Origin: Alphaproteobacteria bacterium
GTDB lineage: Bacteria; Pseudomonadota; Alphaproteobacteria; Bin65
Reading direction: 5' to 3'
Length of the DNA: 64,000 nucleotides
NCBI GenBank assembly: GCA_021776685.1
Contig: JAJFFJ010000039.1
Span: 1 to 64,000 of the forward strand
Shown: positions 1 to 64,000 of the stretch, piece by piece
Layout of the letters: every line of letters starts with the position of its first letter
Numbering within the stretch: the stretch's first letter is position 1
The notes under the pieces: generated by a model
Databases searched by the model: none
The model's input: the letters and a program-made list of their open reading frames with translations, nothing else
Told to the model about the DNA's origin: nothing
Program-made: the position numbers and the translations under genes

Positions 1-256
1 CGGCCGGATAGGCCGCCACATCGTTGGCATTGACCGCCACCGTGGCCAAGCCCTTCCCGTCATAGGTCCGAGCGAAATCGGCCAGCGCCGCTTTCAGATG
101 CACCACATAGGGGCAGTGGTTGCAGATGAAGGCGACCAGCAACGGTTTGCCCGCAAAGTCTTCCAGCCGCCATGTGCTGCCTTCTGTATCTGGCAATGCA
201 AAATCCGGCGCAGGCGCGCCGATATCAAGCTCCATGGTGGAGGGCGTAAGGGACAT
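1..256 (-). CDS. Thioredoxin-like redoxin (partial, cut by left edge)
   Basis: The gene reads leftward from an ATG at 254-256 and runs off the window. The visible 85 residues contain the N-terminal strand typical of AhpC/TSA-like redoxins (APDFALPDTEG) and the motif CNHCPYVVHLK at about residues 45-55, which marks a thioredoxin-fold subfamily with a CxxC centre. VAVNAND follows, as usual in this group. The likely role is cytoplasmic thiol-disulfide or peroxide reduction; the substrate is unknown. The C-terminal half is missing only because of the window edge. The gene lies 25 bp downstream of the crotonase gene on the same strand and may be co-transcribed with it. Confidence 0.8.
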   Translation of the reverse strand, partial: MSLTPSTMELDIGAPAPDFALPDTEGSTWRLEDFAGKPLLVAFICNHCPYVVHLKAALADFARTYDGKGLATVAVNANDVAAYPA

Positions 257-280
257 GACGATTCCTTCTCGCGCCTGCTG

Positions 281-1054
281 CTATTCGGCAGCGTCGGCGA
301 CTTTCGAGAAATCCGGCGGGCGTTTTTCCAGAACTGCCATCATGGCCTCTCGGGCCTCCGGGGACTGAAGCTGTGCGGCAAAGGCCTCGCCCTCCGCGAT
401 AATGCGGTCGAGCAGTGGTTCCTGGGGCCGGCGCATCAGGCGCTTGGTCGCCCGCAGTGCCGTGGGCGCCTTCGCAGCGAGCTTGGCTGCCGTTTCCATG
501 GCGCGGTCCATTAACTCACCGTCCGGCACCACCGCCGCCGCGAGCCCAATCTCCACTGCATCCGTTGGGCTGAAGGGTTCACCGAGCATCAGCAGTTCCG
601 CGGCCTTTGGATAGCCGGCGAGCCGCGGCAGCAGCATGCTGGAAGAGGCCTCCGGCACCAGCGCCAGATTGATGAAAGGCATATGGAACCGCGCAGCCTC
701 CGCTGCATAGACGAAGTCGCAATGCAGCAGCATGGTGGTGCCCACACCCACTGCCATGCCGTTCACGGCCGCCACCATGGGCACCTCATTGTTGGCGAGC
801 GCCACCAGGAACGCCGGCGCGCCGCCGCTCGGATCGCGGTTCCCATTCAGAAAGTCGTGCAGATCATTACCCGCCGTAAAGGCATCGCCGGTGCCGGTCA
901 GCAACAGGACGCGGGTGCCGTCTTCCTGGGCCTGATTAATGGCGTCCGTCGCCGCGCCATACATCTCCTGCAGGAGTGCATTCTTCTTGTCGGGACGATT
1001 GAAACGGATCGTGCGAATGCCGTTTGCATCCGACACGTCAACATATTCAGACAT
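281..1054 (-). CDS. Enoyl-CoA hydratase/isomerase (crotonase family)
   Basis: A 257-residue crotonase-fold protein, the normal length for the family. The two oxyanion-hole segments are visible (AGND at residues 61-64, NGMAVGVG at 98-105). A single acidic residue, Glu135 in VPEASSSMLLPR, sits where enoyl-CoA isomerases and short hydratases place a catalytic acid. It should act on an acyl-CoA in the cytoplasm; whether it hydrates or isomerises cannot be decided from sequence. The start has a GAGGAAAA Shine-Dalgarno 5 bp upstream. It lies between a VOC gene (24 bp upstream) and the redoxin gene, all on the minus strand, so the three are probably one transcript. Confidence 0.88.
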   Translation of the reverse strand: MSEYVDVSDANGIRTIRFNRPDKKNALLQEMYGAATDAINQAQEDGTRVLLLTGTGDAFTAGNDLHDFLNGNRDPSGGAPAFLVALANNEVPMVAAVNGMAVGVGTTMLLHCDFVYAAEAARFHMPFINLALVPEASSSMLLPRLAGYPKAAELLMLGEPFSPTDAVEIGLAAAVVPDGELMDRAMETAAKLAAKAPTALRATKRLMRRPQEPLLDRIIAEGEAFAAQLQSPEAREAMMAVLEKRPPDFSKVADAAE

Positions 1055-1078
1055 GTGTTTTCCTCTGGGTGGCGGGCG

Positions 1079-1519
1079 CTACAGCCGGATCACTTCCTTG
1101 GTCGCGGATTCAGGACCGACCGCGCCATCCGGCTCTGACCCGGTCAAAAAATTCAGCTCGATAGTAATCCCGTTCGGATCCTTGACAAAAAGCTGCCAGA
1201 GACCGAATTCCGGAATGTCATTTTCGCGCCAGGGCATGCCCCGGTCGACGAGGGTTTTCTTGAAGCCGTCAAACCCCTTGGCGCCAAGGGCCAAGTGGTC
1301 CACCGCATTGCTGCCAGGGGTGAAGCCACCGTCGTCGTCCATACCGGCCTCGCCCGCCAGCACATGGATCATGGTTTCGCCCATCTGCAGCCAGCTGCCG
1401 GGAAAAGCGAAGTTTGGCCGGTCGGCCAGCGTCATCCCCATCACCTGGGTGTAGAAATCATTTGTGGCGTCCAGGTCGTCCGTACGGATCGCCACGTGCT
1501 GGATGTCCAGAAGTTCCAT
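1079..1519 (-). CDS. VOC family (glyoxalase-like) protein
   Basis: A 146-residue single-module vicinal-oxygen-chelate protein. It opens with LDIQHVAIRTDDLDATNDFY and has a second half-module beginning VDHLALGAKGFD. It ends with DPNGITIELNF, which supplies the usual metal-ligand positions (His8, a His near residue 82, a Glu near residue 128). Members are glyoxalases, epimerases or small dioxygenases acting as dimers; nothing here fixes the substrate. A GGGAGATGATGA Shine-Dalgarno precedes the ATG. It is the first gene of a leftward run with the crotonase and the redoxin. Confidence 0.8.
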   Translation of the reverse strand: MELLDIQHVAIRTDDLDATNDFYTQVMGMTLADRPNFAFPGSWLQMGETMIHVLAGEAGMDDDGGFTPGSNAVDHLALGAKGFDGFKKTLVDRGMPWRENDIPEFGLWQLFVKDPNGITIELNFLTGSEPDGAVGPESATKEVIRL

Positions 1520-1651
1520 TCATCATCTCCCTCAGCCCCGTCGCCATTGCGGCCGGGCCATCGCCGGTAGTATAGCCCGAGCACGCCAACTGAAAAGCCG
1601 CCTGAACTCCACCTGAAAATTCATCTGAAAATTCACGGGCAACAACAACCG

Positions 1652-1954
1652 ATGACTGATACAGCCACCTCGCTGCGCGAAATCATGCTGGAACTGGCCG
1701 CCGCCTGTGCGCCCGGCCGTTTCATCGACCCCAACGACGCCGCGCGGGCCGCCGCCCAGCGCAAGGCCAAGCCGACGGACCCGCCGGATCTGTGGCGTCG
1801 CTACAGCAAGCAGGCGCGGGCGGAAGCCATCGGCCTGGCGCGGGAGGGCAAGCTGCTGGTGCTCCGCAAGGGCAAGCCAGTGGATCCCAACAAACCAATC
1901 AAGGGCATCATCCGCGTCGCGCTGCCTGACGAAACCGGCGCCGCGCGGCGGTAA
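1652..1954 (+). CDS. DUF3253 family protein
   Basis: A 100-residue basic protein. The middle and C-terminal parts match the DUF3253 pattern: an alanine-rich helix ending DPNDAARA, then WRRYSKQARAEAIGLAREGKL and LRKGKPVDPNKPIKGIIRV. The family resembles a small winged-helix fold, but no member known to me has a firm function. It starts 132 bp after the divergent VOC gene and ends 26 bp before the start chosen for the downstream deacylase, so it may share that transcript. No signal peptide or membrane segment is visible. Confidence 0.75.
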   Translation: MTDTATSLREIMLELAAACAPGRFIDPNDAARAAAQRKAKPTDPPDLWRRYSKQARAEAIGLAREGKLLVLRKGKPVDPNKPIKGIIRVALPDETGAARR

Positions 1955-1980
1955 AAGCAGCAAACCCGATGGAGGATGTT

Positions 1981-3696
1981 ATGCATGATCTGGTGATCGA
2001 GAATGCGCGCATCGTCGATGGCCTGGGCGCCCCGGCACGGGACGGCGCAGTTGCAATCAAAGACGGCCGCATTGCCGCAATAGGCGACGTGGTGGGCGAT
2101 GTGGCGGGCGAATCCGTGGCGCGTATAGATGCGGGCGGCCAGGTGCTGGCGCCTGGCGTCATCGACGTGCACACCCACTATGATGCGCAGCTGTCTTGGG
2201 ATCCCACCTGCTCGCCGTCGCCTGCGCTGGGCGTCACCACGGTGGTAATTGGCAACTGCGGGTTTGGCATCGCCCCGGCAACGCCCGAGACCCGCGACAC
2301 CATTCTCGCGAATCTCTCGGTGGTCGAGGCCATGGACTTGGACACCCTGCACCGGGGCGTCACCTGGGAATTCGACACCTTCGGCGAATATCTGGACATG
2401 CTGCAGCGCAAGGGCAGTTATCCCAATGTCGCTGCCTACGCGAGCCATTCCACGATCCGGACCGTGGTCATGGGAGAGGACGCCAGCAGGCGAGAGGCGA
2501 CAGAGGCTGAAATCGACCAGATGGCGGAAATGTTTCGCGGCGCGATGACAGCCGGCGCCTTCGGCCTCGGCTCCTCCACATTCGACAACCATTATGGCAA
2601 GGACGGTGTGCCGGTGCCCTCGCGCCTGGCGTCCGACGATGAATTCCGCGCCTTCGCCCGCGTGGTCAGCGAGTTTGGCCATGGCTCAATGATGGCCACG
2701 TGCGGCAACCGCACCACCATCGATTTTCTGGAGGAACTGGCGGACATCAGCGGACGGCCGGTGGTCTACGCCCCCATGTTGCACTATGGGAACCAGCCGG
2801 ACCGGGCAATTGGCATCAGCAGTCAGTGCGCCGCTGCCCGTGGCCGTGGCCACCCGGTCTTCGCGCAGGCGTCCTGCCAGCCGCTCTCAATGGATTTCCA
2901 GCTGACCGCCGCCTACCCGATGCTGACCATCGACGGCTGGCCACAAAGCCAGGATGCGGGCGAACTCTCACCCCTGTTCGCTGATCCCGCTTTCCGAAGC
3001 CTGGTACGGGCCGACCTTGCGGTCCCCAAGGGCACCCGCATTTTCAACGGCGCCTGGGAGCTGGTCGAATTTACCGTCACGAACCCGGAGAATGCCCCTC
3101 TGGAAGGCCGGACAGTGGCCGAAGTCGCCACGGAGCGCGGCCATGATCCCCTGGATTGCATGCTCGATATCGGCCTCGCAGAAAATCTCCAGACGACGTT
3201 CACCGCAAAAATGCTGAATGTGGACGAAGACGCGGTTGCCGAGTTGCTGCGGGTTGAAGGCAATATGGTTTCCCTCTCCGATGCCGGAGCCCACCACACA
3301 TTTTTCTGCGATGCCGGCTTCGGCATGCATTTCCTTGGCCGCTGGGTCCGGGAAAAGGGCCTCTTCACCCTGGAGGAAGCCGTGCGCAAGCTGACCAGTG
3401 AACTGGCGGATATTTACGGCATCCCTGAGCGCGGCCGCATCGCGCCGGGAGCGTGGGCGGATCTGATCCTGTTCGACCCGGAGCAGATCCGCATCACCAA
3501 GCCCATCCGCGTCAATGACCTGCCCGGCGGCGCGCCACGGCTGATCCGCGAGGCGCCCGGCCTGATGGGCGTATGGGTGAATGGCGTGCAGGTGTTTGAC
3601 GGTCAGGACTACAGCAGACCCACTGTGCCGCCCGGCCAGATTTTGACCCACTTCTCCGGAGAACGACCCACCACGGGCATGAACCAGGCCGTATGA
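1981..3696 (+). CDS. N-acyl-D-amino-acid deacylase family amidohydrolase
   Basis: A 571-residue amidohydrolase of the D-aminoacylase type. The metal-site motif GVIDVHTHYDAQ lies at residues 59-70, followed by WDPTCSPSPALGVTTVVIGNCGFGIAP, diagnostic for the family. A late segment SDAGAHHT and a C-terminal GRIAPGAWADLILFD complete the fold. It should hydrolyse N-acyl-D-amino acids or similar amides in the cytoplasm. An in-frame ATG at 1969 exists, but GGAGG at 1971-1975 lies inside that stretch and is correctly spaced for the ATG at 1981, so the shorter form is chosen. The stop overlaps the next ATG (ATGA). Confidence 0.88.
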   Translation: MHDLVIENARIVDGLGAPARDGAVAIKDGRIAAIGDVVGDVAGESVARIDAGGQVLAPGVIDVHTHYDAQLSWDPTCSPSPALGVTTVVIGNCGFGIAPATPETRDTILANLSVVEAMDLDTLHRGVTWEFDTFGEYLDMLQRKGSYPNVAAYASHSTIRTVVMGEDASRREATEAEIDQMAEMFRGAMTAGAFGLGSSTFDNHYGKDGVPVPSRLASDDEFRAFARVVSEFGHGSMMATCGNRTTIDFLEELADISGRPVVYAPMLHYGNQPDRAIGISSQCAAARGRGHPVFAQASCQPLSMDFQLTAAYPMLTIDGWPQSQDAGELSPLFADPAFRSLVRADLAVPKGTRIFNGAWELVEFTVTNPENAPLEGRTVAEVATERGHDPLDCMLDIGLAENLQTTFTAKMLNVDEDAVAELLRVEGNMVSLSDAGAHHTFFCDAGFGMHFLGRWVREKGLFTLEEAVRKLTSELADIYGIPERGRIAPGAWADLILFDPEQIRITKPIRVNDLPGGAPRLIREAPGLMGVWVNGVQVFDGQDYSRPTVPPGQILTHFSGERPTTGMNQAV

Positions 3697-4517
3697 CCTA
3701 TCGGGAGGCAACTGTTTCTGTCCGCGGGCGAGAGATATTCTACAGCGCTACAGACCTGACGCCGCCCTGGATTTCTGATCCGGAAACAATCATTTTCCAT
3801 CACGGCATCGCGGCAGATAGCGACCTATGGGCCTGTTGGCTGCCCGTTCTGGTGGATCGCTACCAGATAATCCGGCTGGACATGTATGGCTGTGGCCACT
3901 CTCCCGCGCCCGATAGCCTGGACTATGGTCCCGACTGGCCAGTCGCGGCCCGCGTCGACGACATGATGGCGGTAGCCGATGCTGTCACAATCCGGAATGT
4001 GCACCTTGTTGGGGAATCCTATGGCGGCACCGTATGCCTGGCCGCGGCACTGGACCATCCCGGCCGCGTCGCTTCATTGACTGTCATGAACACAGCCCAT
4101 GTGGGCGCATCCGTCGATAATGTGGCGCAGTGGAAGACGATCCTCGACGATACGGGTGTGGAGGGCTGGTCCGATTTCATGATGGAAGCGCGGTTCGCGC
4201 CGGGATCCCTCGACGACGCTGCCTGGTCCTGGTTCAGCGAACGGCAGAGATCCCACAGCTACACCACCATTTTGCACATCCTGCAGTCGCTGCTCGACGT
4301 TGACCTGTTGCCCCGATTGGGCGACATCAACGCGCCGGCGCTCCTCATGAACGGCGATTCCAGCCCCTTCGTCTCCGTTGCAGTGATGGAAGATTTGCGC
4401 AACCGCCTGGGCGATGCCCACCTGAAAATTTTTCCGGGCGTCAGGCACGGTCTGCCGTTCGCCAACGCGGCGGACTGCGCGGGCGAACTTCGGCGTTTTC
4501 TCGAAAACAAAGCCTAA
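3693..4517 (+). CDS. Alpha/beta hydrolase
   Basis: A 274-residue alpha/beta-hydrolase. The oxyanion segment FHHGIAADSDLW is at residues 35-46, the nucleophile elbow GESYGG has Ser109, and the C-terminal histidine is in GVRHGLPFANAA. A likely acidic residue is in MNGDSSPFV. It overlaps the preceding deacylase by 4 bp (ATGA), so the two are translationally coupled and probably act in one pathway, for instance removing an ester or acyl group from the same substrate. No signal peptide is visible, so it is cytoplasmic. The substrate is not recognisable. Confidence 0.85.
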   Translation: MTYREATVSVRGREIFYSATDLTPPWISDPETIIFHHGIAADSDLWACWLPVLVDRYQIIRLDMYGCGHSPAPDSLDYGPDWPVAARVDDMMAVADAVTIRNVHLVGESYGGTVCLAAALDHPGRVASLTVMNTAHVGASVDNVAQWKTILDDTGVEGWSDFMMEARFAPGSLDDAAWSWFSERQRSHSYTTILHILQSLLDVDLLPRLGDINAPALLMNGDSSPFVSVAVMEDLRNRLGDAHLKIFPGVRHGLPFANAADCAGELRRFLENKA

Positions 4518-4529
4518 AGAAAGCAGCAG

Positions 4530-4847
4530 CTAGAGACGGCAACCGGGGATCATCACCGTCGCGCGACGGCGGTGGTGGCCGAGACGGCGGGAGGCGTTGT
4601 GGCACCAAACGAGGGCATGTGTGCGCAGCGCCATGCGGAGAATGATGCGCTCCGCCTTCTCGAAATCGGTTTCCGCGAGCGCCTGTTCAAAGGCGATACG
4701 CGTACGGGTTTCCACGTGCGGCGCATCACGGTCGGCGATCCGGCTCGGACGAGCGCCGGTTAACAGATACATGGTCTGGATCACATCCAGACTCTCAGGC
4801 CGCCAGGATGTGGTTTTTCGGCTCGACGACATGGGCTCTCTCACCAT
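4530..4847 (-). CDS. Hypothetical protein under a CtrA-type box
   Basis: A 105-residue basic protein with no family that I recognise. The N-terminal 20 residues are polar and serine-rich. The middle (THVETRTRIAFEQALAETDFEKAERIILRMALRTHALV) looks alpha-helical, and the tail is arginine/histidine-rich. The frame continues upstream to 4907, but the ATG at 4847, or a later one at 4832, gives a more normal N-terminus. A full TTAA-N7-TTAA element lies about 64 bp upstream of 4847, which raises the chance that the gene is real and cell-cycle controlled. It is convergent with the alpha/beta hydrolase. Confidence 0.5.
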   Translation of the reverse strand: MVREPMSSSRKTTSWRPESLDVIQTMYLLTGARPSRIADRDAPHVETRTRIAFEQALAETDFEKAERIILRMALRTHALVWCHNASRRLGHHRRRATVMIPGCRL

Positions 4848-4910
4848 CGGCGCGGCGTGATCGCCGCATATTGATGGCCCCAGTGTCGCCCGGCGTCGGC
4901 CGAACAACCA

Positions 4911-4925
4911 TTAAAAAAGTGTTAA
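4911..4925 (-). promoter_or_regulatory. CtrA-type binding site TTAA-N7-TTAA
   Basis: Two TTAA half sites (4911-4914 and 4922-4925) are separated by exactly seven bases, the spacing of the full alphaproteobacterial CtrA box. A further TTAA lies at 4938-4941 within a GGTTAAC. The element sits between the fadH-like stop and the hypothetical gene starting at 4847 on the minus strand, where it could activate or repress that gene. The call is by motif only. Confidence 0.5.
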
Positions 4926-4959
4926 TGGGTAAACCGGTTAACGGCCTGACAGTCGCAAG

Positions 4960-6951
4960 CTAGATCGCGGCGGCTAGCCTGACACCTTCGTCAAAGGCGC
5001 GCTGGGCGTCCAGTTCCCCGGCCATTTTGGCGCCGCCGATAATGTGAAGGGGTTTGCCCATGGCCTCGATTTCCGCCTGTAGATCCAGGACGGATTCGGC
5101 ACCGGCACAGATCACCACCGTATCGCATTCGATGGTGCGGGGGTCGCCCTTGACTGTGATGTGCAGCCCGTCATCGTCAATTTGCTCATAGGTGCAGCCG
5201 GCCAGCATCTCTACACCGGCACGACGCAGGCTGATGCCGTGCACCCAGCCGGTAGACTTGCCGGGCCCATTGCCCATACGGCCTTCGCTTCGCTGCAAGA
5301 GCGTCACTTGATGGGCGGGAGGCGACGTTGCGACTTCTTGTTCGATGCCCCAGGTGGCGCGGAACTCGGCGTGATTCAGATGGCTGTTGTGGCCCTTCTC
5401 CGTCAGCCAGACGGAGACGTCGACGCCAACACCGCCCGCGCCAATCACGGCCACACGTTCGCCCGCCTGCTTCGCGCCGGAAAGAAGTTCCGCATAGGTC
5501 ACCACCATCGGATGATCGATGCCTGATATTTCCGGAATCCGGGGATCGACGCCCGTGGCGAGAACCACCTCGTCGTGGCTGCTCACATCGTTGGCGGCTG
5601 CTCTTTCACCCAAGCGCACCTCAACACCAAGATCCGCAAACCGGTTGGTGAAATAGCGCAGCGTTTCGCCAAATTCCTCCTTGCCGGGAATCTCCCTCGC
5701 GAGGAGGAACTGGCCGCCCAGTTTTTCGCCGGCCTCGAACAATGTCACCTGATGGCCGCGCTCCGCCGCTGTCGCCGCCGCTGACATCCCGGCCGGGCCG
5801 CCGCCGATCACCGCCACCTTCTTGGGCGAAGCCGCCGGCGTCACCAGAAGCTCTGTCTCCCGACCCGCACGCGGGTTGACCACGCAGGTGATCGGCTGAG
5901 CGGTGAAATAATGATCCAGGCACGCCTGGTTGCAGGCGATGCAGGTGTTGATGCGGTCCGACAGACCGGCCTCTGCCTTGGCGACCAGCGCCGAATCGGC
6001 CAGGAACGGCCGCGCCATGGACACCATGTCCGCGCCGCCGGTGGCGATGATCTCTTCCGCCGTCTCCGGCATGTTGATGCGGTTCGACGCGACAACAGGG
6101 ATCGACACCTCGCCCATGATCCGGCGGGTCGCAAATGTCCAACCGCCGCGCGGCACCGCCTGGCTGATGGTGGGGATCTGCGCCTCGTGCCAGCCGACGC
6201 CGCTGTTGATGAGATTGGCGCCCGCTTCTTCGATCCATTTCGCTGTCTGAACAATTTCGTCCGCGGTGCTGCCGTCGGGAATACCGTCCCAAACGCTCAA
6301 TCTGAACATCAGGATGAAATCGTCGCTGACCGCGGCGCGGGATCGGCTGACCACCTCCCGGACAAACCGGGCGCGGTTCTCCAGACTGCCGCCCCAGCGG
6401 TCTGTACGCTTGTTGGTATGGGGCGCCAGAAACTCGGTCATCAAATAGCCTTCGGAGCCAAGAAACTCGACCCCGTCGTAACCCGCCTGTTCGGCAAGAC
6501 GGCAGGAGTTGGCGTAGCCGTCGATGGTCGCCTCAATGTCCGCGTCGGTCATCTCCCGCGGCGTGTCCTTGTTAATCGGCGACTTGATTGGCGACGGCGC
6601 AACGATGTCCGGGTGATAGCCATAGCGGCCGGCGTGGAGGAGCTGCAACAGAATGCGGCCGCCCTCTGCATGCACCGCCGCCGGTATCTGCCGGTGCGCT
6701 TCCATATGCTCTTCTGTGGTGAACGTGTTTGGCCGGGGCAGCATGCGGCCTTCAATCGTGGGCGCAAATCCGCCGGTGACCATGAGCGCGCACCCACCCC
6801 GCGCGCGCTCCGCGAAATAGGCCGCGATCTTGCCGTAGTCGTCCGGATCCTCTTCCAGGCATGTGTGCATTGAGCCCATGACGATGCGATTTGGCAGAGT
6901 CTGGGTGCCCACCTGGATGGGTGTGAAAACGTGCGGAAAGGCTTGGGCCAT
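4960..6951 (-). CDS. fadH: NADPH-dependent 2,4-dienoyl-CoA reductase-type flavoenzyme
   Basis: A 663-residue three-domain protein close to the length of E. coli FadH. Residues 1-330 form an old-yellow-enzyme barrel (VFTPIQVGTQTLPNRIVMGS at the start). A 4Fe-4S site follows with spacing C-x2-C-x3-C-x11-C around CIACNQAC, then an FAD-binding VAVIGGGPAGMSAA and a second dinucleotide motif VAVIGAGGVGVDVS. The architecture is that of bacterial 2,4-dienoyl-CoA reductase, used for unsaturated fatty-acid oxidation, but trimethylamine-dehydrogenase-like and ketone-cleaving relatives share it. The gene stands alone on the minus strand. The symbol is by architecture, not by proven substrate. Confidence 0.82.
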   Translation of the reverse strand: MAQAFPHVFTPIQVGTQTLPNRIVMGSMHTCLEEDPDDYGKIAAYFAERARGGCALMVTGGFAPTIEGRMLPRPNTFTTEEHMEAHRQIPAAVHAEGGRILLQLLHAGRYGYHPDIVAPSPIKSPINKDTPREMTDADIEATIDGYANSCRLAEQAGYDGVEFLGSEGYLMTEFLAPHTNKRTDRWGGSLENRARFVREVVSRSRAAVSDDFILMFRLSVWDGIPDGSTADEIVQTAKWIEEAGANLINSGVGWHEAQIPTISQAVPRGGWTFATRRIMGEVSIPVVASNRINMPETAEEIIATGGADMVSMARPFLADSALVAKAEAGLSDRINTCIACNQACLDHYFTAQPITCVVNPRAGRETELLVTPAASPKKVAVIGGGPAGMSAAATAAERGHQVTLFEAGEKLGGQFLLAREIPGKEEFGETLRYFTNRFADLGVEVRLGERAAANDVSSHDEVVLATGVDPRIPEISGIDHPMVVTYAELLSGAKQAGERVAVIGAGGVGVDVSVWLTEKGHNSHLNHAEFRATWGIEQEVATSPPAHQVTLLQRSEGRMGNGPGKSTGWVHGISLRRAGVEMLAGCTYEQIDDDGLHITVKGDPRTIECDTVVICAGAESVLDLQAEIEAMGKPLHIIGGAKMAGELDAQRAFDEGVRLAAAI

Positions 6952-7063
6952 AGGTGCGGCTCCGGAGATCGTATCGGCTGAAACAGGAAGTGCGGCTGGG
7001 TAACACGCCGGCCTGGGCGCGGCAACGGAACCGCGGTCGCAGGCATTTGAGACCGCAGTGGCG

Positions 7064-7357
7064 TCAGGCGCAGACGTTGATCAGTGCCATGTCATAGGGC
7101 TGCAATGGGCTGTCACCGATCGTCAGGGTTAAACCCCGCGCCGCGGCTTGGGCGAGCAGCGGCCAGTCAAAGGCTTCGTGGTGGTGCAGCGGCAGCGCCT
7201 CAAGGGTGAATATGTCCGCCTGGCACAGCCCCGGCTCTGCAAACCGTTCCTGCGCATAGGCCACCTCCATGATCTCGGCCACCAACGCGCCGGAGATCCG
7301 CCGGCCCAGCCCCTGCTTGAAGGCGATTTCCCAGATATGGGCCAGGCAGAGCGCCAC
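7064..7357 (-). pseudogene. Remnant of a VapC-like PIN-domain toxin
   Basis: An open frame with only a GTG start encodes 97 residues that resemble the C-terminal two thirds of a VapC/PIN protein. HIWEIAFKQGLG matches the usual SxWEIAxK helix, FDWPLLAQAAARGLTL matches the DRxLxAQA region, and GDSPLQPYDM matches the final acidic turn. The N-terminal strand with the first catalytic aspartate is missing, an in-frame stop lies just upstream of the GTG, and the second conserved acidic position is changed (EAFDW). No antitoxin gene is adjacent. It is most simply read as a decayed toxin gene downstream of the DUF900 hydrolase. Confidence 0.45.
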
Positions 7358-7417
7358 AGGCCACTCGTCGCCAGCGATCGCCCGTCAGGATGTGGTTGGG
7401 CAGGATCTGGGCCAGTT

Positions 7418-8431
7418 TTAGGAAATCACATACTGGCGAGGTTCGTCACTGGCGCTCCTGCCGTCTATGGAACCTGCGGCCTGTCCCGACAGCACGGCGA
7501 TGATATCTTTGACCACTTCTGGATTCTCGAAGTGGTACCAATGGTCCATCCTTCCATCGTCCCGGGACACGATTTTGGTGACATCGACCGAGTAAACGTT
7601 TTTCGGCGTCTCCCGCATATTCTGCGGCCCTCGCGTACCGAGCCTGTCGGGCAAGAATTTCGCCTTGTCAGAGAGATGCAGTGGAATGTCGTTGGGCGTG
7701 TAATAGACGGTGACCGCTTCTGCAGCTCCAGCCAGCGGCTTCAGCTTGTTATCCGCTTCGAGCGCATCATCATCATCATCGGCACCCACCAGAACGACTT
7801 GATTGAGAACGCAGGGAAGCACCTGGCCCTCAGCCTGCCGTGGCTGATAAACGGCCTGGATTCCCTGCCGCAGCGCGTAATTGCCCATGCTGTGGGCCAG
7901 CAGATTAACTCTGCGATCACAAATATCTTTTCCCTTCAGTTTGCTCAACCAACGCAGGAATATTTCAAACGTCCGTCCAATTGCCGCCCCGGAACTGCGA
8001 GCATTCTTGCGATCCACATAATAACCGAGCTTGGAGGCTATCGAAGGCCAGGTAAACAAGAAGACATCTGTATTGTGGCCAGCCTCACGATAGACCCGGG
8101 CAAGGCGCCCCGCGCCGTGCAGGGCAGATCGGAAGCTGTTGTCGAATCCGTGGATATAGACCAGAACGTCTCGCTCTTCCTGCCGAAGCACATCGCGAAG
8201 AACCGGCAGAATCTGTTCGCTGCCAAACTTGGGAGGCTGTTTATTCAGAGTAGCGTGCAAGCGTTCGCGGGCAACGTGTAGCTCTACCTCATCGGCCTCG
8301 TCGTCTGGAACCTCGACATACCCGAACCTGACCGAAGCGCCGTCAAACGGTCCTGTTTCCTCCAGAAATTTTTGGGGCGGCTCACCGCCAGCCGGCAAAC
8401 GATTGGTTGCAAAGTAAACGGTCGCAGGCAT
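7418..8431 (-). CDS. DUF900-type alpha/beta hydrolase
   Basis: A 337-residue protein with the DUF900 (esterase/lipase-like) layout. An N-terminal FATNRLP and RFGYVEVP segment is followed by VLVYIHGFDNSF (oxyanion strand), DVFLFTWPS and the nucleophile elbow LLAHSMGNYAL. A four-aspartate run follows in VLVGADDDDDAL. There is no signal peptide. The gene and its 90-bp upstream spacer are more AT-rich than the neighbourhood (for example gattatacactattta), and it sits next to a VapC remnant, which suggests acquired DNA. AAGGAG lies about 10 bp before the ATG. The substrate is unknown. Confidence 0.8.
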   Translation of the reverse strand: MPATVYFATNRLPAGGEPPQKFLEETGPFDGASVRFGYVEVPDDEADEVELHVARERLHATLNKQPPKFGSEQILPVLRDVLRQEERDVLVYIHGFDNSFRSALHGAGRLARVYREAGHNTDVFLFTWPSIASKLGYYVDRKNARSSGAAIGRTFEIFLRWLSKLKGKDICDRRVNLLAHSMGNYALRQGIQAVYQPRQAEGQVLPCVLNQVVLVGADDDDDALEADNKLKPLAGAAEAVTVYYTPNDIPLHLSDKAKFLPDRLGTRGPQNMRETPKNVYSVDVTKIVSRDDGRMDHWYHFENPEVVKDIIAVLSGQAAGSIDGRSASDEPRQYVIS

Positions 8432-8465
8432 CGCCTCGCTCCTTCGGCGTCGAAAATTGGAAGCG

Positions 8466-8496
8466 ATTATACACTATTTAGTTGAAATATGCTGCT
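8466..8496 (-). promoter_or_regulatory. Putative promoter of the DUF900 hydrolase gene
   Basis: A perfect TATAAT hexamer on the minus strand (8466-8471) lies about 35 bp upstream of the ATG at 8431, inside an AT-rich stretch unusual for this window. No good -35 element is seen at 16-18 bp, so the assignment rests on the -10 alone. Confidence 0.4.
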
Positions 8497-8522
8497 GAAA
8501 TTCTCACACCTGCACTGCGCCT

Positions 8523-9182
<660 letters not shown>

Positions 9183-9240
9183 GGCTTTTCCCCTGTGCGG
9201 GCGACAAACAGACCTCTAACTTAGGTGTCCTCGCCCGCGA

Positions 9241-10167
9241 ATGCCATATCTGGCCCGCGCTCCCAACCGGATGCCCATGACCACAGCCGCCACCGACAAG
9301 CCCGGCCTGCCGCCTGTCGCGCGCGCCGCAATCTGGATGATCGGCACAATTGTGTCATTCATCATGATGGCCGTGGCGTCACGGCAATTGTCTGGCTCGT
9401 TCTCCGCCTTGCAGATTACCACATGGCGAAGTGTGATTGGCCTCGGCATCGTCCTGGTGCTGTTGACGGTCTACGGCTGGCATTACACGCGTACGGCAAA
9501 GCCGATGCTGCATCTGGCGCGCAACACATTCCACTTCTGCGCACAGTGGGGTTGGTTCTACGGCGTCGCCTACATCACCCTGGCCGAGGTATTTGCTCTC
9601 GAATTCACCATGCCAATCTGGACGTTGATCCTGGCAGCTTTGATTTTGGGCGAGAAGATCACACCGATGCGCTTGCTGGCGGTCGCACTCGGCTTCACCG
9701 GTGTCCTGCTGGTTATCCGCCCCGGATTTATCGATCTGGAACTGGCCCATCTCACGGTGCTCGGCTCAGCTCTGGGCTTCGCCTTCACCACATATGTGAT
9801 CACCAAATTCATGGTGACGACGGAAAAACCCCTGACCATCCTGTTCTATATGACGGTAATTCAGGTGCCGATCGGCCTTGTCCTGAATTTGGGCGACCTG
9901 GGAACCCCCAAGGGAATTGAGTTTATGTGGATCGCGACCGCAGGGATCTGCGGTCTCACCTCCCACTTTTGCATGGCCCGCGCTTTAGCCCTGGCCGATT
10001 CGACGGTGGTCGTGCCAGTGGACTTCCTGCGCATGCCCCTGATCGCGGTCGTGGGCTATCTGTTTTACGAAGAGGAAATCGACATCTTCGTCCTGATGGG
10101 CGCCGCGGTGATCTTCACCGGCAATTTCGTGAATGTGTGGAGTGAAAGCCGCCGGCCCAAATCCTAG
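9241..10167 (+). CDS. DMT-superfamily (EamA) transporter
   Basis: A 308-residue integral membrane protein with about ten hydrophobic helices arranged as two EamA repeats, the second opening near FMWIATAGICGLTSHFCMARALALAD. The late motif STVVVPVDFLRMPLIAVVGYLFYEE is typical of the RhaT/EamA transporters in alphaproteobacteria. The cargo is unknown. Three in-frame ATGs (9241, 9271, 9277) are possible and none has a clear Shine-Dalgarno; the first is kept. The gene is convergent with the acyl-CoA dehydrogenase gene. Confidence 0.85.
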   Translation: MPYLARAPNRMPMTTAATDKPGLPPVARAAIWMIGTIVSFIMMAVASRQLSGSFSALQITTWRSVIGLGIVLVLLTVYGWHYTRTAKPMLHLARNTFHFCAQWGWFYGVAYITLAEVFALEFTMPIWTLILAALILGEKITPMRLLAVALGFTGVLLVIRPGFIDLELAHLTVLGSALGFAFTTYVITKFMVTTEKPLTILFYMTVIQVPIGLVLNLGDLGTPKGIEFMWIATAGICGLTSHFCMARALALADSTVVVPVDFLRMPLIAVVGYLFYEEEIDIFVLMGAAVIFTGNFVNVWSESRRPKS

Positions 10168-10179
10168 CCGTCCCAACGG

Positions 10180-11346
10180 CTAATAAGACTTCGGCAGACC
10201 CAAAACACGTTCACCGATGTGGGAGAGGATGAGCTCCCGGGATACCGGCGCGATCCGGCAGATCATCACTTCACGCAGCAACCGCTCCACGTGGAACTCC
10301 TTGGCATAACCCATACCACCATGTGCCAGGATCGCCCGCTCACAGGCTTGGAACCCCGCTTCACCGGCCAGATATTTGGCGGCATTGCATTCCGGACCAC
10401 AGGGCTGTCCCTGGTCATATAGCCAGGTTGCACGCAGGGTTGCGAGCCAGGCCCCTTCCAGCTCCGCCCAGCTTTGCGCAAGGGGATGCTGGACCGCCTG
10501 GTTCTGGCCAATAGGACGGCCGAAAACGATCCGTTCACCGGCATAGCGGGCGGCCCGCTCGATGGCCTGCTGGCCAACCCCCACCGCCTCCGCCGCGATC
10601 AGGCACCGCTCCGGATTCATACCGTGCAAGATGGCGGCGAAGCCCTGGCCCTCCTCACCAATGCGGTCTTCGACCGGAACCCGCAGGCCATCGATGAAGA
10701 GCGAGTTTGAATCCACTGCTGCCCTGCCCATCTTCGGAATCTCTGTGACCTCAATCTGGTTTCGGTCCAGATCCGTGAAGAACAGGGTCATCCCCTCGGT
10801 CGGCTTCGCGCATTCCTCACGGGGAGTGGTGCGGGCCAGCAACAACACCTTGTCGGCGACCTGTGCGGTCGAGGTCCAGATTTTCCGTCCATCGACCACA
10901 TAATGATCGCCGTCGCGCACGGCTTTGGTCTTGATGTTGGTGGTATCGAGGCCTGCATCCGGCTCCGTCACGGCAAAGCATGATTTGGTCCGGCCCTGGA
11001 TCAGATCGGGCAACCAGCGCAGTTGTTGCTCCGCCGTGCCGAACACGACGATGGGATGTGGTCCGAAGATATTCATATGGATGGAAGAGGAGGCGGCCAT
11101 GGCCCCGGGCGAGCGCGCCACCCGGTTCATCATCAGCGCCGCCTCGGTGACACCCAGGCCCGCGCCGCCAACAGCCTCTGGCATAGCGATGCCGAGCCAG
11201 CCGCCTTCTGCCATGGCTTGGTGAAAGTCGTGCGGGAACTCGCCGGTGCGGTCCCGGTCCAGCCAATAGGCCTCGTCGAACCCGGCGCAGATACGGTCAA
11301 TGCCGTCGACAATGCTGTCCTGGTCCGGGGTCAGCGCGAAATCCAT
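10180..11346 (-). CDS. Acyl-CoA dehydrogenase family protein
   Basis: A 388-residue flavoprotein of normal family length. Visible blocks are the FAD/substrate region (CFAVTEPDAGLDTTNIKT), the central beta domain with DGRKIWTSTAQVADKVLLLART, and the C-terminal helical domain with FGRPIGQNQAVQHPLAQSWAE and HGGMGYAKEFHVERLLRE. It should oxidise an acyl-CoA and pass electrons to ETF. The segment containing the catalytic base could not be assigned to a subfamily. It is a single gene on the minus strand, divergent from recQ. Confidence 0.88.
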   Translation of the reverse strand: MDFALTPDQDSIVDGIDRICAGFDEAYWLDRDRTGEFPHDFHQAMAEGGWLGIAMPEAVGGAGLGVTEAALMMNRVARSPGAMAASSSIHMNIFGPHPIVVFGTAEQQLRWLPDLIQGRTKSCFAVTEPDAGLDTTNIKTKAVRDGDHYVVDGRKIWTSTAQVADKVLLLARTTPREECAKPTEGMTLFFTDLDRNQIEVTEIPKMGRAAVDSNSLFIDGLRVPVEDRIGEEGQGFAAILHGMNPERCLIAAEAVGVGQQAIERAARYAGERIVFGRPIGQNQAVQHPLAQSWAELEGAWLATLRATWLYDQGQPCGPECNAAKYLAGEAGFQACERAILAHGGMGYAKEFHVERLLREVMICRIAPVSRELILSHIGERVLGLPKSY

Positions 11347-11390
11347 ATCTCTGTCTGCCTTGCTTGCGGCGGCGATGGTTGCACACCACT

Positions 11391-13241
11391 ATGGCGGCTC
11401 CGCCGGACGATGGTCCAGAGCTACATCCGCACCGAGAAGCCTTGAACACGTCACCCGAAGACATTCTGCGCACCACCTTCGGCTACGACTCCTTCCGCCT
11501 GGGACAGCAGGAGGTGATCGACACCGTGATCGCCGGCCAGAACGCGCTGGTGATTATGCCGACCGGCGGTGGCAAGTCGCTCTGCTACCAGGTGCCGGCG
11601 CTGGCAATGGCGGGCCTGACCGTCGTGGTCTCGCCGTTGATTGCGCTCATGCGCGACCAGGTGGCGGCGCTCAAGGCAAACGGGGTCGCTGCTGGCACGC
11701 TGAACAGTTCCACGCCACCGGAGGAAGCTTCCGCAGTTAATGCCGCATTGCGCGACGGTACCCTACGGCTCCTCTACCTGTCCCCTGAGCGGCTCTTGAT
11801 GGACGGGATGATCGAGCGGCTGCAGGGGCTCAAACCTGTTTTGTTCGCGGTGGATGAAGCCCATTGCGTCAGCCAGTGGGGCCATGATTTCCGGCAGGAC
11901 TATCTGCGACTGGCCGAGCTGAAGGACCTGTTCCCCGACACCCCGCGCATGGCCCTGACCGCCACCGCAGATGACCTGACCCGGCGGGATATTCTCGACA
12001 AACTGTTCGACGGCGACGCGGTGGAATTCACCTCCGGCTTCGACCGACCCAATATCCGACTGGGCATCACGCCCAAGAAGGCGGCCAAGCAGCAACTGCG
12101 CCGGTTTCTGGACACACATGCGGGGGAAAGCGGCATCGTCTATTGCCTGTCCCGCAAACGCTGCGAGGAAACAGCGTCCGAGCTGGCGGCGGACGGGTTG
12201 ACCGCCCTGCCCTATCACGCAGGCATGGCCAAGGCCGACCGTGACCGGCACCAGGATCGCTTCCTCACCGAAGACGGCGTCATCATCGTTGCAACCATCG
12301 CCTTTGGCATGGGCATCGACAAACCGGATGTGCGCTTTGTCTTCCACCTGAATGTTCCGGGCAACGTCGAGTCCTGGTATCAGGAACTGGGCCGGGCGGG
12401 CCGCGACGGCGCGCCGGCGGAAGCGTTGATGGTCTACGGCCTGGACGACATACGAATGCGCCGCGCCTTCATCGACGACTCGGAGCGGACGGACGAACAA
12501 AAGCGTTTCGAGCATCAGCGACTGAATGCACTGTTGGCGATTTGCGAGGCGGCCAGCTGCCGGCGTCAGGCGCTGCTGCGGTATTTCGGCGAAACAACAG
12601 AACCATGCGGCAACTGCGACCGCTGCCTCGCGCCTGTGGAGACCTTTGACGGCACGGAAGAAGCGCAGAAGGCCATGTCCGCTATCCTGCGCACGGGCCA
12701 GATGTTCGGCGCCGAGCATGTGATTGACGTGCTGACGGGCACGGAAACGGACAAGGTGAAAAAACGCGGGCATGACCGGTTGCCGACCTTTGGCGTCGGA
12801 TCCGACTGGCGGCGGCCTGAGTGGCGGTCCTTCATGCGCCAGCTGGCGGCGGCCGACCTGATCCGCGTGGATGTGGGCGGCTTTGGCGCGCTCAAACTGA
12901 CGGAGGCTGCACGGCCGATCCTGAAGGGCGCCGCCGAGGTACGCCTCCACAAGGAAGCCGAAGGGCAAAAGACCACGCGCAAGCGCGCATCATCGGTGAT
13001 GCCGGAGGCAACGCCTGCCGACGCCGCCCTGCTCGACCGCCTGCGTGACCTGCGTCGGGACATTGCGTCTGCCGAAGGTGTGCCAGCCTATGTGATCTTC
13101 CACGACCGCAGTCTCATCGACATGGCCGCCCGCAAGCCGCAGTCCATCGACGCTTTCAGCGACGTTCACGGTGTCGGGGAGGCCAAATTGGCGAAATACG
13201 GTGAGACCTTCATGGCCGCGATTCGGGCTGAAATCGCCTGA
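11391..13241 (+). CDS. recQ: ATP-dependent DNA helicase RecQ
   Basis: About 616 residues with the full RecQ order. Motif 0/I is FGYDSFRLGQQEVID plus Walker A MPTGGGKSLCYQ, motif II is VDEAHCVSQWGHDFR, and motifs V/VI are FGMGIDKPDVRFV and YQELGRAGRDG. The RQC zinc-binding cysteines are in CRRQALLRYFGE and CGNCDRC, and a C-terminal HRDC domain starts near DAALLDRLRDLRRDIA. It is a 3'-5' helicase in recombination and fork repair. The frame is open from 11364; the ATG at 11391 is chosen because residues before it are unlike the family. DUF6356 follows after 58 bp. Confidence 0.93.
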   Translation: MAAPPDDGPELHPHREALNTSPEDILRTTFGYDSFRLGQQEVIDTVIAGQNALVIMPTGGGKSLCYQVPALAMAGLTVVVSPLIALMRDQVAALKANGVAAGTLNSSTPPEEASAVNAALRDGTLRLLYLSPERLLMDGMIERLQGLKPVLFAVDEAHCVSQWGHDFRQDYLRLAELKDLFPDTPRMALTATADDLTRRDILDKLFDGDAVEFTSGFDRPNIRLGITPKKAAKQQLRRFLDTHAGESGIVYCLSRKRCEETASELAADGLTALPYHAGMAKADRDRHQDRFLTEDGVIIVATIAFGMGIDKPDVRFVFHLNVPGNVESWYQELGRAGRDGAPAEALMVYGLDDIRMRRAFIDDSERTDEQKRFEHQRLNALLAICEAASCRRQALLRYFGETTEPCGNCDRCLAPVETFDGTEEAQKAMSAILRTGQMFGAEHVIDVLTGTETDKVKKRGHDRLPTFGVGSDWRRPEWRSFMRQLAAADLIRVDVGGFGALKLTEAARPILKGAAEVRLHKEAEGQKTTRKRASSVMPEATPADAALLDRLRDLRRDIASAEGVPAYVIFHDRSLIDMAARKPQSIDAFSDVHGVGEAKLAKYGETFMAAIRAEIA

Positions 13242-13299
13242 CCAATCGGCGTAAGGTGGCCAACGCTTTATCCGGAGCCGTTTAGCAGGAGTGATTTCC

Positions 13300-13518
13300 A
13301 TGATCGCGCGTCTCTTTACGGAACACCCGAAGTCCGTGGGCGAGACCTATTGGCAGCATCTGGGCACAGCCCTTGGTGTGTGGGCGCGTCTCTGTCTGGC
13401 GAGCGCCACCGTGTTCATCCACGCCTTCCTGCCATTCCTGTTTCCCACAACCGGCAGCCGAATTCTGAAACGCCTGTTGGCGGAACGGGATGCGCCGGAC
13501 CGGGGGAAGCGGACATGA
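13300..13518 (+). CDS. DUF6356 family small membrane protein
   Basis: A 72-residue protein beginning MIARLFTEHPKSVGETYWQH, the DUF6356 signature, followed by one or two hydrophobic helices (roughly residues 23-48) and FPTTGSRILKRLL. An AGGAG 8 bp upstream points to the ATG at 13300 rather than the GTG at 13291. Its stop overlaps the start of the reductive-dehalogenase-like gene by 4 bp (ATGA), so the two are translationally coupled. No function is known for the family. A role as a small membrane partner of the downstream iron-sulfur protein is inference only. Confidence 0.78.
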   Translation: MIARLFTEHPKSVGETYWQHLGTALGVWARLCLASATVFIHAFLPFLFPTTGSRILKRLLAERDAPDRGKRT

Positions 13519-14798
13519 GCCCGAAATCACCGCCGGGCGTCGTCTCCATCGACGGCAGCTGGAAACGCGCTGAAGGCGCGGCGGAACCAGAAGCCGTAGA
13601 CGCCACACCTTCGATCAGACGCAATCGCATCGAGCCCCACCGGGATATCGACAAATTGACCGGCTTCGAGATCGGCGACGACTTCACGCCGTTCGATCAG
13701 AAAAACGACGTCTTCAGCCGCGCCAACTGGGACGAGAATGTGCGCTCCGACAAGGCGCTGGAATTTTGGGCGGCCTACATCATGCCCAATGCCCGCGCCC
13801 GCAAGGCAGATGGCTACTCCCAACGGGACTACGCCCTCCGCAACGCGGCATGGCACTTCACAAAAGCCTTTGCGACGCTGAAGACCGGCAGCGAGGGGCG
13901 GCACGAAGGCTTCAACGACACCTTCACGCTGCATGGCCCGGGCTGGCCCGAAAAGTGGGACATGGGCGACCCTGCGGAGACGTCAAAAGACATCAAGAAA
14001 GTGGCCCGGCTGTTCGGCGCGGACGATGTGGGCATTTGCGACTATGACCCCCGCTGGGTGTACGCGACCAAGTTCAACCGGCTGGACCAATCCTCCCGAC
14101 CGCCGGATGTGGATGACAGCCTGACCCACGTGATCGTCACCATCACCGCCATGGACCTTGATCTGACCGCGACGGTGCCATCGGCCCTGGCCGCGACCGC
14201 TACGGGCATGGGCTACACCATGGACGCGGTGACGCTCATGTCACTTGCGCAGTATATCCGCAACCTGGGCTACAACGCCCATGCCAGCATGAATGATACG
14301 GCCCTCAACATCCCTTTGGCCGTACAGGCGGGGCTCGGTGAATACGGCCGGCATGGCCTTCTGATCACCAAGGACTTCGGCCCGCGGGTGCGCATCGGCA
14401 AGATATTCACGGACATGCCGCTGGCGCCGGACCAGCCGACCTCGTTCGGCGTCACCGAATTCTGCAACATGTGTCAGGCCTGCGCGGCCGGCTGCCCGCC
14501 CAAGGCAATTCCTTTCGACAAGCCCAAAAACGATCCACCCAATTTTTCCAGTTTCTCCACCATCAGGAAATGGACCACGGACGCGGAGAAATGCTTCAAG
14601 TTTTGGACCGCCCAAAACACCGAATGTTCCATCTGCATCCGCGTCTGCCCTTACAACCGGTCGTTCAAGAGCCGGTGGGACAAACTCTGGCGGTGGCTTG
14701 CTGGCACGCGCCTGCGGCGGTTGGCGCTCTGGCTCGACCGCTTCCGGGAAGGCGGCCGCCGCAATGCGGCAGGCTGGTGGCTGGGCAAGTCCGAATAG
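13515..14798 (+). CDS. Reductive-dehalogenase-family iron-sulfur/corrinoid protein
   Basis: A 427-residue protein with the two ferredoxin-type motifs of reductive dehalogenases: C-x2-C-x2-C-x3-CP (FCNMCQACAAGCPPKAI) and C-x2-C-x3-CP (CSICIRVCPYN). The preceding corrinoid-domain pattern (YIRNLGYNAH, then IPLAVQAGLGEYGRHGLLITKDFGP, then TDMPLAPDQPTSFG) is also family-typical. There is no twin-arginine signal, so it should be cytoplasmic, unlike respiratory enzymes. It lacks the ferredoxin-reductase extension of catabolic NpRdhA-type enzymes. It starts by ATGA overlap with DUF6356. Dehalogenation, epoxide reduction or another corrinoid reaction are all possible. Confidence 0.82.
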   Translation: MSPKSPPGVVSIDGSWKRAEGAAEPEAVDATPSIRRNRIEPHRDIDKLTGFEIGDDFTPFDQKNDVFSRANWDENVRSDKALEFWAAYIMPNARARKADGYSQRDYALRNAAWHFTKAFATLKTGSEGRHEGFNDTFTLHGPGWPEKWDMGDPAETSKDIKKVARLFGADDVGICDYDPRWVYATKFNRLDQSSRPPDVDDSLTHVIVTITAMDLDLTATVPSALAATATGMGYTMDAVTLMSLAQYIRNLGYNAHASMNDTALNIPLAVQAGLGEYGRHGLLITKDFGPRVRIGKIFTDMPLAPDQPTSFGVTEFCNMCQACAAGCPPKAIPFDKPKNDPPNFSSFSTIRKWTTDAEKCFKFWTAQNTECSICIRVCPYNRSFKSRWDKLWRWLAGTRLRRLALWLDRFREGGRRNAAGWWLGKSE

Positions 14799-14822
14799 CC
14801 CGCAGCGCCGATTGCTTCAGCC

Positions 14823-16154
14823 ATGTCACCGCCCGTCACCCCTGTTGCCCCTGACTCGTCGCTGCCAGCGGCGGCCGACGTGGTCGTCATTGGCGGTGGC
14901 ATCATTGGCGTCAGCGCCGCCTGGCACCTGGCGAAACAAGGCATCTCCGTCGCGCTTTGCGAAAAAGGCGTCATCGGCGGCGAACAATCTTCCCGCAACT
15001 GGGGCTATTGCCGCCAACAGGGCCGGGACCCTGCAGAACTGCCCCTGATCATCGATAGCCTGCGCATCTGGCGCGGCATCGAGGCGGAGATTGGCGAGAA
15101 GGTCGGCTTTGTCCAAGGCGGCGTGCTCTATGCGACCGACGACCCGGAGCAACTCGCAAACTATGAGAGCTGGCTGGACCATGGCCGCCAGTACCAGATT
15201 GACACACGGGTGTTGGACCGCCGCGGGCTGGAGGACGTCGTCACCGACCCGCCCGCCCACTGGATTGGCGGTCTCTATACCGCCAGCGATGGCCGCGCGG
15301 AGCCCGCGCTCGCAGCGCCGGCCATCGCGCGGGCCGCCCAGCGGGCCGGCGCCACCATTCATACGGGCTGCGCCGCACGCGGCCTGAACTTCCAGGGCGG
15401 CCGGGTTGCAGGCGTCGCGACCGAGCAGGGCGAGATCCGCACCAACACGGTGATCTGCGCCGGTGGCGCCTGGGCGGGCTTGTTCTGCAAGCGCCATGGT
15501 GTTGCCTTGCCCCAGCTTGCGGTGCGCGCCTCGGTTCAGCGCACGACAGCTGCCCCGGAGATCTTCACCGGCGGCATGTCAGCCCCGGGCTTTTCCATCC
15601 GCAGGCGAACCGATGGCGGCTACACCCTTGCAGAGGGCGAATCACACGTCTTCCACCTGACGCCGGACGCCTTCCGCTGGTTCCGCGCCTTCCAGCCGCT
15701 CTACAAGCCGCAGAAGGCGCACACTCACATCCGCTTCGGCTGGCCCTTCTTCGAAGCGCTGTTCACCCGCACGCGCTGGCCGCTGGATGGACCAAGCCCT
15801 TTCGAGGACATGCGGGTGCTTGACCCGAAGCCAGATCACCAGTTCCTCGACCGGGCCATAGCCAAATTCAAGGCGGCGTTTCCGGTGATGCAGGACGTTG
15901 GCGTGGCAGAACGGTGGGCCGGCATGATCGACGTGACGCCGGATGAGCGGGCGGTGATCAGCCCGGTGGAGGCGCTGCCCGGCTTCTATCTGGCCGCCGG
16001 TTTCAGCGGCCACGGATTCGGCATCGGCCCCGCCGCCGGCAAGCTGGCGGCGGAACTGGCCACCGGCGCGGCCACAACTGTCGACCCCACACCTTTCCGG
16101 CTTGACCGTTTCTTCAGTCAATCAGCGCCGCGGGGCAGCAGCAAAACGCGATAG
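14823..16154 (+). CDS. FAD-dependent oxidoreductase (DAO/glycine oxidase type)
   Basis: A 443-residue flavoprotein with an N-terminal Rossmann motif VVVIGGGIIGVSAAWHLAKQG (residues 20-40) and the adenine-binding ALCEKGVIGGEQSSRNWG. The C-terminal GFYLAAGFSGHGFGIGPAAGKLAAELATG is typical of D-amino-acid and glycine oxidases and sarcosine-oxidase-like enzymes. It probably oxidises an amine or amino acid. It starts 24 bp after the dehalogenase-like gene. Its last 37 bp overlap, tail to tail, the double VOC gene on the other strand. The substrate is unknown. Confidence 0.85.
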   Translation: MSPPVTPVAPDSSLPAAADVVVIGGGIIGVSAAWHLAKQGISVALCEKGVIGGEQSSRNWGYCRQQGRDPAELPLIIDSLRIWRGIEAEIGEKVGFVQGGVLYATDDPEQLANYESWLDHGRQYQIDTRVLDRRGLEDVVTDPPAHWIGGLYTASDGRAEPALAAPAIARAAQRAGATIHTGCAARGLNFQGGRVAGVATEQGEIRTNTVICAGGAWAGLFCKRHGVALPQLAVRASVQRTTAAPEIFTGGMSAPGFSIRRRTDGGYTLAEGESHVFHLTPDAFRWFRAFQPLYKPQKAHTHIRFGWPFFEALFTRTRWPLDGPSPFEDMRVLDPKPDHQFLDRAIAKFKAAFPVMQDVGVAERWAGMIDVTPDERAVISPVEALPGFYLAAGFSGHGFGIGPAAGKLAAELATGAATTVDPTPFRLDRFFSQSAPRGSSKTR

Positions 16155-16930
16155 CCGTCCGGGTCGCGCGTTTCCTCGATTGCCGACACATCCGCCGTAA
16201 AGGCGACGCCCCAGAACCCGCCGCCGGCGTCTACGCCGGTTTGAAAATATTCCGGTTCATCCCACCGGTGCTGCAGCTCCAGGGTCGTATACGGACGCTG
16301 CCACAACCACTCCCGATTGCTCACCGCGTCGATGTCAGGATCCGGTGGCCTCTCGTCGGTGGCGGCGAGAAAGTAGAGGGTGAAGCGGTGATCGGCCACC
16401 TCCTGACGAGACAACAGGGTCATGCCGAGACGGTCTCGATAGAAGCTCAGGCTGGCATCAATATCGCGCACGCGTAGAGTTACCTGCCCCAGCGTTGCAG
16501 ACTGGCCCAGGGGAAAATCAGGGTCCGGGTCGATCGGCACATGGTTTTCAGCGAATCGGTGCTGCAACAGCTCTATGACAAATCCATCCGGATCGGTCAG
16601 ATGGCAGAGATAGCCGATGTCGAGAAACTGCCGGGGAACGCTGACCTCTATTCCTGCCGCAACCAATTGCGCCCTCGCCAAATCAACATCGGCGAGGGTA
16701 ATCCCGATTTTCCAGTAGCCGTCGTCGGGTTCCGCGCCAAAGACGCCTTCGCCGCCACCGCGGCGCAATTCCAGACCTGACGCACCACCGTAGCTCATTT
16801 GCGTGATCTCGGAGCCAGAGCCCGATATCTCAAACATGCCAAGGAGATCCCTATAGAAGGCGATACTCCGGTCAATATTGCGGACGCGCAGGATGTTGGC
16901 GGACAATTGGGCCGGTCGGTCTGCCTTCAT
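16118..16930 (-). CDS. Double-module VOC family protein
   Basis: About 270 residues with two VOC modules. The first opens with LSANILRVRNIDRSIAFYRDLLGM and closes with DPDGFVIELLQHRF. The second opens with LGQVTLRVRDIDASLSFYRDRLGM and closes with DPDGYRVLLLPRGA. The final Glu ligand of the second module appears replaced (YRVLLL), so a single metal site or none is possible. An upstream ATG at 16948 is also in frame. The 5' end faces the alpha/beta hydrolase gene head to head and the 3' end overlaps the FAD oxidoreductase gene by 37 bp. Confidence 0.78.
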   Translation of the reverse strand: MKADRPAQLSANILRVRNIDRSIAFYRDLLGMFEISGSGSEITQMSYGGASGLELRRGGGEGVFGAEPDDGYWKIGITLADVDLARAQLVAAGIEVSVPRQFLDIGYLCHLTDPDGFVIELLQHRFAENHVPIDPDPDFPLGQSATLGQVTLRVRDIDASLSFYRDRLGMTLLSRQEVADHRFTLYFLAATDERPPDPDIDAVSNREWLWQRPYTTLELQHRWDEPEYFQTGVDAGGGFWGVAFTADVSAIEETRDPDGYRVLLLPRGAD

Positions 16931-17759
16931 GCTTGCTGGACTCGCCATCGCTACCCGCCTATCTCGTCATGCTGAAACATATGGAAAGAGACATCCTTTG
17001 CTTGCCAGTGGTGACAATCCAAACCTTGTGCTGATTCACGGCTCGCCCGGCAACGCGCAAACATGGAAAGGCGTCGCCGACCGGTTGGAAGGGTACCGCA
17101 CGGTCGTCTCCCCAAGCTATCTGGATGACATCGACCCCGCGGTGCCGCTGCCAACAATAGACGTTGCCCGCACCATTGAAGCCACCTGGCCTGCTGGAGA
17201 CCCGCCGCTTGTGGTCGGCCATTCTTACGGCAGCAACGTTGCGCTGCACATCGCATTCGGAGGCAACGTGTCGGTCGGAGCGCTGATTTTGCTTGAGCCG
17301 GTAGCCATGCGGGTGCTGGTTGCCCTGGGCCGCGACGCGCAATTCGCACCGATGGAGGCGGCGTTCACCGACTATCTGGCGCAGGTCGACGCGAAGGCCC
17401 CTGACGCCGTGACGACCATGGTCGACTTCTGGTTTGGCCGGGGCGCATTCGGCAAAATGCCACCACCTATGCAGGACTTTCTCCGCACGCAGACCCCCAC
17501 CAACGCGGTCAATGTCCGTGCCTCTTTCGAGGAGCGGTATGACGCCGGCGCCTTGAAGGCGTTGACCATGCCGGCGCTGGTTGCATGGGGCGGGGCCAGC
17601 CCATCGGAGAACCATCATGTTGCAGCCGGCGTCGCCGACGCCCTTGGCAACGCGGAGCTTGTCTGTATCGATGGCGCCACCCACGCCATGCCCCAGACCC
17701 ACCCGGCAGAGATTGCAGCTCTGATCGAGGATATGGCCAATTTTCTGCGGCCGGACTAA
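16929..17759 (+). CDS. Alpha/beta hydrolase
   Basis: Up to 276 residues of an alpha/beta-hydrolase. The oxyanion strand LVLIHGSPGNAQTWKG, nucleophile elbow VVGHSYGSNVAL and C-terminal GATHAMPQTHP histidine are present. The start is uncertain: the ATG at 16929 lies opposite the start of the divergent VOC gene, while a TTG near 17008 with a purine-rich GGAAAGAGA upstream would give a more compact protein starting just before the first strand. It is followed within about 20 bp by the SDR gene and probably begins that operon. The substrate is not recognisable. Confidence 0.78.
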   Translation: MLAGLAIATRLSRHAETYGKRHPLLASGDNPNLVLIHGSPGNAQTWKGVADRLEGYRTVVSPSYLDDIDPAVPLPTIDVARTIEATWPAGDPPLVVGHSYGSNVALHIAFGGNVSVGALILLEPVAMRVLVALGRDAQFAPMEAAFTDYLAQVDAKAPDAVTTMVDFWFGRGAFGKMPPPMQDFLRTQTPTNAVNVRASFEERYDAGALKALTMPALVAWGGASPSENHHVAAGVADALGNAELVCIDGATHAMPQTHPAEIAALIEDMANFLRPD

Positions 17760-17780
17760 GACATGAGCCAAAGGACAAAC

Positions 17781-18503
17781 ATGACAACACGGACCATCCT
17801 GGTGACAGGAGCCGCTGGCGGTATCGGCAGCGAACTCGTCGACCTCCTCCTCTCGGAGGGCGACCGCGTCGCGGCCGTCGATATCAGTCCCGCTGCACTG
17901 GAACGCCTTGTGGCGGCCCACCCGGACGCCGGGGATCGTCTCGTCCCGATAGAATCCGACCTGGTTGGATTCGCCGAATGCCAGCGCGTCGTGAAGGAAA
18001 CCGGCACGGTGATCGGCCTGGCCCATCTGGCCGGGCTGTTCGAAATTGATCCGGACGGCCCTGCTGACGAGTCCATCTGGGACCGGGCCATCGCCCACAA
18101 CCTCAAGAATGCCTATGACATCGCGGGCGCTGTTGCTGACCAGTTGCCGGGCGACCCCATGGGGCGGATGCTGTTCACCGCTTCTATCGCCTATCGCCGT
18201 GGCGCCCACGATCACGTGCCTTACAGCGCCGCCAAGGGCGGCATTGCCGGCCTCACCCGCGCCTTGTCCCGGCGTTTGTCCCGCAAGGCCACCGTCAATG
18301 CGCTTGCGCCTGGTGTGATCGACACGCCCATGCCCGCGGACATCATCGCCCAGCGGCTGGACCGCATGCTGATGGATATTCCGCTGAAGCGCCTGGGCCA
18401 CCCGCGGGAAGTAGCCACGGTCGCCCGCTTCCTGCTGTCCGACGACGCCTCCTACATCAGTGGCCAGGTGATCAATGTGGACGGCGGCATGATCAACAGC
18501 TAG
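17781..18503 (+). CDS. SDR family oxidoreductase
   Basis: A 240-residue classical short-chain dehydrogenase. The cofactor motif is TGAAGGIGSE, the active site is S-x(n)-YSAAK (SIAYRRGAHDHVPYSAAKGG), and the C-terminus is SYISGQVINVDGGMINS. An ATG at 17763 is in frame, but AAAGGA lies 6 bp upstream of the ATG at 17781, which is preferred. It is one of four plus-strand genes with tight spacing (hydrolase, SDR, CoA-ester lyase, crotonase), which suggests a catabolic pathway through hydroxyacyl-CoA intermediates. The substrate is unknown. Confidence 0.88.
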   Translation: MTTRTILVTGAAGGIGSELVDLLLSEGDRVAAVDISPAALERLVAAHPDAGDRLVPIESDLVGFAECQRVVKETGTVIGLAHLAGLFEIDPDGPADESIWDRAIAHNLKNAYDIAGAVADQLPGDPMGRMLFTASIAYRRGAHDHVPYSAAKGGIAGLTRALSRRLSRKATVNALAPGVIDTPMPADIIAQRLDRMLMDIPLKRLGHPREVATVARFLLSDDASYISGQVINVDGGMINS

Positions 18504-18508
18504 CCGCC

Positions 18509-19378
18509 ATGGCCCGTGACTATGAGACGCTTCGGTCATGGCTGTTTGTCCCGGCGGCGGACACGTCGGCGATTGACGCTGCTGTAAATTCGGCAACCGA
18601 TGTCGCCATCGCCGAGTTCGAGGACTTCACACCGCCGGACCAGCGCCCCGCCGCCCGTGCGCTGCTGGCGCGCGCGCTGGCGGATTGGCGCGCCGCCGGC
18701 ATGGTCACTGCTGTCCGCATCAACCCGCTCTGGACTGCCGACGGCCCGGCTGACCTGGCCGCCGCCATTGACGCGGGCGCCGATATCATCGCCTTCCCCA
18801 AGGTGCGCGGGCCGGAGGACGTGCGGGAAATGGATGCTGCGCTTTCCGCCGAGGGGTCGGCGGCCGACCTGCTCCCCAATATCGAATCTGCAGCAGCCCT
18901 GGTGGCGACCGGCGAGATTGCGCGCGCCAGCGACCGGGTCCATGCCTGCCTGATTGCGTCGGAAGACATGGCTGCCGACCTTGGCGCCGAGCGGACCCGG
19001 GATGGCGCTGAACTCCGATATGCCCGCGAGCGCTTTCTGATTGAATGCCGCTCCGTCGGTGTCACACCTGTGGATTGCCCCTATACCTGGTCCGACCTGG
19101 CCGGCCTGGAGGGCGAAACCCACACCGCGCGCCAACTCGGCTATACCGCCAAGAGCGCCGTCGATCCCTTTCATCCCACCATCATCAATCAATTGATGAC
19201 TCCTAGCCCCAACGCCATCGCCCACGCAGAGAAGATCGTGACGGCCTTTGAGACAGCGCGCGCCGAGGGTCGCGACCGGGCGCATCTGGACGGGCATATG
19301 GTGGAATTGCCAACATACCTGGGCGCCCAGCGCCTGCTGGCACGCGCGCAAAAATTTGCAGATCGTGGGGAAAAATGA
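18509..19378 (+). CDS. HpcH/HpaI-family CoA-ester lyase (CitE-like)
   Basis: A 289-residue TIM-barrel lyase of the citrate lyase beta/malyl-CoA lyase group. It begins LRSWLFVPAADTSAIDAA and carries VAIAEFEDFTPPDQRPAAR (usual form LEDAVxxxxKxxAR), an ADIIAFPKVRGPEDV strand and the catalytic NIESAAALV. CLIASEDMAADLGAERT follows, then SAVDPFHPTIINQL. It should cleave or form a C-C bond in a beta-hydroxyacyl-CoA. The usual lysine of the VAP..K motif is replaced (PPDQRP), so the substrate may differ. It starts 5 bp after the SDR stop and overlaps the next gene by 4 bp. Confidence 0.85.
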   Translation: MARDYETLRSWLFVPAADTSAIDAAVNSATDVAIAEFEDFTPPDQRPAARALLARALADWRAAGMVTAVRINPLWTADGPADLAAAIDAGADIIAFPKVRGPEDVREMDAALSAEGSAADLLPNIESAAALVATGEIARASDRVHACLIASEDMAADLGAERTRDGAELRYARERFLIECRSVGVTPVDCPYTWSDLAGLEGETHTARQLGYTAKSAVDPFHPTIINQLMTPSPNAIAHAEKIVTAFETARAEGRDRAHLDGHMVELPTYLGAQRLLARAQKFADRGEK

Positions 19379-20208
19379 CCGCAATCGACTCCGCAACCAG
19401 CATCGACACCGGCACTGAGCAGCTTCTCGCCGAGCTGAATGACGGTGTTCTGACCATCACCTTCAACCGGCCCGAGGCGCGTAACGCCTTGTCCGATGTG
19501 CTGACTCCGGCCTTGCGCAAGATGCTGGCGAGAATACCGGACATGGACGACGTGGGTGCGCTTGTCCTGACCGGCAGTGGCACCGCCTTCTGCGCGGGCG
19601 GCGACGTCAAGGGCATGAAGGGCGGCTATCAGAAAGAACGGACTTTCGACGAAGCCGTCGAAAATCTGCATCAGCGGCAGATCACCGTTTCCGCCGCTCT
19701 CTATGGCCTGCGTATTCCCACCATCGCCGCGTTGCCAGGGCCGGCTGCCGGCGCAGGCCTGTCCATCGCCCTTGCCTGCGATATGCGCATCGCGGCCGAG
19801 ACCGCCTTTGTCGCCACCGGTTATGTACGGGTGGGGCTCAGCGGCGACTATGGCATCAACTGGCTGCTGCCGCGGGTCGTCGGGCCGTCTCGGGCGCGGC
19901 AGCTCATGTTCACCGGCGAGAAAGTGGATGCGGCAACCGGCGAACGCTATGGGCTGTTTAACCAGGTGGTGCCGGACGACAAGCTGCAGGAGACAGCTTT
20001 CAACCTGGCCCGAACCCTGGCCAATGGTCCCCGCACGGCGCTGGCCAACATGAAGGACAATCTCGACCAGGGCATGGAGCAGGATTTGGAGAGCTTTCTG
20101 GGCGCCGAGGCCCACCGGCTCGTCAGCTCTGCACGCACGGAAGATCATAAGGAAGCCGTCCGCGCCTTTGTCGAGAAGCGCGCGCCAAACTTCGGCCAGA
20201 AAACCTAG
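19375..20208 (+). CDS. Enoyl-CoA hydratase/isomerase (crotonase family)
   Basis: A 277-residue crotonase. Oxyanion-hole segments are CAGGDVKGM (residues 73-81) and PGPAAGAGLSIALACD (121-136). At the second acidic position it has SGDYGINWLLPR, with Asp158 in place of the usual Glu pair, as in several degraders of unusual acyl-CoAs. It overlaps the CoA-ester lyase stop by 4 bp (ATGA) and ends the operon. It is likely to hydrate an enoyl-CoA that the lyase then cleaves, or the reverse. The specificity is not readable. Confidence 0.87.
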   Translation: MTAIDSATSIDTGTEQLLAELNDGVLTITFNRPEARNALSDVLTPALRKMLARIPDMDDVGALVLTGSGTAFCAGGDVKGMKGGYQKERTFDEAVENLHQRQITVSAALYGLRIPTIAALPGPAAGAGLSIALACDMRIAAETAFVATGYVRVGLSGDYGINWLLPRVVGPSRARQLMFTGEKVDAATGERYGLFNQVVPDDKLQETAFNLARTLANGPRTALANMKDNLDQGMEQDLESFLGAEAHRLVSSARTEDHKEAVRAFVEKRAPNFGQKT

Positions 20209-20446
20209 ACTCAGCGCCGGGTTTCCAACGCCGGGTTTCCAACGCCACGCAGATTTCTTCCGGATGTGGGGGAATGTGGTGTTTGTGGTGCTTTGGCGTT
20301 CCGATCTCCCTTGAATGTGGTGTTTCTCGCCGTTCGGCGTGAGGAAAACCATTTCGGCTGGGGCTTTTTTAGATGTTGCTGAATGTTGCTATTTGTTGCG
20401 GTTTGTTGCGGCGGCAATGCACGCGTGAATTTGGGACACCCGCCCG

Positions 20447-20474
20447 TTGACACGGTGCTGGATTCTTCTATATA
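20447..20474 (+). promoter_or_regulatory. Sigma70-like promoter TTGACA-N16-TATATA
   Basis: TTGACA at 20447-20452 and TATATA at 20469-20474 are spaced by 16 bp, one of the two best promoter matches seen in the window. Transcription would start near 20481 and run toward the 3' end of yaiI. On the minus strand the same TATATA has TTGAAG 16 bp upstream (20491-20496), so the signal may be bidirectional. No annotated gene follows in either direction, so the product would be a small RNA, a small protein or antisense RNA. Confidence 0.55.
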
Positions 20475-20487
20475 GGAATTTAATCCA

Positions 20488-20589
20488 ATGCTTCAAGCAG
20501 GGATCGTACATGGCCGGTCATTGCCGCGGCCGCGGGAATCCAGTCAGGTGGCGTTCCTGAAGTCCGCCTGCGGGAGCATGGCGAATTGA
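20488..20589 (+). CDS. Possible 33-residue small protein behind a strong promoter
   Basis: An ATG at 20488 opens a 33-codon frame ending TGA at 20587-20589. The peptide is basic and contains a single cysteine; nothing in it is recognisable. AGGAA lies 9 bp upstream, but it overlaps the predicted -10, so a transcript from that promoter would have only about 7 leader bases. The region may instead be noncoding. It is listed because of the promoter rather than because of coding evidence. Confidence 0.2.
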   Translation: MLQAGIVHGRSLPRPRESSQVAFLKSACGSMAN

Positions 20590-20650
20590 GCACAGGTCAG
20601 GCGGAAAGTGGATCCTGATTCTCTGACCGCGGTCTCCCGCCAGAGTGGGG

Positions 20651-21097
20651 TCAGGCCTTCAATGCCTGCTGCACCGCCACCTCCAGCGCCTGAAGAAACC
20701 GGGAGCGGTCCTGCTTCGAGAAGCTGCGCCCGCCGCCGGTCATTTCGCCGGTTTCCCGCAATGCGGACATGAGATCACGGGAGGCCAGCGCCATGCCGAT
20801 ATTGTCGGGGGTAAAGGGCCGGCCGTCATGGCCGAGGGCGCTGCCGCCCGCCTCAAGGCAGCGGCTGGCCAGCGGGATGTCGCCGGTGATGCAGATGTCG
20901 CCGGGGCCAATGCGCTCGGCGATCCAGTCGTCCGCCTCGTCCGGGCCATCCGGCACCATCACGGACTCCACATGGGCATCCCGGCTGAGCATGCCGCTGT
21001 TGCTGACCAGCCAGACCTTGACGCCATGGCGCTCCGCGACACGGGACACTTCCCGCTTCACCGGGCAGGCATCCGCATCCACGTAGATTTCGGTCAT
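20651..21097 (-). CDS. yaiI: YaiI/YqxD family protein (UPF0178)
   Basis: A 148-residue protein matching UPF0178/DUF188. It begins with the acidic IYVDADACPVKREV, followed by VSNSGML, ADDWIAERIGPGDICITGDIPLA, GRPFTPDNIGMALASRDLM and the GGGRSFSKQDRSRFLQAL tail. The aspartates are arranged as in PIN-like nucleases, but no activity is established. It lies 25 bp downstream of pntB, separated by three copies of the hexamer GATACC (minus strand). No Shine-Dalgarno is visible at that junction. Confidence 0.9.
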   Translation of the reverse strand: MTEIYVDADACPVKREVSRVAERHGVKVWLVSNSGMLSRDAHVESVMVPDGPDEADDWIAERIGPGDICITGDIPLASRCLEAGGSALGHDGRPFTPDNIGMALASRDLMSALRETGEMTGGGRSFSKQDRSRFLQALEVAVQQALKA

Positions 21098-21122
21098 TTC
21101 GGTATCGGTATCGGTATCTGCG

Positions 21123-22508
21123 TCAGTCGGCCAGCGCTTTCAACACCGCGTCGAAGCTTTCCTTTGCGTCGCCGAACAGCATCCGCGTGTTCTCCTTGTA
21201 GAACAGCGGATTGTCGACACCGGCATAGCCGGTCGCCATGCTGCGTTTGGAGACGATCGCGGTCTTGGCCTTCCACACCTCCAGCACCGGCATGCCCGCG
21301 ATGGGGCTGTTGGGGTCTTCCTGCGCGCCCGGATTGACAATGTCATTGGCGCCAATCACCAGGACCACATCGGTCTCCGGGAAATCGTCGTTGATCTCGT
21401 CCATCTCAAGGACGATGTCGTAGGGCACCCTCGCCTCCGCCAGCAGCACATTCATATGTCCGGGCAGCCGGCCGGCCACGGGGTGGATCGCGAAACGCAC
21501 ATTGACCTTTTTTGCCCGCAGCTTGTTGGTGATTTCACTGACGGTCTGCTGGGCCTGAGCGACCGCCATGCCATAGCCGGGCACGATAACAACCGACTGC
21601 GCGTCGTCCAGAAGCGCTGCTGTTTCCTCGACCGTGGTGGCGATAACCTCGCCGCCTTCCGTCACGGCCGCCGTCCCGCCACTGGTGCCGAAGCCACCCA
21701 GGATGACACTGACGAAATGCCGGTTCATCGCCCGGCACATGATGTAGCTGAGGATCGCGCCGGAGGAGCCGACCAGCGCACCGACCACGATCAGCAGGTC
21801 ATTGCCCAGCATGAAGCCGGTGGCCGCCGCCGCCCAGCCGGAATAGCTGTTCAACATCGAGACAACCACAGGCATGTCCGCGCCGCCGATGGCCATCACC
21901 AGATGGGCGCCGACCACGAAGGCGATGCCGGTCATCACCAGCAGGCAGATCATGGCCACCGTGTGATCCTGGGTCAGGAACAGGTAGCCCAGCACCAGGC
22001 AGGCGATGATGGCGATGCCGTTAAGGCCATGGCGGAAGGGCAGCGTCAGCGGTTTGCCGGAGATGGCGCCCTGCAATTTGCCGAAGGCGATGATCGAGCC
22101 GGTGAAGGTGATCGCGCCGATGAAGACGCCCAGGAAGATTTCCACTTCGTGGATGATCTTCTCCGCGCCGGTGAAATTCGGCGGGCTGATATGGCTGTTG
22201 AGGCCCACTAGGACCGCCGCGAGGCCGACGAAACTGTGCAGGATGGCGACCAGCTGGGGCATCTGGGTCATTTCGACCTTGAGCGCCACCACAACGCCGA
22301 TCAGCGCGCCCACGATCATCGCCGGCGCGATATAGGCCAGCGCCTCCGGCGGCAGCCAGAGAATGGTCGCGGCAATCGCGATGGCCATACCGACAATGCC
22401 GTAGATGTTGCCGCGGCGGGCCGTCTCCTGATTGGAGAGGCCACCCAGGCTGAGGATGAAGAGAATGCTGGCCGCAACGTAGCAGGCCGTGAGGAGTCCG
22501 AAAGTCAT
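21123..22508 (-). CDS. pntB: NAD(P) transhydrogenase subunit beta PntB
   Basis: A 461-residue membrane protein with about eight or nine N-terminal hydrophobic helices. The hydrophilic NADP-binding domain III contains [47 protein letters not shown] and [14 protein letters not shown]. With PntA it forms the proton-translocating transhydrogenase that makes NADPH from NADH at the inner membrane. The frame is open to 22568, but the ATG at 22508 gives the conserved N-terminus. It starts 10 bp after the pntA stop. Confidence 0.95.
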
Positions 22509-22518
22509 CTGCCGACCC

Positions 22519-24087
22519 CTAGCTTCTGCGGAACATCTGCAGCATGCGCTGCGTGACGGTGAAACCACCGACGATGTTGATGGTGGCGATCAATGTGCCG
22601 ACGACCGCCAGGATCGTGACGATGATCGACGAACTACCGACCTGCAGCAGCGCACCGATGACGATGATTCCGCTGATTGCGTTGGTGACGCTCATCAGCG
22701 GGGTATGCAGCGCCGGGGTGACATTCCAGATCACCTGCCAGCCGACGAAGCAGGCCAGCACGAATACCGTGAACCGCGGCATGAAAGAGGCCGGCGCGTA
22801 GGCGCCAACCAGCGCCAACAAAATCGCGCCTAATCCCAGGACCACCGCCGTCTTTATCGCCTTCTGCTTTGGCGTCAACTGGGTGGATTTGATCTTCACC
22901 GGCTCCTTCGCCTCGTCCTTCGGCGGCGCAATCGCCGGTGTCTTGGGCGGAGGCGGTGGCCAGGTAATCTCACCGTCCTTGATCACCGTCGTACCGCGGA
23001 TGACGTCGTCGTCCATGTCGACGTTGATCTGGCCGTCTTTTTCGGGGGTCAGATCCGTCAGCAGGTGGCGCAGGTTGGTGGCGTAAAGCTGGCTCGCCTG
23101 GGTCGGCAGCCGGCTTGGCAAATCGGTGTGGCCCAGGATGGTGACCCCATGGCGGGAAACCACCTCGTTGGGCACCGTCAGCTCGCAGTTGCCGCCCTGC
23201 TCGGCAGCCAGATCGACAATGACGCTGCCGTCTTTCATGCTCTCCACCATGGCGGCGGTGATCAGTTTGGGCGCCGGCTTGCCGGGAATCAGCGCGGTGG
23301 TGATGATGATGTCCACCTCTTTCGCCTGCTCGGCGAACAGCGCCATCTCGGCCTTGATGAACTCTTCGCTCATTACCTTTGCATAGCCGCCCTGGCCTGA
23401 GCCCTCTTCCTCGAAGTCGAGTTCCAGGAACTCGGCGCCCATGCTTTCGACCTGCTGTTTGACCTCGGGCCGGGTGTCGAACGCGCGGACAATGGCGCCC
23501 AGTGAATTGGCGGTGCCGACGGCGGCAAGGCCGGCAACGCCGGCGCCGATGACCATCACCTTTGCGGGCGGCATCTTGCCAGCGGCAGTGATCTGCCCGG
23601 TAAAGAAACGGCCGAAATGATTGGCGGCTTCAATGATGGCGCGGTAGCCGCCGATATTGGCCATGGAGCTGAGCGCATCCAGCTTCTGCGCGCGGGAGAT
23701 GCGCGGCACAGAATCCATCGACATGACTGTCGCCTTGCGCTTGGCAAGCTGGTCCAGAAGATCGCTGTTTTGCGCGGGCCAGATGAAACTGATGAGTGTG
23801 CCGCCTTCCCGAAGCAGCGCGGTCTCGTGTTTGCCTGCGGTGGGGTGGGCCTCCGGGGGGCGCACCTTCATGACGATGTCCGCGTTCCAGACTTCCGCCG
23901 TGTCGGTAATGATCTCCGCACCAGCCTCGCGATAGGCCGCGTCAGAGAATTCCGCCGCCGCCCCGGCGCCAGCTTCCACTACGACTTCAAAGCCGAGCTT
24001 CTGCAGGTGGCCGATGGATTCCGGTGTGGCTGCAACGCGCCGTTCGCCGTCATGCACCTCTTTAGGGATGCCGATCCGTGTCGCCAT
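22519..24087 (-). CDS. pntA: NAD(P) transhydrogenase subunit alpha PntA (fused)
   Basis: A 522-residue alpha subunit. The NAD-binding domain I has [21 protein letters not shown] at the start, [17 protein letters not shown] and [20 protein letters not shown] proline-rich linker ([13 protein letters not shown]) leads to four membrane helices at the C-terminus (from about residue 400). It is the fused PntA of the E. coli type rather than the split PntAA/PntAB found in some alphaproteobacteria. The start at 24087 is set by family alignment. The order pntA, pntB, yaiI suggests one operon. The 289 bp upstream (24088-24376) separate it from galB and hold no other gene. Confidence 0.95.
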
Positions 24088-24376
24088 ACTCAATGGTCCT
24101 TCAACATGTGCGGGCAATGGATCCCGGTCTGTGCGGCCGGCAGGCAGGTGAGTGTGTTCTGGCCCATTGCGGGCCGCCGGCCAATGGCGCTTTTTTAGCA
24201 GCCGCTCCGGACGACGGCCACGAGGCAAAGCGCAGCAGGCGGTCACAATATGGAGAGGCAGGTGCAAGGCTGGAGACGTCGCAGGCCCAGGCTACAATTC
24301 CGCCAGATTCGCTGTTATGTTTTGGCTTCGCAGCCTAACGTCACAGCAGCAATTACAAATCCTTGGGAGCAACCTG

Positions 24377-25102
24377 GTGAGTTCAGAAAACGGCAAGACG
24401 GCGCTGGTGGTCAGTGCCCATTCTGCGGACTTTGTCTGGCGCTGCGGCGGCGCCATCGCGCTCTATGCGGAGCGTGACTACAGGGTGCTGGTGGTCTGCC
24501 TCAGCTTCGGCGAGCGGGGTGAATCCGGCAAGCTGTGGAAGCAGGGCAACATGACCCTCCAGGAGGTCAAGGACGCCCGGCAGGAAGAGGCGGCGGCAGC
24601 GGCCGAAACCCTGGGCGGCGAGCCAATCTTCTTTGACCTCGGCGACTATCCCATGCGGGTGGACGAAGACGCGATCAACCGCCTCGTGGACCTTTACCGC
24701 GAGCATCGGCCGGAATTCGTGCTCACCCATTCCCTCGAAGACCCCTACAATTTCGACCACCCGCTGGCCGCCAAGGTGGCGCAGGAAGCGCGTGTCATCG
24801 CCCAGGCCCACGGCCACAATCCTGAGCAGGGCGCCATCGGCGCGCCGGGCGTGTTTCTGTTCGAGCCCCACCAGCCTGAGCAGTGCAACTGGAAGCCCCA
24901 GGTTTTCCTCGACATCACCACGGTCTTCGAGAAAAAGCAGAAGGCTTTTGAAGCCATGGCAGCCCAGGAGCATCTCTGGGACTACTACACACGCGTCGCC
25001 CTGCAGCGGGGTGTGCAGGCCAAACGCAACTCCGGCAAGGACATCAAATATGCCGAGGCCTACCAGCGCATCTTCCCCCTGGTGACGGAGAGCTTCCAGT
25101 GA
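24377..25102 (+). CDS. galB: PIG-L family 4-oxalomesaconate hydratase (GalB-like)
   Basis: A 241-residue PIG-L-fold protein starting at a GTG with GGGAG 7 bp upstream; the frame is open further upstream but has no better start. Its first motif is [16 protein letters not shown] instead of the AHPDDE of deacetylases, a variant I associate with Gal[14 protein letters not shown] and [16 protein letters not shown] follow, and [13 protein letters not shown] provides further metal ligands. GalB hydrates 4-oxalomesaconate in the gallate and protocatechuate 4,5-cleavage pathways. The assignment is supported by the next two genes, which fit GalC and GalD. Confidence 0.82.
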
Positions 25103-25812
25103 CAGGCGCGCCCCTTGGCGTTGCGGTGCGCACGATCGACCGTGCCGATGCGGCCATCATCGACACGCTGGGCGCGCAGGGGGTCGCCACCGTTCACGAA
25201 GCCCAGGGCCGCCGCGGACTGCTGGCTCCCTATATGCGGCCAATCTGGCCTGGTGCGGCCGCGGCCGGCAGCGCCGTGACCGTCCTGGCGGCGCCGGGCG
25301 ATAACTGGATGATCCATGTGGCCGTAGAACTCTGCCAGGCCGGAGACATTCTTGTGGTCGGCACTATGGCGCCCTCTACAGACGGCTTTTTTGGTGACTT
25401 GCTGGCCACGTCCCTTGCCGCCCGCGGCGTGCGGGGGCTGGTGATCGATGGCGGCTGTCGCGATGTGGGGCCGCTACGTGACATGGGCTTCCCGGTCTGG
25501 TCGAAGGCAGTGCACGCGCAGGGCACCATCAAGGAAACCCTCGGCTCGGTGAATGTGCCGGTGGTCTGTGCCGGCGAACTGATCAATCCCGGCGACGTCA
25601 TGGTCGCGGACGACGATGGCGTCTGCGTTGTACGCCGGGACGAAGCGGCAAAGGTCGCAGAAGCCGGCGCCCGGCGTGAAGCCAATGAGGCGGACAAGCG
25701 CAAGCAGTTCCAGGCCGGCGAACTCGGCCTCGACATCTACGGCATGCGAGAAAAGCTCGACGCGAAGGGGTTTCGATATGTGGACACCGCGGACGGGCTG
25801 AAGGAGAGGTAA
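25099..25812 (+). CDS. galC: 4-carboxy-4-hydroxy-2-oxoadipate aldolase (RraA fold)
   Basis: A 237-residue RraA-fold class II aldolase. The substrate and metal segment is [21 protein letters not shown] followed by CRDV, where the Arg-Asp pair binds substrate and metal. [24 protein letters not shown] completes the core. GalC/LigK enzymes split 4-carboxy-4-hydroxy-2-oxoadipate into pyruvate and oxaloacetate. The start is a GTG overlapping the galB stop by 4 bp (GTGA). Generic RraA relatives are the alternative, but the order with galB and galD favours this function. Confidence 0.85.
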
Positions 25813-26888
25813 TGGCCGGCCACCCCTGCACATGGATGCGCGGCGGCACGTCGAAGGGGGCCTATTTCCTCGCAGCCGACCTGCCGCCTGATCCGGCTGA
25901 GCGGGATGCCCTGCTCCTGGCCATCATGGGCTCCCCCGACCCCCGGCAGATCGACGGCATCGGCGGCGCCACGTCGCTGACCAGCAAGGTCGCCGTGATC
26001 TCGGCCTCAGAAGCGCCGGATGTGGACGTGGACTATCTGTTCCTCCAGGTAGTGGTGGACGAGGCACGGGTCGATGACGGGCAGAATTGCGGCAACATCC
26101 TGGTGGGAGTCGCGCCCTTCGCCATTGAGCACGGGCTGGTGGCCGCGGACGATGGCGAGACCACCGTGCGTATTCGCATGGTCAATTCCGACAGCCTTGT
26201 GGAAGCCCGGGTGCAAACGCCGGATCGCAAGGTCACCTATGAGGGCGATACGTTGATCGATGGTGTGGCCGGCGGCGCAGCACCCGTACTGCTGGACTTC
26301 CTTGATACCGCCGGTTCAGCCGCGGGATCTCTGTTGCCCACAGGCAACAACATCGACGAGATAGATGGTCTCCAGGCCACGCTGATCGACAATGGCATGC
26401 CGGTGGTCATTCTCCGGGCCAGCGACCTGGACCGCACCGGCTACGAGACCAAGCCCGAACTCGACAAGGATACAGAGCTAAAGGCGCGCATCGAGAATAT
26501 CCGGCTGCAGGCAGGGCCCTTGCTCAATCTGGGTGACGTGGCCAAGCGGACGATTCCGAAGATGTTTCTGGTGGCGCCGCCCCAGCAAGCAGGCCTGATC
26601 TGCACCCGCAGCTTCATTCCCCATGACTGCCACGCAGCGGTAGGTGTCTTTGCTGCGGTCTCCGTCGCCACCGCCGCCATGCTGCCGGACTCGGTCTGCG
26701 ATGGCATTGCCGACGTGCCGCCGGGCGCGCGCAAAATGTGCGGCATCGAGCATCCGAGTGGCATTTTTTCTGCGTCGATCCTGCTGGGTCCGGATGGCCA
26801 GGTCGAACGCGCCGGGATCGTCCGCACAGCCCGGAAGCTCTTTCAAGGCACCGTCTATCCCGCGCCGACATCACAGGTGGCGGCATGA
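25812..26888 (+). CDS. galD: 4-oxalomesaconate tautomerase (PrpF family, GalD-like)
   Basis: A 358-residue PrpF/diaminopimelate-epimerase-fold protein. The N-terminal CTWMRGGTSKGAYF, then PRQIDGIGGATSLTSKVAVIS, DDGQNCGNILVGVAPFAIE and TRSFIPHDCHAAVGVFAAV are the expected blocks, with Cys residues at the two acid/base positions. It interconverts the keto and enol forms of 4-oxalomesaconate. The start shares one base with the galC stop (TAATG). Methylaconitate or other PrpF-type isomerisation is the alternative, but the galBCD order makes the tautomerase likely. Confidence 0.85.
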   Translation: MAGHPCTWMRGGTSKGAYFLAADLPPDPAERDALLLAIMGSPDPRQIDGIGGATSLTSKVAVISASEAPDVDVDYLFLQVVVDEARVDDGQNCGNILVGVAPFAIEHGLVAADDGETTVRIRMVNSDSLVEARVQTPDRKVTYEGDTLIDGVAGGAAPVLLDFLDTAGSAAGSLLPTGNNIDEIDGLQATLIDNGMPVVILRASDLDRTGYETKPELDKDTELKARIENIRLQAGPLLNLGDVAKRTIPKMFLVAPPQQAGLICTRSFIPHDCHAAVGVFAAVSVATAAMLPDSVCDGIADVPPGARKMCGIEHPSGIFSASILLGPDGQVERAGIVRTARKLFQGTVYPAPTSQVAA

Positions 26889-27868
26889 AGGTGACCGCCT
26901 ATGCCGCCTCGGTCGGCCATTCCATCTGGTTCAGCCACGACCTCGGCGAAACCTGGAACCGCGCCTTCACCCCCACCGGCGGCATCTATAACGAATCCCG
27001 CGCCTGGTGCGTGGCGACCCACCCGCAGCGGCCGGGCGAAGTCCTCGCCGGCACCGACCTGGGCGTTTATCGATGGACCACCGCCGGCGACCGGTGGGAC
27101 CATCTGCCGTCGCCCATGGACGGACTGCACATTCTGCAGATCGCGCAGTCGCCTCACGATCCGGACGTGGTCTTTGCGGGCACGCGCCCGGCACAGCTTT
27201 TCAGGTCCGGCAACGCCGGCAAGACGTGGCGGCGGTGCGATCTCGGCAACAGCGCAGAGTGTGACTTCATCAACACGCCCCGGGTCACCTCCATCCATTT
27301 TGACCCGCGCGATCCCGATACCATCTGGATCACCATCGAGATCGATGGCGTTTTCGTCAGCCGCGATGGCGGCGGGACCTGGGAGAAATGCGTCAATGGC
27401 CTGAAGAGCCCGGACACCCACAATCTGGTCTTCTTTAACGACGACAACGGAGATGGCCGCACCATCTTCTGCTCCACCGAAGAAGGCCTGCACAAAAGTC
27501 GCGACGAGGGGCGCAGCTGGCAGTGGATCGACGTGCCGGACGCACCCTGGCCCTACTTCCGCTGCATCGCCAAGCGCGCGGACGATTCAGGTGTCATGTT
27601 CCTGTCCGTGGGCGACAAGCCGTCCGGCGAGCAGGGCATGCTGTTCCGAAGCCGGGACAAGGGTGAGACCTGGGAGCGGGTCGACCTGCCCGAGCCGCCC
27701 AACACGACCATCTGGTGGATCGCCACCAACCCGGCAGATCCAAACCTGATATTCTTCTGCACCATCTTCGGCCAGATCTTCCGTTCCACCGACGGGGGCG
27801 AGGTCTGGCAAAAAATGCGCCGGGAACTGGGCGAACTGCGCATGATCGCCTGGCAGCCGGCCGCCTGA
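26885..27868 (+). CDS. Asp-box (BNR) beta-propeller protein, sialidase-like
   Basis: A 327-residue protein with at least six Asp-box repeats of form S-x-D-x-G-x-T-W, for example SHDLGETW, RSGNAGKTW, SRDGGGTW, SRDEGRSW, SRDKGETW and STDGGEVW. It should fold as a beta-propeller, as in sialidases and photosystem II assembly factors. No signal peptide is visible, so it appears cytoplasmic, and no sialidase catalytic residues can be assigned. It overlaps galD by 4 bp (ATGA), so it is coupled to the aromatic pathway. Its function there is unknown. Confidence 0.8.
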   Translation: MKVTAYAASVGHSIWFSHDLGETWNRAFTPTGGIYNESRAWCVATHPQRPGEVLAGTDLGVYRWTTAGDRWDHLPSPMDGLHILQIAQSPHDPDVVFAGTRPAQLFRSGNAGKTWRRCDLGNSAECDFINTPRVTSIHFDPRDPDTIWITIEIDGVFVSRDGGGTWEKCVNGLKSPDTHNLVFFNDDNGDGRTIFCSTEEGLHKSRDEGRSWQWIDVPDAPWPYFRCIAKRADDSGVMFLSVGDKPSGEQGMLFRSRDKGETWERVDLPEPPNTTIWWIATNPADPNLIFFCTIFGQIFRSTDGGEVWQKMRRELGELRMIAWQPAA

Positions 27869-27910
27869 CGCCTGACGCCTGACGCTAAACGGACCCAAGG
27901 GAGAGACGCC

Positions 27911-28612
27911 ATGCCCCATGAACTGGAAATGCCGCAATATGTGATCGACCGCATCATGGCCAAGCGCGGCAAGCTGGAGGTGTTCGACAGCTTCGACCCG
28001 GCGAAGACGGCCTTGGTAGTCATAGATATGCAGAATTTCTTCGTCGCCGAGGTTGAGACCGCCCAGTCGATCGTTCCCAACATCAACCGCCTGGCCAAGG
28101 TCACCCGCGAGCGGGGCGGCAAGGTTGCCTGGGTGCTGCTGACCGTGGCGGACGAGATGGGCGGCGACAGCAAGTGGCCGATCTATCACGACTATTTCTT
28201 CACGGACGCGAAGATGAACGCCCACAAGGACGGCCTGACCGAAGGCAGCGAGGGACACCAGCTCTATCCTGAGCTCGATGTCCAGAACGGCGACATCGTT
28301 GCCCGGAAAAGCAGGTTCAGCGCCTTCATCCAGGGGTCATCGAATTTGCACGACCGGTTGCAGGCACAAGGCATCGAGAACCTGCTGGTCTGCGGCACGG
28401 CCACCAACATGTGCTGCGAATCGAGCGCGCGGGACGCGATGATGATCGGCTATCGCCCGGTCATGGTGATCGACGGCAACGCCGCCCGTTTCGACGAGGA
28501 CCATCTCGCCGGACTGACCAGCTTCTGGCAAAGCTTCGGCGACGTCCGCACCACTGATGACGTGATCGACAATCTACTGATGACGCCGGAGCAGGCAGCA
28601 GCAGCGGAATAG
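27911..28612 (+). CDS. Isochorismatase-family cysteine hydrolase
   Basis: A 233-residue protein with the isochorismatase/nicotinamidase catalytic triad: Asp in ALVVIDMQNFF, Lys in ARKSRFSAF and the nucleophilic Cys in GTATNMCCESSARDAMM. It probably hydrolyses an amide, carbamoyl or imidate bond. A GGGAGA Shine-Dalgarno precedes the ATG. The gene follows the Asp-box gene after 42 bp that include three copies of gcctgac. It ends convergently with a MetE-like gene, with a strong hairpin between them. Confidence 0.87.
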   Translation: MPHELEMPQYVIDRIMAKRGKLEVFDSFDPAKTALVVIDMQNFFVAEVETAQSIVPNINRLAKVTRERGGKVAWVLLTVADEMGGDSKWPIYHDYFFTDAKMNAHKDGLTEGSEGHQLYPELDVQNGDIVARKSRFSAFIQGSSNLHDRLQAQGIENLLVCGTATNMCCESSARDAMMIGYRPVMVIDGNAARFDEDHLAGLTSFWQSFGDVRTTDDVIDNLLMTPEQAAAAE

Positions 28613-28624
28613 TGGCTGTAACAA

Positions 28625-28653
28625 GGAGGGACGGGTTCGACCCCCGCCCCTCC
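28625..28653. terminator. GC-rich stem-loop between convergent genes (T-arm-like)
   Basis: An 11-bp stem with one mismatch (28625-28635 against 28643-28653) closes a seven-base loop TTCGACC. It sits between two genes ending at 28612 (+) and 28676 (-), so a bidirectional terminator is the simplest role. No T-tract follows on either side. The layout also imitates a tRNA acceptor stem stacked on a T-arm; see the findings. Confidence 0.5.
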
Positions 28654-28675
28654 AGCTGTAAATATCTGGAGGTGG

Positions 28676-29806
28676 CTAGGCGCTGCCCCACACCTCGTTC
28701 GCGAGATCGACGATCATTGCCAGTTTGTCGAACTGTTCCTGCTCGGTGATGATGTTGCCGATGGCGTTCGACGAGAACCCGCATTGGGGCGACAGGCAAA
28801 GCTGATCGAGATCCACATATTGCGACGCCTCGTCGATCCGCTGCTTGAGTTCGTCGCGGCTTTCCATCTCGCCGTGTTTGGTCGTGACCAGGCCGAGCAC
28901 GATTTTGGGCCCGCCTTTGGGCACATAGCGGAGAGGCGCGAACCCACCGGAGCGTTCGTCGTCATACTCCAGGAAGAAGCCATCCACGTTCGTCAGGTTG
29001 AACAGTTTGTCCGCAATTGGCTCGTAGTCGCCTTCCGCGAACCACAGGCTGCGCGCATTGCCCCGGCACAGGTGCACACAGACAGCCATATCTTCAGGCC
29101 GGTCCTGAATGCACGCGTTGATGAGTTCCGCATAGGTGCGGGGCAGCTCGTCCGGGTCTTCGCCCCGGTCGCGGGCGTCCTGGCGCATCTTGGTATCGCA
29201 AAGATAGGCAAGGTTGGTGTCGTCGAACTGTACATATCGGCATCCGGCATCGCCAAGCGCGCCAATCTCGTCCTGATAGAGCTGGGCCAGATCTTCGAAA
29301 AAGCCGTCCAGATCAGGATAAGCTTCCCGGCTTATAGCTTCCCGCCCGCCGCGGAAGTGGGTCATGGTCGGCGACGGCATGGTGATTTTCGGCACGTGGT
29401 CGGAAGAGACCTGGGATTGAAGATATTTGAAGTTCTCGACTTCGATGCCGTCGGCAGGGCGGGTCATACGGTCGGTCACATCGATTGTCAGCGGTACGTC
29501 TTTCTTGCCGCCTGCCTTTGTCTTCTCGCCCTGAGCGAAGGCCCCTTTCAGGGTAAAGTTGGTCTTGATGCCACCGATCTTGGAGATGAAATCGAAGTGG
29601 AAGCTCTCCCGGCGATATTCGCCGTCGGTGACGGCCATCAGGCCGGCAGCCTCTTCCTTCTTCACCGCTTCGGCGATGGCGGTATTCTCGCGTTCGCGCA
29701 GCTCGCCGTCGGAAACAGCTTCCGCCTTCCACTGTTCGCGTACATCCAGCAACGAGTCCGGACGCAGCAGGCTGCCCACATGGTCAGCGCGAAAAGGTCC
29801 CTTCAT
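28676..29806 (-). CDS. MetE-like methyltransferase-family protein (paralogue 1)
   Basis: A 376-residue protein of the cobalamin-independent methionine synthase family, containing only the C-terminal catalytic barrel. It starts FRADHVGSLLRP. The zinc ligands are visible as His and Cys in VHLCRGN, Glu in LEYDDERSG and Cys in LSPQCGF. Relatives include folate-independent core methionine synthases and epoxyalkane:CoM transferase, so a thiol-directed alkyl or methyl transfer is likely. GGAGG lies 7 bp before the ATG at 29806, favouring it over 29827. A second copy lies at 31820-32944. Confidence 0.82.
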   Translation of the reverse strand: MKGPFRADHVGSLLRPDSLLDVREQWKAEAVSDGELRERENTAIAEAVKKEEAAGLMAVTDGEYRRESFHFDFISKIGGIKTNFTLKGAFAQGEKTKAGGKKDVPLTIDVTDRMTRPADGIEVENFKYLQSQVSSDHVPKITMPSPTMTHFRGGREAISREAYPDLDGFFEDLAQLYQDEIGALGDAGCRYVQFDDTNLAYLCDTKMRQDARDRGEDPDELPRTYAELINACIQDRPEDMAVCVHLCRGNARSLWFAEGDYEPIADKLFNLTNVDGFFLEYDDERSGGFAPLRYVPKGGPKIVLGLVTTKHGEMESRDELKQRIDEASQYVDLDQLCLSPQCGFSSNAIGNIITEQEQFDKLAMIVDLANEVWGSA

Positions 29807-29909
29807 GATGTCTCCTCCCTTGGCCACGCGCGGGCGCGACCGAAAAATCTGATTGTCCTATATTACCGAAATCCGCAGATGGCACGCGTCAAAATCAGGA
29901 ATCCTGCTC

Positions 29910-30809
29910 ATGTCCAGTGAAACCGCAACCGTCACGCCCGCAGTGGGGCTGATCGGCTTCAGCGAAGTGGGTCAGGCATTCGCCGCGGGACTGTCTGCAG
30001 CAGGCGCCACCGTACGCGCCAGCGACCTGCGGGCGGATGACCCGGAGCTGATTGCGTCTGCAGACAGGCTGGGCGTCACACTGACAGGCCATGCCGCCGA
30101 GGCCGGGAGAGACGCGGATATTGTGATATCTGCGGTGACGGCGGGCGCGGCGCTGCCAGTCGCTGCCGCGGCCGCAGGCTGGCTGCGCCCGGGCCAGGTG
30201 TATCTGGACGTCAATTCCAACGGTCCCGTCGACAAGCAGGCTTGCGCCGCCGCCATCGCCCCCAGTGGCGCTGCCTTTGTGGAAGCCGCCATCATGAGCC
30301 CGGTCGCCCCCCACGGCCACCGGGTGCCGATGTTGCTCGCCGGGCCGGAAGCAGCGGCGACTGCGGAACTTCTGAATAGCCTGGGGCTGAACGCAACCGT
30401 CGCCGGCGAAGCCTTCGGTGCGGCATCGGCGGCCAAGATGTGCCGCTCAATCGTCATGAAAGGCATTGAGGCAATCGTCGTCGAGTCCATGCTCGCCGCG
30501 CGCGCATGGGATGTGGACGACCTGGTGCTCGCGTCCCTTGCGGAAACCTACCCCGGCATCGAGTGGCCGGCACGCGCCGGCTATCTCTTCACCCGCGTGA
30601 TGGGCCACGGCCGCAGGCGGGCCGAGGAGCTGCGGGAGGCAGCAGAGGTGGTGCGCGAAGCCGGCCATGCTGGCACCATGGCCGCCGCCATCGCTGACCT
30701 GCAGGACTGGGCCGCGGATCAAATGACCGGGACACCATTGCCAGAGACCACCGACTACCGCGCCCTGGCGGACACACTCGCAGCGGCGCAACACTCTTCA
30801 GGAGACTGA
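29910..30809 (+). CDS. 6-phosphogluconate-dehydrogenase-like protein (DUF1932)
   Basis: A 299-residue NAD(P)-dependent beta-hydroxyacid-dehydrogenase-like protein. The N-terminal Rossmann motif is VGLIGFSEVGQAFAAGLSAAG. A variant of the substrate region is VYLDVNSNGPVDKQ, and the C-terminal DUF1932 helices include AAKMCRSIVMKGIEAIVVESM with the expected lysine. It would oxidise a hydroxy acid or reduce the keto form. The ATG at 29910 is preferred over 29853. It is the first of three adjacent plus-strand genes with RidA and a DUF2848-like protein. Confidence 0.83.
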   Translation: MSSETATVTPAVGLIGFSEVGQAFAAGLSAAGATVRASDLRADDPELIASADRLGVTLTGHAAEAGRDADIVISAVTAGAALPVAAAAAGWLRPGQVYLDVNSNGPVDKQACAAAIAPSGAAFVEAAIMSPVAPHGHRVPMLLAGPEAAATAELLNSLGLNATVAGEAFGAASAAKMCRSIVMKGIEAIVVESMLAARAWDVDDLVLASLAETYPGIEWPARAGYLFTRVMGHGRRRAEELREAAEVVREAGHAGTMAAAIADLQDWAADQMTGTPLPETTDYRALADTLAAAQHSSGD

Positions 30810-30810
30810 C

Positions 30811-31179
30811 ATGAATGACATCATCCGCATCCCCGGCAATGTACCCAGCCGCTGCTGGGGCTCAGCCTATGGGAATTTCGCCTGGGTGCTGGGCATGTCC
30901 GACGACTTTGACCTGGAATTCGAGGGTCAGGCGAAACGCGCCTTCGAGGCGCTCGACCGCGGGCTCAAGGCCGCCGGTACAGACCGCGCCCACCTGATGA
31001 GCGTCCAAGTCTATCTCTACGATATCGGCCGCAAGGGTGAATTCGATCAATGGTGGTCGGAATGGATTGGCGACGACCCTGCAGGTTGGCCCATGCGCTC
31101 CTGCGTGCAGGTGACCTTTGCCGGCGGCAACAAGCTGGAGCTCATTGCGGTGGCGGCCCGGCCCGATTCCGGCAGCTGA
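30811..31179 (+). CDS. RidA family protein
   Basis: A 122-residue RidA/YjgF/UK114-type protein. QAKRAFEALDRGLKAAGTDRAHLMSVQVYLYDI and the late RSCVQVTFAGGNKLELIAVAA are the conserved strands; the usual final E of the family is at LELIAV. RidA proteins are trimeric and deaminate reactive enamines or imines. Members in catabolic clusters often hydrolyse pathway intermediates. It starts 1 bp after the previous stop and ends 9 bp before the DUF2848-like gene. Confidence 0.85.
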   Translation: MNDIIRIPGNVPSRCWGSAYGNFAWVLGMSDDFDLEFEGQAKRAFEALDRGLKAAGTDRAHLMSVQVYLYDIGRKGEFDQWWSEWIGDDPAGWPMRSCVQVTFAGGNKLELIAVAARPDSGS

Positions 31180-31188
31180 GGGAAAACA

Positions 31189-31770
31189 ATGGCGGCACTG
31201 TTTCAATACCAACCCCAGGTCCACCGTGACGGCAAGGTGTACACCCCTGATCTGCTGGTGGCTCACGCCCGAATCCACGCCGGGGGCCATATCGGCAACG
31301 CGGAAACGCCCCTTCCCGTCGACCGGCTGATGGTAGGGACAAATCTTCAGCAAGTGGGGTCGGAAGCGCATGGGGTCGCCGCACTGGTTGTGATCGGCGG
31401 CGGTGATGGCGACCATGAGGGGCCGCTGCTGACCGTCGGTTCGCTTCACGGTCATGGCGGCGATCTGCTGGCCTGCGCAAAGCCGCTCAGCCGCCAGGCC
31501 TGGCGACTCGCGGATGTGGCGGGCCATCTGGACCGGATTATATTGCGCGGCTGGCACCTGACCGGCGACGCCCGCATCGAAGCATCTGAAGAGTCGATAA
31601 CCCTCGACGCTGAAAGTCTCGCAGCCACAAAGCGCGAGACCCTGATCTTTCACAGCGCCAAAAAAGCGGCAACCTCAGCAGGCTCGACGGACGGATTTGA
31701 AGCGACCCTGGAGGACCCGGTGCTGGAGCGCTCGATCTCGCTAACCTACGCGGTCGAATTGTTAGCCTGA
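31189..31770 (+). CDS. DUF2848-like protein
   Basis: A 193-residue protein whose second half matches the DUF2848 layout: a TVGSLHGHGGDLL segment where the family has GSDHTDR, KPLSRQAWRLADVAGHLDRIILRGW, and the C-terminal LEDPVLERSISLTYAVELL. The N-terminal third of the family is shortened and the GSDH motif is altered, so it is a divergent or degenerate member. The family resembles fumarylacetoacetate-hydrolase-like proteins but has no proven role. The ATG has GAGGG upstream and follows RidA closely. Confidence 0.6.
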   Translation: MAALFQYQPQVHRDGKVYTPDLLVAHARIHAGGHIGNAETPLPVDRLMVGTNLQQVGSEAHGVAALVVIGGGDGDHEGPLLTVGSLHGHGGDLLACAKPLSRQAWRLADVAGHLDRIILRGWHLTGDARIEASEESITLDAESLAATKRETLIFHSAKKAATSAGSTDGFEATLEDPVLERSISLTYAVELLA

Positions 31771-31819
31771 CCTGGCAGCCGATTTGCCGGCCAACCTGGC
31801 CGCGGGGGAAGCTCGCGGA

Positions 31820-32944
31820 TTACGCGCCACCCCAGATATCATCAGCGGCCCGGACCACCAGATCCAGCTTTCGTTGCTGATCGTCGAAGGTGATGATGTT
31901 GCCGCCCACCTCGCTGGCGAAGCCGCATTGCGGGCTGATGGCGAGATTATCCATGGCGACATACTGGGCCGCGTCATCGACCCGGCGCTTGAGGTCGTCG
32001 AGGGACTCCATCTGGCCGGTCTTGGTGGTGATCAGACCCAGCACCACGACCTTGTCGTCAGGCATCAGGCTGAGCGGCCCGAATCCGCCCGACCGTTCGT
32101 CGTCATACTCGAGGAAATAGGCGTCGATATTGAGGTTCGGGTAGATCACGTCGGCGATGGGGTCATAGGGGCCGGTGGAGACCCACTTGCTCCGCGAGTT
32201 GCCGCGGCACAGGTGGATGCCCACGGTTGTGCCCGGGCTGCGCTTGGCAATACAGCCGTTGATCACCTCGATATATTTCGGCAGCAGGTCATCAGGATCT
32301 TCACCGATGTCGCGGACATTGTCGCGCAGACGCTCGTCCAGGAAATAGGTCAGCACGGGATCGTCGAGCTGGATATAGCTGCAGCCCGCGGCCTCCAGCG
32401 AGGCGATCTCTTCCTGATATACGGTGATGATGTCAGCCCAGAACGCCTCCATGTCAGGATAGACGTCCTGGCTGACCGCGGCCCGGCCGCCATGGAAATG
32501 CGCCCGGCTGGGTGACGGGATGGTGATCTTGGGCGTCTTCGACGTGGCGTCGCGCAGCACCTCGAACTCCGGCCGCATAATGTCGCCGGCGCGGCCGATC
32601 TTGCTGACGGTCTGCACAGTCTTCGGCAGGTATTCCCAGTCCTCGTCGCCGCCCGCAAAGGCCGCCTTCTTGTCCGGTTCGGTGATCTTGATGCCCTGGA
32701 TGGCCTCAATGAATTCGTACCACCAGACCGAGCGCCGGAACTCGCCGTCGGTAATCACTTCGAGGCCGACCGCTTCCTGGGTCTTTGCCGCCTCCCGAAT
32801 GCAGTCATTTTCGACCGCCGTCAATTCGGCGGGGCTGATGCCGCCGCTGGCGGCCTTCTCCCGGGCCTGCTGCAGGCGTTCCGGCCTGAGAAGGCTGCCC
32901 ACCTGATCCGCGCGAAAAAACGGTTTGCCGTTGCGTGTGGCCAT
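31820..32944 (-). CDS. MetE-like methyltransferase-family protein (paralogue 2)
   Basis: A 374-residue paralogue of the protein encoded at 28676-29806, with the same FRADQVGSLLRPERL start and the same ligand positions (His and Cys in IHLCRGNSRSKW, Glu in LEYDDERSGG, Cys in ISPQCGF). Neither copy has the N-terminal MetE half that helps bind folate. The start at 32944 is preceded directly by a run of eight G then seven T upstream (minus strand), so the G run is the only Shine-Dalgarno. The two copies flank the three plus-strand genes 29910-31770. Confidence 0.83.
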   Translation of the reverse strand: MATRNGKPFFRADQVGSLLRPERLQQAREKAASGGISPAELTAVENDCIREAAKTQEAVGLEVITDGEFRRSVWWYEFIEAIQGIKITEPDKKAAFAGGDEDWEYLPKTVQTVSKIGRAGDIMRPEFEVLRDATSKTPKITIPSPSRAHFHGGRAAVSQDVYPDMEAFWADIITVYQEEIASLEAAGCSYIQLDDPVLTYFLDERLRDNVRDIGEDPDDLLPKYIEVINGCIAKRSPGTTVGIHLCRGNSRSKWVSTGPYDPIADVIYPNLNIDAYFLEYDDERSGGFGPLSLMPDDKVVVLGLITTKTGQMESLDDLKRRVDDAAQYVAMDNLAISPQCGFASEVGGNIITFDDQQRKLDLVVRAADDIWGGA

Positions 32945-33300
32945 GATTCCCCCCCCAAAAAAATAAAGCTGTCCCAAACTAGCGCAATCGATCCAACGGC
33001 AACACCTGTCAGGGACGCGAAACGGCCTTTGTCTGCTCGCCTTCGCCTGAAACCTCCCAAAAGTCGCAAAATCGCGGAACACAAGATCAAAAACGGGAAA
33101 GGTCCGCTTAAGGTGCCGGAGCGGATGCAATTCAGAAACCGGTCGAATGCTCGCTTTTTGCCGGAAGGAAACCTGGAACACTTCTGCCCTTCTGCAATTT
33201 CCACCAAACCGGCCCGTTCTTAAGGCCAACTACATGTTCTTCGTGCCGCTGAAATGGGGTAAGATCCCGGCATCTTGCAGGCAACCGACCGGACCAAAAA
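32945..33300. other. Divergent intergenic region (356 bp)
   Basis: This separates the second MetE-like gene (minus) from the amidohydrolase gene (plus) and must carry both promoters. It opens with a C8A7 homopolymer (32949-32963) adjoining the MetE-like start. A TAAGAT that could be a -10 lies near 33261 upstream of the plus gene. No convincing -35 element, operator repeat or small gene is visible. Confidence 0.6.
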
Positions 33301-34662
33301 ATGAGCACGCATATCAAGTGCGGAATGCTTTTCACGGCGTTGGATGAAAACGCTCAAGCAAATCAGACGGTCGTGATCGATGATGGCGCGTTTACGTTTG
33401 TCGGACCATCGGACCAGGCGCCAGCGGTCAAGGACAGCGATGACGTAGTCGAGTATGGCGACCGCTTTGTCATGCCCGGTCTCATCGATGTGCACACCCA
33501 TCTCGCCTACGGCAACGCCAAGACCGAGGAAGACATCGACATCTATGGCGCCGTCGAGTTCAAAGCGATACGTGGGCTCAATTTTGCACAGCGCTGCCTT
33601 CGCAACGGCTACACCTCGCTGTCTAATCCTGGCGACGCGTCCCGTGTAACTTTGTCGATCAGAAATGCGATTGACGCCGGGCTGTTCGTCGGCCCGCGCA
33701 TCACTACGGCCGGACCTTACGTTACCAGCCGCCAGGGACTGACCGATTGGTATCCAACCTGGATTGGCCAGCCTGTAACGTCGATCGGCCATCTTGTGCA
33801 CAGTCCCACCGAGGCGATCGAAGAAATCCGCGTTCAGGTCAAGGACGGCGTCGATTTTCTCAAGTTCGCCATGGACGGCGACAAGGTAATGGATCCTACG
33901 GGTGTGACCGAATTCGGCGGCCTGATGGCGGCGTTCAATCAGGACGAAACATCGGCCATGTTCACGGAGGCGCACCGGCTCGGCAAGCGGGTCGCGGTCC
34001 ACGCGCGGGGCGCTGAGGCGACGCTATATTCGGCGCGCGCAGCGGCTGACCTGATCTTCCATACATCCTGGATGACGGATGAAGGGCTGGATGCCGTTCT
34101 TGAGAATGACTGCGCCCTCTGCCCCACCTTGACGTTGCTCTACAATAACATTGAGTTTTCCCGCCCCGGTGACGGCGCCTATCCAGGATTTGTCGACGCC
34201 CACCGGGAAGAATTCGAAAGCGCGTGTGAAGTTCTGACCAACGCCCGCAAGGCCGGCGCAACATTCATGACCGGGACCGATTCAGGCTTTGCCATCACGC
34301 CCTATGGCGAATGGCATGCCCGGGAAATCGAGATCTTTGTCAAACATCTGGGCTTCTCGCCCGGCGAGGCGCTGCGTTGCGCCACCTTCCATGCGGCCAA
34401 ATTCCTGCGCAATGGCGATAAGGTCGGCGCCATCGAAGTCGGCCGCTGGGCCGATATGGTCGTGGTCAATGGCGACCCGATGGCGAATGTTGCCGTACTG
34501 CAGGACCCGGACGCGATTGATGTTGTCTGGCTTGGAGGGGATATCGTGGATGTTGATCCGGCTGAGCCGGACCCGCGGCTGATTTCAGATTTCTCGTACA
34601 ATATGTGGAACGACCTCTACACGCGCGATCGCGTCGAAGCCTTGGACGGGCGCAACTGGTAG
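33301..34662 (+). CDS. Imidazolonepropionase-like amidohydrolase
   Basis: A 453-residue metal-dependent amidohydrolase. The metal motif MPGLIDVHTHLAYG is near residue 57. Later family features are the lysine in DFLKFAMDGD, VAVHARG, LIFHTSWMTDEGLD, the aspartate in FMTGTDSGFAI, and the C-terminal GAIEVGRWADMVVVNGDPMANVAVL. It probably opens a cyclic or linear amide. It stands alone on the plus strand and is convergent with the alpha/beta hydrolase that ends the long minus operon. The substrate is not identifiable. Confidence 0.83.
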   Translation: MSTHIKCGMLFTALDENAQANQTVVIDDGAFTFVGPSDQAPAVKDSDDVVEYGDRFVMPGLIDVHTHLAYGNAKTEEDIDIYGAVEFKAIRGLNFAQRCLRNGYTSLSNPGDASRVTLSIRNAIDAGLFVGPRITTAGPYVTSRQGLTDWYPTWIGQPVTSIGHLVHSPTEAIEEIRVQVKDGVDFLKFAMDGDKVMDPTGVTEFGGLMAAFNQDETSAMFTEAHRLGKRVAVHARGAEATLYSARAAADLIFHTSWMTDEGLDAVLENDCALCPTLTLLYNNIEFSRPGDGAYPGFVDAHREEFESACEVLTNARKAGATFMTGTDSGFAITPYGEWHAREIEIFVKHLGFSPGEALRCATFHAAKFLRNGDKVGAIEVGRWADMVVVNGDPMANVAVLQDPDAIDVVWLGGDIVDVDPAEPDPRLISDFSYNMWNDLYTRDRVEALDGRNW

Positions 34663-34677
34663 GTGGAGAACCCCTGC

Positions 34678-35496
34678 CTATCCGGCGGCGCGCAGGAAGT
34701 CGATGACTGGACCATTGAACTGGTCCGGTTGTTCGAAATAAGGCGCGTGACCGGCTGGATCGACGATCACCATGGGCACGCCGCCTAGCAGCTCGTTGCC
34801 TTGTTCGCCCACAGCCATCGGCACGGCGCCATCCTGTTTGCCCCACACAAGCATGATCGGGATCTGGTCTTTCAGCGTCGCTAGCTGGGGGCCAACATTG
34901 TGCTGATCGACCTCTTCGGCGATGTAGTCGCCCAAACGCTCGAAGCCCGCATCGGCGCCGGGAGAGTTGTTGATGCGGAATTCCTCCTCGACCCATTCGG
35001 GCGTGACCTCGCCTTCATCCTGCAGGACAAACTTCAGCTTTCTTTCGATATCATCCCGGCCTGTCGCGCGAACGCTATCTCGAATGGCGGCGCCGGCTTC
35101 GGCCCCAATCGGCACCAGGCCGAGCGTTCCCACCATTGTCAGGGACGCAACCTGTTCCGGGTGATGAGCGGCGATCCACCCCGAGACGTGCCCGCCCAGC
35201 GACGTGCCGACAAGGTGGCACTTGCCGACGCCAAGTGTCTCCAGAATGGCCCGCACGAATGCCGCGAGCCCCGGAACGCTGTAGTCGAATTCAGCTGACT
35301 TGCTGGCGAACCCGTGACCGGGAAAATCCATGGCCAGGCACCGGAATCCCGCGGCCGCAACCACGTCCAGATTTCGGCGCCAACGATCGGCACGGGCGCC
35401 CAATCCATGCAGGAAGACCACGACATTGTCGCCCTGCCCGGTTTCAAGAACACGCGTCAGAGTCCCGTTGGCGCCAACCGGATATTCTATGACCAT
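34678..35496 (-). CDS. Alpha/beta hydrolase, possible C-C bond hydrolase
   Basis: A 272-residue alpha/beta-hydrolase. Oxyanion strand VVVFLHGLGARADRW, nucleophile elbow VGTSLGGHVSG, acid in VWGKQDGAVP and histidine in PAGHAPYFEQPDQFNGPVIDFL give a complete triad, with the last segment resembling meta-cleavage-product hydrolases. It is the last gene of the operon headed by the Rieske alpha subunit at 41274. Cleavage of a ring-fission product is a reasonable inference; an esterase role is the alternative. AAGAGG lies 6 bp before the ATG at 35496, which is why the longer frame is not used. Confidence 0.82.
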   Translation of the reverse strand: MVIEYPVGANGTLTRVLETGQGDNVVVFLHGLGARADRWRRNLDVVAAAGFRCLAMDFPGHGFASKSAEFDYSVPGLAAFVRAILETLGVGKCHLVGTSLGGHVSGWIAAHHPEQVASLTMVGTLGLVPIGAEAGAAIRDSVRATGRDDIERKLKFVLQDEGEVTPEWVEEEFRINNSPGADAGFERLGDYIAEEVDQHNVGPQLATLKDQIPIMLVWGKQDGAVPMAVGEQGNELLGGVPMVIVDPAGHAPYFEQPDQFNGPVIDFLRAAG

Positions 35497-35525
35497 TTGA
35501 ACCTCTTGAGAGTCAGGCAGCGGCC

Positions 35526-36353
35526 TCAGCTTCGCCGTTTCGAGCGGGACAGGTAGTACCAGGGCATCGCCAGCCGGGCGACCAGGCCAACAATCAGAAA
35601 CATGCCGATGGCCATGAATGCGAGGTAGAAGATGGCGGCGAAAACCACGTCGGTATTGAAGCCTGAATTTGCAGCAATGATCACCGGGCCTAGCCCTTCG
35701 TGGGCGCCCACCCACTCGCCTACAATCGCACCGATCGCGCTGATTGCCGCCGCGTTGCGAACGCCCGCGAAGATATAGGGCAGCGCCGCAGGCAGGCGGA
35801 CTTTGGTGAAGATCTGCCAGCCATTGGCGCCAAATGAATTCATCAGACTGACGGCATCCCGCTCAACCGATTCGAAGCCCGCAATCGTGTTGACGGCGAC
35901 CGGAAAAAACGTGATCAGCGCGACGATGATAATCTTGGGTGTGGCCCCGAAGCCGAACCAAATGATCAGGACAGGTGCAATCGCGATCACTGGAATTGCC
36001 TGGGAACTGATCACAATCGGCAGAAGCGCCTGGCGGATGAGCTTGAAGTGGAAGATCAGTGCTCCCAGCACCAGGCCGGTAGATACCCCGATGGCGAAAC
36101 CGATCAACATTTCCTGCAACGTTATCCAGGCATTTGGCAGGAACTGCTCGCGTGCCTCGGTGAAAAACACCGTAAATATCTTGGACAAGGGCGGCAGGAC
36201 ATACTCTTCCTCTCCGGTGATCACCAGAAAGAGTTCCCAGAAAACGACGATGAAACCAATCGCGACCAGCGCCGGCACCGCCGCCAGCAATGCTTTGACC
36301 ATTGGCCTTTTCTTCCGGTTTTCAGCCGTCACGCCCTGCTTGCCCTTCGCCAT
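35526..36353 (-). CDS. ABC transporter permease (SsuC/TauC type)
   Basis: A 275-residue integral membrane protein with about six helices and the conserved permease loop GANGWQIFTKVRLPAALPYIFAGVRNAAAISAIGAIVGEWVG, the EAA-type motif of nitrate/sulfonate/taurine importers. A basic N-terminal tail of about 20 residues precedes the first helix. It pairs with the ATPase at 37905 and the binding protein at 36853; a RidA gene lies between it and the binding-protein gene. Cargo is inferred to be an aromatic acid because of the operon. Confidence 0.9.
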   Translation of the reverse strand: MAKGKQGVTAENRKKRPMVKALLAAVPALVAIGFIVVFWELFLVITGEEEYVLPPLSKIFTVFFTEAREQFLPNAWITLQEMLIGFAIGVSTGLVLGALIFHFKLIRQALLPIVISSQAIPVIAIAPVLIIWFGFGATPKIIIVALITFFPVAVNTIAGFESVERDAVSLMNSFGANGWQIFTKVRLPAALPYIFAGVRNAAAISAIGAIVGEWVGAHEGLGPVIIAANSGFNTDVVFAAIFYLAFMAIGMFLIVGLVARLAMPWYYLSRSKRRS

Positions 36354-36366
36354 TTTCGGGCCCCAC

Positions 36367-36765
36367 CTAACTCGGAATACCGGCGATAGCTTCGATTTCG
36401 ATTTTCATGCCCGGAATCGCCAGCTCGTTGATGCCGATAAGGGTGCTGGCGGGTTTGGCATCACCAAAAAATTCCTGCCGTACCGGATTGATGGCGTGGC
36501 GGTCGTTCACGTCCAGCAAATAGACGGTAACCCTCAGCACGTCGGCGAATGACGCACCGGCAGCTTCAAGAATATCGCCTATGTTTTCCAGGGTTTTGCG
36601 GGCTTGTGCCGCCACATCATCGCCACCGACCAAATTCAGATCGCCGTCGACAGGCGCGCAGCCGGAAATGAACAGCAAATCGCCGAAACGAACAGCGTCG
36701 GTATAGTGGCTGATGGGTTCGCTCAGGTTATCAAGTCGATATTCTTCACGGCCGGTGCGTGCCAT
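36367..36765 (-). CDS. RidA family protein
   Basis: A 132-residue RidA-type protein: AVRFGDLLFISGCAPVDGDLNLVG, then QARKTLENIGDILEAAGASFADVLRVTVYLLDVNDR and GINELAIPGMKIEIEAIAGIP. GGAG is 6 bp before the ATG at 36765, so the in-frame ATG at 36786 is not used. It lies inside the transporter operon, after a hairpin terminator that follows the binding-protein gene. It is a second, clearly different RidA from the one at 30811. Confidence 0.87.
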   Translation of the reverse strand: MARTGREEYRLDNLSEPISHYTDAVRFGDLLFISGCAPVDGDLNLVGGDDVAAQARKTLENIGDILEAAGASFADVLRVTVYLLDVNDRHAINPVRQEFFGDAKPASTLIGINELAIPGMKIEIEAIAGIPS

Positions 36766-36798
36766 TGGATTCTCCTGATTCATCATTCTGGTAAATTG

Positions 36799-36839
36799 AA
36801 AAAGAGATGGAGAACCCTGCCAAAGGCAGGGCCTCCATC
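36799..36839 (-). terminator. Intra-operon Rho-independent terminator/attenuator
   Basis: On the minus strand, GATGGAG and CCATCTC-side arms (36833-36839 and 36806-36812) plus GCAGGG-containing inner arms (36825-36831 and 36815-36821) form a two-part stem of 7 + 7 bp with a three-base loop and one small bulge. TCTTTTTC follows. It lies 14 bp after the binding-protein stop and 34 bp before the RidA start. It should lower expression of the downstream genes relative to the binding protein. Confidence 0.75.
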
Positions 36840-36852
36840 CGAATGTGACGTG

Positions 36853-37869
36853 CTATTTAGGCAGGTGCGCGTTGGTGAAGTAATTCTGCGCGTTGGCCTT
36901 CTTCTTGATCAGGCCTTTTTTCATTGCCCAGTCCTGGGCGCTTTGCCAAACAGCAATATCCTGTTTGAAGATCGCCCCACCCTTGGCTTTCCAGTGGCTC
37001 TTCGTGGCGACATAGATGCCACGATGCTGGGCTGGCTTGAACGCCTTGTTCTTCTTGGAGATCACAGCCAGCGCCGCGTCGGGGGAATTGATCCAGGTGT
37101 CTGTGCCTTTCGCCGTGGCCCGCAGAAAACGGCAGGTCGAATTCGGATTCTTGGCAACCCAGTTCTTGTTCCCCACGAAAAGCTGGTAGTAGAAATTCGG
37201 CACGCCGTGATCGCGATAGAGCAACCACTGCACCTTCTTTTTCCCGGCCTTTTGCTGGATCAGATCAGCGACGACGCCTTCGCCAAATGTCAGACCATGC
37301 GCTGCCTGGACCTTGTTCTTGAGGACCATCGGCACGTGGGCATAGCCCGGATCGACAACCTTGACGTCCTTCTTGGTGAGGCCACCGGATTCCAGCAGTG
37401 TCGCCAAGAAAGCCTGGGCATCGAGTTTTGGACCGACTCCCAGGGTCATGCCTTTGAGATCTTTCGGTGACTTGATCGGCGACTCGGCCAGATAGAACAG
37501 GCCAGATCCCAGAACCCGCATGGACGCAGCCACAGCCACAACCGGGATACCCCTCTCCTGGGCGATCATCACTTCAGGAACATAGGTCAGACTGAAGGTA
37601 ACCCGCTCGCGCGCGACCAGTTTAATCGGATCGGCCGGATTTGCCGGCGCGATGATTTTCACCGACAGACCTTCCTTCTTATAGTAGCCGGCAATTTGCG
37701 CCGCCATCATCGGCCCCTGGGAGGCCCAGGGCAGCCAATCCGCCATAATCGTAAGGTTCTTGCTTTCCGCGGGACCGCCGCAGGACTGCGCATTTGCGGC
37801 AGTTGGCAAGGCAACGGCCAAACCACCTATGGCCGCAAGTGTCGTCAGGCTTTTTAGTGTCTTTGACAT
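36853..37869 (-). CDS. ABC transporter substrate-binding protein (NMT1/SsuA-like)
   Basis: A 338-residue periplasmic protein. The first 27 residues are a Sec signal peptide (basic start, hydrophobic AIGGLAVALP, cleavage after AANA-Q). The mature part shows the NMT1/ThiY-like fold: LTIMADWLPWASQGPMMAAQIAGYYKKEGL, DPIKLVARERVTFSLTYVPEVMIAQ and LKGMTLGVGPKLDAQAFLATLLES. Ligands of this class include sulfonates, pyrimidines, phthalate and other aromatic acids. The context of ring-hydroxylating genes suggests an aromatic acid. Confidence 0.9.
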   Translation of the reverse strand: MSKTLKSLTTLAAIGGLAVALPTAANAQSCGGPAESKNLTIMADWLPWASQGPMMAAQIAGYYKKEGLSVKIIAPANPADPIKLVARERVTFSLTYVPEVMIAQERGIPVVAVAASMRVLGSGLFYLAESPIKSPKDLKGMTLGVGPKLDAQAFLATLLESGGLTKKDVKVVDPGYAHVPMVLKNKVQAAHGLTFGEGVVADLIQQKAGKKKVQWLLYRDHGVPNFYYQLFVGNKNWVAKNPNSTCRFLRATAKGTDTWINSPDAALAVISKKNKAFKPAQHRGIYVATKSHWKAKGGAIFKQDIAVWQSAQDWAMKKGLIKKKANAQNYFTNAHLPK

Positions 37870-37904
37870 GTTTCCTTCTCCTCAGGTTATGCCTTTGTTG
37901 ATTT

Positions 37905-38726
37905 TCACGGTTCGTCAGGCCGTGCGGCTTTCAAGCTTTCCTCATAGATCTGGTCGAGGACGGCTTTTTTCAGTTCGGTAAATTCGGGTGTTGTGACAAT
38001 GGTGTGATCACGGGGCCGGGGCAGATTGACTTCGATCTCGCCTTTGATGCGCCCGGGCCGGGCGGACATCATCAAAACCCGGTCAGAAAGAAATACGGCT
38101 TCTTCGATATCGTGGGTGATAAAGAGGATCGTGCGGTGGTCATCTTCCCAGATGCTCAAGAGCCACTCTTGCATGACCGAGCGCGTCAGCGCGTCGAGCG
38201 CACCGAAAGGTTCGTCGAGCAACAGAATTTCGCGGTCGCACAAGAGGGTCCGCATCAGCGCCACACGTTGGCGCATGCCACCGGAGAGTTGCGCCGGATA
38301 TTTGTCTGCAAACGCGCCAAGATCAAAGCGTTCAAGGATTTGGGTGGCACGCTCGCGCGCTTCCTTGCGCGGCGTCCCCAACACTTCCAGGCCGATGCCC
38401 ACATTGTCCCGCACCCGCCGCCAGGGGAACAAAAGGTCCTTCTGAAACATGTAACCGAAATGTTCGTGGCGCAGCGCTTCATCAACGCCGTCGATCAGAA
38501 TGCGACCGTCACTCGGCTGCTCCAGACCGGCGATGATGTTCAGGACCGTGCTTTTGCCGCAACCGCTGGGCCCGACAATTGTCACAAACTCAGATTTCCG
38601 GACGCCGAAGGAGACATCATCAACGGCAAGCACTGGCTCGCCGGTCGTCTCCTCGTAAAAGGTTTTGCTGACGCGCTCCATCGCCACCCGTGTCTGGGGC
38701 GGGGATATGGATTCGTCTGGGTGCAT
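37905..38726 (-). CDS. ABC transporter ATP-binding protein (TauB/SsuB type)
   Basis: About 273 residues with Walker A GPSGCGKST, Q-loop FGYMFQKDLLFPWRRV, signature LSGGMRQRVALMRTLL, Walker B EILLLDEPFGALD and switch histidine ILFITHDIEEAVFLS, typical of the nitrate/taurine/sulfonate importers. Two upstream in-frame ATGs make the start uncertain (38747 or 38726). It lies 35 bp upstream of the binding-protein gene and about 90 bp downstream of the GntR regulator gene. Confidence 0.92.
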   Translation of the reverse strand: MHPDESISPPQTRVAMERVSKTFYEETTGEPVLAVDDVSFGVRKSEFVTIVGPSGCGKSTVLNIIAGLEQPSDGRILIDGVDEALRHEHFGYMFQKDLLFPWRRVRDNVGIGLEVLGTPRKEARERATQILERFDLGAFADKYPAQLSGGMRQRVALMRTLLCDREILLLDEPFGALDALTRSVMQEWLLSIWEDDHRTILFITHDIEEAVFLSDRVLMMSARPGRIKGEIEVNLPRPRDHTIVTTPEFTELKKAVLDQIYEESLKAARPDEP

Positions 38727-38817
38727 CGCGTTCGCACCTTCCAACACACTTCTCCCTCAGACCAGGGCCCCTGTGGGTTACCCATTCGGCCTCTTGTTGC
38801 CGCTTCCGCGGGATTGA

Positions 38818-39537
38818 TCAGGCCGCTTCGGCGGTTGACCCCGCCGCGGGCATCGCCGCACCGACGTCACGTTCGTTTTCCAGATGTTCAAGGTACTCAA
38901 TCACGCCATGGGCAGCGCTCATGATGTGCTCACGCATAAATTCTTCTGCTCGGGCTTCATCCCGCTCGCGAACAAGCTCCATAAGTCCGTCATGTTCGAA
39001 CCCGGTCATTTCCGGGCTGGGATGACTGGCAATATACATTTGCAGATAGGGTTGAACTGACGCCCGCAAACGGGCGATTTCAGCGGTCAATCTCGGTCGT
39101 CCGGATTGGACGCACAGAAAATCGTGGAACTCGTCGTGCCTGGATATCCATCGCTTGGACTCGGCCCGGACCCGGTCCATACGCCGCCGCCGATCTTCCA
39201 GCTCCTCAATATCTTCACCCGTCAAAAGGGGCAGTGCGCAGCGTACGGCAAGGCCTTCCAGCACCGCCCTCATATCGAAAATTTCCAACACATCCGCAGC
39301 TGTCAGCGCCGTCACCACGGCGCCCCGGTTGGGCCGTATCGTGACCAACCCCTCGCTGTCCAATTGGCGCAACGCCTCACGCACGGGCATGCGGCTGACG
39401 CCAAGTTCTTCGGCGACCTTGGCGGGATTGACCTTTTGGCCACCTGTATAGACGCCAGACAAAATCATCTCGCGCAGATGGACATACGCATGCTGCTGGG
39501 TAGTTCCGAGAAATCGCTGTCGGCTGTTCATTGTCAT
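38818..39537 (-). CDS. GntR-family transcriptional regulator, FCD type
   Basis: About 239 residues. The N-terminal winged helix is visible from AYVHLREMILSGVYTGGQKVNPAKVAEELGVSRMPVREALRQLDSEGLVTI to RPNRGAVVTA, and an all-alpha FCD effector domain follows (DVLEIFDMRAVLEGLAVR onward, with histidine HDEFH and HP residues for a metal or ligand). FCD regulators usually respond to organic acids of the pathway beside them. It lies between the dioxygenase beta gene and the transporter genes, all on the minus strand, so it may control this operon and the divergent SDR gene. Confidence 0.9.
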   Translation of the reverse strand: MTMNSRQRFLGTTQQHAYVHLREMILSGVYTGGQKVNPAKVAEELGVSRMPVREALRQLDSEGLVTIRPNRGAVVTALTAADVLEIFDMRAVLEGLAVRCALPLLTGEDIEELEDRRRRMDRVRAESKRWISRHDEFHDFLCVQSGRPRLTAEIARLRASVQPYLQMYIASHPSPEMTGFEHDGLMELVRERDEARAEEFMREHIMSAAHGVIEYLEHLENERDVGAAMPAAGSTAEAA

Positions 39538-39541
39538 GTCG

Positions 39542-40012
39542 TCACAACGGCGTTGCGAGCAACGTCGGGATCGACGAGGTATCGGCAATCACGAGTTTGT
39601 CTTTGAATTTGAAGGCACCGTCCTCGACGACAATCGAATCGATATATTCGCCAACGCTGAAAAGGCGGGACTGGCCATCCTGGTCGGTTTGAAACACGGC
39701 ATAGTTGGCGCCGACTGAATGAACGCCACTCTCTTCGCCCAGATACCGTACCGAGCTGACCAGATGGCGGTCCACGTGGATGTTGTAGATATTGGCCTGA
39801 CGCAGGGACACGACCCGGTCCCGCAACATGTTCTTGTTCTCACACAGCATCAGTTGCAGCGGCAGCCCGCGCACATAATTTTCGCGCGGAACGATCTGGT
39901 AGGTGGATTCCTCAACGAACAGATCGAGCCAGTCCTCAAGACGATCGGCATCGATCAAGTAGGCATACTCCGCCAGCAGATCGGCGCAGGCTTGTTTGGC
40001 CTCCGCCGTCAT
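39542..40012 (-). CDS. Aromatic ring-hydroxylating dioxygenase beta subunit
   Basis: A 156-residue NTF2-fold small subunit: ACADLLAEYAYLIDADRLEDWLDLFVEESTYQIV at the start, the middle ENYVRGLPLQLMLCENKNMLRDRVVSLRQANIYN, and FKFKDKLVIAD near the end. Such subunits hold the alpha3beta3 hexamer together and have no redox centre. Its start overlaps the alpha-subunit stop by 4 bp (ATGA), so the two are coupled. The regulator gene follows after about 5 bp. Confidence 0.88.
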   Translation of the reverse strand: MTAEAKQACADLLAEYAYLIDADRLEDWLDLFVEESTYQIVPRENYVRGLPLQLMLCENKNMLRDRVVSLRQANIYNIHVDRHLVSSVRYLGEESGVHSVGANYAVFQTDQDGQSRLFSVGEYIDSIVVEDGAFKFKDKLVIADTSSIPTLLATPL

Positions 40013-41274
40013 GCGGCGGCTCCGTTCGCATCAATGCCCATCAATTGGCAGTAATACGCCCAGAAGCCACGCATCGGCACTTCAGTAATCAGAGTGTCCT
40101 GAGTCTTGATTTCGCCGCGGCCGCCATATTCAGCTACCGAATGTTTGTCATGCTCACGCTTGATAGCGCGATGAACGATCTCGACCGCCTCGCCATCTTC
40201 CATGGAGATCAACCCACCTGGCCCCGCCATATTGGCCTGCCGCAGACGGTGCGCCGTCATTTCCGCGTCGTCGTCCTCGTAGCCGTAATAGGTCCAGTAG
40301 AGCTCGAACGCGTCGACGCCCTTGCAGCGAATCTGGCGGGTTGCAAGGCAGTTGCCGATTTGCTGAAAGACCACGTTCGGGAAGATCGACATGATCGACA
40401 GCGTAATCTCGTCGCCAAATTCCTTTTGTGTCGCGAGCATCGACGTGTCGTGGAGGGAATAATCCGTCATGTAAGCGCCCGAGCCTGAATCCTCGTAGGC
40501 CTTGGAGGCGTCTTCTTCTGAATCACTGTCACCTTCAACCATCGAAATATTGTGACAGCCGCGTTTGTCGAGCACGGCGCCACCGCCATGGGTCAGGCGC
40601 GCAATGCCAAATGTCACCTGGAATGGATGGAGCAGGCCGCCGTGATTGGGGTCCCGGGTGTTGTCCGTATAGAGCTTCCAGTTGCCGTGGATGTATTGCC
40701 TCTGATAGCCGAGGACCTTGACCTTCTTGTGGGTCAGTCGCTTCAGATGCTTGCAGATCGGTTCGTCCAGAAAATCCTCGAGCGGCGGCGCATCGTCAGA
40801 AAAGCTCGCGAAAATCACCCCGTTAAAGTTTTCGACGCGAAGGGTCTGCAAACCGTGGTTTGCAACGTCGAAATCCTTGGGCATGCCTCCCTTGCCTTTG
40901 ACGCCGCGTTGAAACGGGACGCCCAGCAGGTCGCCTTTCAGGCTGTAACACCACTGATGATAGACGCAGGTGTGATCCTTGGCGTTGCCGAATTCCTCGC
41001 GACGGACGATTGACCCCCGGTGGGCGCAACGGTTGATGAACGCGTGAAAACTGCCGTCCTTGTCCCGATTCACCACAACCGGCGTGTCGCCGATATTGAC
41101 GCATTTGAAGTCGCCTGGATTTGGGATCTCTACGTCAAAACACAGATAGCTCCAGGTCGGCCCGCGAAAGACCTTGTGCATTTCCTGCTCGTAAACATCG
41201 GCGTCATGATAGATGCCAAACGGAATTCGGGTGAAATCCGACGTCGGCCAGACATATTCAGCTTCGTTTCGCAT
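40009..41274 (-). CDS. Rieske dioxygenase alpha subunit, NagG/AndAc-like
   Basis: A 421-residue large subunit. The Rieske ligands are Cys83, His85, Cys103 and His106 (CAHRG and CVYHQW). The mononuclear iron site lies in GNWKLYTDNTRDPNHGGLLHPF, whose form (NWKLY..N.RDP.H..LLH) I associate with salicylate 5-hydroxylase and anthranilate-type oxygenases rather than with naphthalene dioxygenase. It needs an external ferredoxin and reductase; none is nearby. The start at 41274 follows from the conserved N-terminus. It is the first gene of an eight-gene minus operon that includes beta, GntR, ABC importer, RidA and a hydrolase. Confidence 0.88.
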   Translation of the reverse strand: MRNEAEYVWPTSDFTRIPFGIYHDADVYEQEMHKVFRGPTWSYLCFDVEIPNPGDFKCVNIGDTPVVVNRDKDGSFHAFINRCAHRGSIVRREEFGNAKDHTCVYHQWCYSLKGDLLGVPFQRGVKGKGGMPKDFDVANHGLQTLRVENFNGVIFASFSDDAPPLEDFLDEPICKHLKRLTHKKVKVLGYQRQYIHGNWKLYTDNTRDPNHGGLLHPFQVTFGIARLTHGGGAVLDKRGCHNISMVEGDSDSEEDASKAYEDSGSGAYMTDYSLHDTSMLATQKEFGDEITLSIMSIFPNVVFQQIGNCLATRQIRCKGVDAFELYWTYYGYEDDDAEMTAHRLRQANMAGPGGLISMEDGEAVEIVHRAIKREHDKHSVAEYGGRGEIKTQDTLITEVPMRGFWAYYCQLMGIDANGAAA

Positions 41275-41345
41275 GGCTGTGTCTTTCCCGGGATCGCGGC
41301 GGACCGCCGGAGTGAACAGGTGCACGGGGAATAAATCAAAAAGTG

Positions 41346-41370
41346 GATACAATTATACTTATATAGTATC
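41346..41370. promoter_or_regulatory. AT-rich inverted repeat in divergent promoter region
   Basis: ATACT (41355-41359) and AGTAT (41365-41369) flank TATAT, within an outer GATAC/GTATC pair (41346-41350 and 41366-41370). This AT-rich block is exceptional in the GC-rich window and lies between the divergent starts of the NagG-like oxygenase (41274) and an SDR (41437). It is a candidate operator for the GntR/FCD regulator encoded in the same operon, overlapping a promoter. Confidence 0.45.
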
Positions 41371-41436
41371 TTGTCGGTAAAGCGCGGTCAACCTGCCAGC
41401 TTGGTGGGGCCTGTGGCCCGCGGGGGAGCGAGGCAA

Positions 41437-42189
41437 ATGAGCAAACCAGTGGTGTTGGTAACAGGCGGCGGCTCAGGCATCGGCGCCGGGATTGTCGCCC
41501 ACCTTGCCGCTACGGGTTGGCAGGTCGTCAGCGCTGGGCGGCGGCAGGCCACGCTGGATGCGGTTGCCGCAGAAGTGGCGGACTCTGTGGTGCCGCTGGT
41601 CTGCGATATCACCGACGGCTCATCTGTCGCTGGACTGATGAAAGAGATTGCCAGCCGGTTTGGTCACCTTGATGCCCTGGTAAACAACGCCGGCCAAACG
41701 GTCATCGGACCATTCAAAGATGCGGCATTTGCCGAACTTGAACAGCTTATCGATGTTAATCTGACAGGTACCCTTCGGATAACCCACCAGGCCCTGCCGC
41801 TTTTTTTGCCCGAGGGCGGCAGCATCCTGAACATGGGCTCCACGCTGGCCAGCCATAACCAGCCGGGAACCACCACATATGCCGCGTCGAAGGGCGCTAT
41901 CGAGTCTCTGACCCGCGGACTGGCGCTGGAATTGGGGCCAACAGCCCACATTCGCGTCAACTGCATCCGCCCGTCCGTGGTCCGCAGCGAGATCATGACC
42001 AGCGCCGGCATGCCGCCGGAAGCCTATGAGAAGTTGATCGAGGATCGCGGCCGCGGCTATCCGCTGAGGCGAATTGGCGAGCCCGCCGACATCGCCCATA
42101 TGGCCGAGTATCTCTTGTCCGACAAAGCGCGTTGGATCACCGGCGCCATATTCGATGTCGACGGCGGCTATGCGGCCTGGGGTCATTAA
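41437..42189 (+). CDS. SDR family oxidoreductase
   Basis: A 250-residue classical SDR. TGGGSGIGAGIVAHLA is the cofactor motif, NNAGQTVIGPF and SLTRG flank the catalytic YAASKGAIE, and GAIFDVDGGYAAWGH is the C-terminus. A GGGGGAGCGAGG leader 5 bp before the ATG at 41437 sets the start. It is divergent from the NagG-like oxygenase operon and presumably shares its control region. Oxidation of a dihydrodiol or an alcohol intermediate is plausible; the family alone does not show it. Confidence 0.88.
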   Translation: MSKPVVLVTGGGSGIGAGIVAHLAATGWQVVSAGRRQATLDAVAAEVADSVVPLVCDITDGSSVAGLMKEIASRFGHLDALVNNAGQTVIGPFKDAAFAELEQLIDVNLTGTLRITHQALPLFLPEGGSILNMGSTLASHNQPGTTTYAASKGAIESLTRGLALELGPTAHIRVNCIRPSVVRSEIMTSAGMPPEAYEKLIEDRGRGYPLRRIGEPADIAHMAEYLLSDKARWITGAIFDVDGGYAAWGH

Positions 42190-42400
42190 TCAGAATTGGA
42201 CGATAGACCATATCGCCAAAAATCATGCCCCAATTGCAGTTCGATAAACCTGCTCTGACAAAGCCCCCATGAGGGAGCGAAAATGAGGGAGCGAAAATGA
42301 GACAGAAGTGGGCCACCCACATGTGTGGCGGAGAGAAGACACTCCGTGAACCAGGGACAAGCGGGTTCGCGCCGGCGTTGTTGTAGCGACGGGCCAGGCC

Positions 42401-43321
42401 CTAGACCGCGCGGGCAATCGGTTCCGGGCTTTCCTCCTCGGGCGCCCGGACGCTGAACCCCGGCTCAGAGCCCCACATGCAGAGCGAGAATTTTTCCGGC
42501 GGGAACTGCCGCGGGCGGTAGGTCGCCTCCTGCTCCGGCAGGATGTGCTTCACGCCCACGGAATATTCGTAGGTCAGGCCGTCGGGGCCTTCGAAATAGA
42601 CCATGATGGCGGTTGATACCGGATGGCGGCCCGGTCCCCAGACGATGCGCACGCCCTGCTCCTTGAGGAAGTAGTAGGATTTCATCACGTCATCCAGGTC
42701 TTCCACCTGGTGATTGATGTGCTGGATGCCGCTGCGGTTGCTCGGGAACAGAACCAGCGAGTGGTGGATGGTGTTGATCCGGAAGAATGGCGCTTCACCT
42801 ACCCAATCAGAGACCCGGGCGTTAAAGACGCTGGTCCAGAAGGCTTCATCGCGAATTGGGTCGGTTGAATGCATGCCGATATGGCTGAATTCAGTCACAC
42901 CGGCGTCACGGCTCGCGTGATAGCGTACGCCGCTGTGATGCGGCCGCCCGACAATCTCGATGTTGTTGCCAGAGGGGTCCGTTGCCATGACGAGGTCGCG
43001 AACGCGGCGGCTTGCGCACTCCTCTGCGGTGCCCGCGCGGACCGGGAAACCGGCATCGTCCAGCACCCCAGCCACCGCATCGATCTTCGACGAGTCCTTG
43101 AGCTCGAAGCCAATCCGGTGATCCGCCGGATCCCCTTCCGTATAGACCAGCGTGTGATCCCGGGTGTCGCCGCGCACCTCGACCTTGTCGCTGCGGAAGT
43201 AGGCTGACTTGCCCTCCCGGCCTACCAGCTGGAGGCCCAGGATGTCGGTGCCAAATTTTATGGCGCCCTCGAGGTCGGCGGTACCGACGCGCACGTAGCG
43301 GATGTCCTGTAGATCGATCAT
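42401..43321 (-). CDS. Type I extradiol ring-cleavage dioxygenase (BphC-like)
   Basis: A 306-residue two-module VOC dioxygenase. The iron ligands of the family can be placed at His147 (EFSHIGM), His201 (IQHINHQV) and Glu252 (GLTYEYSVG). Active-site residues also fit: the HHSLVLF histidines near 186-187, His233 (GRHPVS) and Tyr251. It should cleave a catechol or substituted biphenyl-type diol next to the hydroxyl pair. It is the last of three tightly spaced minus genes (CocE-type hydrolase, flavin monooxygenase, this one; gaps of 16-17 bp). Confidence 0.87.
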   Translation of the reverse strand: MIDLQDIRYVRVGTADLEGAIKFGTDILGLQLVGREGKSAYFRSDKVEVRGDTRDHTLVYTEGDPADHRIGFELKDSSKIDAVAGVLDDAGFPVRAGTAEECASRRVRDLVMATDPSGNNIEIVGRPHHSGVRYHASRDAGVTEFSHIGMHSTDPIRDEAFWTSVFNARVSDWVGEAPFFRINTIHHSLVLFPSNRSGIQHINHQVEDLDDVMKSYYFLKEQGVRIVWGPGRHPVSTAIMVYFEGPDGLTYEYSVGVKHILPEQEATYRPRQFPPEKFSLCMWGSEPGFSVRAPEEESPEPIARAV

Positions 43322-43337
43322 GGCGTGCTCTTCTCTT

Positions 43338-44555
43338 CTAGTACTGGCCGACCAGGGGCAGGCCAAAGCGGTGCTGTCCGTACATGGACATGACCGCATC
43401 GAAATTGAGGCTGATGTGGTGGTTGACGGCCGCCACATCCCGCCAAGCGCGCTGGATCGGGTGGTCATACTGCAGACAACGCCCGCCCGCCGCATCGAAG
43501 ATCAGGTTCATGGCAGTCTGAGCCTCGTGGGCGATAAAGGACTGGCTCCGACGGTTGCGCAGGCGCATCTCCAGCGAGCTCTTGCCGTCGGCCCGCACCT
43601 CCGCTTCTGCTTCTTCGATGTCGCGATAGGCAACAAGCCTGGCGGCGTCCACGCGGGCTGACGCTTCGCCCACCCTTTTCTGCACGGTCTGGAACTCGGC
43701 AACCTTACTGCCACCCAGGACCACGGCGCCGTGGGTGTCGCGGATCCGATTCTCTTCGATATAAAGCTCAATCGCCCCTGTCGCCGCAGCCACCGCGGGC
43801 ATCGCGAGGGTGTAAGCCACGCCGGTGAGCAATGACAAACGGTAGAGTGGATTGTCATTCACTTCCGCGCCCGGGCCCGTGCTGCCAACAACATCGGGGA
43901 AAGTCAGCACCCGGTGCGCAGGCACAAATGCGTCGTCTACCGTCAGCACATAGCTGCCAGTGCCGGCGAGACCCACCGTATCCCAGCTGTCCCAGTTGAT
44001 CGTGTAGTCGGACTTTGGCACCAACGTGAAGCAAGGGACCATCGCGCCCTCAGGCCCCACGGCCAGCATGGCGCCGCACAGGTTCCAGTCCGACCCTGGC
44101 GATCCGCTGGCGAAAGGAAATTGACCGGAGAGGCGATAGCCGCCATCTGCCCTGGTCGCCTTGCCCACAGGTGCATAGGAGCCGGAAATCACCGCGTCCG
44201 GATCTTCGCCCCAGACATCGTCCTGGGCCTCAATCGGGAACAGACCAGCCAACCAATTGTGCGCGATATAAAGTCCACAGACCCAGGCTGAAGACGCGCA
44301 TATCTGGCCATAGGCGTGGCTGATATCAAGCAGGGCCTTGAAGCCCATTTCGTAGCCGCCATAGCGCGCCGGCTGAATGGCGCGGTGCAGACCCGTTGCC
44401 TTGAACGCCGCCACAGTCTCTTCCGATACCCGGCGATTGGCTTCGCAGTCCGCTGCCCGGGCGGCAATGTCGTCCACCAGCGCCAGACCGGCGTTGATCA
44501 GGTCTTGATAGTCGGGCGTCTCCCCATTGGGGGCCACATCAACCATCGCGGTCAT
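43338..44555 (-). CDS. HsaA-like flavin-dependent monooxygenase
   Basis: A 405-residue protein of the acyl-CoA-dehydrogenase fold used by two-component (group D) aromatic monooxygenases. It has GLHRAIQPARYGGYEMGFKALLDISHAYGQICASSAWVCGLYIAHNWL near the N-terminus, a middle GSYAPVGKATRADGGYRLSGQFPFASG and the C-terminal YDHPIQRAWRDVAAVNHHISLN, all found in HsaA/HpaB-like enzymes. It should hydroxylate a phenol using FADH2 or FMNH2 from a separate reductase, which is not encoded here. It is next to an extradiol dioxygenase, matching the HsaA-HsaC order of phenol-to-catechol-to-cleavage. Confidence 0.83.
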   Translation of the reverse strand: MTAMVDVAPNGETPDYQDLINAGLALVDDIAARAADCEANRRVSEETVAAFKATGLHRAIQPARYGGYEMGFKALLDISHAYGQICASSAWVCGLYIAHNWLAGLFPIEAQDDVWGEDPDAVISGSYAPVGKATRADGGYRLSGQFPFASGSPGSDWNLCGAMLAVGPEGAMVPCFTLVPKSDYTINWDSWDTVGLAGTGSYVLTVDDAFVPAHRVLTFPDVVGSTGPGAEVNDNPLYRLSLLTGVAYTLAMPAVAAATGAIELYIEENRIRDTHGAVVLGGSKVAEFQTVQKRVGEASARVDAARLVAYRDIEEAEAEVRADGKSSLEMRLRNRRSQSFIAHEAQTAMNLIFDAAGGRCLQYDHPIQRAWRDVAAVNHHISLNFDAVMSMYGQHRFGLPLVGQY

Positions 44556-44572
44556 GACAGCACCATTTCCTT

Positions 44573-46243
44573 TCAATTCGCCACCGGCAGCAGGATGCGC
44601 GACGCATGGGCGGTATTGTGATGGAAGGTGTCGGTGCCGACCTTGTAGTAAAAATACTGGTGCGTGAAGATGAACTCGGTCACCGGGCTGTCGCCATTCA
44701 CCAGATCCATCCGGATGCGGTGGCCCTTTTTGAACCGGTAGGCGCACGGCAGCACCTCAATCTCGTATTTATAGATCTTGCCGGGCTCAATCTCCTGGGG
44801 ATTTGTGTGGGTGTAGAAGGGCCGGAGTTCCGTAGAACGAGCCTCGTCCTTCTCCCGGTGCGAGGCGCGCAGCCAGCCTTTGGCCACATTGATCGACAGG
44901 GGCTGGAGACCCTTTTCCCGGTCTGTTGGATCCTGCGGAGGCTGATCCGTCAGGCGAACGAAAAAGTCGGTGTCAACGGCCGTGGACTCTGCATACAGCT
45001 CCAACACGATCGGCCCGATTACATCCACGTCCTCCTCAAGGGGTTCCGTGGCGAAGGTCAGGGTCCGGCGCACCGGGTCTGGCCCCTGCGGCGTGGGCGT
45101 GGCAGTGCCCACAAGCCATTGCGGGTCCGGATAGCTGTATCTGGTGACACCACCATCATCGCCCGGCGCCTCGGTCGAAAGTGTGCCGTCGTTCAGGGAC
45201 GTGACGCTGCCTGTCGACCCCGCCCCAAGATAATACGGCACCCGCTCCACATTGACGGGAGGCCAGGCATCCATGTCCAGCCATTGGTCCGCTCCGCGCA
45301 GGAACAGGCGCGACTCAGGGGTTTGATCCGGATAGCCATTGTCGACGCCCTTCAGATAATGGTCATAGAAGGGCTTCAGCCAGTCTTCGTGAAAGTCGAT
45401 CTTGTCGAAAAGATCATGGGCTTCGAAGGCATTGGCCGCACCGGTCAACACCAGCTTCTTGGGCACCTCCACTTCCTCATATCCAAGAATATTGCCCCGT
45501 TCGTGCAGGCCCATCTTGCCCTGATGACCGATCGACAGCACGGGCACTTTGATCTCCTTCAGCCGTTCATAGGCCGAGCGCGCCTGCCACCAGTCGTCAT
45601 ATGTCTGGCGCATGACGAAATCGCGACCCAGGTCATAGTCCATCTGCGTGCCGGTGGGGGCGCCCGCGGGCCGGTGATGGTTGTTGGCGCGCAGCATCAG
45701 GCTGAACCACCAGTTCATGAAATCGCAATAGACGCCGCCGTGATAAGCGCAGCCCCGGTAGATATCGACAGCGCCGTCATAGGGCGCGATGCATTTGAGC
45801 GACGGCGGATTGACGATGCCCATGAACCACTGGGCCCAGGCGTAGTAGGACTGGCCGATACCGCCCACATTGCCGTCGCACCAGGCCTGTGCGCCGGTCC
45901 ACTCGATCATCTCGTAATAGTCCTGCTGTTCATCAGGACTGAGGAATTCATAGGCTCCGTCGGAGTTACCGGAGCCACGCACGTCCATGTGCACATAGAC
46001 GTAGCCGTGGCTGACATACCATTCCACCGGCCCGACCTCGCGCCACAGGAACAGCGGCGAATGGGGAATGTCGTCGGTCTCATATTGGTAAGGGGACGCG
46101 GCGAACAGCGCCGGATATTGCCCCTCATCGTCGGGCCGGTAGACCCGGCAGCCGATTTCAACACCGTCGCGCATCTTGACCTTGAGATGGTCGTCCACAC
46201 GCATCTTGAGCGGCCCGTACCGCCCATCCCGTTCTGTCGACAT
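44573..46243 (-). CDS. CocE/NonD family hydrolase
   Basis: A 556-residue protein of the X-Pro dipeptidyl peptidase/cocaine esterase family. The N-terminal alpha/beta-hydrolase part has VHMDVRGSGNSDG and the nucleophile elbow GIGQSYYAWAQWFMG. AFEAHDLFDKIDFHEDWLKPFYDHYLKG follows, and a C-terminal beta-sandwich runs from about residue 330. No signal peptide is seen. It probably hydrolyses an ester or amide to free a phenol for the adjacent monooxygenase and dioxygenase. A GGGGGAAGG leader precedes the ATG at 46243. Confidence 0.87.
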   Translation of the reverse strand: MSTERDGRYGPLKMRVDDHLKVKMRDGVEIGCRVYRPDDEGQYPALFAASPYQYETDDIPHSPLFLWREVGPVEWYVSHGYVYVHMDVRGSGNSDGAYEFLSPDEQQDYYEMIEWTGAQAWCDGNVGGIGQSYYAWAQWFMGIVNPPSLKCIAPYDGAVDIYRGCAYHGGVYCDFMNWWFSLMLRANNHHRPAGAPTGTQMDYDLGRDFVMRQTYDDWWQARSAYERLKEIKVPVLSIGHQGKMGLHERGNILGYEEVEVPKKLVLTGAANAFEAHDLFDKIDFHEDWLKPFYDHYLKGVDNGYPDQTPESRLFLRGADQWLDMDAWPPVNVERVPYYLGAGSTGSVTSLNDGTLSTEAPGDDGGVTRYSYPDPQWLVGTATPTPQGPDPVRRTLTFATEPLEEDVDVIGPIVLELYAESTAVDTDFFVRLTDQPPQDPTDREKGLQPLSINVAKGWLRASHREKDEARSTELRPFYTHTNPQEIEPGKIYKYEIEVLPCAYRFKKGHRIRMDLVNGDSPVTEFIFTHQYFYYKVGTDTFHHNTAHASRILLPVAN

Positions 46244-46450
46244 CTGCCTTCCCCCTTGCAAATGTTGTCTGATGTGAAACTAGCGCCGGGGGCCCCGCCC
46301 GACCAGTGTGGTCTGGGCTAAAATGTCCTGCAGTGATTGCATGAGGGGAAATACTGCCCCTGCGCAGAACGACTACGGCGCGGATGACGAAGTGCTCCAT
46401 ATCGGAAGGACATACCGAGTAGCCAAAGGCGGACTTTTTAAAGGCCATGT

Positions 46451-46462
46451 ATGGGATCCCAT
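46451..46462. promoter_or_regulatory. 12-bp perfect palindrome ATGGGATCCCAT
   Basis: A 12-bp perfect palindrome lies in the 271-bp gap (46244-46514) between the dioxygenase beta gene and the CocE-type hydrolase gene. It could be an operator for the second part of this minus-strand run. No -10/-35 pair is clear nearby. A 12-bp palindrome can also arise by chance. Confidence 0.25.
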
Positions 46463-46514
46463 GCAGGCGATCAGGATCCCCTCGTGCCGCCGGACGCTTG
46501 GTGGCCCTACAAAT

Positions 46515-47036
46515 CTACACAGAATAGAAGTCGACGACTGTTGGGATGTAGTCGTTGAGAATCAGGGTTTTCTTCTTCTGAAAGCGCCAGCAATCATCTT
46601 GAAAAACCAACGTCGCCTCGGCGCGCCCGAAAAATGTATGCGAAGCCCGGTTATCGCATTCGAATTGGTTGACACACCAATTATAGCGAACCGACGTGTT
46701 GTGTTCGCCGGCCTCGTCGGGCATCAAAACAACGTTTGAAACCTGATGCTGGGTCCGTGGCAGCATTTTGGACGCCGCTGACAAACCTGACTTCACGCGC
46801 CACACACGATCTTCCAATCCCGCCCTGGAGGAATAATACATCAGGGATATTTCATTTTTTGGATCTGTGGTCGGCTCTTCTTCATTCTTCCAGGCTGGCA
46901 CCCAATACTCACAATCCGGCGCGTAAAGATTCAGCCAGTCTTCCCAGCGCCGCGTATCAAGAGCATACCCCTCTTCATATAGAAGTCTCGATATGGTGGC
47001 GGTCTTCTGGACCGTATCTGCATCGAGCCATTTCAT
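46515..47036 (-). CDS. Aromatic ring-hydroxylating dioxygenase beta subunit
   Basis: A 173-residue NTF2-fold small subunit: EEGYALDTRRWEDWLNLYAPDCEYWVPAW at the start, then EISLMYYSSRAGLEDRVWRVKSG and QHQVSNVVLMPDE. A C-terminal FQKKKTLILNDYIPTVVDFYSV is also typical. It begins within the stop of the alpha gene (ATGA overlap) and is followed by a 271-bp gap before the CocE-type gene. Confidence 0.88.
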   Translation of the reverse strand: MKWLDADTVQKTATISRLLYEEGYALDTRRWEDWLNLYAPDCEYWVPAWKNEEEPTTDPKNEISLMYYSSRAGLEDRVWRVKSGLSAASKMLPRTQHQVSNVVLMPDEAGEHNTSVRYNWCVNQFECDNRASHTFFGRAEATLVFQDDCWRFQKKKTLILNDYIPTVVDFYSV

Positions 47037-48379
47037 CGGTCAGCCAGGGTGCACTCTGCACGCTTCATCAACCGAAGCCATTCGCGGTAGCCGCCATGAA
47101 ATATCGTTTCGTCCTGGATTTCGAAATTCCCGGACACGCTGGTCGCCGGTGAAATACCAAGCTGGTCAGCAAATTCATCGGGCCCATTTTTCACCAACGC
47201 CATGCCGCGATGGTAGCCTTGCTGCTCCGACACGGACCACACCCGGTAGCCTTCCTGACATTGCTCGTAGACTTTAAGATCGTCCGGTGTCGCCAACCCT
47301 GTGCTGTTGAAAAAATCTTCGTAAAGACGGATGCGATACGTCCTGGCCTCGGAGGCTTCACCTTTCGGCGCCACGCAATGGATCTGCATCTCCGTGAGAT
47401 CCGGCGCGAGCGGACGGATGATGCGCATCTGCAACGATATATTCTCGGCAAATTGCACATTGGGAAAAAGGGAAAGGTTGCGTACGCCAAGCATCCAATT
47501 GGCCCGCACCTCGCCGACCCGTTCAACAACCTTGTCGATGCTCTTGTAGAGGGGCCGAACCTGGGGCGTGGCATTGCCGTGCCAGATAACTGCGTGCCCA
47601 TGGGGGAAGGTGAAGCCGCCGCCGACGGTTCCGTCGAGAAGCTTGAAGTCCGAAGTCTCAAGCGCGTGGCCAGAATCGCCCTTCTTTCGTCTTTCGACAA
47701 TGCGCATAAAGCTTGGGTGGGTTGACGTGAGGTGGTAGTTGTCCAGGCAGTTTTCCAGCTGCAGCTTCCAGTTGGCACGGTAGGTGTAAAGGCCGGCGCC
47801 GGGCAGAAGTTCAACGCCGTCCTCCCCCTGGTCCGCAATCAAATCGAGAAACACCCGGGCATCGCCCAGATGCTCTTCAAGGCTCGGCACATCTTCACGG
47901 AGGCTGGCAAACAGGAAGCCACGATAGTTGCCGAATCGAGCAACCTTTTTCAGATCGTGAGACCCTTCGGCGAAATTGTGATGATACTCCCCCTGCGTCT
48001 GATTTTTAATTCCTGCGTTTCTCCCGGCGCTATCGAAAACCCATCCATGATAGGGGCAGACATGCGCTTTCGCCGAGCCGGCGCGTTGCCGGCAAACGGT
48101 GGCACCCCGGTGTGGACAGGTATTGAAATGGCAATGCAGTTCGCCCTTTGAATCCCTCGAGACGATTACCGGCTGTCTGCCCACCCATGTGGTGATGAAG
48201 TCATGGGGATCAGGGACTTGAGACGCGAGGCCGACGAAAATCCAGGTCGCCTCGAATATGTGCTCCATCTCGAGGTCAAATATGTCCTGGTCACGGAATA
48301 CGTCGCGATGGACCTTGAATTCGCCCATATCTGTCAGGTCCTGGACATAACGCGTGGGATCGAACGCTCGTTCTGGCAT
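47033..48379 (-). CDS. Rieske dioxygenase alpha subunit, benzoate-type
   Basis: A 448-residue large subunit. Rieske ligands are Cys88, His90, Cys108 and His111 (CPHRG and CPYHGW). The mononuclear iron site sits in YRANWKLQLENCLDNYHLTSTHPSFM, a form close to benzoate/toluate dioxygenases. It is paired with the beta gene at 46515. The start at 48379 is taken because upstream codons do not resemble the family; no strong Shine-Dalgarno is visible. It is divergent, across 352 bp, from a different Rieske operon at 48732. Confidence 0.88.
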   Translation of the reverse strand: MPERAFDPTRYVQDLTDMGEFKVHRDVFRDQDIFDLEMEHIFEATWIFVGLASQVPDPHDFITTWVGRQPVIVSRDSKGELHCHFNTCPHRGATVCRQRAGSAKAHVCPYHGWVFDSAGRNAGIKNQTQGEYHHNFAEGSHDLKKVARFGNYRGFLFASLREDVPSLEEHLGDARVFLDLIADQGEDGVELLPGAGLYTYRANWKLQLENCLDNYHLTSTHPSFMRIVERRKKGDSGHALETSDFKLLDGTVGGGFTFPHGHAVIWHGNATPQVRPLYKSIDKVVERVGEVRANWMLGVRNLSLFPNVQFAENISLQMRIIRPLAPDLTEMQIHCVAPKGEASEARTYRIRLYEDFFNSTGLATPDDLKVYEQCQEGYRVWSVSEQQGYHRGMALVKNGPDEFADQLGISPATSVSGNFEIQDETIFHGGYREWLRLMKRAECTLADR

Positions 48380-48731
48380 CTTGTTGGTTTGCCTGTCGGG
48401 TAATCGTTTGAGCTGAATAACCCTGCACTCTGCGGGAGGCTTTCGGCTCAACTCCAAATTGATCCTAAGCGGCGGTATGCCGGAGTCGCAAGAGTTTGGC
48501 TTTAAATCTTCGATATGGATCCAGAGCACCGCGGGTTCAGTTTAATGGGCTGCATATTACCGCGCTTATTGCGACCAAAGGCAGTTACCTGCCCACCGTG
48601 GCCTCGAAGAAAGGTTCTGGCTCAGGATGGGTTTTGTACCTGATTCCCGCCATCACGGAATCCAACATTGACTCGGGGCAGCAGCCCTACAAAGCTGGAT
48701 AGGTTCATCTTTCTATCCAGGAACAGTCCAA
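48380..48731. other. Divergent promoter region between two Rieske operons (352 bp)
   Basis: It separates the benzoate-type alpha gene (minus) from the naphthalene-type alpha gene (plus). It contains an 8-bp inverted repeat just before the plus gene, described separately, and a TTGACT at 48668 without a well-placed -10. No small gene or RNA is recognised. Confidence 0.6.
48695..48720. promoter_or_regulatory. Inverted repeat CTGGATAG-N10-CTATCCAG
   Basis: A perfect 8-bp inverted repeat with a 10-bp spacer ends 11 bp before the ATG at 48732 and overlaps the likely ribosome-binding AGGAA. The arm spacing fits a dimeric regulator site on DNA. In RNA it would form a hairpin that hides the ribosome-binding site. 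No regulator gene sits directly beside it. Confidence 0.5.
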
Positions 48732-50105
48732 ATGAATGACGCCGCGTCATCGGCCAGCATTTCTCCGCGCCTGGAGCAATCGCTCGCCCGCATGGGCAAT
48801 GAGCTCGCACAGGGGCTGGTGCCACTCTGGATCTACAACGATGGCGATCTTCATCTGGCGGAGCAGGATCGCATATTCGGACAGCAGTGGATTTTCATGG
48901 CCCATGAGACCGAAATCCCAGATCCCGGGGATTTTATTGTGCGGAGCATCGTCGATGACCGGTTTATTATCGTTCGCGGCGATGACGGCGAGGTCCGGGT
49001 TCTTTTTGACAGTTGCCGTCACCGGGGCGCGAGCGTCTGCCAAGGCGAGCGCGGTTGCGTCAAAGCCTTCGTCTGCCCCTATCACGGTTGGTCCTATCGG
49101 AATACCGGTGAGCTCCATAGCGTGCCGAACGGCCAGGTGGCCTTCAAAACACTGGATAAGGAAGCCTGGGGGCTGCGTCCCGCGCCCCGGGTCGAAAACT
49201 ATGCCGGGTTAATCTTCGCTTCCCTTGATGATTCGGTGGCACCACTCGTCGACCATATTGGCGATTATCGCTGGTATCTCGATTTGCATCTCAAACTCTC
49301 GCCCGGCGGCATGGAGGTCATAGGCGAGCCCCATCGCTGGTATCTGGATACCAATTGGAAGTCCGGCTCCGAGAACTTCTCCGGCGACAGCTACCACACT
49401 CAATCGCTACATAAGTCGGTGGTCACCATGGGCCTGTCGTCGCCAGCGGCGGCTGGGGCCAGTGGCGGCGGCAACGACCTTCACATAACTGAATGCAATG
49501 GCCATGCGACCAGCATCCGGCGCAAGGATCCCGGCGTCCGCCATTTTTGGGGCTATCCTGAAGATGTCAGCCAGCACTTCAAAATGGAGGGGTTGTCTGA
49601 CTCGCAAAAGGATCTGGCCGAACGCTCCGTGGTGCACACAGGCACAATTTTCCCGAATTTGTCGCTGATCCACATCGGGCTAATGGATGCGCCTGGTAAG
49701 CCTGAATGTGCCTATCTCAGTCTGCGCCAATGGAATCCCGTGAGTCCGTCTCGGACCGAAGTGCGCAGCTGGGTGTTGGCGCCCAAGGAAGCCAGCGAGG
49801 AGTACAAGGCGCAGGCCTACAAGGTGGCGACCGCAACATTCAGCGTTTCCGGCAATTTCGAGCAAGACGATTCAATCGCCTGGGCCGGCGTTGCCCGTTC
49901 TGCCGGCGGTCAATTCGCCCGCAAGCAGGGTCTTATGCTCAATTATCAAATGGGCCTGGAACATATGAGCGACGCGCGGGTGCTCAAAGACTGGGATGGC
50001 CCCGGGGTAGCCTACGACAGTAACCTGGAGGAAGGTGTCCAACGCACCTTCTTCAATCACTGGCACCGTGCGATGACGCGGCCTGAGCGCGAGCATGTGG
50101 CATGA
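48732..50105 (+). CDS. Rieske dioxygenase alpha subunit, naphthalene/phenylpropionate type
   Basis: A 457-residue large subunit. The Rieske ligands are Cys95, His97, Cys115 and His118 (CRHRG and CPYHGW). The catalytic iron site is in NWKSGSENFSGDSYHTQSLHKS, matching the NWK..ENF.GD.YH...H form of naphthalene- and HcaE-type dioxygenases, which make cis-dihydrodiols. It heads a six-gene plus operon with beta subunit, dehydrogenase, SnoaL-like protein, extradiol dioxygenase and hydratase-aldolase. AGGAA is 8 bp upstream. The electron-transfer partners are not in the window. Confidence 0.9.
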   Translation: MNDAASSASISPRLEQSLARMGNELAQGLVPLWIYNDGDLHLAEQDRIFGQQWIFMAHETEIPDPGDFIVRSIVDDRFIIVRGDDGEVRVLFDSCRHRGASVCQGERGCVKAFVCPYHGWSYRNTGELHSVPNGQVAFKTLDKEAWGLRPAPRVENYAGLIFASLDDSVAPLVDHIGDYRWYLDLHLKLSPGGMEVIGEPHRWYLDTNWKSGSENFSGDSYHTQSLHKSVVTMGLSSPAAAGASGGGNDLHITECNGHATSIRRKDPGVRHFWGYPEDVSQHFKMEGLSDSQKDLAERSVVHTGTIFPNLSLIHIGLMDAPGKPECAYLSLRQWNPVSPSRTEVRSWVLAPKEASEEYKAQAYKVATATFSVSGNFEQDDSIAWAGVARSAGGQFARKQGLMLNYQMGLEHMSDARVLKDWDGPGVAYDSNLEEGVQRTFFNHWHRAMTRPEREHVA

Positions 50106-50653
50106 ACGAAATCCTTGCCCGCCCGCAAACTGTGCGACCGTACGATCTCCCGCTGCAGGCGGATATTGATCTGGCGCGCCATGCCGAGCGTTTCCTCTAT
50201 CATGAAGCGCACCTGCTTGACGGCTACAAGCTCCTTGATTGGATGGAACTGATCACCCCGGATATCGACTACCGTATGCCAATCCGCAACATCATCGACA
50301 ACATGGATATCGATGCGGCATTCAGCGACCGGGCCTTTCACATGGTCGAAGACTATGAGTCCCTCGCGGCCCGGATGGTGCGCTTCCAGAGCGGTCTCGC
50401 CTGGTCGGAGAAGCCCCCGTCACGGGTGAGGCGCCATGTGTCCAACATCCGGGTGGATCCACCCAACGGAGATGATCTTCAGGTCCAAAGTTACCTGCTG
50501 TTTCATTGGGGCCGCGATGAGATGAGCGAAATTCTGTCCGCCGAAAGACGCGATGTTTTGCGAATGATCGACGGTCGCCTCTACCTCGCACGGCGCCTTG
50601 TGCTGCTCGATCACGTGTCGATCCCGATTCCCAACCTTTCAGTGGTCCTGTAG
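50102..50653 (+). CDS. Aromatic ring-hydroxylating dioxygenase beta subunit
   Basis: A 183-residue NTF2-fold small subunit: AERFLYHEAHLLDGYKLLDWMELITPDIDYRMPIR, then FHMVEDYESLAARMVRFQSGLAWSEKPPSRVRRHVSNIRV and RLYLARRLVLLDHVSIPIPNLSVVL. This is close in layout to the BphE/HcaF group. It overlaps the alpha stop by 4 bp (ATGA), and the SDR gene starts 5 bp after its stop. Confidence 0.9.
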   Translation: MNEILARPQTVRPYDLPLQADIDLARHAERFLYHEAHLLDGYKLLDWMELITPDIDYRMPIRNIIDNMDIDAAFSDRAFHMVEDYESLAARMVRFQSGLAWSEKPPSRVRRHVSNIRVDPPNGDDLQVQSYLLFHWGRDEMSEILSAERRDVLRMIDGRLYLARRLVLLDHVSIPIPNLSVVL

Positions 50654-50658
50654 GCGCA

Positions 50659-51444
50659 ATGGCCGCGCTGGCTGGCAAAGTTGCCTTGGTGACAGGCGGC
50701 GGTAACGGCCTGGGCCGCGCGATCGTGGAGCGCTTTCTGCGGGAAGGTGCGGCAGTCTCCGTCCTTGAGCGGTCCGAGAAGGCGGCGAAGGAATTGATCG
50801 CCGATTTCTCGGGCCAGCCGATCCATGTTGTCGTCGGTGACGTCCGCTCGCCGTCAGACAATCATACCGCGGCCACGGAAACCGTTGCGATGCGAGGCGG
50901 CCTCGACATTTTCATCGGTAATGCCGGGTTGTATGACAACCGCGTTCAGTTAGCTGATCTTTCCCTTGATGAGCTCTCCGTTGGGTTCGACGAACTGTTT
51001 GCGGTCAACGTCAAGGGCTACATGCTGGGCATTCGCGCTGCCCTTGAACCCCTCCGGGCGCGCCGCGGTTGCGTCGTGCTGACGGCGTCTGTCTCAAGCC
51101 ACACGGCCGGCTTTGGCGGCCTTCTCTATGTGACGAGCAAACACGCCGTTGCTGGTATGGTACGCCAACTTGCGTGGGAGCTTGCGCCAGATGTGAGGGT
51201 CAACGGTGTTGCGCCGGGCTATATCCCGACAAGCTTCTCCGGTCTGTCCTCGTTGGGACAGGGTCCATCCACGACAGGGCTGCAGCCGGCAACTCTGCCC
51301 CTGGGGGAAATCCGCACGGCGGAAGACTACACGGATCTGTATGTGCTGCTGGCCTCCAATGGTGGACGGGTGGCGACCGGCGCGGTCTTTGGGGCCGATG
51401 GCGGCCTGGCGGTCGCAGGGCCTGCATTCAAGGGATGGGATTGA
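50659..51444 (+). CDS. Dihydrodiol-dehydrogenase-like SDR (BphB type)
   Basis: A 261-residue SDR. TGGGNGLGRAIVERFLREGA is the cofactor motif, FIGNAGLYDNRVQLADL has the form seen in BphB/HcaB dihydrodiol dehydrogenases, and the catalytic tyrosine and lysine are in YVTSKHAVAGM. The C-terminal AVFGADGGLAVAGPAFKGWD ends the fold. After the naphthalene-type dioxygenase it should oxidise the cis-dihydrodiol to the catechol, making NADH. The stop shares bases with the next ATG (ATGA-type overlap at 51444). Confidence 0.87.
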   Translation: MAALAGKVALVTGGGNGLGRAIVERFLREGAAVSVLERSEKAAKELIADFSGQPIHVVVGDVRSPSDNHTAATETVAMRGGLDIFIGNAGLYDNRVQLADLSLDELSVGFDELFAVNVKGYMLGIRAALEPLRARRGCVVLTASVSSHTAGFGGLLYVTSKHAVAGMVRQLAWELAPDVRVNGVAPGYIPTSFSGLSSLGQGPSTTGLQPATLPLGEIRTAEDYTDLYVLLASNGGRVATGAVFGADGGLAVAGPAFKGWD

Positions 51445-51881
51445 TGAAAAATATGGTGATCGACGCGCAGGCAAGACACGACATAGAAAGCCTCGTGCAT
51501 GAACATGCCTGGCTTCAGGACAACGGCGGCGGTGAGCGGCTGGCAGATCTCTATCTGGAAGACGGGCGCCTCTACGGGCTCGGCCCGGAGAAGAAAGGCC
51601 GCGCGGTGATCGCCGCCTATGGCAAGGAGCGGACCGGCATTAAGGGACGAACCGCGCGCCATGTCTGTACCAATTTGCGTCTGACCCCGAGGAACGACGG
51701 CCGCGTCGCCGGGCATCTTCTGATCACTTTATATCGCCACGACGGCGAGGGGCTTGGGCCGGCAGAAGCCTGCGCCCTAGCTGACGCCCACGACATTTAC
51801 GCCCAGGATGCAGACGGGCAGTGGAAGCTGGCTGAACGCAGGCTCGAGTTGACCTTCGAATCCGAAGCCCACAGAAAATAG
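51444..51881 (+). CDS. SnoaL/NTF2-like protein in dioxygenase operon
   Basis: A 145-residue NTF2-fold protein: RHDIESLVHEHAWLQDNGGGERLADLYLEDGRLYGLGPEKKGRAVIAAYGK, then TARHVCTNLRL and ADGQWKLAERRLELTF. It resembles the SnoaL-like nuclear-transport-factor group, not the RHO beta subunits, which already have a gene in this operon at 50102. Its role is open: an isomerase or dehydratase of the ring-cleavage product, or a binding protein. It is coupled to the SDR (overlap at 51444) and to the dioxygenase gene 12 bp downstream. Confidence 0.75.
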   Translation: MKNMVIDAQARHDIESLVHEHAWLQDNGGGERLADLYLEDGRLYGLGPEKKGRAVIAAYGKERTGIKGRTARHVCTNLRLTPRNDGRVAGHLLITLYRHDGEGLGPAEACALADAHDIYAQDADGQWKLAERRLELTFESEAHRK

Positions 51882-51893
51882 GGGGGCCGTGGG

Positions 51894-52766
51894 ATGCGCA
51901 TCAGCGGGCTCCATAGGGTCGGGTTGCAGGTACCGGATTTTGAGCGCGCACGGGATTTCTATCACCGGAATTGGGGGCTCGGCCTGATTGGAACTGAAGG
52001 ACAGCAAGCTTCGTTTCGGGCGGCACATTCCCACCAGTGCGATTTGCAATTGTGCGCCGGAGACGAAGCACGCCTGGACCACATCGCACTTTCCGTCGCC
52101 ACGGAAGATATGATGCGCTCCCTTCTCGAAAATCTTGAGCGGCAGGGGCACCCCGTGACAGAGGCGCCACGACCAGGCCGGCGCCAGGGCGAGGCGCTGG
52201 TCGCGTGCTTCGACGACCTTGATGGCAACCGTGTGGAATTGGTGGTCCCCAGTGAAAGCGATGGACCCGCGGCGGAAGCAACGCGGGATGGTGAAGCCGA
52301 GGGCCCGCTCAAGCTTGGTCATGTGGTCCTCTGGTCGCCACGGCAGACAGAACAAGAAGCTTTCTACGCCTTGCTCGGCTTCAAGGTGTCGGACCGGACC
52401 CATATCGGGATGTCCTTCCTGCGCTGCAACACCGACCATCACTCATTGGCTTTCGTGAACAGCAACAGCGGACGTACCGGGCTGCAGCACCTGGCCTTCG
52501 ATGTAGGTTCGATCGATACAGTGATGCGGGAGTCCGCACGCATGCGCGACGAGGGCAACCCGTGCATCTGGGGCGTCGGCCGCCATGGACCCGGCAACAA
52601 CGTCTTCAGCTACTATCAGGATCCGGCCGGCAACGTGGTCGAATACTATGGCGAGATGGATGTCTTTGAAGATACCTCGCCAGTCGAAGAACGTTTCTGG
52701 GGTCCCGAACACAAGGGCGATGTCTGGGGCATTTCCGGCCCTCCGCCAGCGCCCTTCCACGACTAA
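51894..52766 (+). CDS. Type I extradiol ring-cleavage dioxygenase
   Basis: A 290-residue two-module VOC dioxygenase. The iron ligands are placed at His143 (LGHVVLW), His199 (LQHLAFDV) and Glu250 (NVVEYYGEMD). The second-sphere residues are His182-His183 (DHHSLAF), His231 (GRHGPG) and Tyr251. It should cleave the 1,2-diol made by the preceding SDR. It has the same family as the enzyme at 42401 but a different operon. The next gene is NahE-like, which fits naphthalene-type ring cleavage and side-chain aldol cleavage. Confidence 0.88.
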   Translation: MRISGLHRVGLQVPDFERARDFYHRNWGLGLIGTEGQQASFRAAHSHQCDLQLCAGDEARLDHIALSVATEDMMRSLLENLERQGHPVTEAPRPGRRQGEALVACFDDLDGNRVELVVPSESDGPAAEATRDGEAEGPLKLGHVVLWSPRQTEQEAFYALLGFKVSDRTHIGMSFLRCNTDHHSLAFVNSNSGRTGLQHLAFDVGSIDTVMRESARMRDEGNPCIWGVGRHGPGNNVFSYYQDPAGNVVEYYGEMDVFEDTSPVEERFWGPEHKGDVWGISGPPPAPFHD

Positions 52767-52795
52767 AATGAACGATAATTGGGAGCTAAGCGCAG

Positions 52796-53806
52796 ATGCT
52801 GACAGCCAATGACATCTCGGGCATGTATGCGATCATCGCAACGCCGGCGACTCCTGATGCAGACCGGTTGAACGCGACCAATACGGTGGATCTGGATGAA
52901 TCCGAACGCCTGATCAATAACCTGATCCGCGATGGCGCGACCGGCCTGATTGTGCTCGGCACCACCGGCGAATGCGCCACTCTTTCCGAAGCGGACTATG
53001 AAGCATTTGCCACCTGCGTAATCGAAACTGTGGCGGCGAGGGTGCCAACCTTCGTCGGTGCAACAGCAATGGGTGGCCATCAAATCGCGCAGCGCTTGAA
53101 ATTCATTCAGGAGCGCGGCGCTGACGGCACATTGCTGGGTCTCCCCATGTGGCAGCCGGCGACCACGAAAATGGCGGTGGATTTCTATGGCGCCGTCTCT
53201 GATGCGTTTCCCGACCTTGCGGTTATGGTCTACGCCAATCAACGCGCCTTTAGGTTCCCCTTCGACCCGGAGTTTTGGGCGGCGGTCGCCAAGGCCGCTC
53301 CTACGGTGACCTCTGCGAAATATTCAAAGGCTGCCGGCTTGCCGGAACTGATTGAGGCGACCGGCGGCAAGATCAACTTCGTCCCCAATGAAATGGTGGT
53401 GCACAAGTTCTACGATCTGGCGCCGGAGTCGACGACCGCCTGTTGGGCGACCGCGTCCGGCATGAACCCGACGCCGGCAGTCGCCCTGATGCAGGCAATT
53501 GCCACGCGAAACCAGGACGCGATCGACCTGATGGTCGAGGCGATCGCGTGGGCGAACGAGCCCATTGGCTCCATGGTCGCCAATCCTGAACTCTTCGCCC
53601 ACTACAATATCCAAATGGAAAAGACGCGCATCAACGCCGCGGGCTACAGCAATAGCGGCCCAGTGCGCCCGCCTTATCAGGACTTTCCAGAAGAGTTTGC
53701 TTCACAAGCAAGGGAATGCGGGCGCCGGTGGGCCCAAGTCTGCGCCAGCTATCAAGGTGATTTCGTGTTCACAACTCGGCCGTGGGAGCCAGATGCTGCG
53801 GCGTAG
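52796..53806 (+). CDS. NahE-like hydratase-aldolase (DapA superfamily)
   Basis: A 336-residue class I aldolase. It begins ISGMYAIIATPATPDADRLNATNTVDLDESERLI, contains LGTTGECATL (residues 54-63), GADGTLLGLPMWQP (108-121), MVYANQRAF (144-152) and the Schiff-base lysine Lys175 in VTSAKYSK. This order and spacing match trans-o-hydroxybenzylidenepyruvate hydratase-aldolase, which splits the ring-cleavage product into an aldehyde and pyruvate. Generic dihydrodipicolinate-synthase relatives are the alternative. It is the last gene of the plus-strand operon; no isomerase (NahD) or aldehyde dehydrogenase gene is seen. Confidence 0.85.
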   Translation: MLTANDISGMYAIIATPATPDADRLNATNTVDLDESERLINNLIRDGATGLIVLGTTGECATLSEADYEAFATCVIETVAARVPTFVGATAMGGHQIAQRLKFIQERGADGTLLGLPMWQPATTKMAVDFYGAVSDAFPDLAVMVYANQRAFRFPFDPEFWAAVAKAAPTVTSAKYSKAAGLPELIEATGGKINFVPNEMVVHKFYDLAPESTTACWATASGMNPTPAVALMQAIATRNQDAIDLMVEAIAWANEPIGSMVANPELFAHYNIQMEKTRINAAGYSNSGPVRPPYQDFPEEFASQARECGRRWAQVCASYQGDFVFTTRPWEPDAAA

Positions 53807-53865
53807 CGGCGGTTATGCCAGCCTCAGCGAAAGAGATAATATAACAAGTAATTACAAAAGATTAG

Positions 53866-53954
<89 letters not shown>

Positions 53955-54123
53955 GCAGGGAAGCCGCCCCTTCTCCGAGCCTGTCTCGGTTGATGGGCGC
54001 TTCGGGTCGATAATGCCCCGGCGTTTCTTCCGGGCGCGGCGCGGGACACTAGCGGATGGGTCGCCGCCACGCAACGCGCCTGCGGCAAGTGGTATCGGCC
54101 CGGATTCCGGGGCTGTACTTCGC

Positions 54124-54151
54124 TTGACAGACGCAGCCGCACGGCTATATT
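54124..54151 (+). promoter_or_regulatory. Sigma70 promoter of rplU-rpmA: TTGACA-N16-TATATT
   Basis: TTGACA (54124-54129) and TATATT (54146-54151) are 16 bp apart, near consensus. The predicted start near 54158 gives a leader of about 105 bases before rplU that opens with a strong stem-loop. Confidence 0.75.
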
Positions 54152-54160
54152 TCCGCGGTT

Positions 54161-54185
54161 CCGGCCCGGCGAAGTTTCGGGCCGG
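54161..54185 (+). promoter_or_regulatory. Leader stem-loop of the rplU transcript
   Basis: CCGGCCCG (54161-54168) and CGGGCCGG (54178-54185) form a perfect 8-bp GC stem with a 9-base loop close to the predicted transcript start. It may stabilise the messenger or serve autoregulation by a ribosomal protein. No T-tract follows, so it is not a terminator. Confidence 0.5.
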
Positions 54186-54263
54186 CGTGCTTTGGTGTCG
54201 CCGATTCGGGCTGCACCGGGAACGAGATAACAAACCAACAAATAGCGCAGAACGGTTAAACCG

Positions 54264-54941
54264 ATGCACGCAGTGATTCGCACCGGCGGCAAGCAATACC
54301 GCGTCGCAGCCGACGACGTCATCAAGGTCGAAAGACTGTCCGGTGACGCTGGCGACGTGGTGGTCTTCGACGAAATTCTCGCCGTGGGTGACGGCGATGC
54401 CGCCCAGGTGGGCGCCCCCCTTGTGGATGGCGCCTCGGTCGCGGCCCGCGTGATTGCGCAGGATCGTGGCGAGAAGGTCATCATCTTCAAGAAGAAGCGC
54501 CGCAAGAACTACCGGCGCCGCAAGGGCCACCGTCAGGATCTGACGGTGCTGCGCATTGAAGAGATCCTGACTGGCGGCAAGAAAGCCTCTGCCAAGCCGG
54601 CGGCCAAAAAGGCCGAAAAGGAAGACGACAGCGACAAAGGCGGCGACACGCCTGCCGCCAAGGCCGACGATGGCAAGAAGGCTGAAGACAAAGCGCCGGC
54701 AAAAGCGCCCGCTGCCAAAAAAGACGACGCCAAAGCGGATACAGGCGGCAGCGACGACCTGAAGAAGCTGGCCGGTGTGGGCCCCGCCATGGAAAAGAAG
54801 CTCAATGAGGCGGGCATCACCACCTTCGCCCAGCTGGCAAAGCTGAAGAAGGCCGAGATCGAAGAACTGGAAGAAACCGTCGGCGCCAAAGGCAAGGTAG
54901 AAGCCTGGGCTGCCGAGGCGAAGGATATGGCCAAGGGCTAA
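54264..54941 (+). CDS. rplU: 50S ribosomal protein L21 with C-terminal HhH extension
   Basis: A 225-residue L21, about twice the usual length. Residues 1-103 are a standard L21 ([23 protein letters not shown], then [25 protein letters not shown]). Residues 104-160 are a Lys/Ala/Asp-rich linker. The C-terminus ([29 protein letters not shown] onward) is a helix-hairpin-helix of the type seen in extended L21 proteins of alphaproteobacteria. It binds 23S rRNA in the large subunit; the extension probably adds nucleic-acid contacts. It forms an operon with rpmA. Confidence 0.95.
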
Positions 54942-54976
54942 GCGCCCCGGGCCGGCATTAAGAACGGAGACCGACA

Positions 54977-55237
54977 ATGGCACATAAAAAGGCAGGTGGT
55001 TCCTCGCGCAACGGGCGCGATTCAGCCGGCCGGCGTCTGGGCGTCAAAAAATATGGCGGCGAGGCGGTGATTCCCGGCAACATCATCGTGCGCCAGCGCG
55101 GCACCAAATTCTATCCGGGTGAGAATGTTGGCATGGGCCGCGATCACACCCTTTTTGCGCTCACCGAAGGCAGTGTAAAATTCACCCGCAAGGCGAACAA
55201 TCGCACCTTCGTCAATGTGGAGATGCCAGAGGCGTAA
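54977..55237 (+). CDS. rpmA: 50S ribosomal protein L27
   Basis: An 86-residue L27, normal length: [29 protein letters not shown] with the positively charged N-terminal arm that reaches the peptidyl-transferase centre, and [31 protein letters not shown]. It lies 35 bp after rplU with a GGAGA leader. A Rho-independent terminator follows after 28 bp. Confidence 0.98.
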
Positions 55238-55262
55238 CCCGCGCCTACAGGCCGGCGCGTGA

Positions 55263-57496
<2,234 letters not shown>

Positions 57497-57585
57497 GGAT
57501 GGCATTGGCCTGAACCCGTGCTGGTCCGGTTGACCTGCGCGGCAATTCCGGCGGTAATAGCGGTAACGCATTCAGGGAGGCGGTC

Positions 57586-58635
57586 ATGTTTATCCTCAAT
57601 GCCTGGTATGTCTGCGCCTGGCCCGACGAAATCACGTCAGACGCGATTTTGGCGCGCACCATCTGCAGCCAGCCGATAGTCTTCTACCGCGATGCCGGAG
57701 GCGAGGTTGCCGCGCTGGAAGATCGCTGCTGTCACCGCCAGATGCCGTTGTCTTTGGGCTGGCTGGAAGGCGACACGGTGCGCTGCGGCTATCACGGCCT
57801 GCGCTTCGACGCTGCCGGTAAATGCGTTGAAATCCCCGGTCAGGAGAATATCCCGCCCCGGGTGAAAGTTCGGACCTACCCGGTTGTCGAAAAATATGGC
57901 GCGGTGTGGGTGTGGCCGGGCGAGGCGGAGGCCGACCCGGCGCTGATTCCCGAGAGGTTTGCACCACAGGACCATCCCGACTGGAGTTTCTCGGGCGGCA
58001 CCACTTTTGTGGAATGCAACTATCAGCTCATCAGCGACAACCTGCTGGACCTGACCCACGAGAACTACATCCACCGCACCAGCCTGGGCAATCAGGCGGT
58101 GGTCGAATATCCGATCACCACGAAAGGCGGCGATGACTGGGTTACCGTGCAGCGGCTGATTCCGGACCATGACCCGGCGCCCTTCTGGAAGGCGGCACTG
58201 GCCGAAGCCAAGGGGCTTGAGGATGTGCGCTGCGACCGATGGCAGGTGATCCACTTCCAGCCCCCCGCCAATGTAGTGCTGGAAGTGGGAGTAGCTCCTG
58301 CCGGCACTGGCGGCATGGAGGGAGAACGCAGCCATGGGGTCGAGGGGCGGAACACCAACATGATTACCCCCGAGACCGAGACCACGACTCACTATTTCTG
58401 GGGATTCGCCCGCAATTTCAGCCGTGACCCCAAGCTCGATCCGGTCTTCAGTCAAAAAGTTGCCGATATCTTCGAGGAAGACAAAGCAGCCGTCGAGGCG
58501 GTGCAACGGGTGATGGACGCCAATCGGGACCGTCCGGTGATCGACATCAACGCCGATGCCGGCCATGTCCTGGCCCGGAGAATGGTGCAGCGCCTGGTGG
58601 CGGGGGAGAGCGACATGCCGGCCGCGGCGGAATAG
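57586..58635 (+). CDS. VanA-type Rieske non-heme iron oxygenase
   Basis: A 349-residue single-component Rieske oxygenase of the vanillate-demethylase/phthalate family. Cys48, His50, Cys67 and His70 form the Rieske site (CCHRQMPLSLGW and CGYHGL). The catalytic iron helix is CNYQLISDNLLDLTHENYIH, with the D..H...H pattern. The C-terminus is unlike RHO alpha3beta3 enzymes and no beta subunit is nearby. It should demethylate or hydroxylate an aromatic acid with a VanB-type reductase, which is not here. It stands between proB and proA on the same strand, 89 bp after proB. Confidence 0.88.
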   Translation: MFILNAWYVCAWPDEITSDAILARTICSQPIVFYRDAGGEVAALEDRCCHRQMPLSLGWLEGDTVRCGYHGLRFDAAGKCVEIPGQENIPPRVKVRTYPVVEKYGAVWVWPGEAEADPALIPERFAPQDHPDWSFSGGTTFVECNYQLISDNLLDLTHENYIHRTSLGNQAVVEYPITTKGGDDWVTVQRLIPDHDPAPFWKAALAEAKGLEDVRCDRWQVIHFQPPANVVLEVGVAPAGTGGMEGERSHGVEGRNTNMITPETETTTHYFWGFARNFSRDPKLDPVFSQKVADIFEEDKAAVEAVQRVMDANRDRPVIDINADAGHVLARRMVQRLVAGESDMPAAAE

Positions 58636-58724
58636 CGGCCCCAAAGCGCGTGAATTTGTAAGAAACCCGCGCTATATCACCTTTAAGATTCAGCCCATCG
58701 GGCAATCAGACAGGAACACCGACC

Positions 58725-60014
58725 ATGACCGGCACAGATAGCGCTGGCAATGGCGCTGCAGAATTGCAGACAACCATGACCGCCCTGGGCAAGGCAGCCC
58801 GAAGCGCGGCAGCTGTGCTGGCGAACGCATCATCGGAAGCCAAGGACAAGGCGCTTCGCGAAGCAGCAACGGCGCTTCGCGACCGAAGAGCAGAATTGCT
58901 GCAGGCCAATGCCCAGGACGTTGCCGCGGCCGAGGAACGCGATCTGCGCGCGGCGCTGGTCGATCGCCTGAAGCTGGACGACAGCCGCGTCGCGGCGATG
59001 GCCAGCGGCCTGGAAGAAGTTGCCGCCATGGCGGACCCCATCGGCACCGTGGTTGATCAGTGGGAACGTCCCAATGGCCTGCAGATCAGCCGCGTGCGCA
59101 CGCCCTTGGGTGTCATCGGCATCATCTATGAATCACGGCCCAATGTGACTGCAGACGCTGGTGGCCTGTGCCTTAAATCCGGCAATGCTGCGGTGTTGCG
59201 CGGTGGCTCAGAAAGCTTTCACAGTTCCGGCCTGATCGGCGCATGTCTGCATGACGGACTGCGCGCGGCTGGCCTGCCGGAAGCTGCCGTACAGTTGCTG
59301 CCCACCACCGACCGCGCCGCCGTTGGCGTGATGCTGACCATGAGCGACTATATCGACATCATCGTTCCCCGCGGTGGCAAGGGTCTGATCGAGCGGGTGC
59401 AGAATGAGAGCAAGATCCCGGTGATCGCCCATCTCGACGGCATCTGTCATGTCTATGTGGACGGCGCGGCGGACCTGGAAATGGCGCGCAAGATCGCCGT
59501 CAACGCAAAAATGCGCAGGGTCAGCATCTGTGGTGCGGCAGAGACCCTGTTGGTAGACAAGCGCGTCCACAACAGCCATCTGGAGCCCATCGTCCATGAC
59601 CTGCTGGAAGCGGGCTGCGAAGTCCGCGGCGACCCGGCGGCACAAGCCATCGACCCCCGGGTGGCCCAGGCGACCGAAGAGGATTGGGAGACCGAATATC
59701 TCGATTCGATCATCTCTGTTCGGGTGGTGGACGGTGTCGACGGCGCCATCGACCATATCGGCGAACATGGATCCCACCATACGGATTCCATCATCACCGA
59801 AGACGCGGCGGTAGCCGACCATTTCCTCAGCAAGGTGGACAGTGCGATCGTACTCTGGAACGCCTCGACCCAGTTTGCCGACGGCGGGGAATTCGGCATG
59901 GGTGCGGAGATCGGCATCTCCACCGGCAAGCTGCATGCCCGTGGCCCCGTAGGCGCGGAGCAGTTGACCAGCTACAAATACGTCGTTCGCGGCGACGGCC
60001 AGGTCCGGCCCTAG
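58725..60014 (+). CDS. proA: Gamma-glutamyl phosphate reductase ProA
   Basis: A 429-residue aldehyde-dehydrogenase-fold enzyme. [33 protein letters not shown] and [10 protein letters not shown] are the cofactor and substrate region, [17 protein letters not shown] carries the catalytic cysteine, and [36 protein letters not shown] ends the protein. It reduces gamma-glutamyl phosphate to the semialdehyde for proline synthesis. It lies 89 bp after the Rieske gene and 25 bp before nadD. Confidence 0.96.
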
Positions 60015-60039
60015 CGCCGGCCTCCAGCGAAACAAACCG

Positions 60040-60696
60040 ATGCCACCGGCAATTAAACCAGACGCCGGCCCGGGCATGGCGAACCGGGCACCCTGGTCGC
60101 CCGCGCCGCCCGGCTGGGGCGTTGACCGGGCGGTGGGTCTATTGGGCGGTTCTTTCAATCCGGCCCACGGCGGTCATCGGCACATCGCTGAAGAAGCGTT
60201 GCATCGCCTTGGCCTCGACGAGGTCTGGTGGATGGTCTCGCCACAGAATCCGCTTAAAGACAGCACCGACATGGCGCCCTTTGCGGACCGCTTTGCCTCT
60301 GCCGCGCACTGCGCCGGCCACCCGAACATGCGTGTCACCGGGATCGAGGGCTTCCTGGAAACCGCCTATACAGCGCAAACACTCGAGCGGCTGCAGAAGT
60401 TGTACCCAAAAATTCACTTCGTCTGGATTATGGGCGCAGACAATTTAATCCAAATACCCAAATGGAAAGACTGGCCGCAAATATTTCACCGAGTTCCCGT
60501 TGCGGTCTTCGCGCGTCCGACTTATTCTTTGAAAGCGGTCGCCGGCGCCGCCGCAGCGCGGTTTGGTGGCCACCGGATACGGGAACGCGACTCGCGGCTG
60601 TTGCCGTACCTTGAGCCACCGGCCTGGGTGTTTCTGCACACGAAGCTGCATCCCGAGTCGGCAACAGAAATACGTCGTGCGCGGTCTGGCGGCTGA
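60040..60696 (+). CDS. nadD: Nicotinate-nucleotide adenylyltransferase NadD
   Basis: A 218-residue nucleotidyltransferase. VGLLGGSFNPAHGGHRHIAEEALHRLGLDEVWWMVSPQNPLK contains the HxGH motif (HGGH) and the usual NP motif, WIMGADNL is the substrate loop, and LHPESATEIRR replaces the ISSTxxR motif. The N-terminal 28 residues (proline- and glycine-rich) precede the family start and suggest the true start may be slightly later. It transfers AMP from ATP to nicotinate mononucleotide. The order proA, nadD, rsfS, rlmH is typical of alphaproteobacteria. Confidence 0.93.
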   Translation: MPPAIKPDAGPGMANRAPWSPAPPGWGVDRAVGLLGGSFNPAHGGHRHIAEEALHRLGLDEVWWMVSPQNPLKDSTDMAPFADRFASAAHCAGHPNMRVTGIEGFLETAYTAQTLERLQKLYPKIHFVWIMGADNLIQIPKWKDWPQIFHRVPVAVFARPTYSLKAVAGAAAARFGGHRIRERDSRLLPYLEPPAWVFLHTKLHPESATEIRRARSGG

Positions 60697-60776
60697 CCGG
60701 CTAAAAAGCCAGGGCAGAACCAGACCAACGCATCAAATTGAAGGAGACCGGAACGATCCCACAAACCAAAAGCAGG

Positions 60777-61178
60777 GTGCCCGAGCCTGAAGCGCTTTGC
60801 GCCCTGGTGGAAGCATCGCTTGATGATGACAAGGCGGAGGATATTGTCGTCATCGACCTGAAGGGCAGAAGCAGCTTCGCCGACTATATGATCATCGCCA
60901 GCGGCCGCTCCGACCGGCATGTAGGCGCGTTAGCCGAACACATCATCGAAAAGCTGAAAGCCAGTGGTCTGTCGTCCGTGCCAGCGGAAGGCCGCGACCG
61001 GGGCGACTGGGTGCTGCTCGATGGCGGCGACGTGGTGGTTCATCTGTTCCGCCCGGAGGTGCGCATCTTCTACAACCTGGAAAAGCTGTGGAGCGAGGAC
61101 GCACCGGAAGATACTGAAGGCGAAGATTCAGACGAAGATTCAGACGGCGAATCCGCGGCATCCGAAGCGCTGGCCTAA
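60777..61178 (+). CDS. rsfS: Ribosomal silencing factor RsfS
   Basis: About 133 residues from the GTG at 60777. The RsfS core is LVEASLDDDKAEDIVVIDLKGRSSFADYMIIASGRSDRHVGALAEHI, then GDWVLLDGGDVVVHLFRPEVRIFYNLEKLW. The C-terminus is an acidic tail (DSDEDSDGESAASE). It binds L14 and blocks subunit joining in starvation. No ATG is available upstream; a TTG at 60738 is in frame, while the best Shine-Dalgarno, AAGGAG at 60741-60746, points to ACG or ATC codons at 60753-60758. The start is therefore uncertain. Confidence 0.9.
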   Translation: MPEPEALCALVEASLDDDKAEDIVVIDLKGRSSFADYMIIASGRSDRHVGALAEHIIEKLKASGLSSVPAEGRDRGDWVLLDGGDVVVHLFRPEVRIFYNLEKLWSEDAPEDTEGEDSDEDSDGESAASEALA

Positions 61179-61218
61179 CCCCGCGCGCTGACGCTTTCAG
61201 CCGCGCGAGACCGGACTG

Positions 61219-61680
61219 ATGAAGATCATCATCGCCTGCGTAGGACGCCAGAAGTCGGGACCGGTCAAGGACATCTGCGACGACTATCTGCGCCGCCTGC
61301 CATGGAAGGTGACCTGGCAGGAGATCACCGAAGACAGCCGGCTTTCTCTATCAAAAAGGATGGCCCGGGAGAGTGAGGAAATTCTCGCCCGGACGACCGC
61401 TTGCCGGCGGCTGATTGCCCTCGATGAACGTGGGCGCGACCTGGACAGCGAAGCCCTCGCCGCACAGCTTGGCGCCTGGCGAGACCAGGGAGACAGCCAG
61501 ATCGGTATCGCCATCGGCGGTGCGGATGGCTTGGCCGATTCGGTCCGCGACCGGGCAGATGAAACCATCCGTTTCGGGCGGGTAACCTGGCCGCATATGT
61601 TGATGCGGGCCATGCTGGCCGAACAGCTTTACCGGGCGCACACGATACTCACCGGCCACCCCTATCACCGCGCTGGATGA
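61219..61680 (+). CDS. rlmH: 23S rRNA pseudouridine-1915 N3-methyltransferase RlmH
   Basis: A 153-residue SPOUT methyltransferase: MKIIIACVGRQKSGPVKDICDDYLRRL at the start, LIALDERGRDLDSEALAAQLGAWRD, and the knotted C-terminal GIAIGGADGL, TWPHMLMRAMLAEQLYRAHTILTGHPYHR. It methylates a pseudouridine in helix 69 of 23S rRNA using AdoMet. It follows rsfS by 40 bp on the same strand, as usual in this phylum. Confidence 0.96.
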   Translation: MKIIIACVGRQKSGPVKDICDDYLRRLPWKVTWQEITEDSRLSLSKRMARESEEILARTTACRRLIALDERGRDLDSEALAAQLGAWRDQGDSQIGIAIGGADGLADSVRDRADETIRFGRVTWPHMLMRAMLAEQLYRAHTILTGHPYHRAG

Positions 61681-61841
61681 ATCTTCCTTGTTCCACCCCA
61701 AAACAGCCATATTTGGGGGCGAAGTGACGGGTGTGGCGTCTGTGCGCGGAAACGCTCTGCGGTGTTGAAAGTGCGCGCTGGCGGTATATTTGGACAGCTA
61801 GTTTCTGCCATAATCCGCTACGCCTGATGACACGAGCGCAG

Positions 61842-63428
61842 ATGACTTTTTCAACCGCCAATTCCCCGTCTTCCTACCGGCCCGTTGTGCTGTGCATCCT
61901 GGACGGCTGGGGCCACCGGATAGAGGTGGACAATAACGCCATCGCTGCCGCCAACACGCCGGTGTGGGATCGATTCATGGCGGCGCGCCAGCATGGGTTG
62001 CTGGACGCTTCTGCGCAGGAAGTCGGCCTGCCGGCGGGCCAGATGGGCAATTCCGAAGTCGGCCATATGAACATTGGCGCTGGGCGCATTGTGTTTCAGG
62101 ACCTGCCGCGCATCGACGAGGCGATCGCAACTGGCGCCTTGTCAACCCGGCCGCCCTTTCTGGAATTTGTGGCAAAGCTCAAGAAATCAGGTGGGCGGGC
62201 GCATCTGACCGGCTTGCTGTCGCCCGGCGGGGTGCATTCCCACCAGGCGCATATCGCGGCCCTGGCCCGGGCGCTCACTGCAGCCGGCGTGCCGGTGGTG
62301 ATCCATCCGCTGCTGGATGGCCGGGATACGCCACCAAAGAGCGCGTTGGCCTATCTGGAAACCTTCATCGCGGACCTGGACGGCGCAGATGTCTCCTGGG
62401 GTGTGGTCTCAGGCAGGTTTTTTGCCATGGACCGGGACAATCGCTGGGACCGGGTGAAACAGGCCTGGCAGGCGCTGGTGCATGGCGCAGGACAGGCCGC
62501 CGACGATCCTGCCTCCGCAATCCAGTCTGCCTACGATCGGGGTGAGACCGACGAATTCGTCCAGCCGACCGTGATTCAAGGCTTTACGGGCATGGCGGAT
62601 GGCGACGGCCTTCTGATGGCCAACTACCGCGCTGACCGGGCGCGGGAGATTCTCGCCACCCTGCTCGACCCGGCCTTCGACGGCTTTGCCCGCGACCGTG
62701 TTCCTGCTTTCGCCGCGGCCCTCGGCATGACGGAATATTCCAGCAGCCACGCCCAATGGATGGACGCTATCTTTCCGCCCCAAGCGTTGGAGCAGGTTCT
62801 GGGTGAAGTGGTGGCGGATGCCGGCCGCACTCAACTCCGAATCGCCGAAACCGAGAAATACGCCCACGTCACCTTCTTTCTGAATGGCGGCGAAGAGATG
62901 CCTTTCGCCGGCGAGGAGCGCATTCTGGTGCCCTCCCCGAAGGTCGCCACTTACGACCTGCAGCCGGAAATGTCTGCCGTGGAATTGACGGACAAGCTGA
63001 TTGCATCCATTGGAAGCGGCGGGTTCGATCTGATCGTCGTCAATTATGCAAATACTGACATGGTTGGCCACACGGGTGATTTCTCAGCCGCCGTCAAGGC
63101 CGTGGAAGCGGTCGATCAATGCCTGGGCCGGCTTGACGAAGCTGTCACGGCGGCGGGTGGCGCCTTGTTGATCACGGCGGATCATGGCAATGCAGAACAG
63201 ATGCGTGATCTGGAAACCGCGCAGCCCCACACTGCCCACACCAGCAATTTGGTGCCCTCCGTTCTGGCGGGCGCGATCGATCCGTCAATTACCATTGCTG
63301 ATGGGCGTCTGGCCGATGTAGCGCCGACCCTGCTCGCCTTGATGGACCTGCCGGTCCCGGCCGCCATGACCGGCATCAGCCTGATTTCTCCCGCCGCCCA
63401 AGCGGCCACGGCCGATGCTGCTGAATAG
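61842..63428 (+). CDS. gpmI: 2,3-bisphosphoglycerate-independent phosphoglycerate mutase
   Basis: A 528-residue alkaline-phosphatase-fold mutase. VVLCILDGWGHR is the first metal site, NAIAAANTPVWDRF follows, and GQMGNSEVGHMNIGAGRIV carries the catalytic serine. HPLLDGRDTPPKSA, YANTDMVGHTGDFSAAVKAVEAVDQCL and LLITADHGNAEQM supply further metal ligands, with manganese usual. It interconverts 3- and 2-phosphoglycerate in glycolysis. In-frame starts at 61731, 61827 and 61842 exist; the last gives the most family-like N-terminus. A 9-base-loop inverted repeat (CCCCAAA/TTTGGGG, 61696-61718) lies in the upstream gap. Confidence 0.95.
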   Translation: MTFSTANSPSSYRPVVLCILDGWGHRIEVDNNAIAAANTPVWDRFMAARQHGLLDASAQEVGLPAGQMGNSEVGHMNIGAGRIVFQDLPRIDEAIATGALSTRPPFLEFVAKLKKSGGRAHLTGLLSPGGVHSHQAHIAALARALTAAGVPVVIHPLLDGRDTPPKSALAYLETFIADLDGADVSWGVVSGRFFAMDRDNRWDRVKQAWQALVHGAGQAADDPASAIQSAYDRGETDEFVQPTVIQGFTGMADGDGLLMANYRADRAREILATLLDPAFDGFARDRVPAFAAALGMTEYSSSHAQWMDAIFPPQALEQVLGEVVADAGRTQLRIAETEKYAHVTFFLNGGEEMPFAGEERILVPSPKVATYDLQPEMSAVELTDKLIASIGSGGFDLIVVNYANTDMVGHTGDFSAAVKAVEAVDQCLGRLDEAVTAAGGALLITADHGNAEQMRDLETAQPHTAHTSNLVPSVLAGAIDPSITIADGRLADVAPTLLALMDLPVPAAMTGISLISPAAQAATADAAE

Positions 63429-64000
63429 CCACCTCACCCTTTCCCTAGGGGCGGTGGCGTTGCTGGGCGGCGCGTTAGCGATGCCCACCACCATTTCAGC
63501 CCAGACCAGCGACAAGCCGGATGGGCGAAACCTGCGCAAGGTCGAAAAGCGCATCTTGGCCCGCCGCGCACGGGCCAGCCGGCTGCGCCAGAGGGTGCGC
63601 CGCATCGCCGTCGAGATGTCCGCACTTCGCAAACGCTCCGTCGCCCTGGCTGGCAAGGTCCAACGCCGTGAGAAAACCCTGAGCCGGCTGGAAAGCGAGA
63701 TCAAAGACGCGCGCAGGCGGGAAAAGCAGCTCGCGGTCGGCTATGCCACCCGCCAGACTCAGTTGGCGCGCGTGTTTGCCATCTTACAGCGCATTGAGGT
63801 TCACCCGCCCCTGCTGCTGGCCATGAACACCCGCAATCCGAACAACGCCGTCCGTGCTGCAATTGTCATCCGTCGCCTGGCGCCACATCTGCGCCGACAG
63901 GCAGCGGACCTGAGCCGCCAGCAGAGAGCGCTCGCTGGCCTGCGCCGCAAACTGCGCACTGACCAACAGGATGCGATTGCCGGCCGACGCCGGTTGGATG
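63415..64000 (+). CDS. EnvC-like murein hydrolase activator, N-terminal part (cut by right edge)
   Basis: The frame opens at the ATG at 63415, overlapping the gpmI stop by 14 bp, and runs off the window. The first 30 residues are a signal peptide (LSLGAVALLGGALAMP, cleavage near ISAQ). Next come long coiled-coil segments rich in Arg, Lys, Gln and Leu (roughly residues 40-105), then ARVFAILQRIEVHPPLLLAMNTRNPNNAVRAAIVIRRLAPHLRRQAADL, the family-typical stretch before the LytM/M23 domain. That catalytic-like domain is outside the window. Such proteins activate amidases for cell separation. The order rlmH, gpmI, envC-like is common in alphaproteobacteria. Confidence 0.8.
   Translation, partial: MLLNSHLTLSLGAVALLGGALAMPTTISAQTSDKPDGRNLRKVEKRILARRARASRLRQRVRRIAVEMSALRKRSVALAGKVQRREKTLSRLESEIKDARRREKQLAVGYATRQTQLARVFAILQRIEVHPPLLLAMNTRNPNNAVRAAIVIRRLAPHLRRQAADLSRQQRALAGLRRKLRTDQQDAIAGRRRLD

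Follow-up and report, generated by a model that had tools for sequence, protein, structure and literature searches.

A likely cytosolic reductive dehalogenase and its presumably incidental DUF6356 neighbor gene in an alphaproteobacterial genome

Within the window, i.e., the 64,000-nucleotide stretch of contig JAJFFJ010000039.1 (Alphaproteobacteria bacterium, assembly GCA_021776685.1) analyzed here, the gene of a small protein overlaps the start of a gene for a reductive dehalogenase family protein. The first-pass annotation had suggested that this arrangement could be a soluble enzyme coupled to an independent analogue of the membrane anchor RdhB, and perhaps a new aerobic class. The locus hence raises two questions, i.e., what kind of enzyme is encoded and whether the two genes belong together.

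The two-gene observation itself held. A DUF6356 protein of 72 amino acids (13300–13518, + strand; PF19883, E 6.5e-24, one hydrophobic segment) and a reductive dehalogenase family protein of 427 amino acids (13515–14798, + strand; TIGR02486, PF13486, Fer4_16) have 4 bp in common at their junction, GACATGAGC. Position 13300 marks the start of DUF6356 and not that of the enzyme, whose gene runs from an ATG at 13515 to a stop ending at 14798. We accepted this ATG because the similarity of the two closest orthologues begins at residue 1. Upstream, a RecQ helicase gene (11364–13241, + strand; Pfam DEAD, Helicase_C, Zn-binding, RQC and HRDC) ends 58 bp before DUF6356 and sits between an acyl-CoA dehydrogenase gene (10180–11346, − strand; Pfam) and the dehalogenase gene. 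Downstream, the gene of an FAD-dependent amino-acid-oxidase-like (DAO) protein (14823–16154, + strand; Pfam DAO, E 2.1e-70) begins on that strand too, 25 bp past the end of the dehalogenase gene, and the two are possibly co-transcribed. A scan of positions 11000–17000 gave no sigma-70-like promoter site, and no dedicated electron donor for the dehalogenase was found encoded nearby.

The window enzyme scored above the cut-offs of the NCBIfam model TIGR02486 'reductive dehalogenase' (183.1 bits, cut-off 160.35), of PF13486 (26.3 bits, cut-off 24.3) and of Pfam Fer4_16, and below that of the QueG model TIGR00276 (69.8 bits, cut-off 200). It carries two [4Fe-4S] cluster motifs, CNMCQACAAGCP at residues 317–328 (14463–14498, + strand) and CSICIRVCP at residues 371–379 (14625–14651, + strand), and the cluster cysteines were invariant in a 35-row alignment. 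Y234 (codon 14214–14216), N260 (14292–14294) and R293 (14391–14393, all + strand) aligned to the catalytic Tyr246, to Asn272 and to Arg305 of the PceA active site. These three columns were invariant in the same alignment and in 107 sequences of the clade described below. Neither a Tat signal (no RRxF motif, no hydrophobic N-terminus) nor, according to Pfam, a reductase or other extra domain was present in the window enzyme. Profiles and motifs thus support the earlier description of a soluble-type enzyme with an RdhA core and both iron-sulfur motifs. Among solved structures, PceA was nearest by sequence, followed by NpRdhA and then QueG. An AlphaFold model built from a 35-sequence alignment (pLDDT 84.8) matched PceA (8q4h_A) with a Z-score of 41.1 over 371 residues; Z-scores were 32 to NpRdhA and 15 to QueG.

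In a maximum-likelihood tree built quickly from 123 sequences, the window enzyme fell inside a clade of about 105 sampled sequences without Tat signals (an open fork, SH-aLRT 94) from Alpha- and Gammaproteobacteria, Bacteroidota, Chloroflexota, Deinococcota and Acidobacteriota; no Tat signal was found in 106 clade members. The clade joined PceA, a Dehalococcoides RdhA and a Lokiarchaeal protein (SH-aLRT 98) and was separate from the BhbA branch (SH-aLRT 99) and from QueG (99). Phylogeny hence puts the enzyme on the same side of the family as PceA, apart from NpRdhA/BhbA and QueG, with a deep branching order that is provisional because the tree has several long branches. PceA (Sulfurospirillum / Desulfitobacterium) occupies the adjoining branch, has the catalytic Tyr/Asn/Arg in common with the window enzyme and resembles it in fold (Z 37–41, 30–31% identity). 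In contrast to the window enzyme, which lacks both a Tat signal and any PceB-like partner, PceA is Tat-exported and paired with PceB. The catabolic dehalogenases NpRdhA, BhbA and JtRdhA also lack a Tat signal and have the same core fold (Z 31–32), yet they form a separate branch (SH-aLRT 99) outside of which the window enzyme falls, and they comprise about 700–1100 amino acids with vestigial or reductase domains, compared with 427 in the window enzyme. The NpRdhA site is of the Tyr/Lys/Arg type (Y426, K488, R552; PMC10463259), whereas that of the window enzyme is Tyr/Asn/Arg. The epoxyqueuosine reductase QueG has the cobalamin/4Fe-4S core in common with the window enzyme (Z about 15); the window genome encodes its own, distinct QueG on contig C132. 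No close characterized relative was found on plasmids, where the best dehalogenase matches were about 27–32% identical.

As to the suggestion of a new class, a Tat-less protein of Roseobacter sp. MED193, Ros_A3X954, was expressed in a 2026 study and converted 2,6-dibromophenol to 2-bromophenol (PMC13101508). Its published iron-sulfur motifs are CDICTKCADACP at residues 283–294 and CAICMRVCP at 337–345, and the purified protein lost its activity on exposure to oxygen (PMC13101508). Two sequences, L165 and L166, both fell inside the clade of the window enzyme in the quick tree, and L165, which is 48% identical to the window enzyme, has CDICTKCADACP at 283 and CAICMRVCP at 337. Because L165 carries the published letters at the published positions, the clade very probably already contains an assayed member, Ros_A3X954 being matched here by its motifs only. 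Like the window enzyme, Ros_A3X954 has no Tat signal, no reductase domain and a PF13486 core, and its motif spacing of 54 residues is the same; the window enzyme differs from it in a longer N-terminus (first cysteine at residue 317) and in other motif letters. We conclude that the window enzyme is a further member of a known, widespread cytosolic dehalogenase family and not a new class. Close members were found in 16 of 387 genomes in an even sample of the class.

We propose as the likely reading that the product of 13515–14798 is a reductive dehalogenase that depends on cobalamin, resides in the cytosol and probably acts on ortho-halogenated phenols, with DUF6356 as an incidental neighbor. 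By homology with PceA and NpRdhA, low-potential electrons would flow through the two [4Fe-4S] clusters to a corrinoid in its base-off form, which would be reduced to Co(I) and attack the substrate; Tyr234, together with Asn260 and Arg293, would donate a proton, and halide would be released. Substrates would likely be ortho-halogenated phenols or related aromatics. The probable electron donor would be a housekeeping ferredoxin or flavodoxin reductase whose gene lies elsewhere. Cobalamin supply is plausible in the window genome, where CobS was found in two places along with six B12-binding-domain matches. De novo synthesis is uncertain, because the window genome gave no match to the aerobic-type CobN, and cobalamin may be salvaged.

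The neighborhoods of clade members contained no conserved redox or membrane partner. The neighbor seen most often, at 18 loci, was an AMP-binding acyl-CoA synthetase. Other neighbors, such as transporters, DadA-like oxidases and ornithine cyclodeaminase, followed lineages; all these names were read from the sequence, not from profile matches. The DadA-like oxidases occur near relatives in one lineage and may be compared with the DAO gene at 14823–16154. A halotyrosine substrate, suggested by aromatic-amino-acid-permease-like neighbors at eight loci and by the window DAO gene, was considered and is too weak to claim.

QueG shows that the same fold supports chemistry other than dehalogenation. 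With this precedent, the window enzyme could be a reductase with B12 and iron-sulfur clusters that shares this fold but acts on a non-halogenated substrate, e.g., on an epoxide, an ether or a hydroxyl group. Most clade members are unassayed and take their family name from models, and their lineage-dependent neighbors point to no clear pathway. However, none of the three catalytic residues of PceA varies in the sampled clade, whereas the corresponding columns read Y-G-F in the QueG of the window genome and the third is F in E. coli QueG. Moreover, the motifs of a proven debrominase (PMC13101508) recur in a member of the clade. We hence regard a non-halogenated substrate as rather unlikely.

We then compared the occurrence and linkage of the two genes, with the genus of the window represented by one genome in the linkage comparison. 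The small protein is a clear DUF6356 member (84.3 bits against PF19883, cut-off 24.4). Were it a true membrane tether, i.e., an independent RdhB analogue, the 4-bp overlap on the same strand would provide translational coupling and equal dosage, and its hydrophobic segment and the retention of this second copy in frame would fit such a role. DUF6356 was also more common in genomes that carry the enzyme (10/16) than in others (75/371, P 0.0004), but this co-occurrence weakened to P 0.058 once the window's own family was removed. Moreover, just 10 of the 85 genomes with DUF6356 among the 387 of the class sample carried the enzyme, and nowhere in this sample were the two genes adjacent outside the window. 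The nearest orthologues of the window enzyme, in genomes G008 (75% identical) and G010 (73%), had no adjoining DUF6356, and among 131 loci searched it was found only in the window's own genome. In G008, an acyl-CoA dehydrogenase gene (78% identical) lies divergent to the dehalogenase gene as in the window, with neither RecQ nor DUF6356 between them; the DAO gene is absent beside the G008 dehalogenase, the only orthologue with both flanks. The G008 orthologue of the window DUF6356 (59% identical, with the segment HAFLPFLFPTTGSRILKRLL in common) is found on contig C344 beside unrelated genes. Because this close relative has both genes lying apart, DUF6356 is not a conserved partner of the enzyme.

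The small protein also differs from RdhB itself. No alignment to PceB or to D. mccartyi RdhB was detectable. These two RdhB proteins have two to three hydrophobic segments, compared with one in DUF6356, and carry a GSYxExEP motif, which is absent from DUF6356; their genes lie downstream of rdhA, whereas DUF6356 lies upstream of the dehalogenase gene. Instead, DUF6356 has a conserved neighbor of its own, adjoining an AsnC/Lrp regulator gene at 33 of 34 loci: 28 of the 29 that were sampled, those of four further genomes from the same family, and the other copy in the window genome (contig C119). The window DUF6356 is a second, divergent copy in its genome, away from this usual neighbor.

Linkage, topology and sequence thus rule against an RdhB analogue. 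The two genes were side by side at no other locus examined, the outcome that the first-pass annotation had itself named as a refutation of the pair. A tether of general kind is accordingly very unlikely. We hold it equally unlikely that, in this lineage alone, a duplicated and relocated DUF6356 was recruited as a tether that is coupled to the Tat-less enzyme in translation and keeps it at the inner membrane face. We judge DUF6356 to be an incidental, lineage-specific neighbor rather than a conserved partner or anchor, i.e., a duplicated small membrane protein whose gene, in this lineage, would have ended up overlapping that of the enzyme. Among the papers searched, one mentioned DUF6356, as a list entry. 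Its conserved pairing with AsnC/Lrp could offer a first clue to its function.

The window enzyme could also be a non-functional respiratory RdhA whose Tat signal has been lost. Its grouping on the PceA side agrees with this reading, which is nevertheless scarcely credible, given an intact reading frame, the retention of every cluster cysteine and active-site residue, and the absence of Tat signals from the whole clade of 106.

The idea of a new two-gene module, which would have been of greater consequence, is removed by the comparative evidence. If the assignment as a cytosolic dehalogenase is true, such enzymes on the PceA side span Alpha- and Gammaproteobacteria, Bacteroidota and Chloroflexota, with many recorded as marine, and they could help to turn over bromo- and iodophenols of natural origin independently of organohalide respiration.

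More notable than the pair is the unusual number of homologues of the reductive dehalogenase/QueG superfamily in the window genome, i.e., 17, found on contigs C91, C97, C45 (two), C136, C67, C157, C140 (two), C71, C135, C8, C132, C96 (two) and C50 (two). Four of these are close to the window enzyme (itself included), one is NpRdhA-like and one is QueG. On contig C45 (1225–3532), two close dehalogenase paralogues that are 82% identical stand in tandem, the upstream one being cut by the end of the 3.5-kb contig. Two further tandem pairs, C96:299415–301083 and C50:10280–11580, encode distant QueG/RDH-like proteins (L021–L024), each pair consisting of two different but related subunits; the C96 pair scored below both family cut-offs. 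Several shorter paralogues of about 325–400 amino acids (L013, L015, L016, L018 and L019, on contigs C67, C140, C71, C135 and C8) possibly form a separate, undescribed subfamily. In most of them, an N-x-(I/V)-N-G-L-G motif is present in the N-terminal part and 45 residues separate the cluster motifs, and in most a glycine replaces the Asn of PceA; the three that were scored reached 113–118 bits, below the TIGR02486 cut-off of 160.
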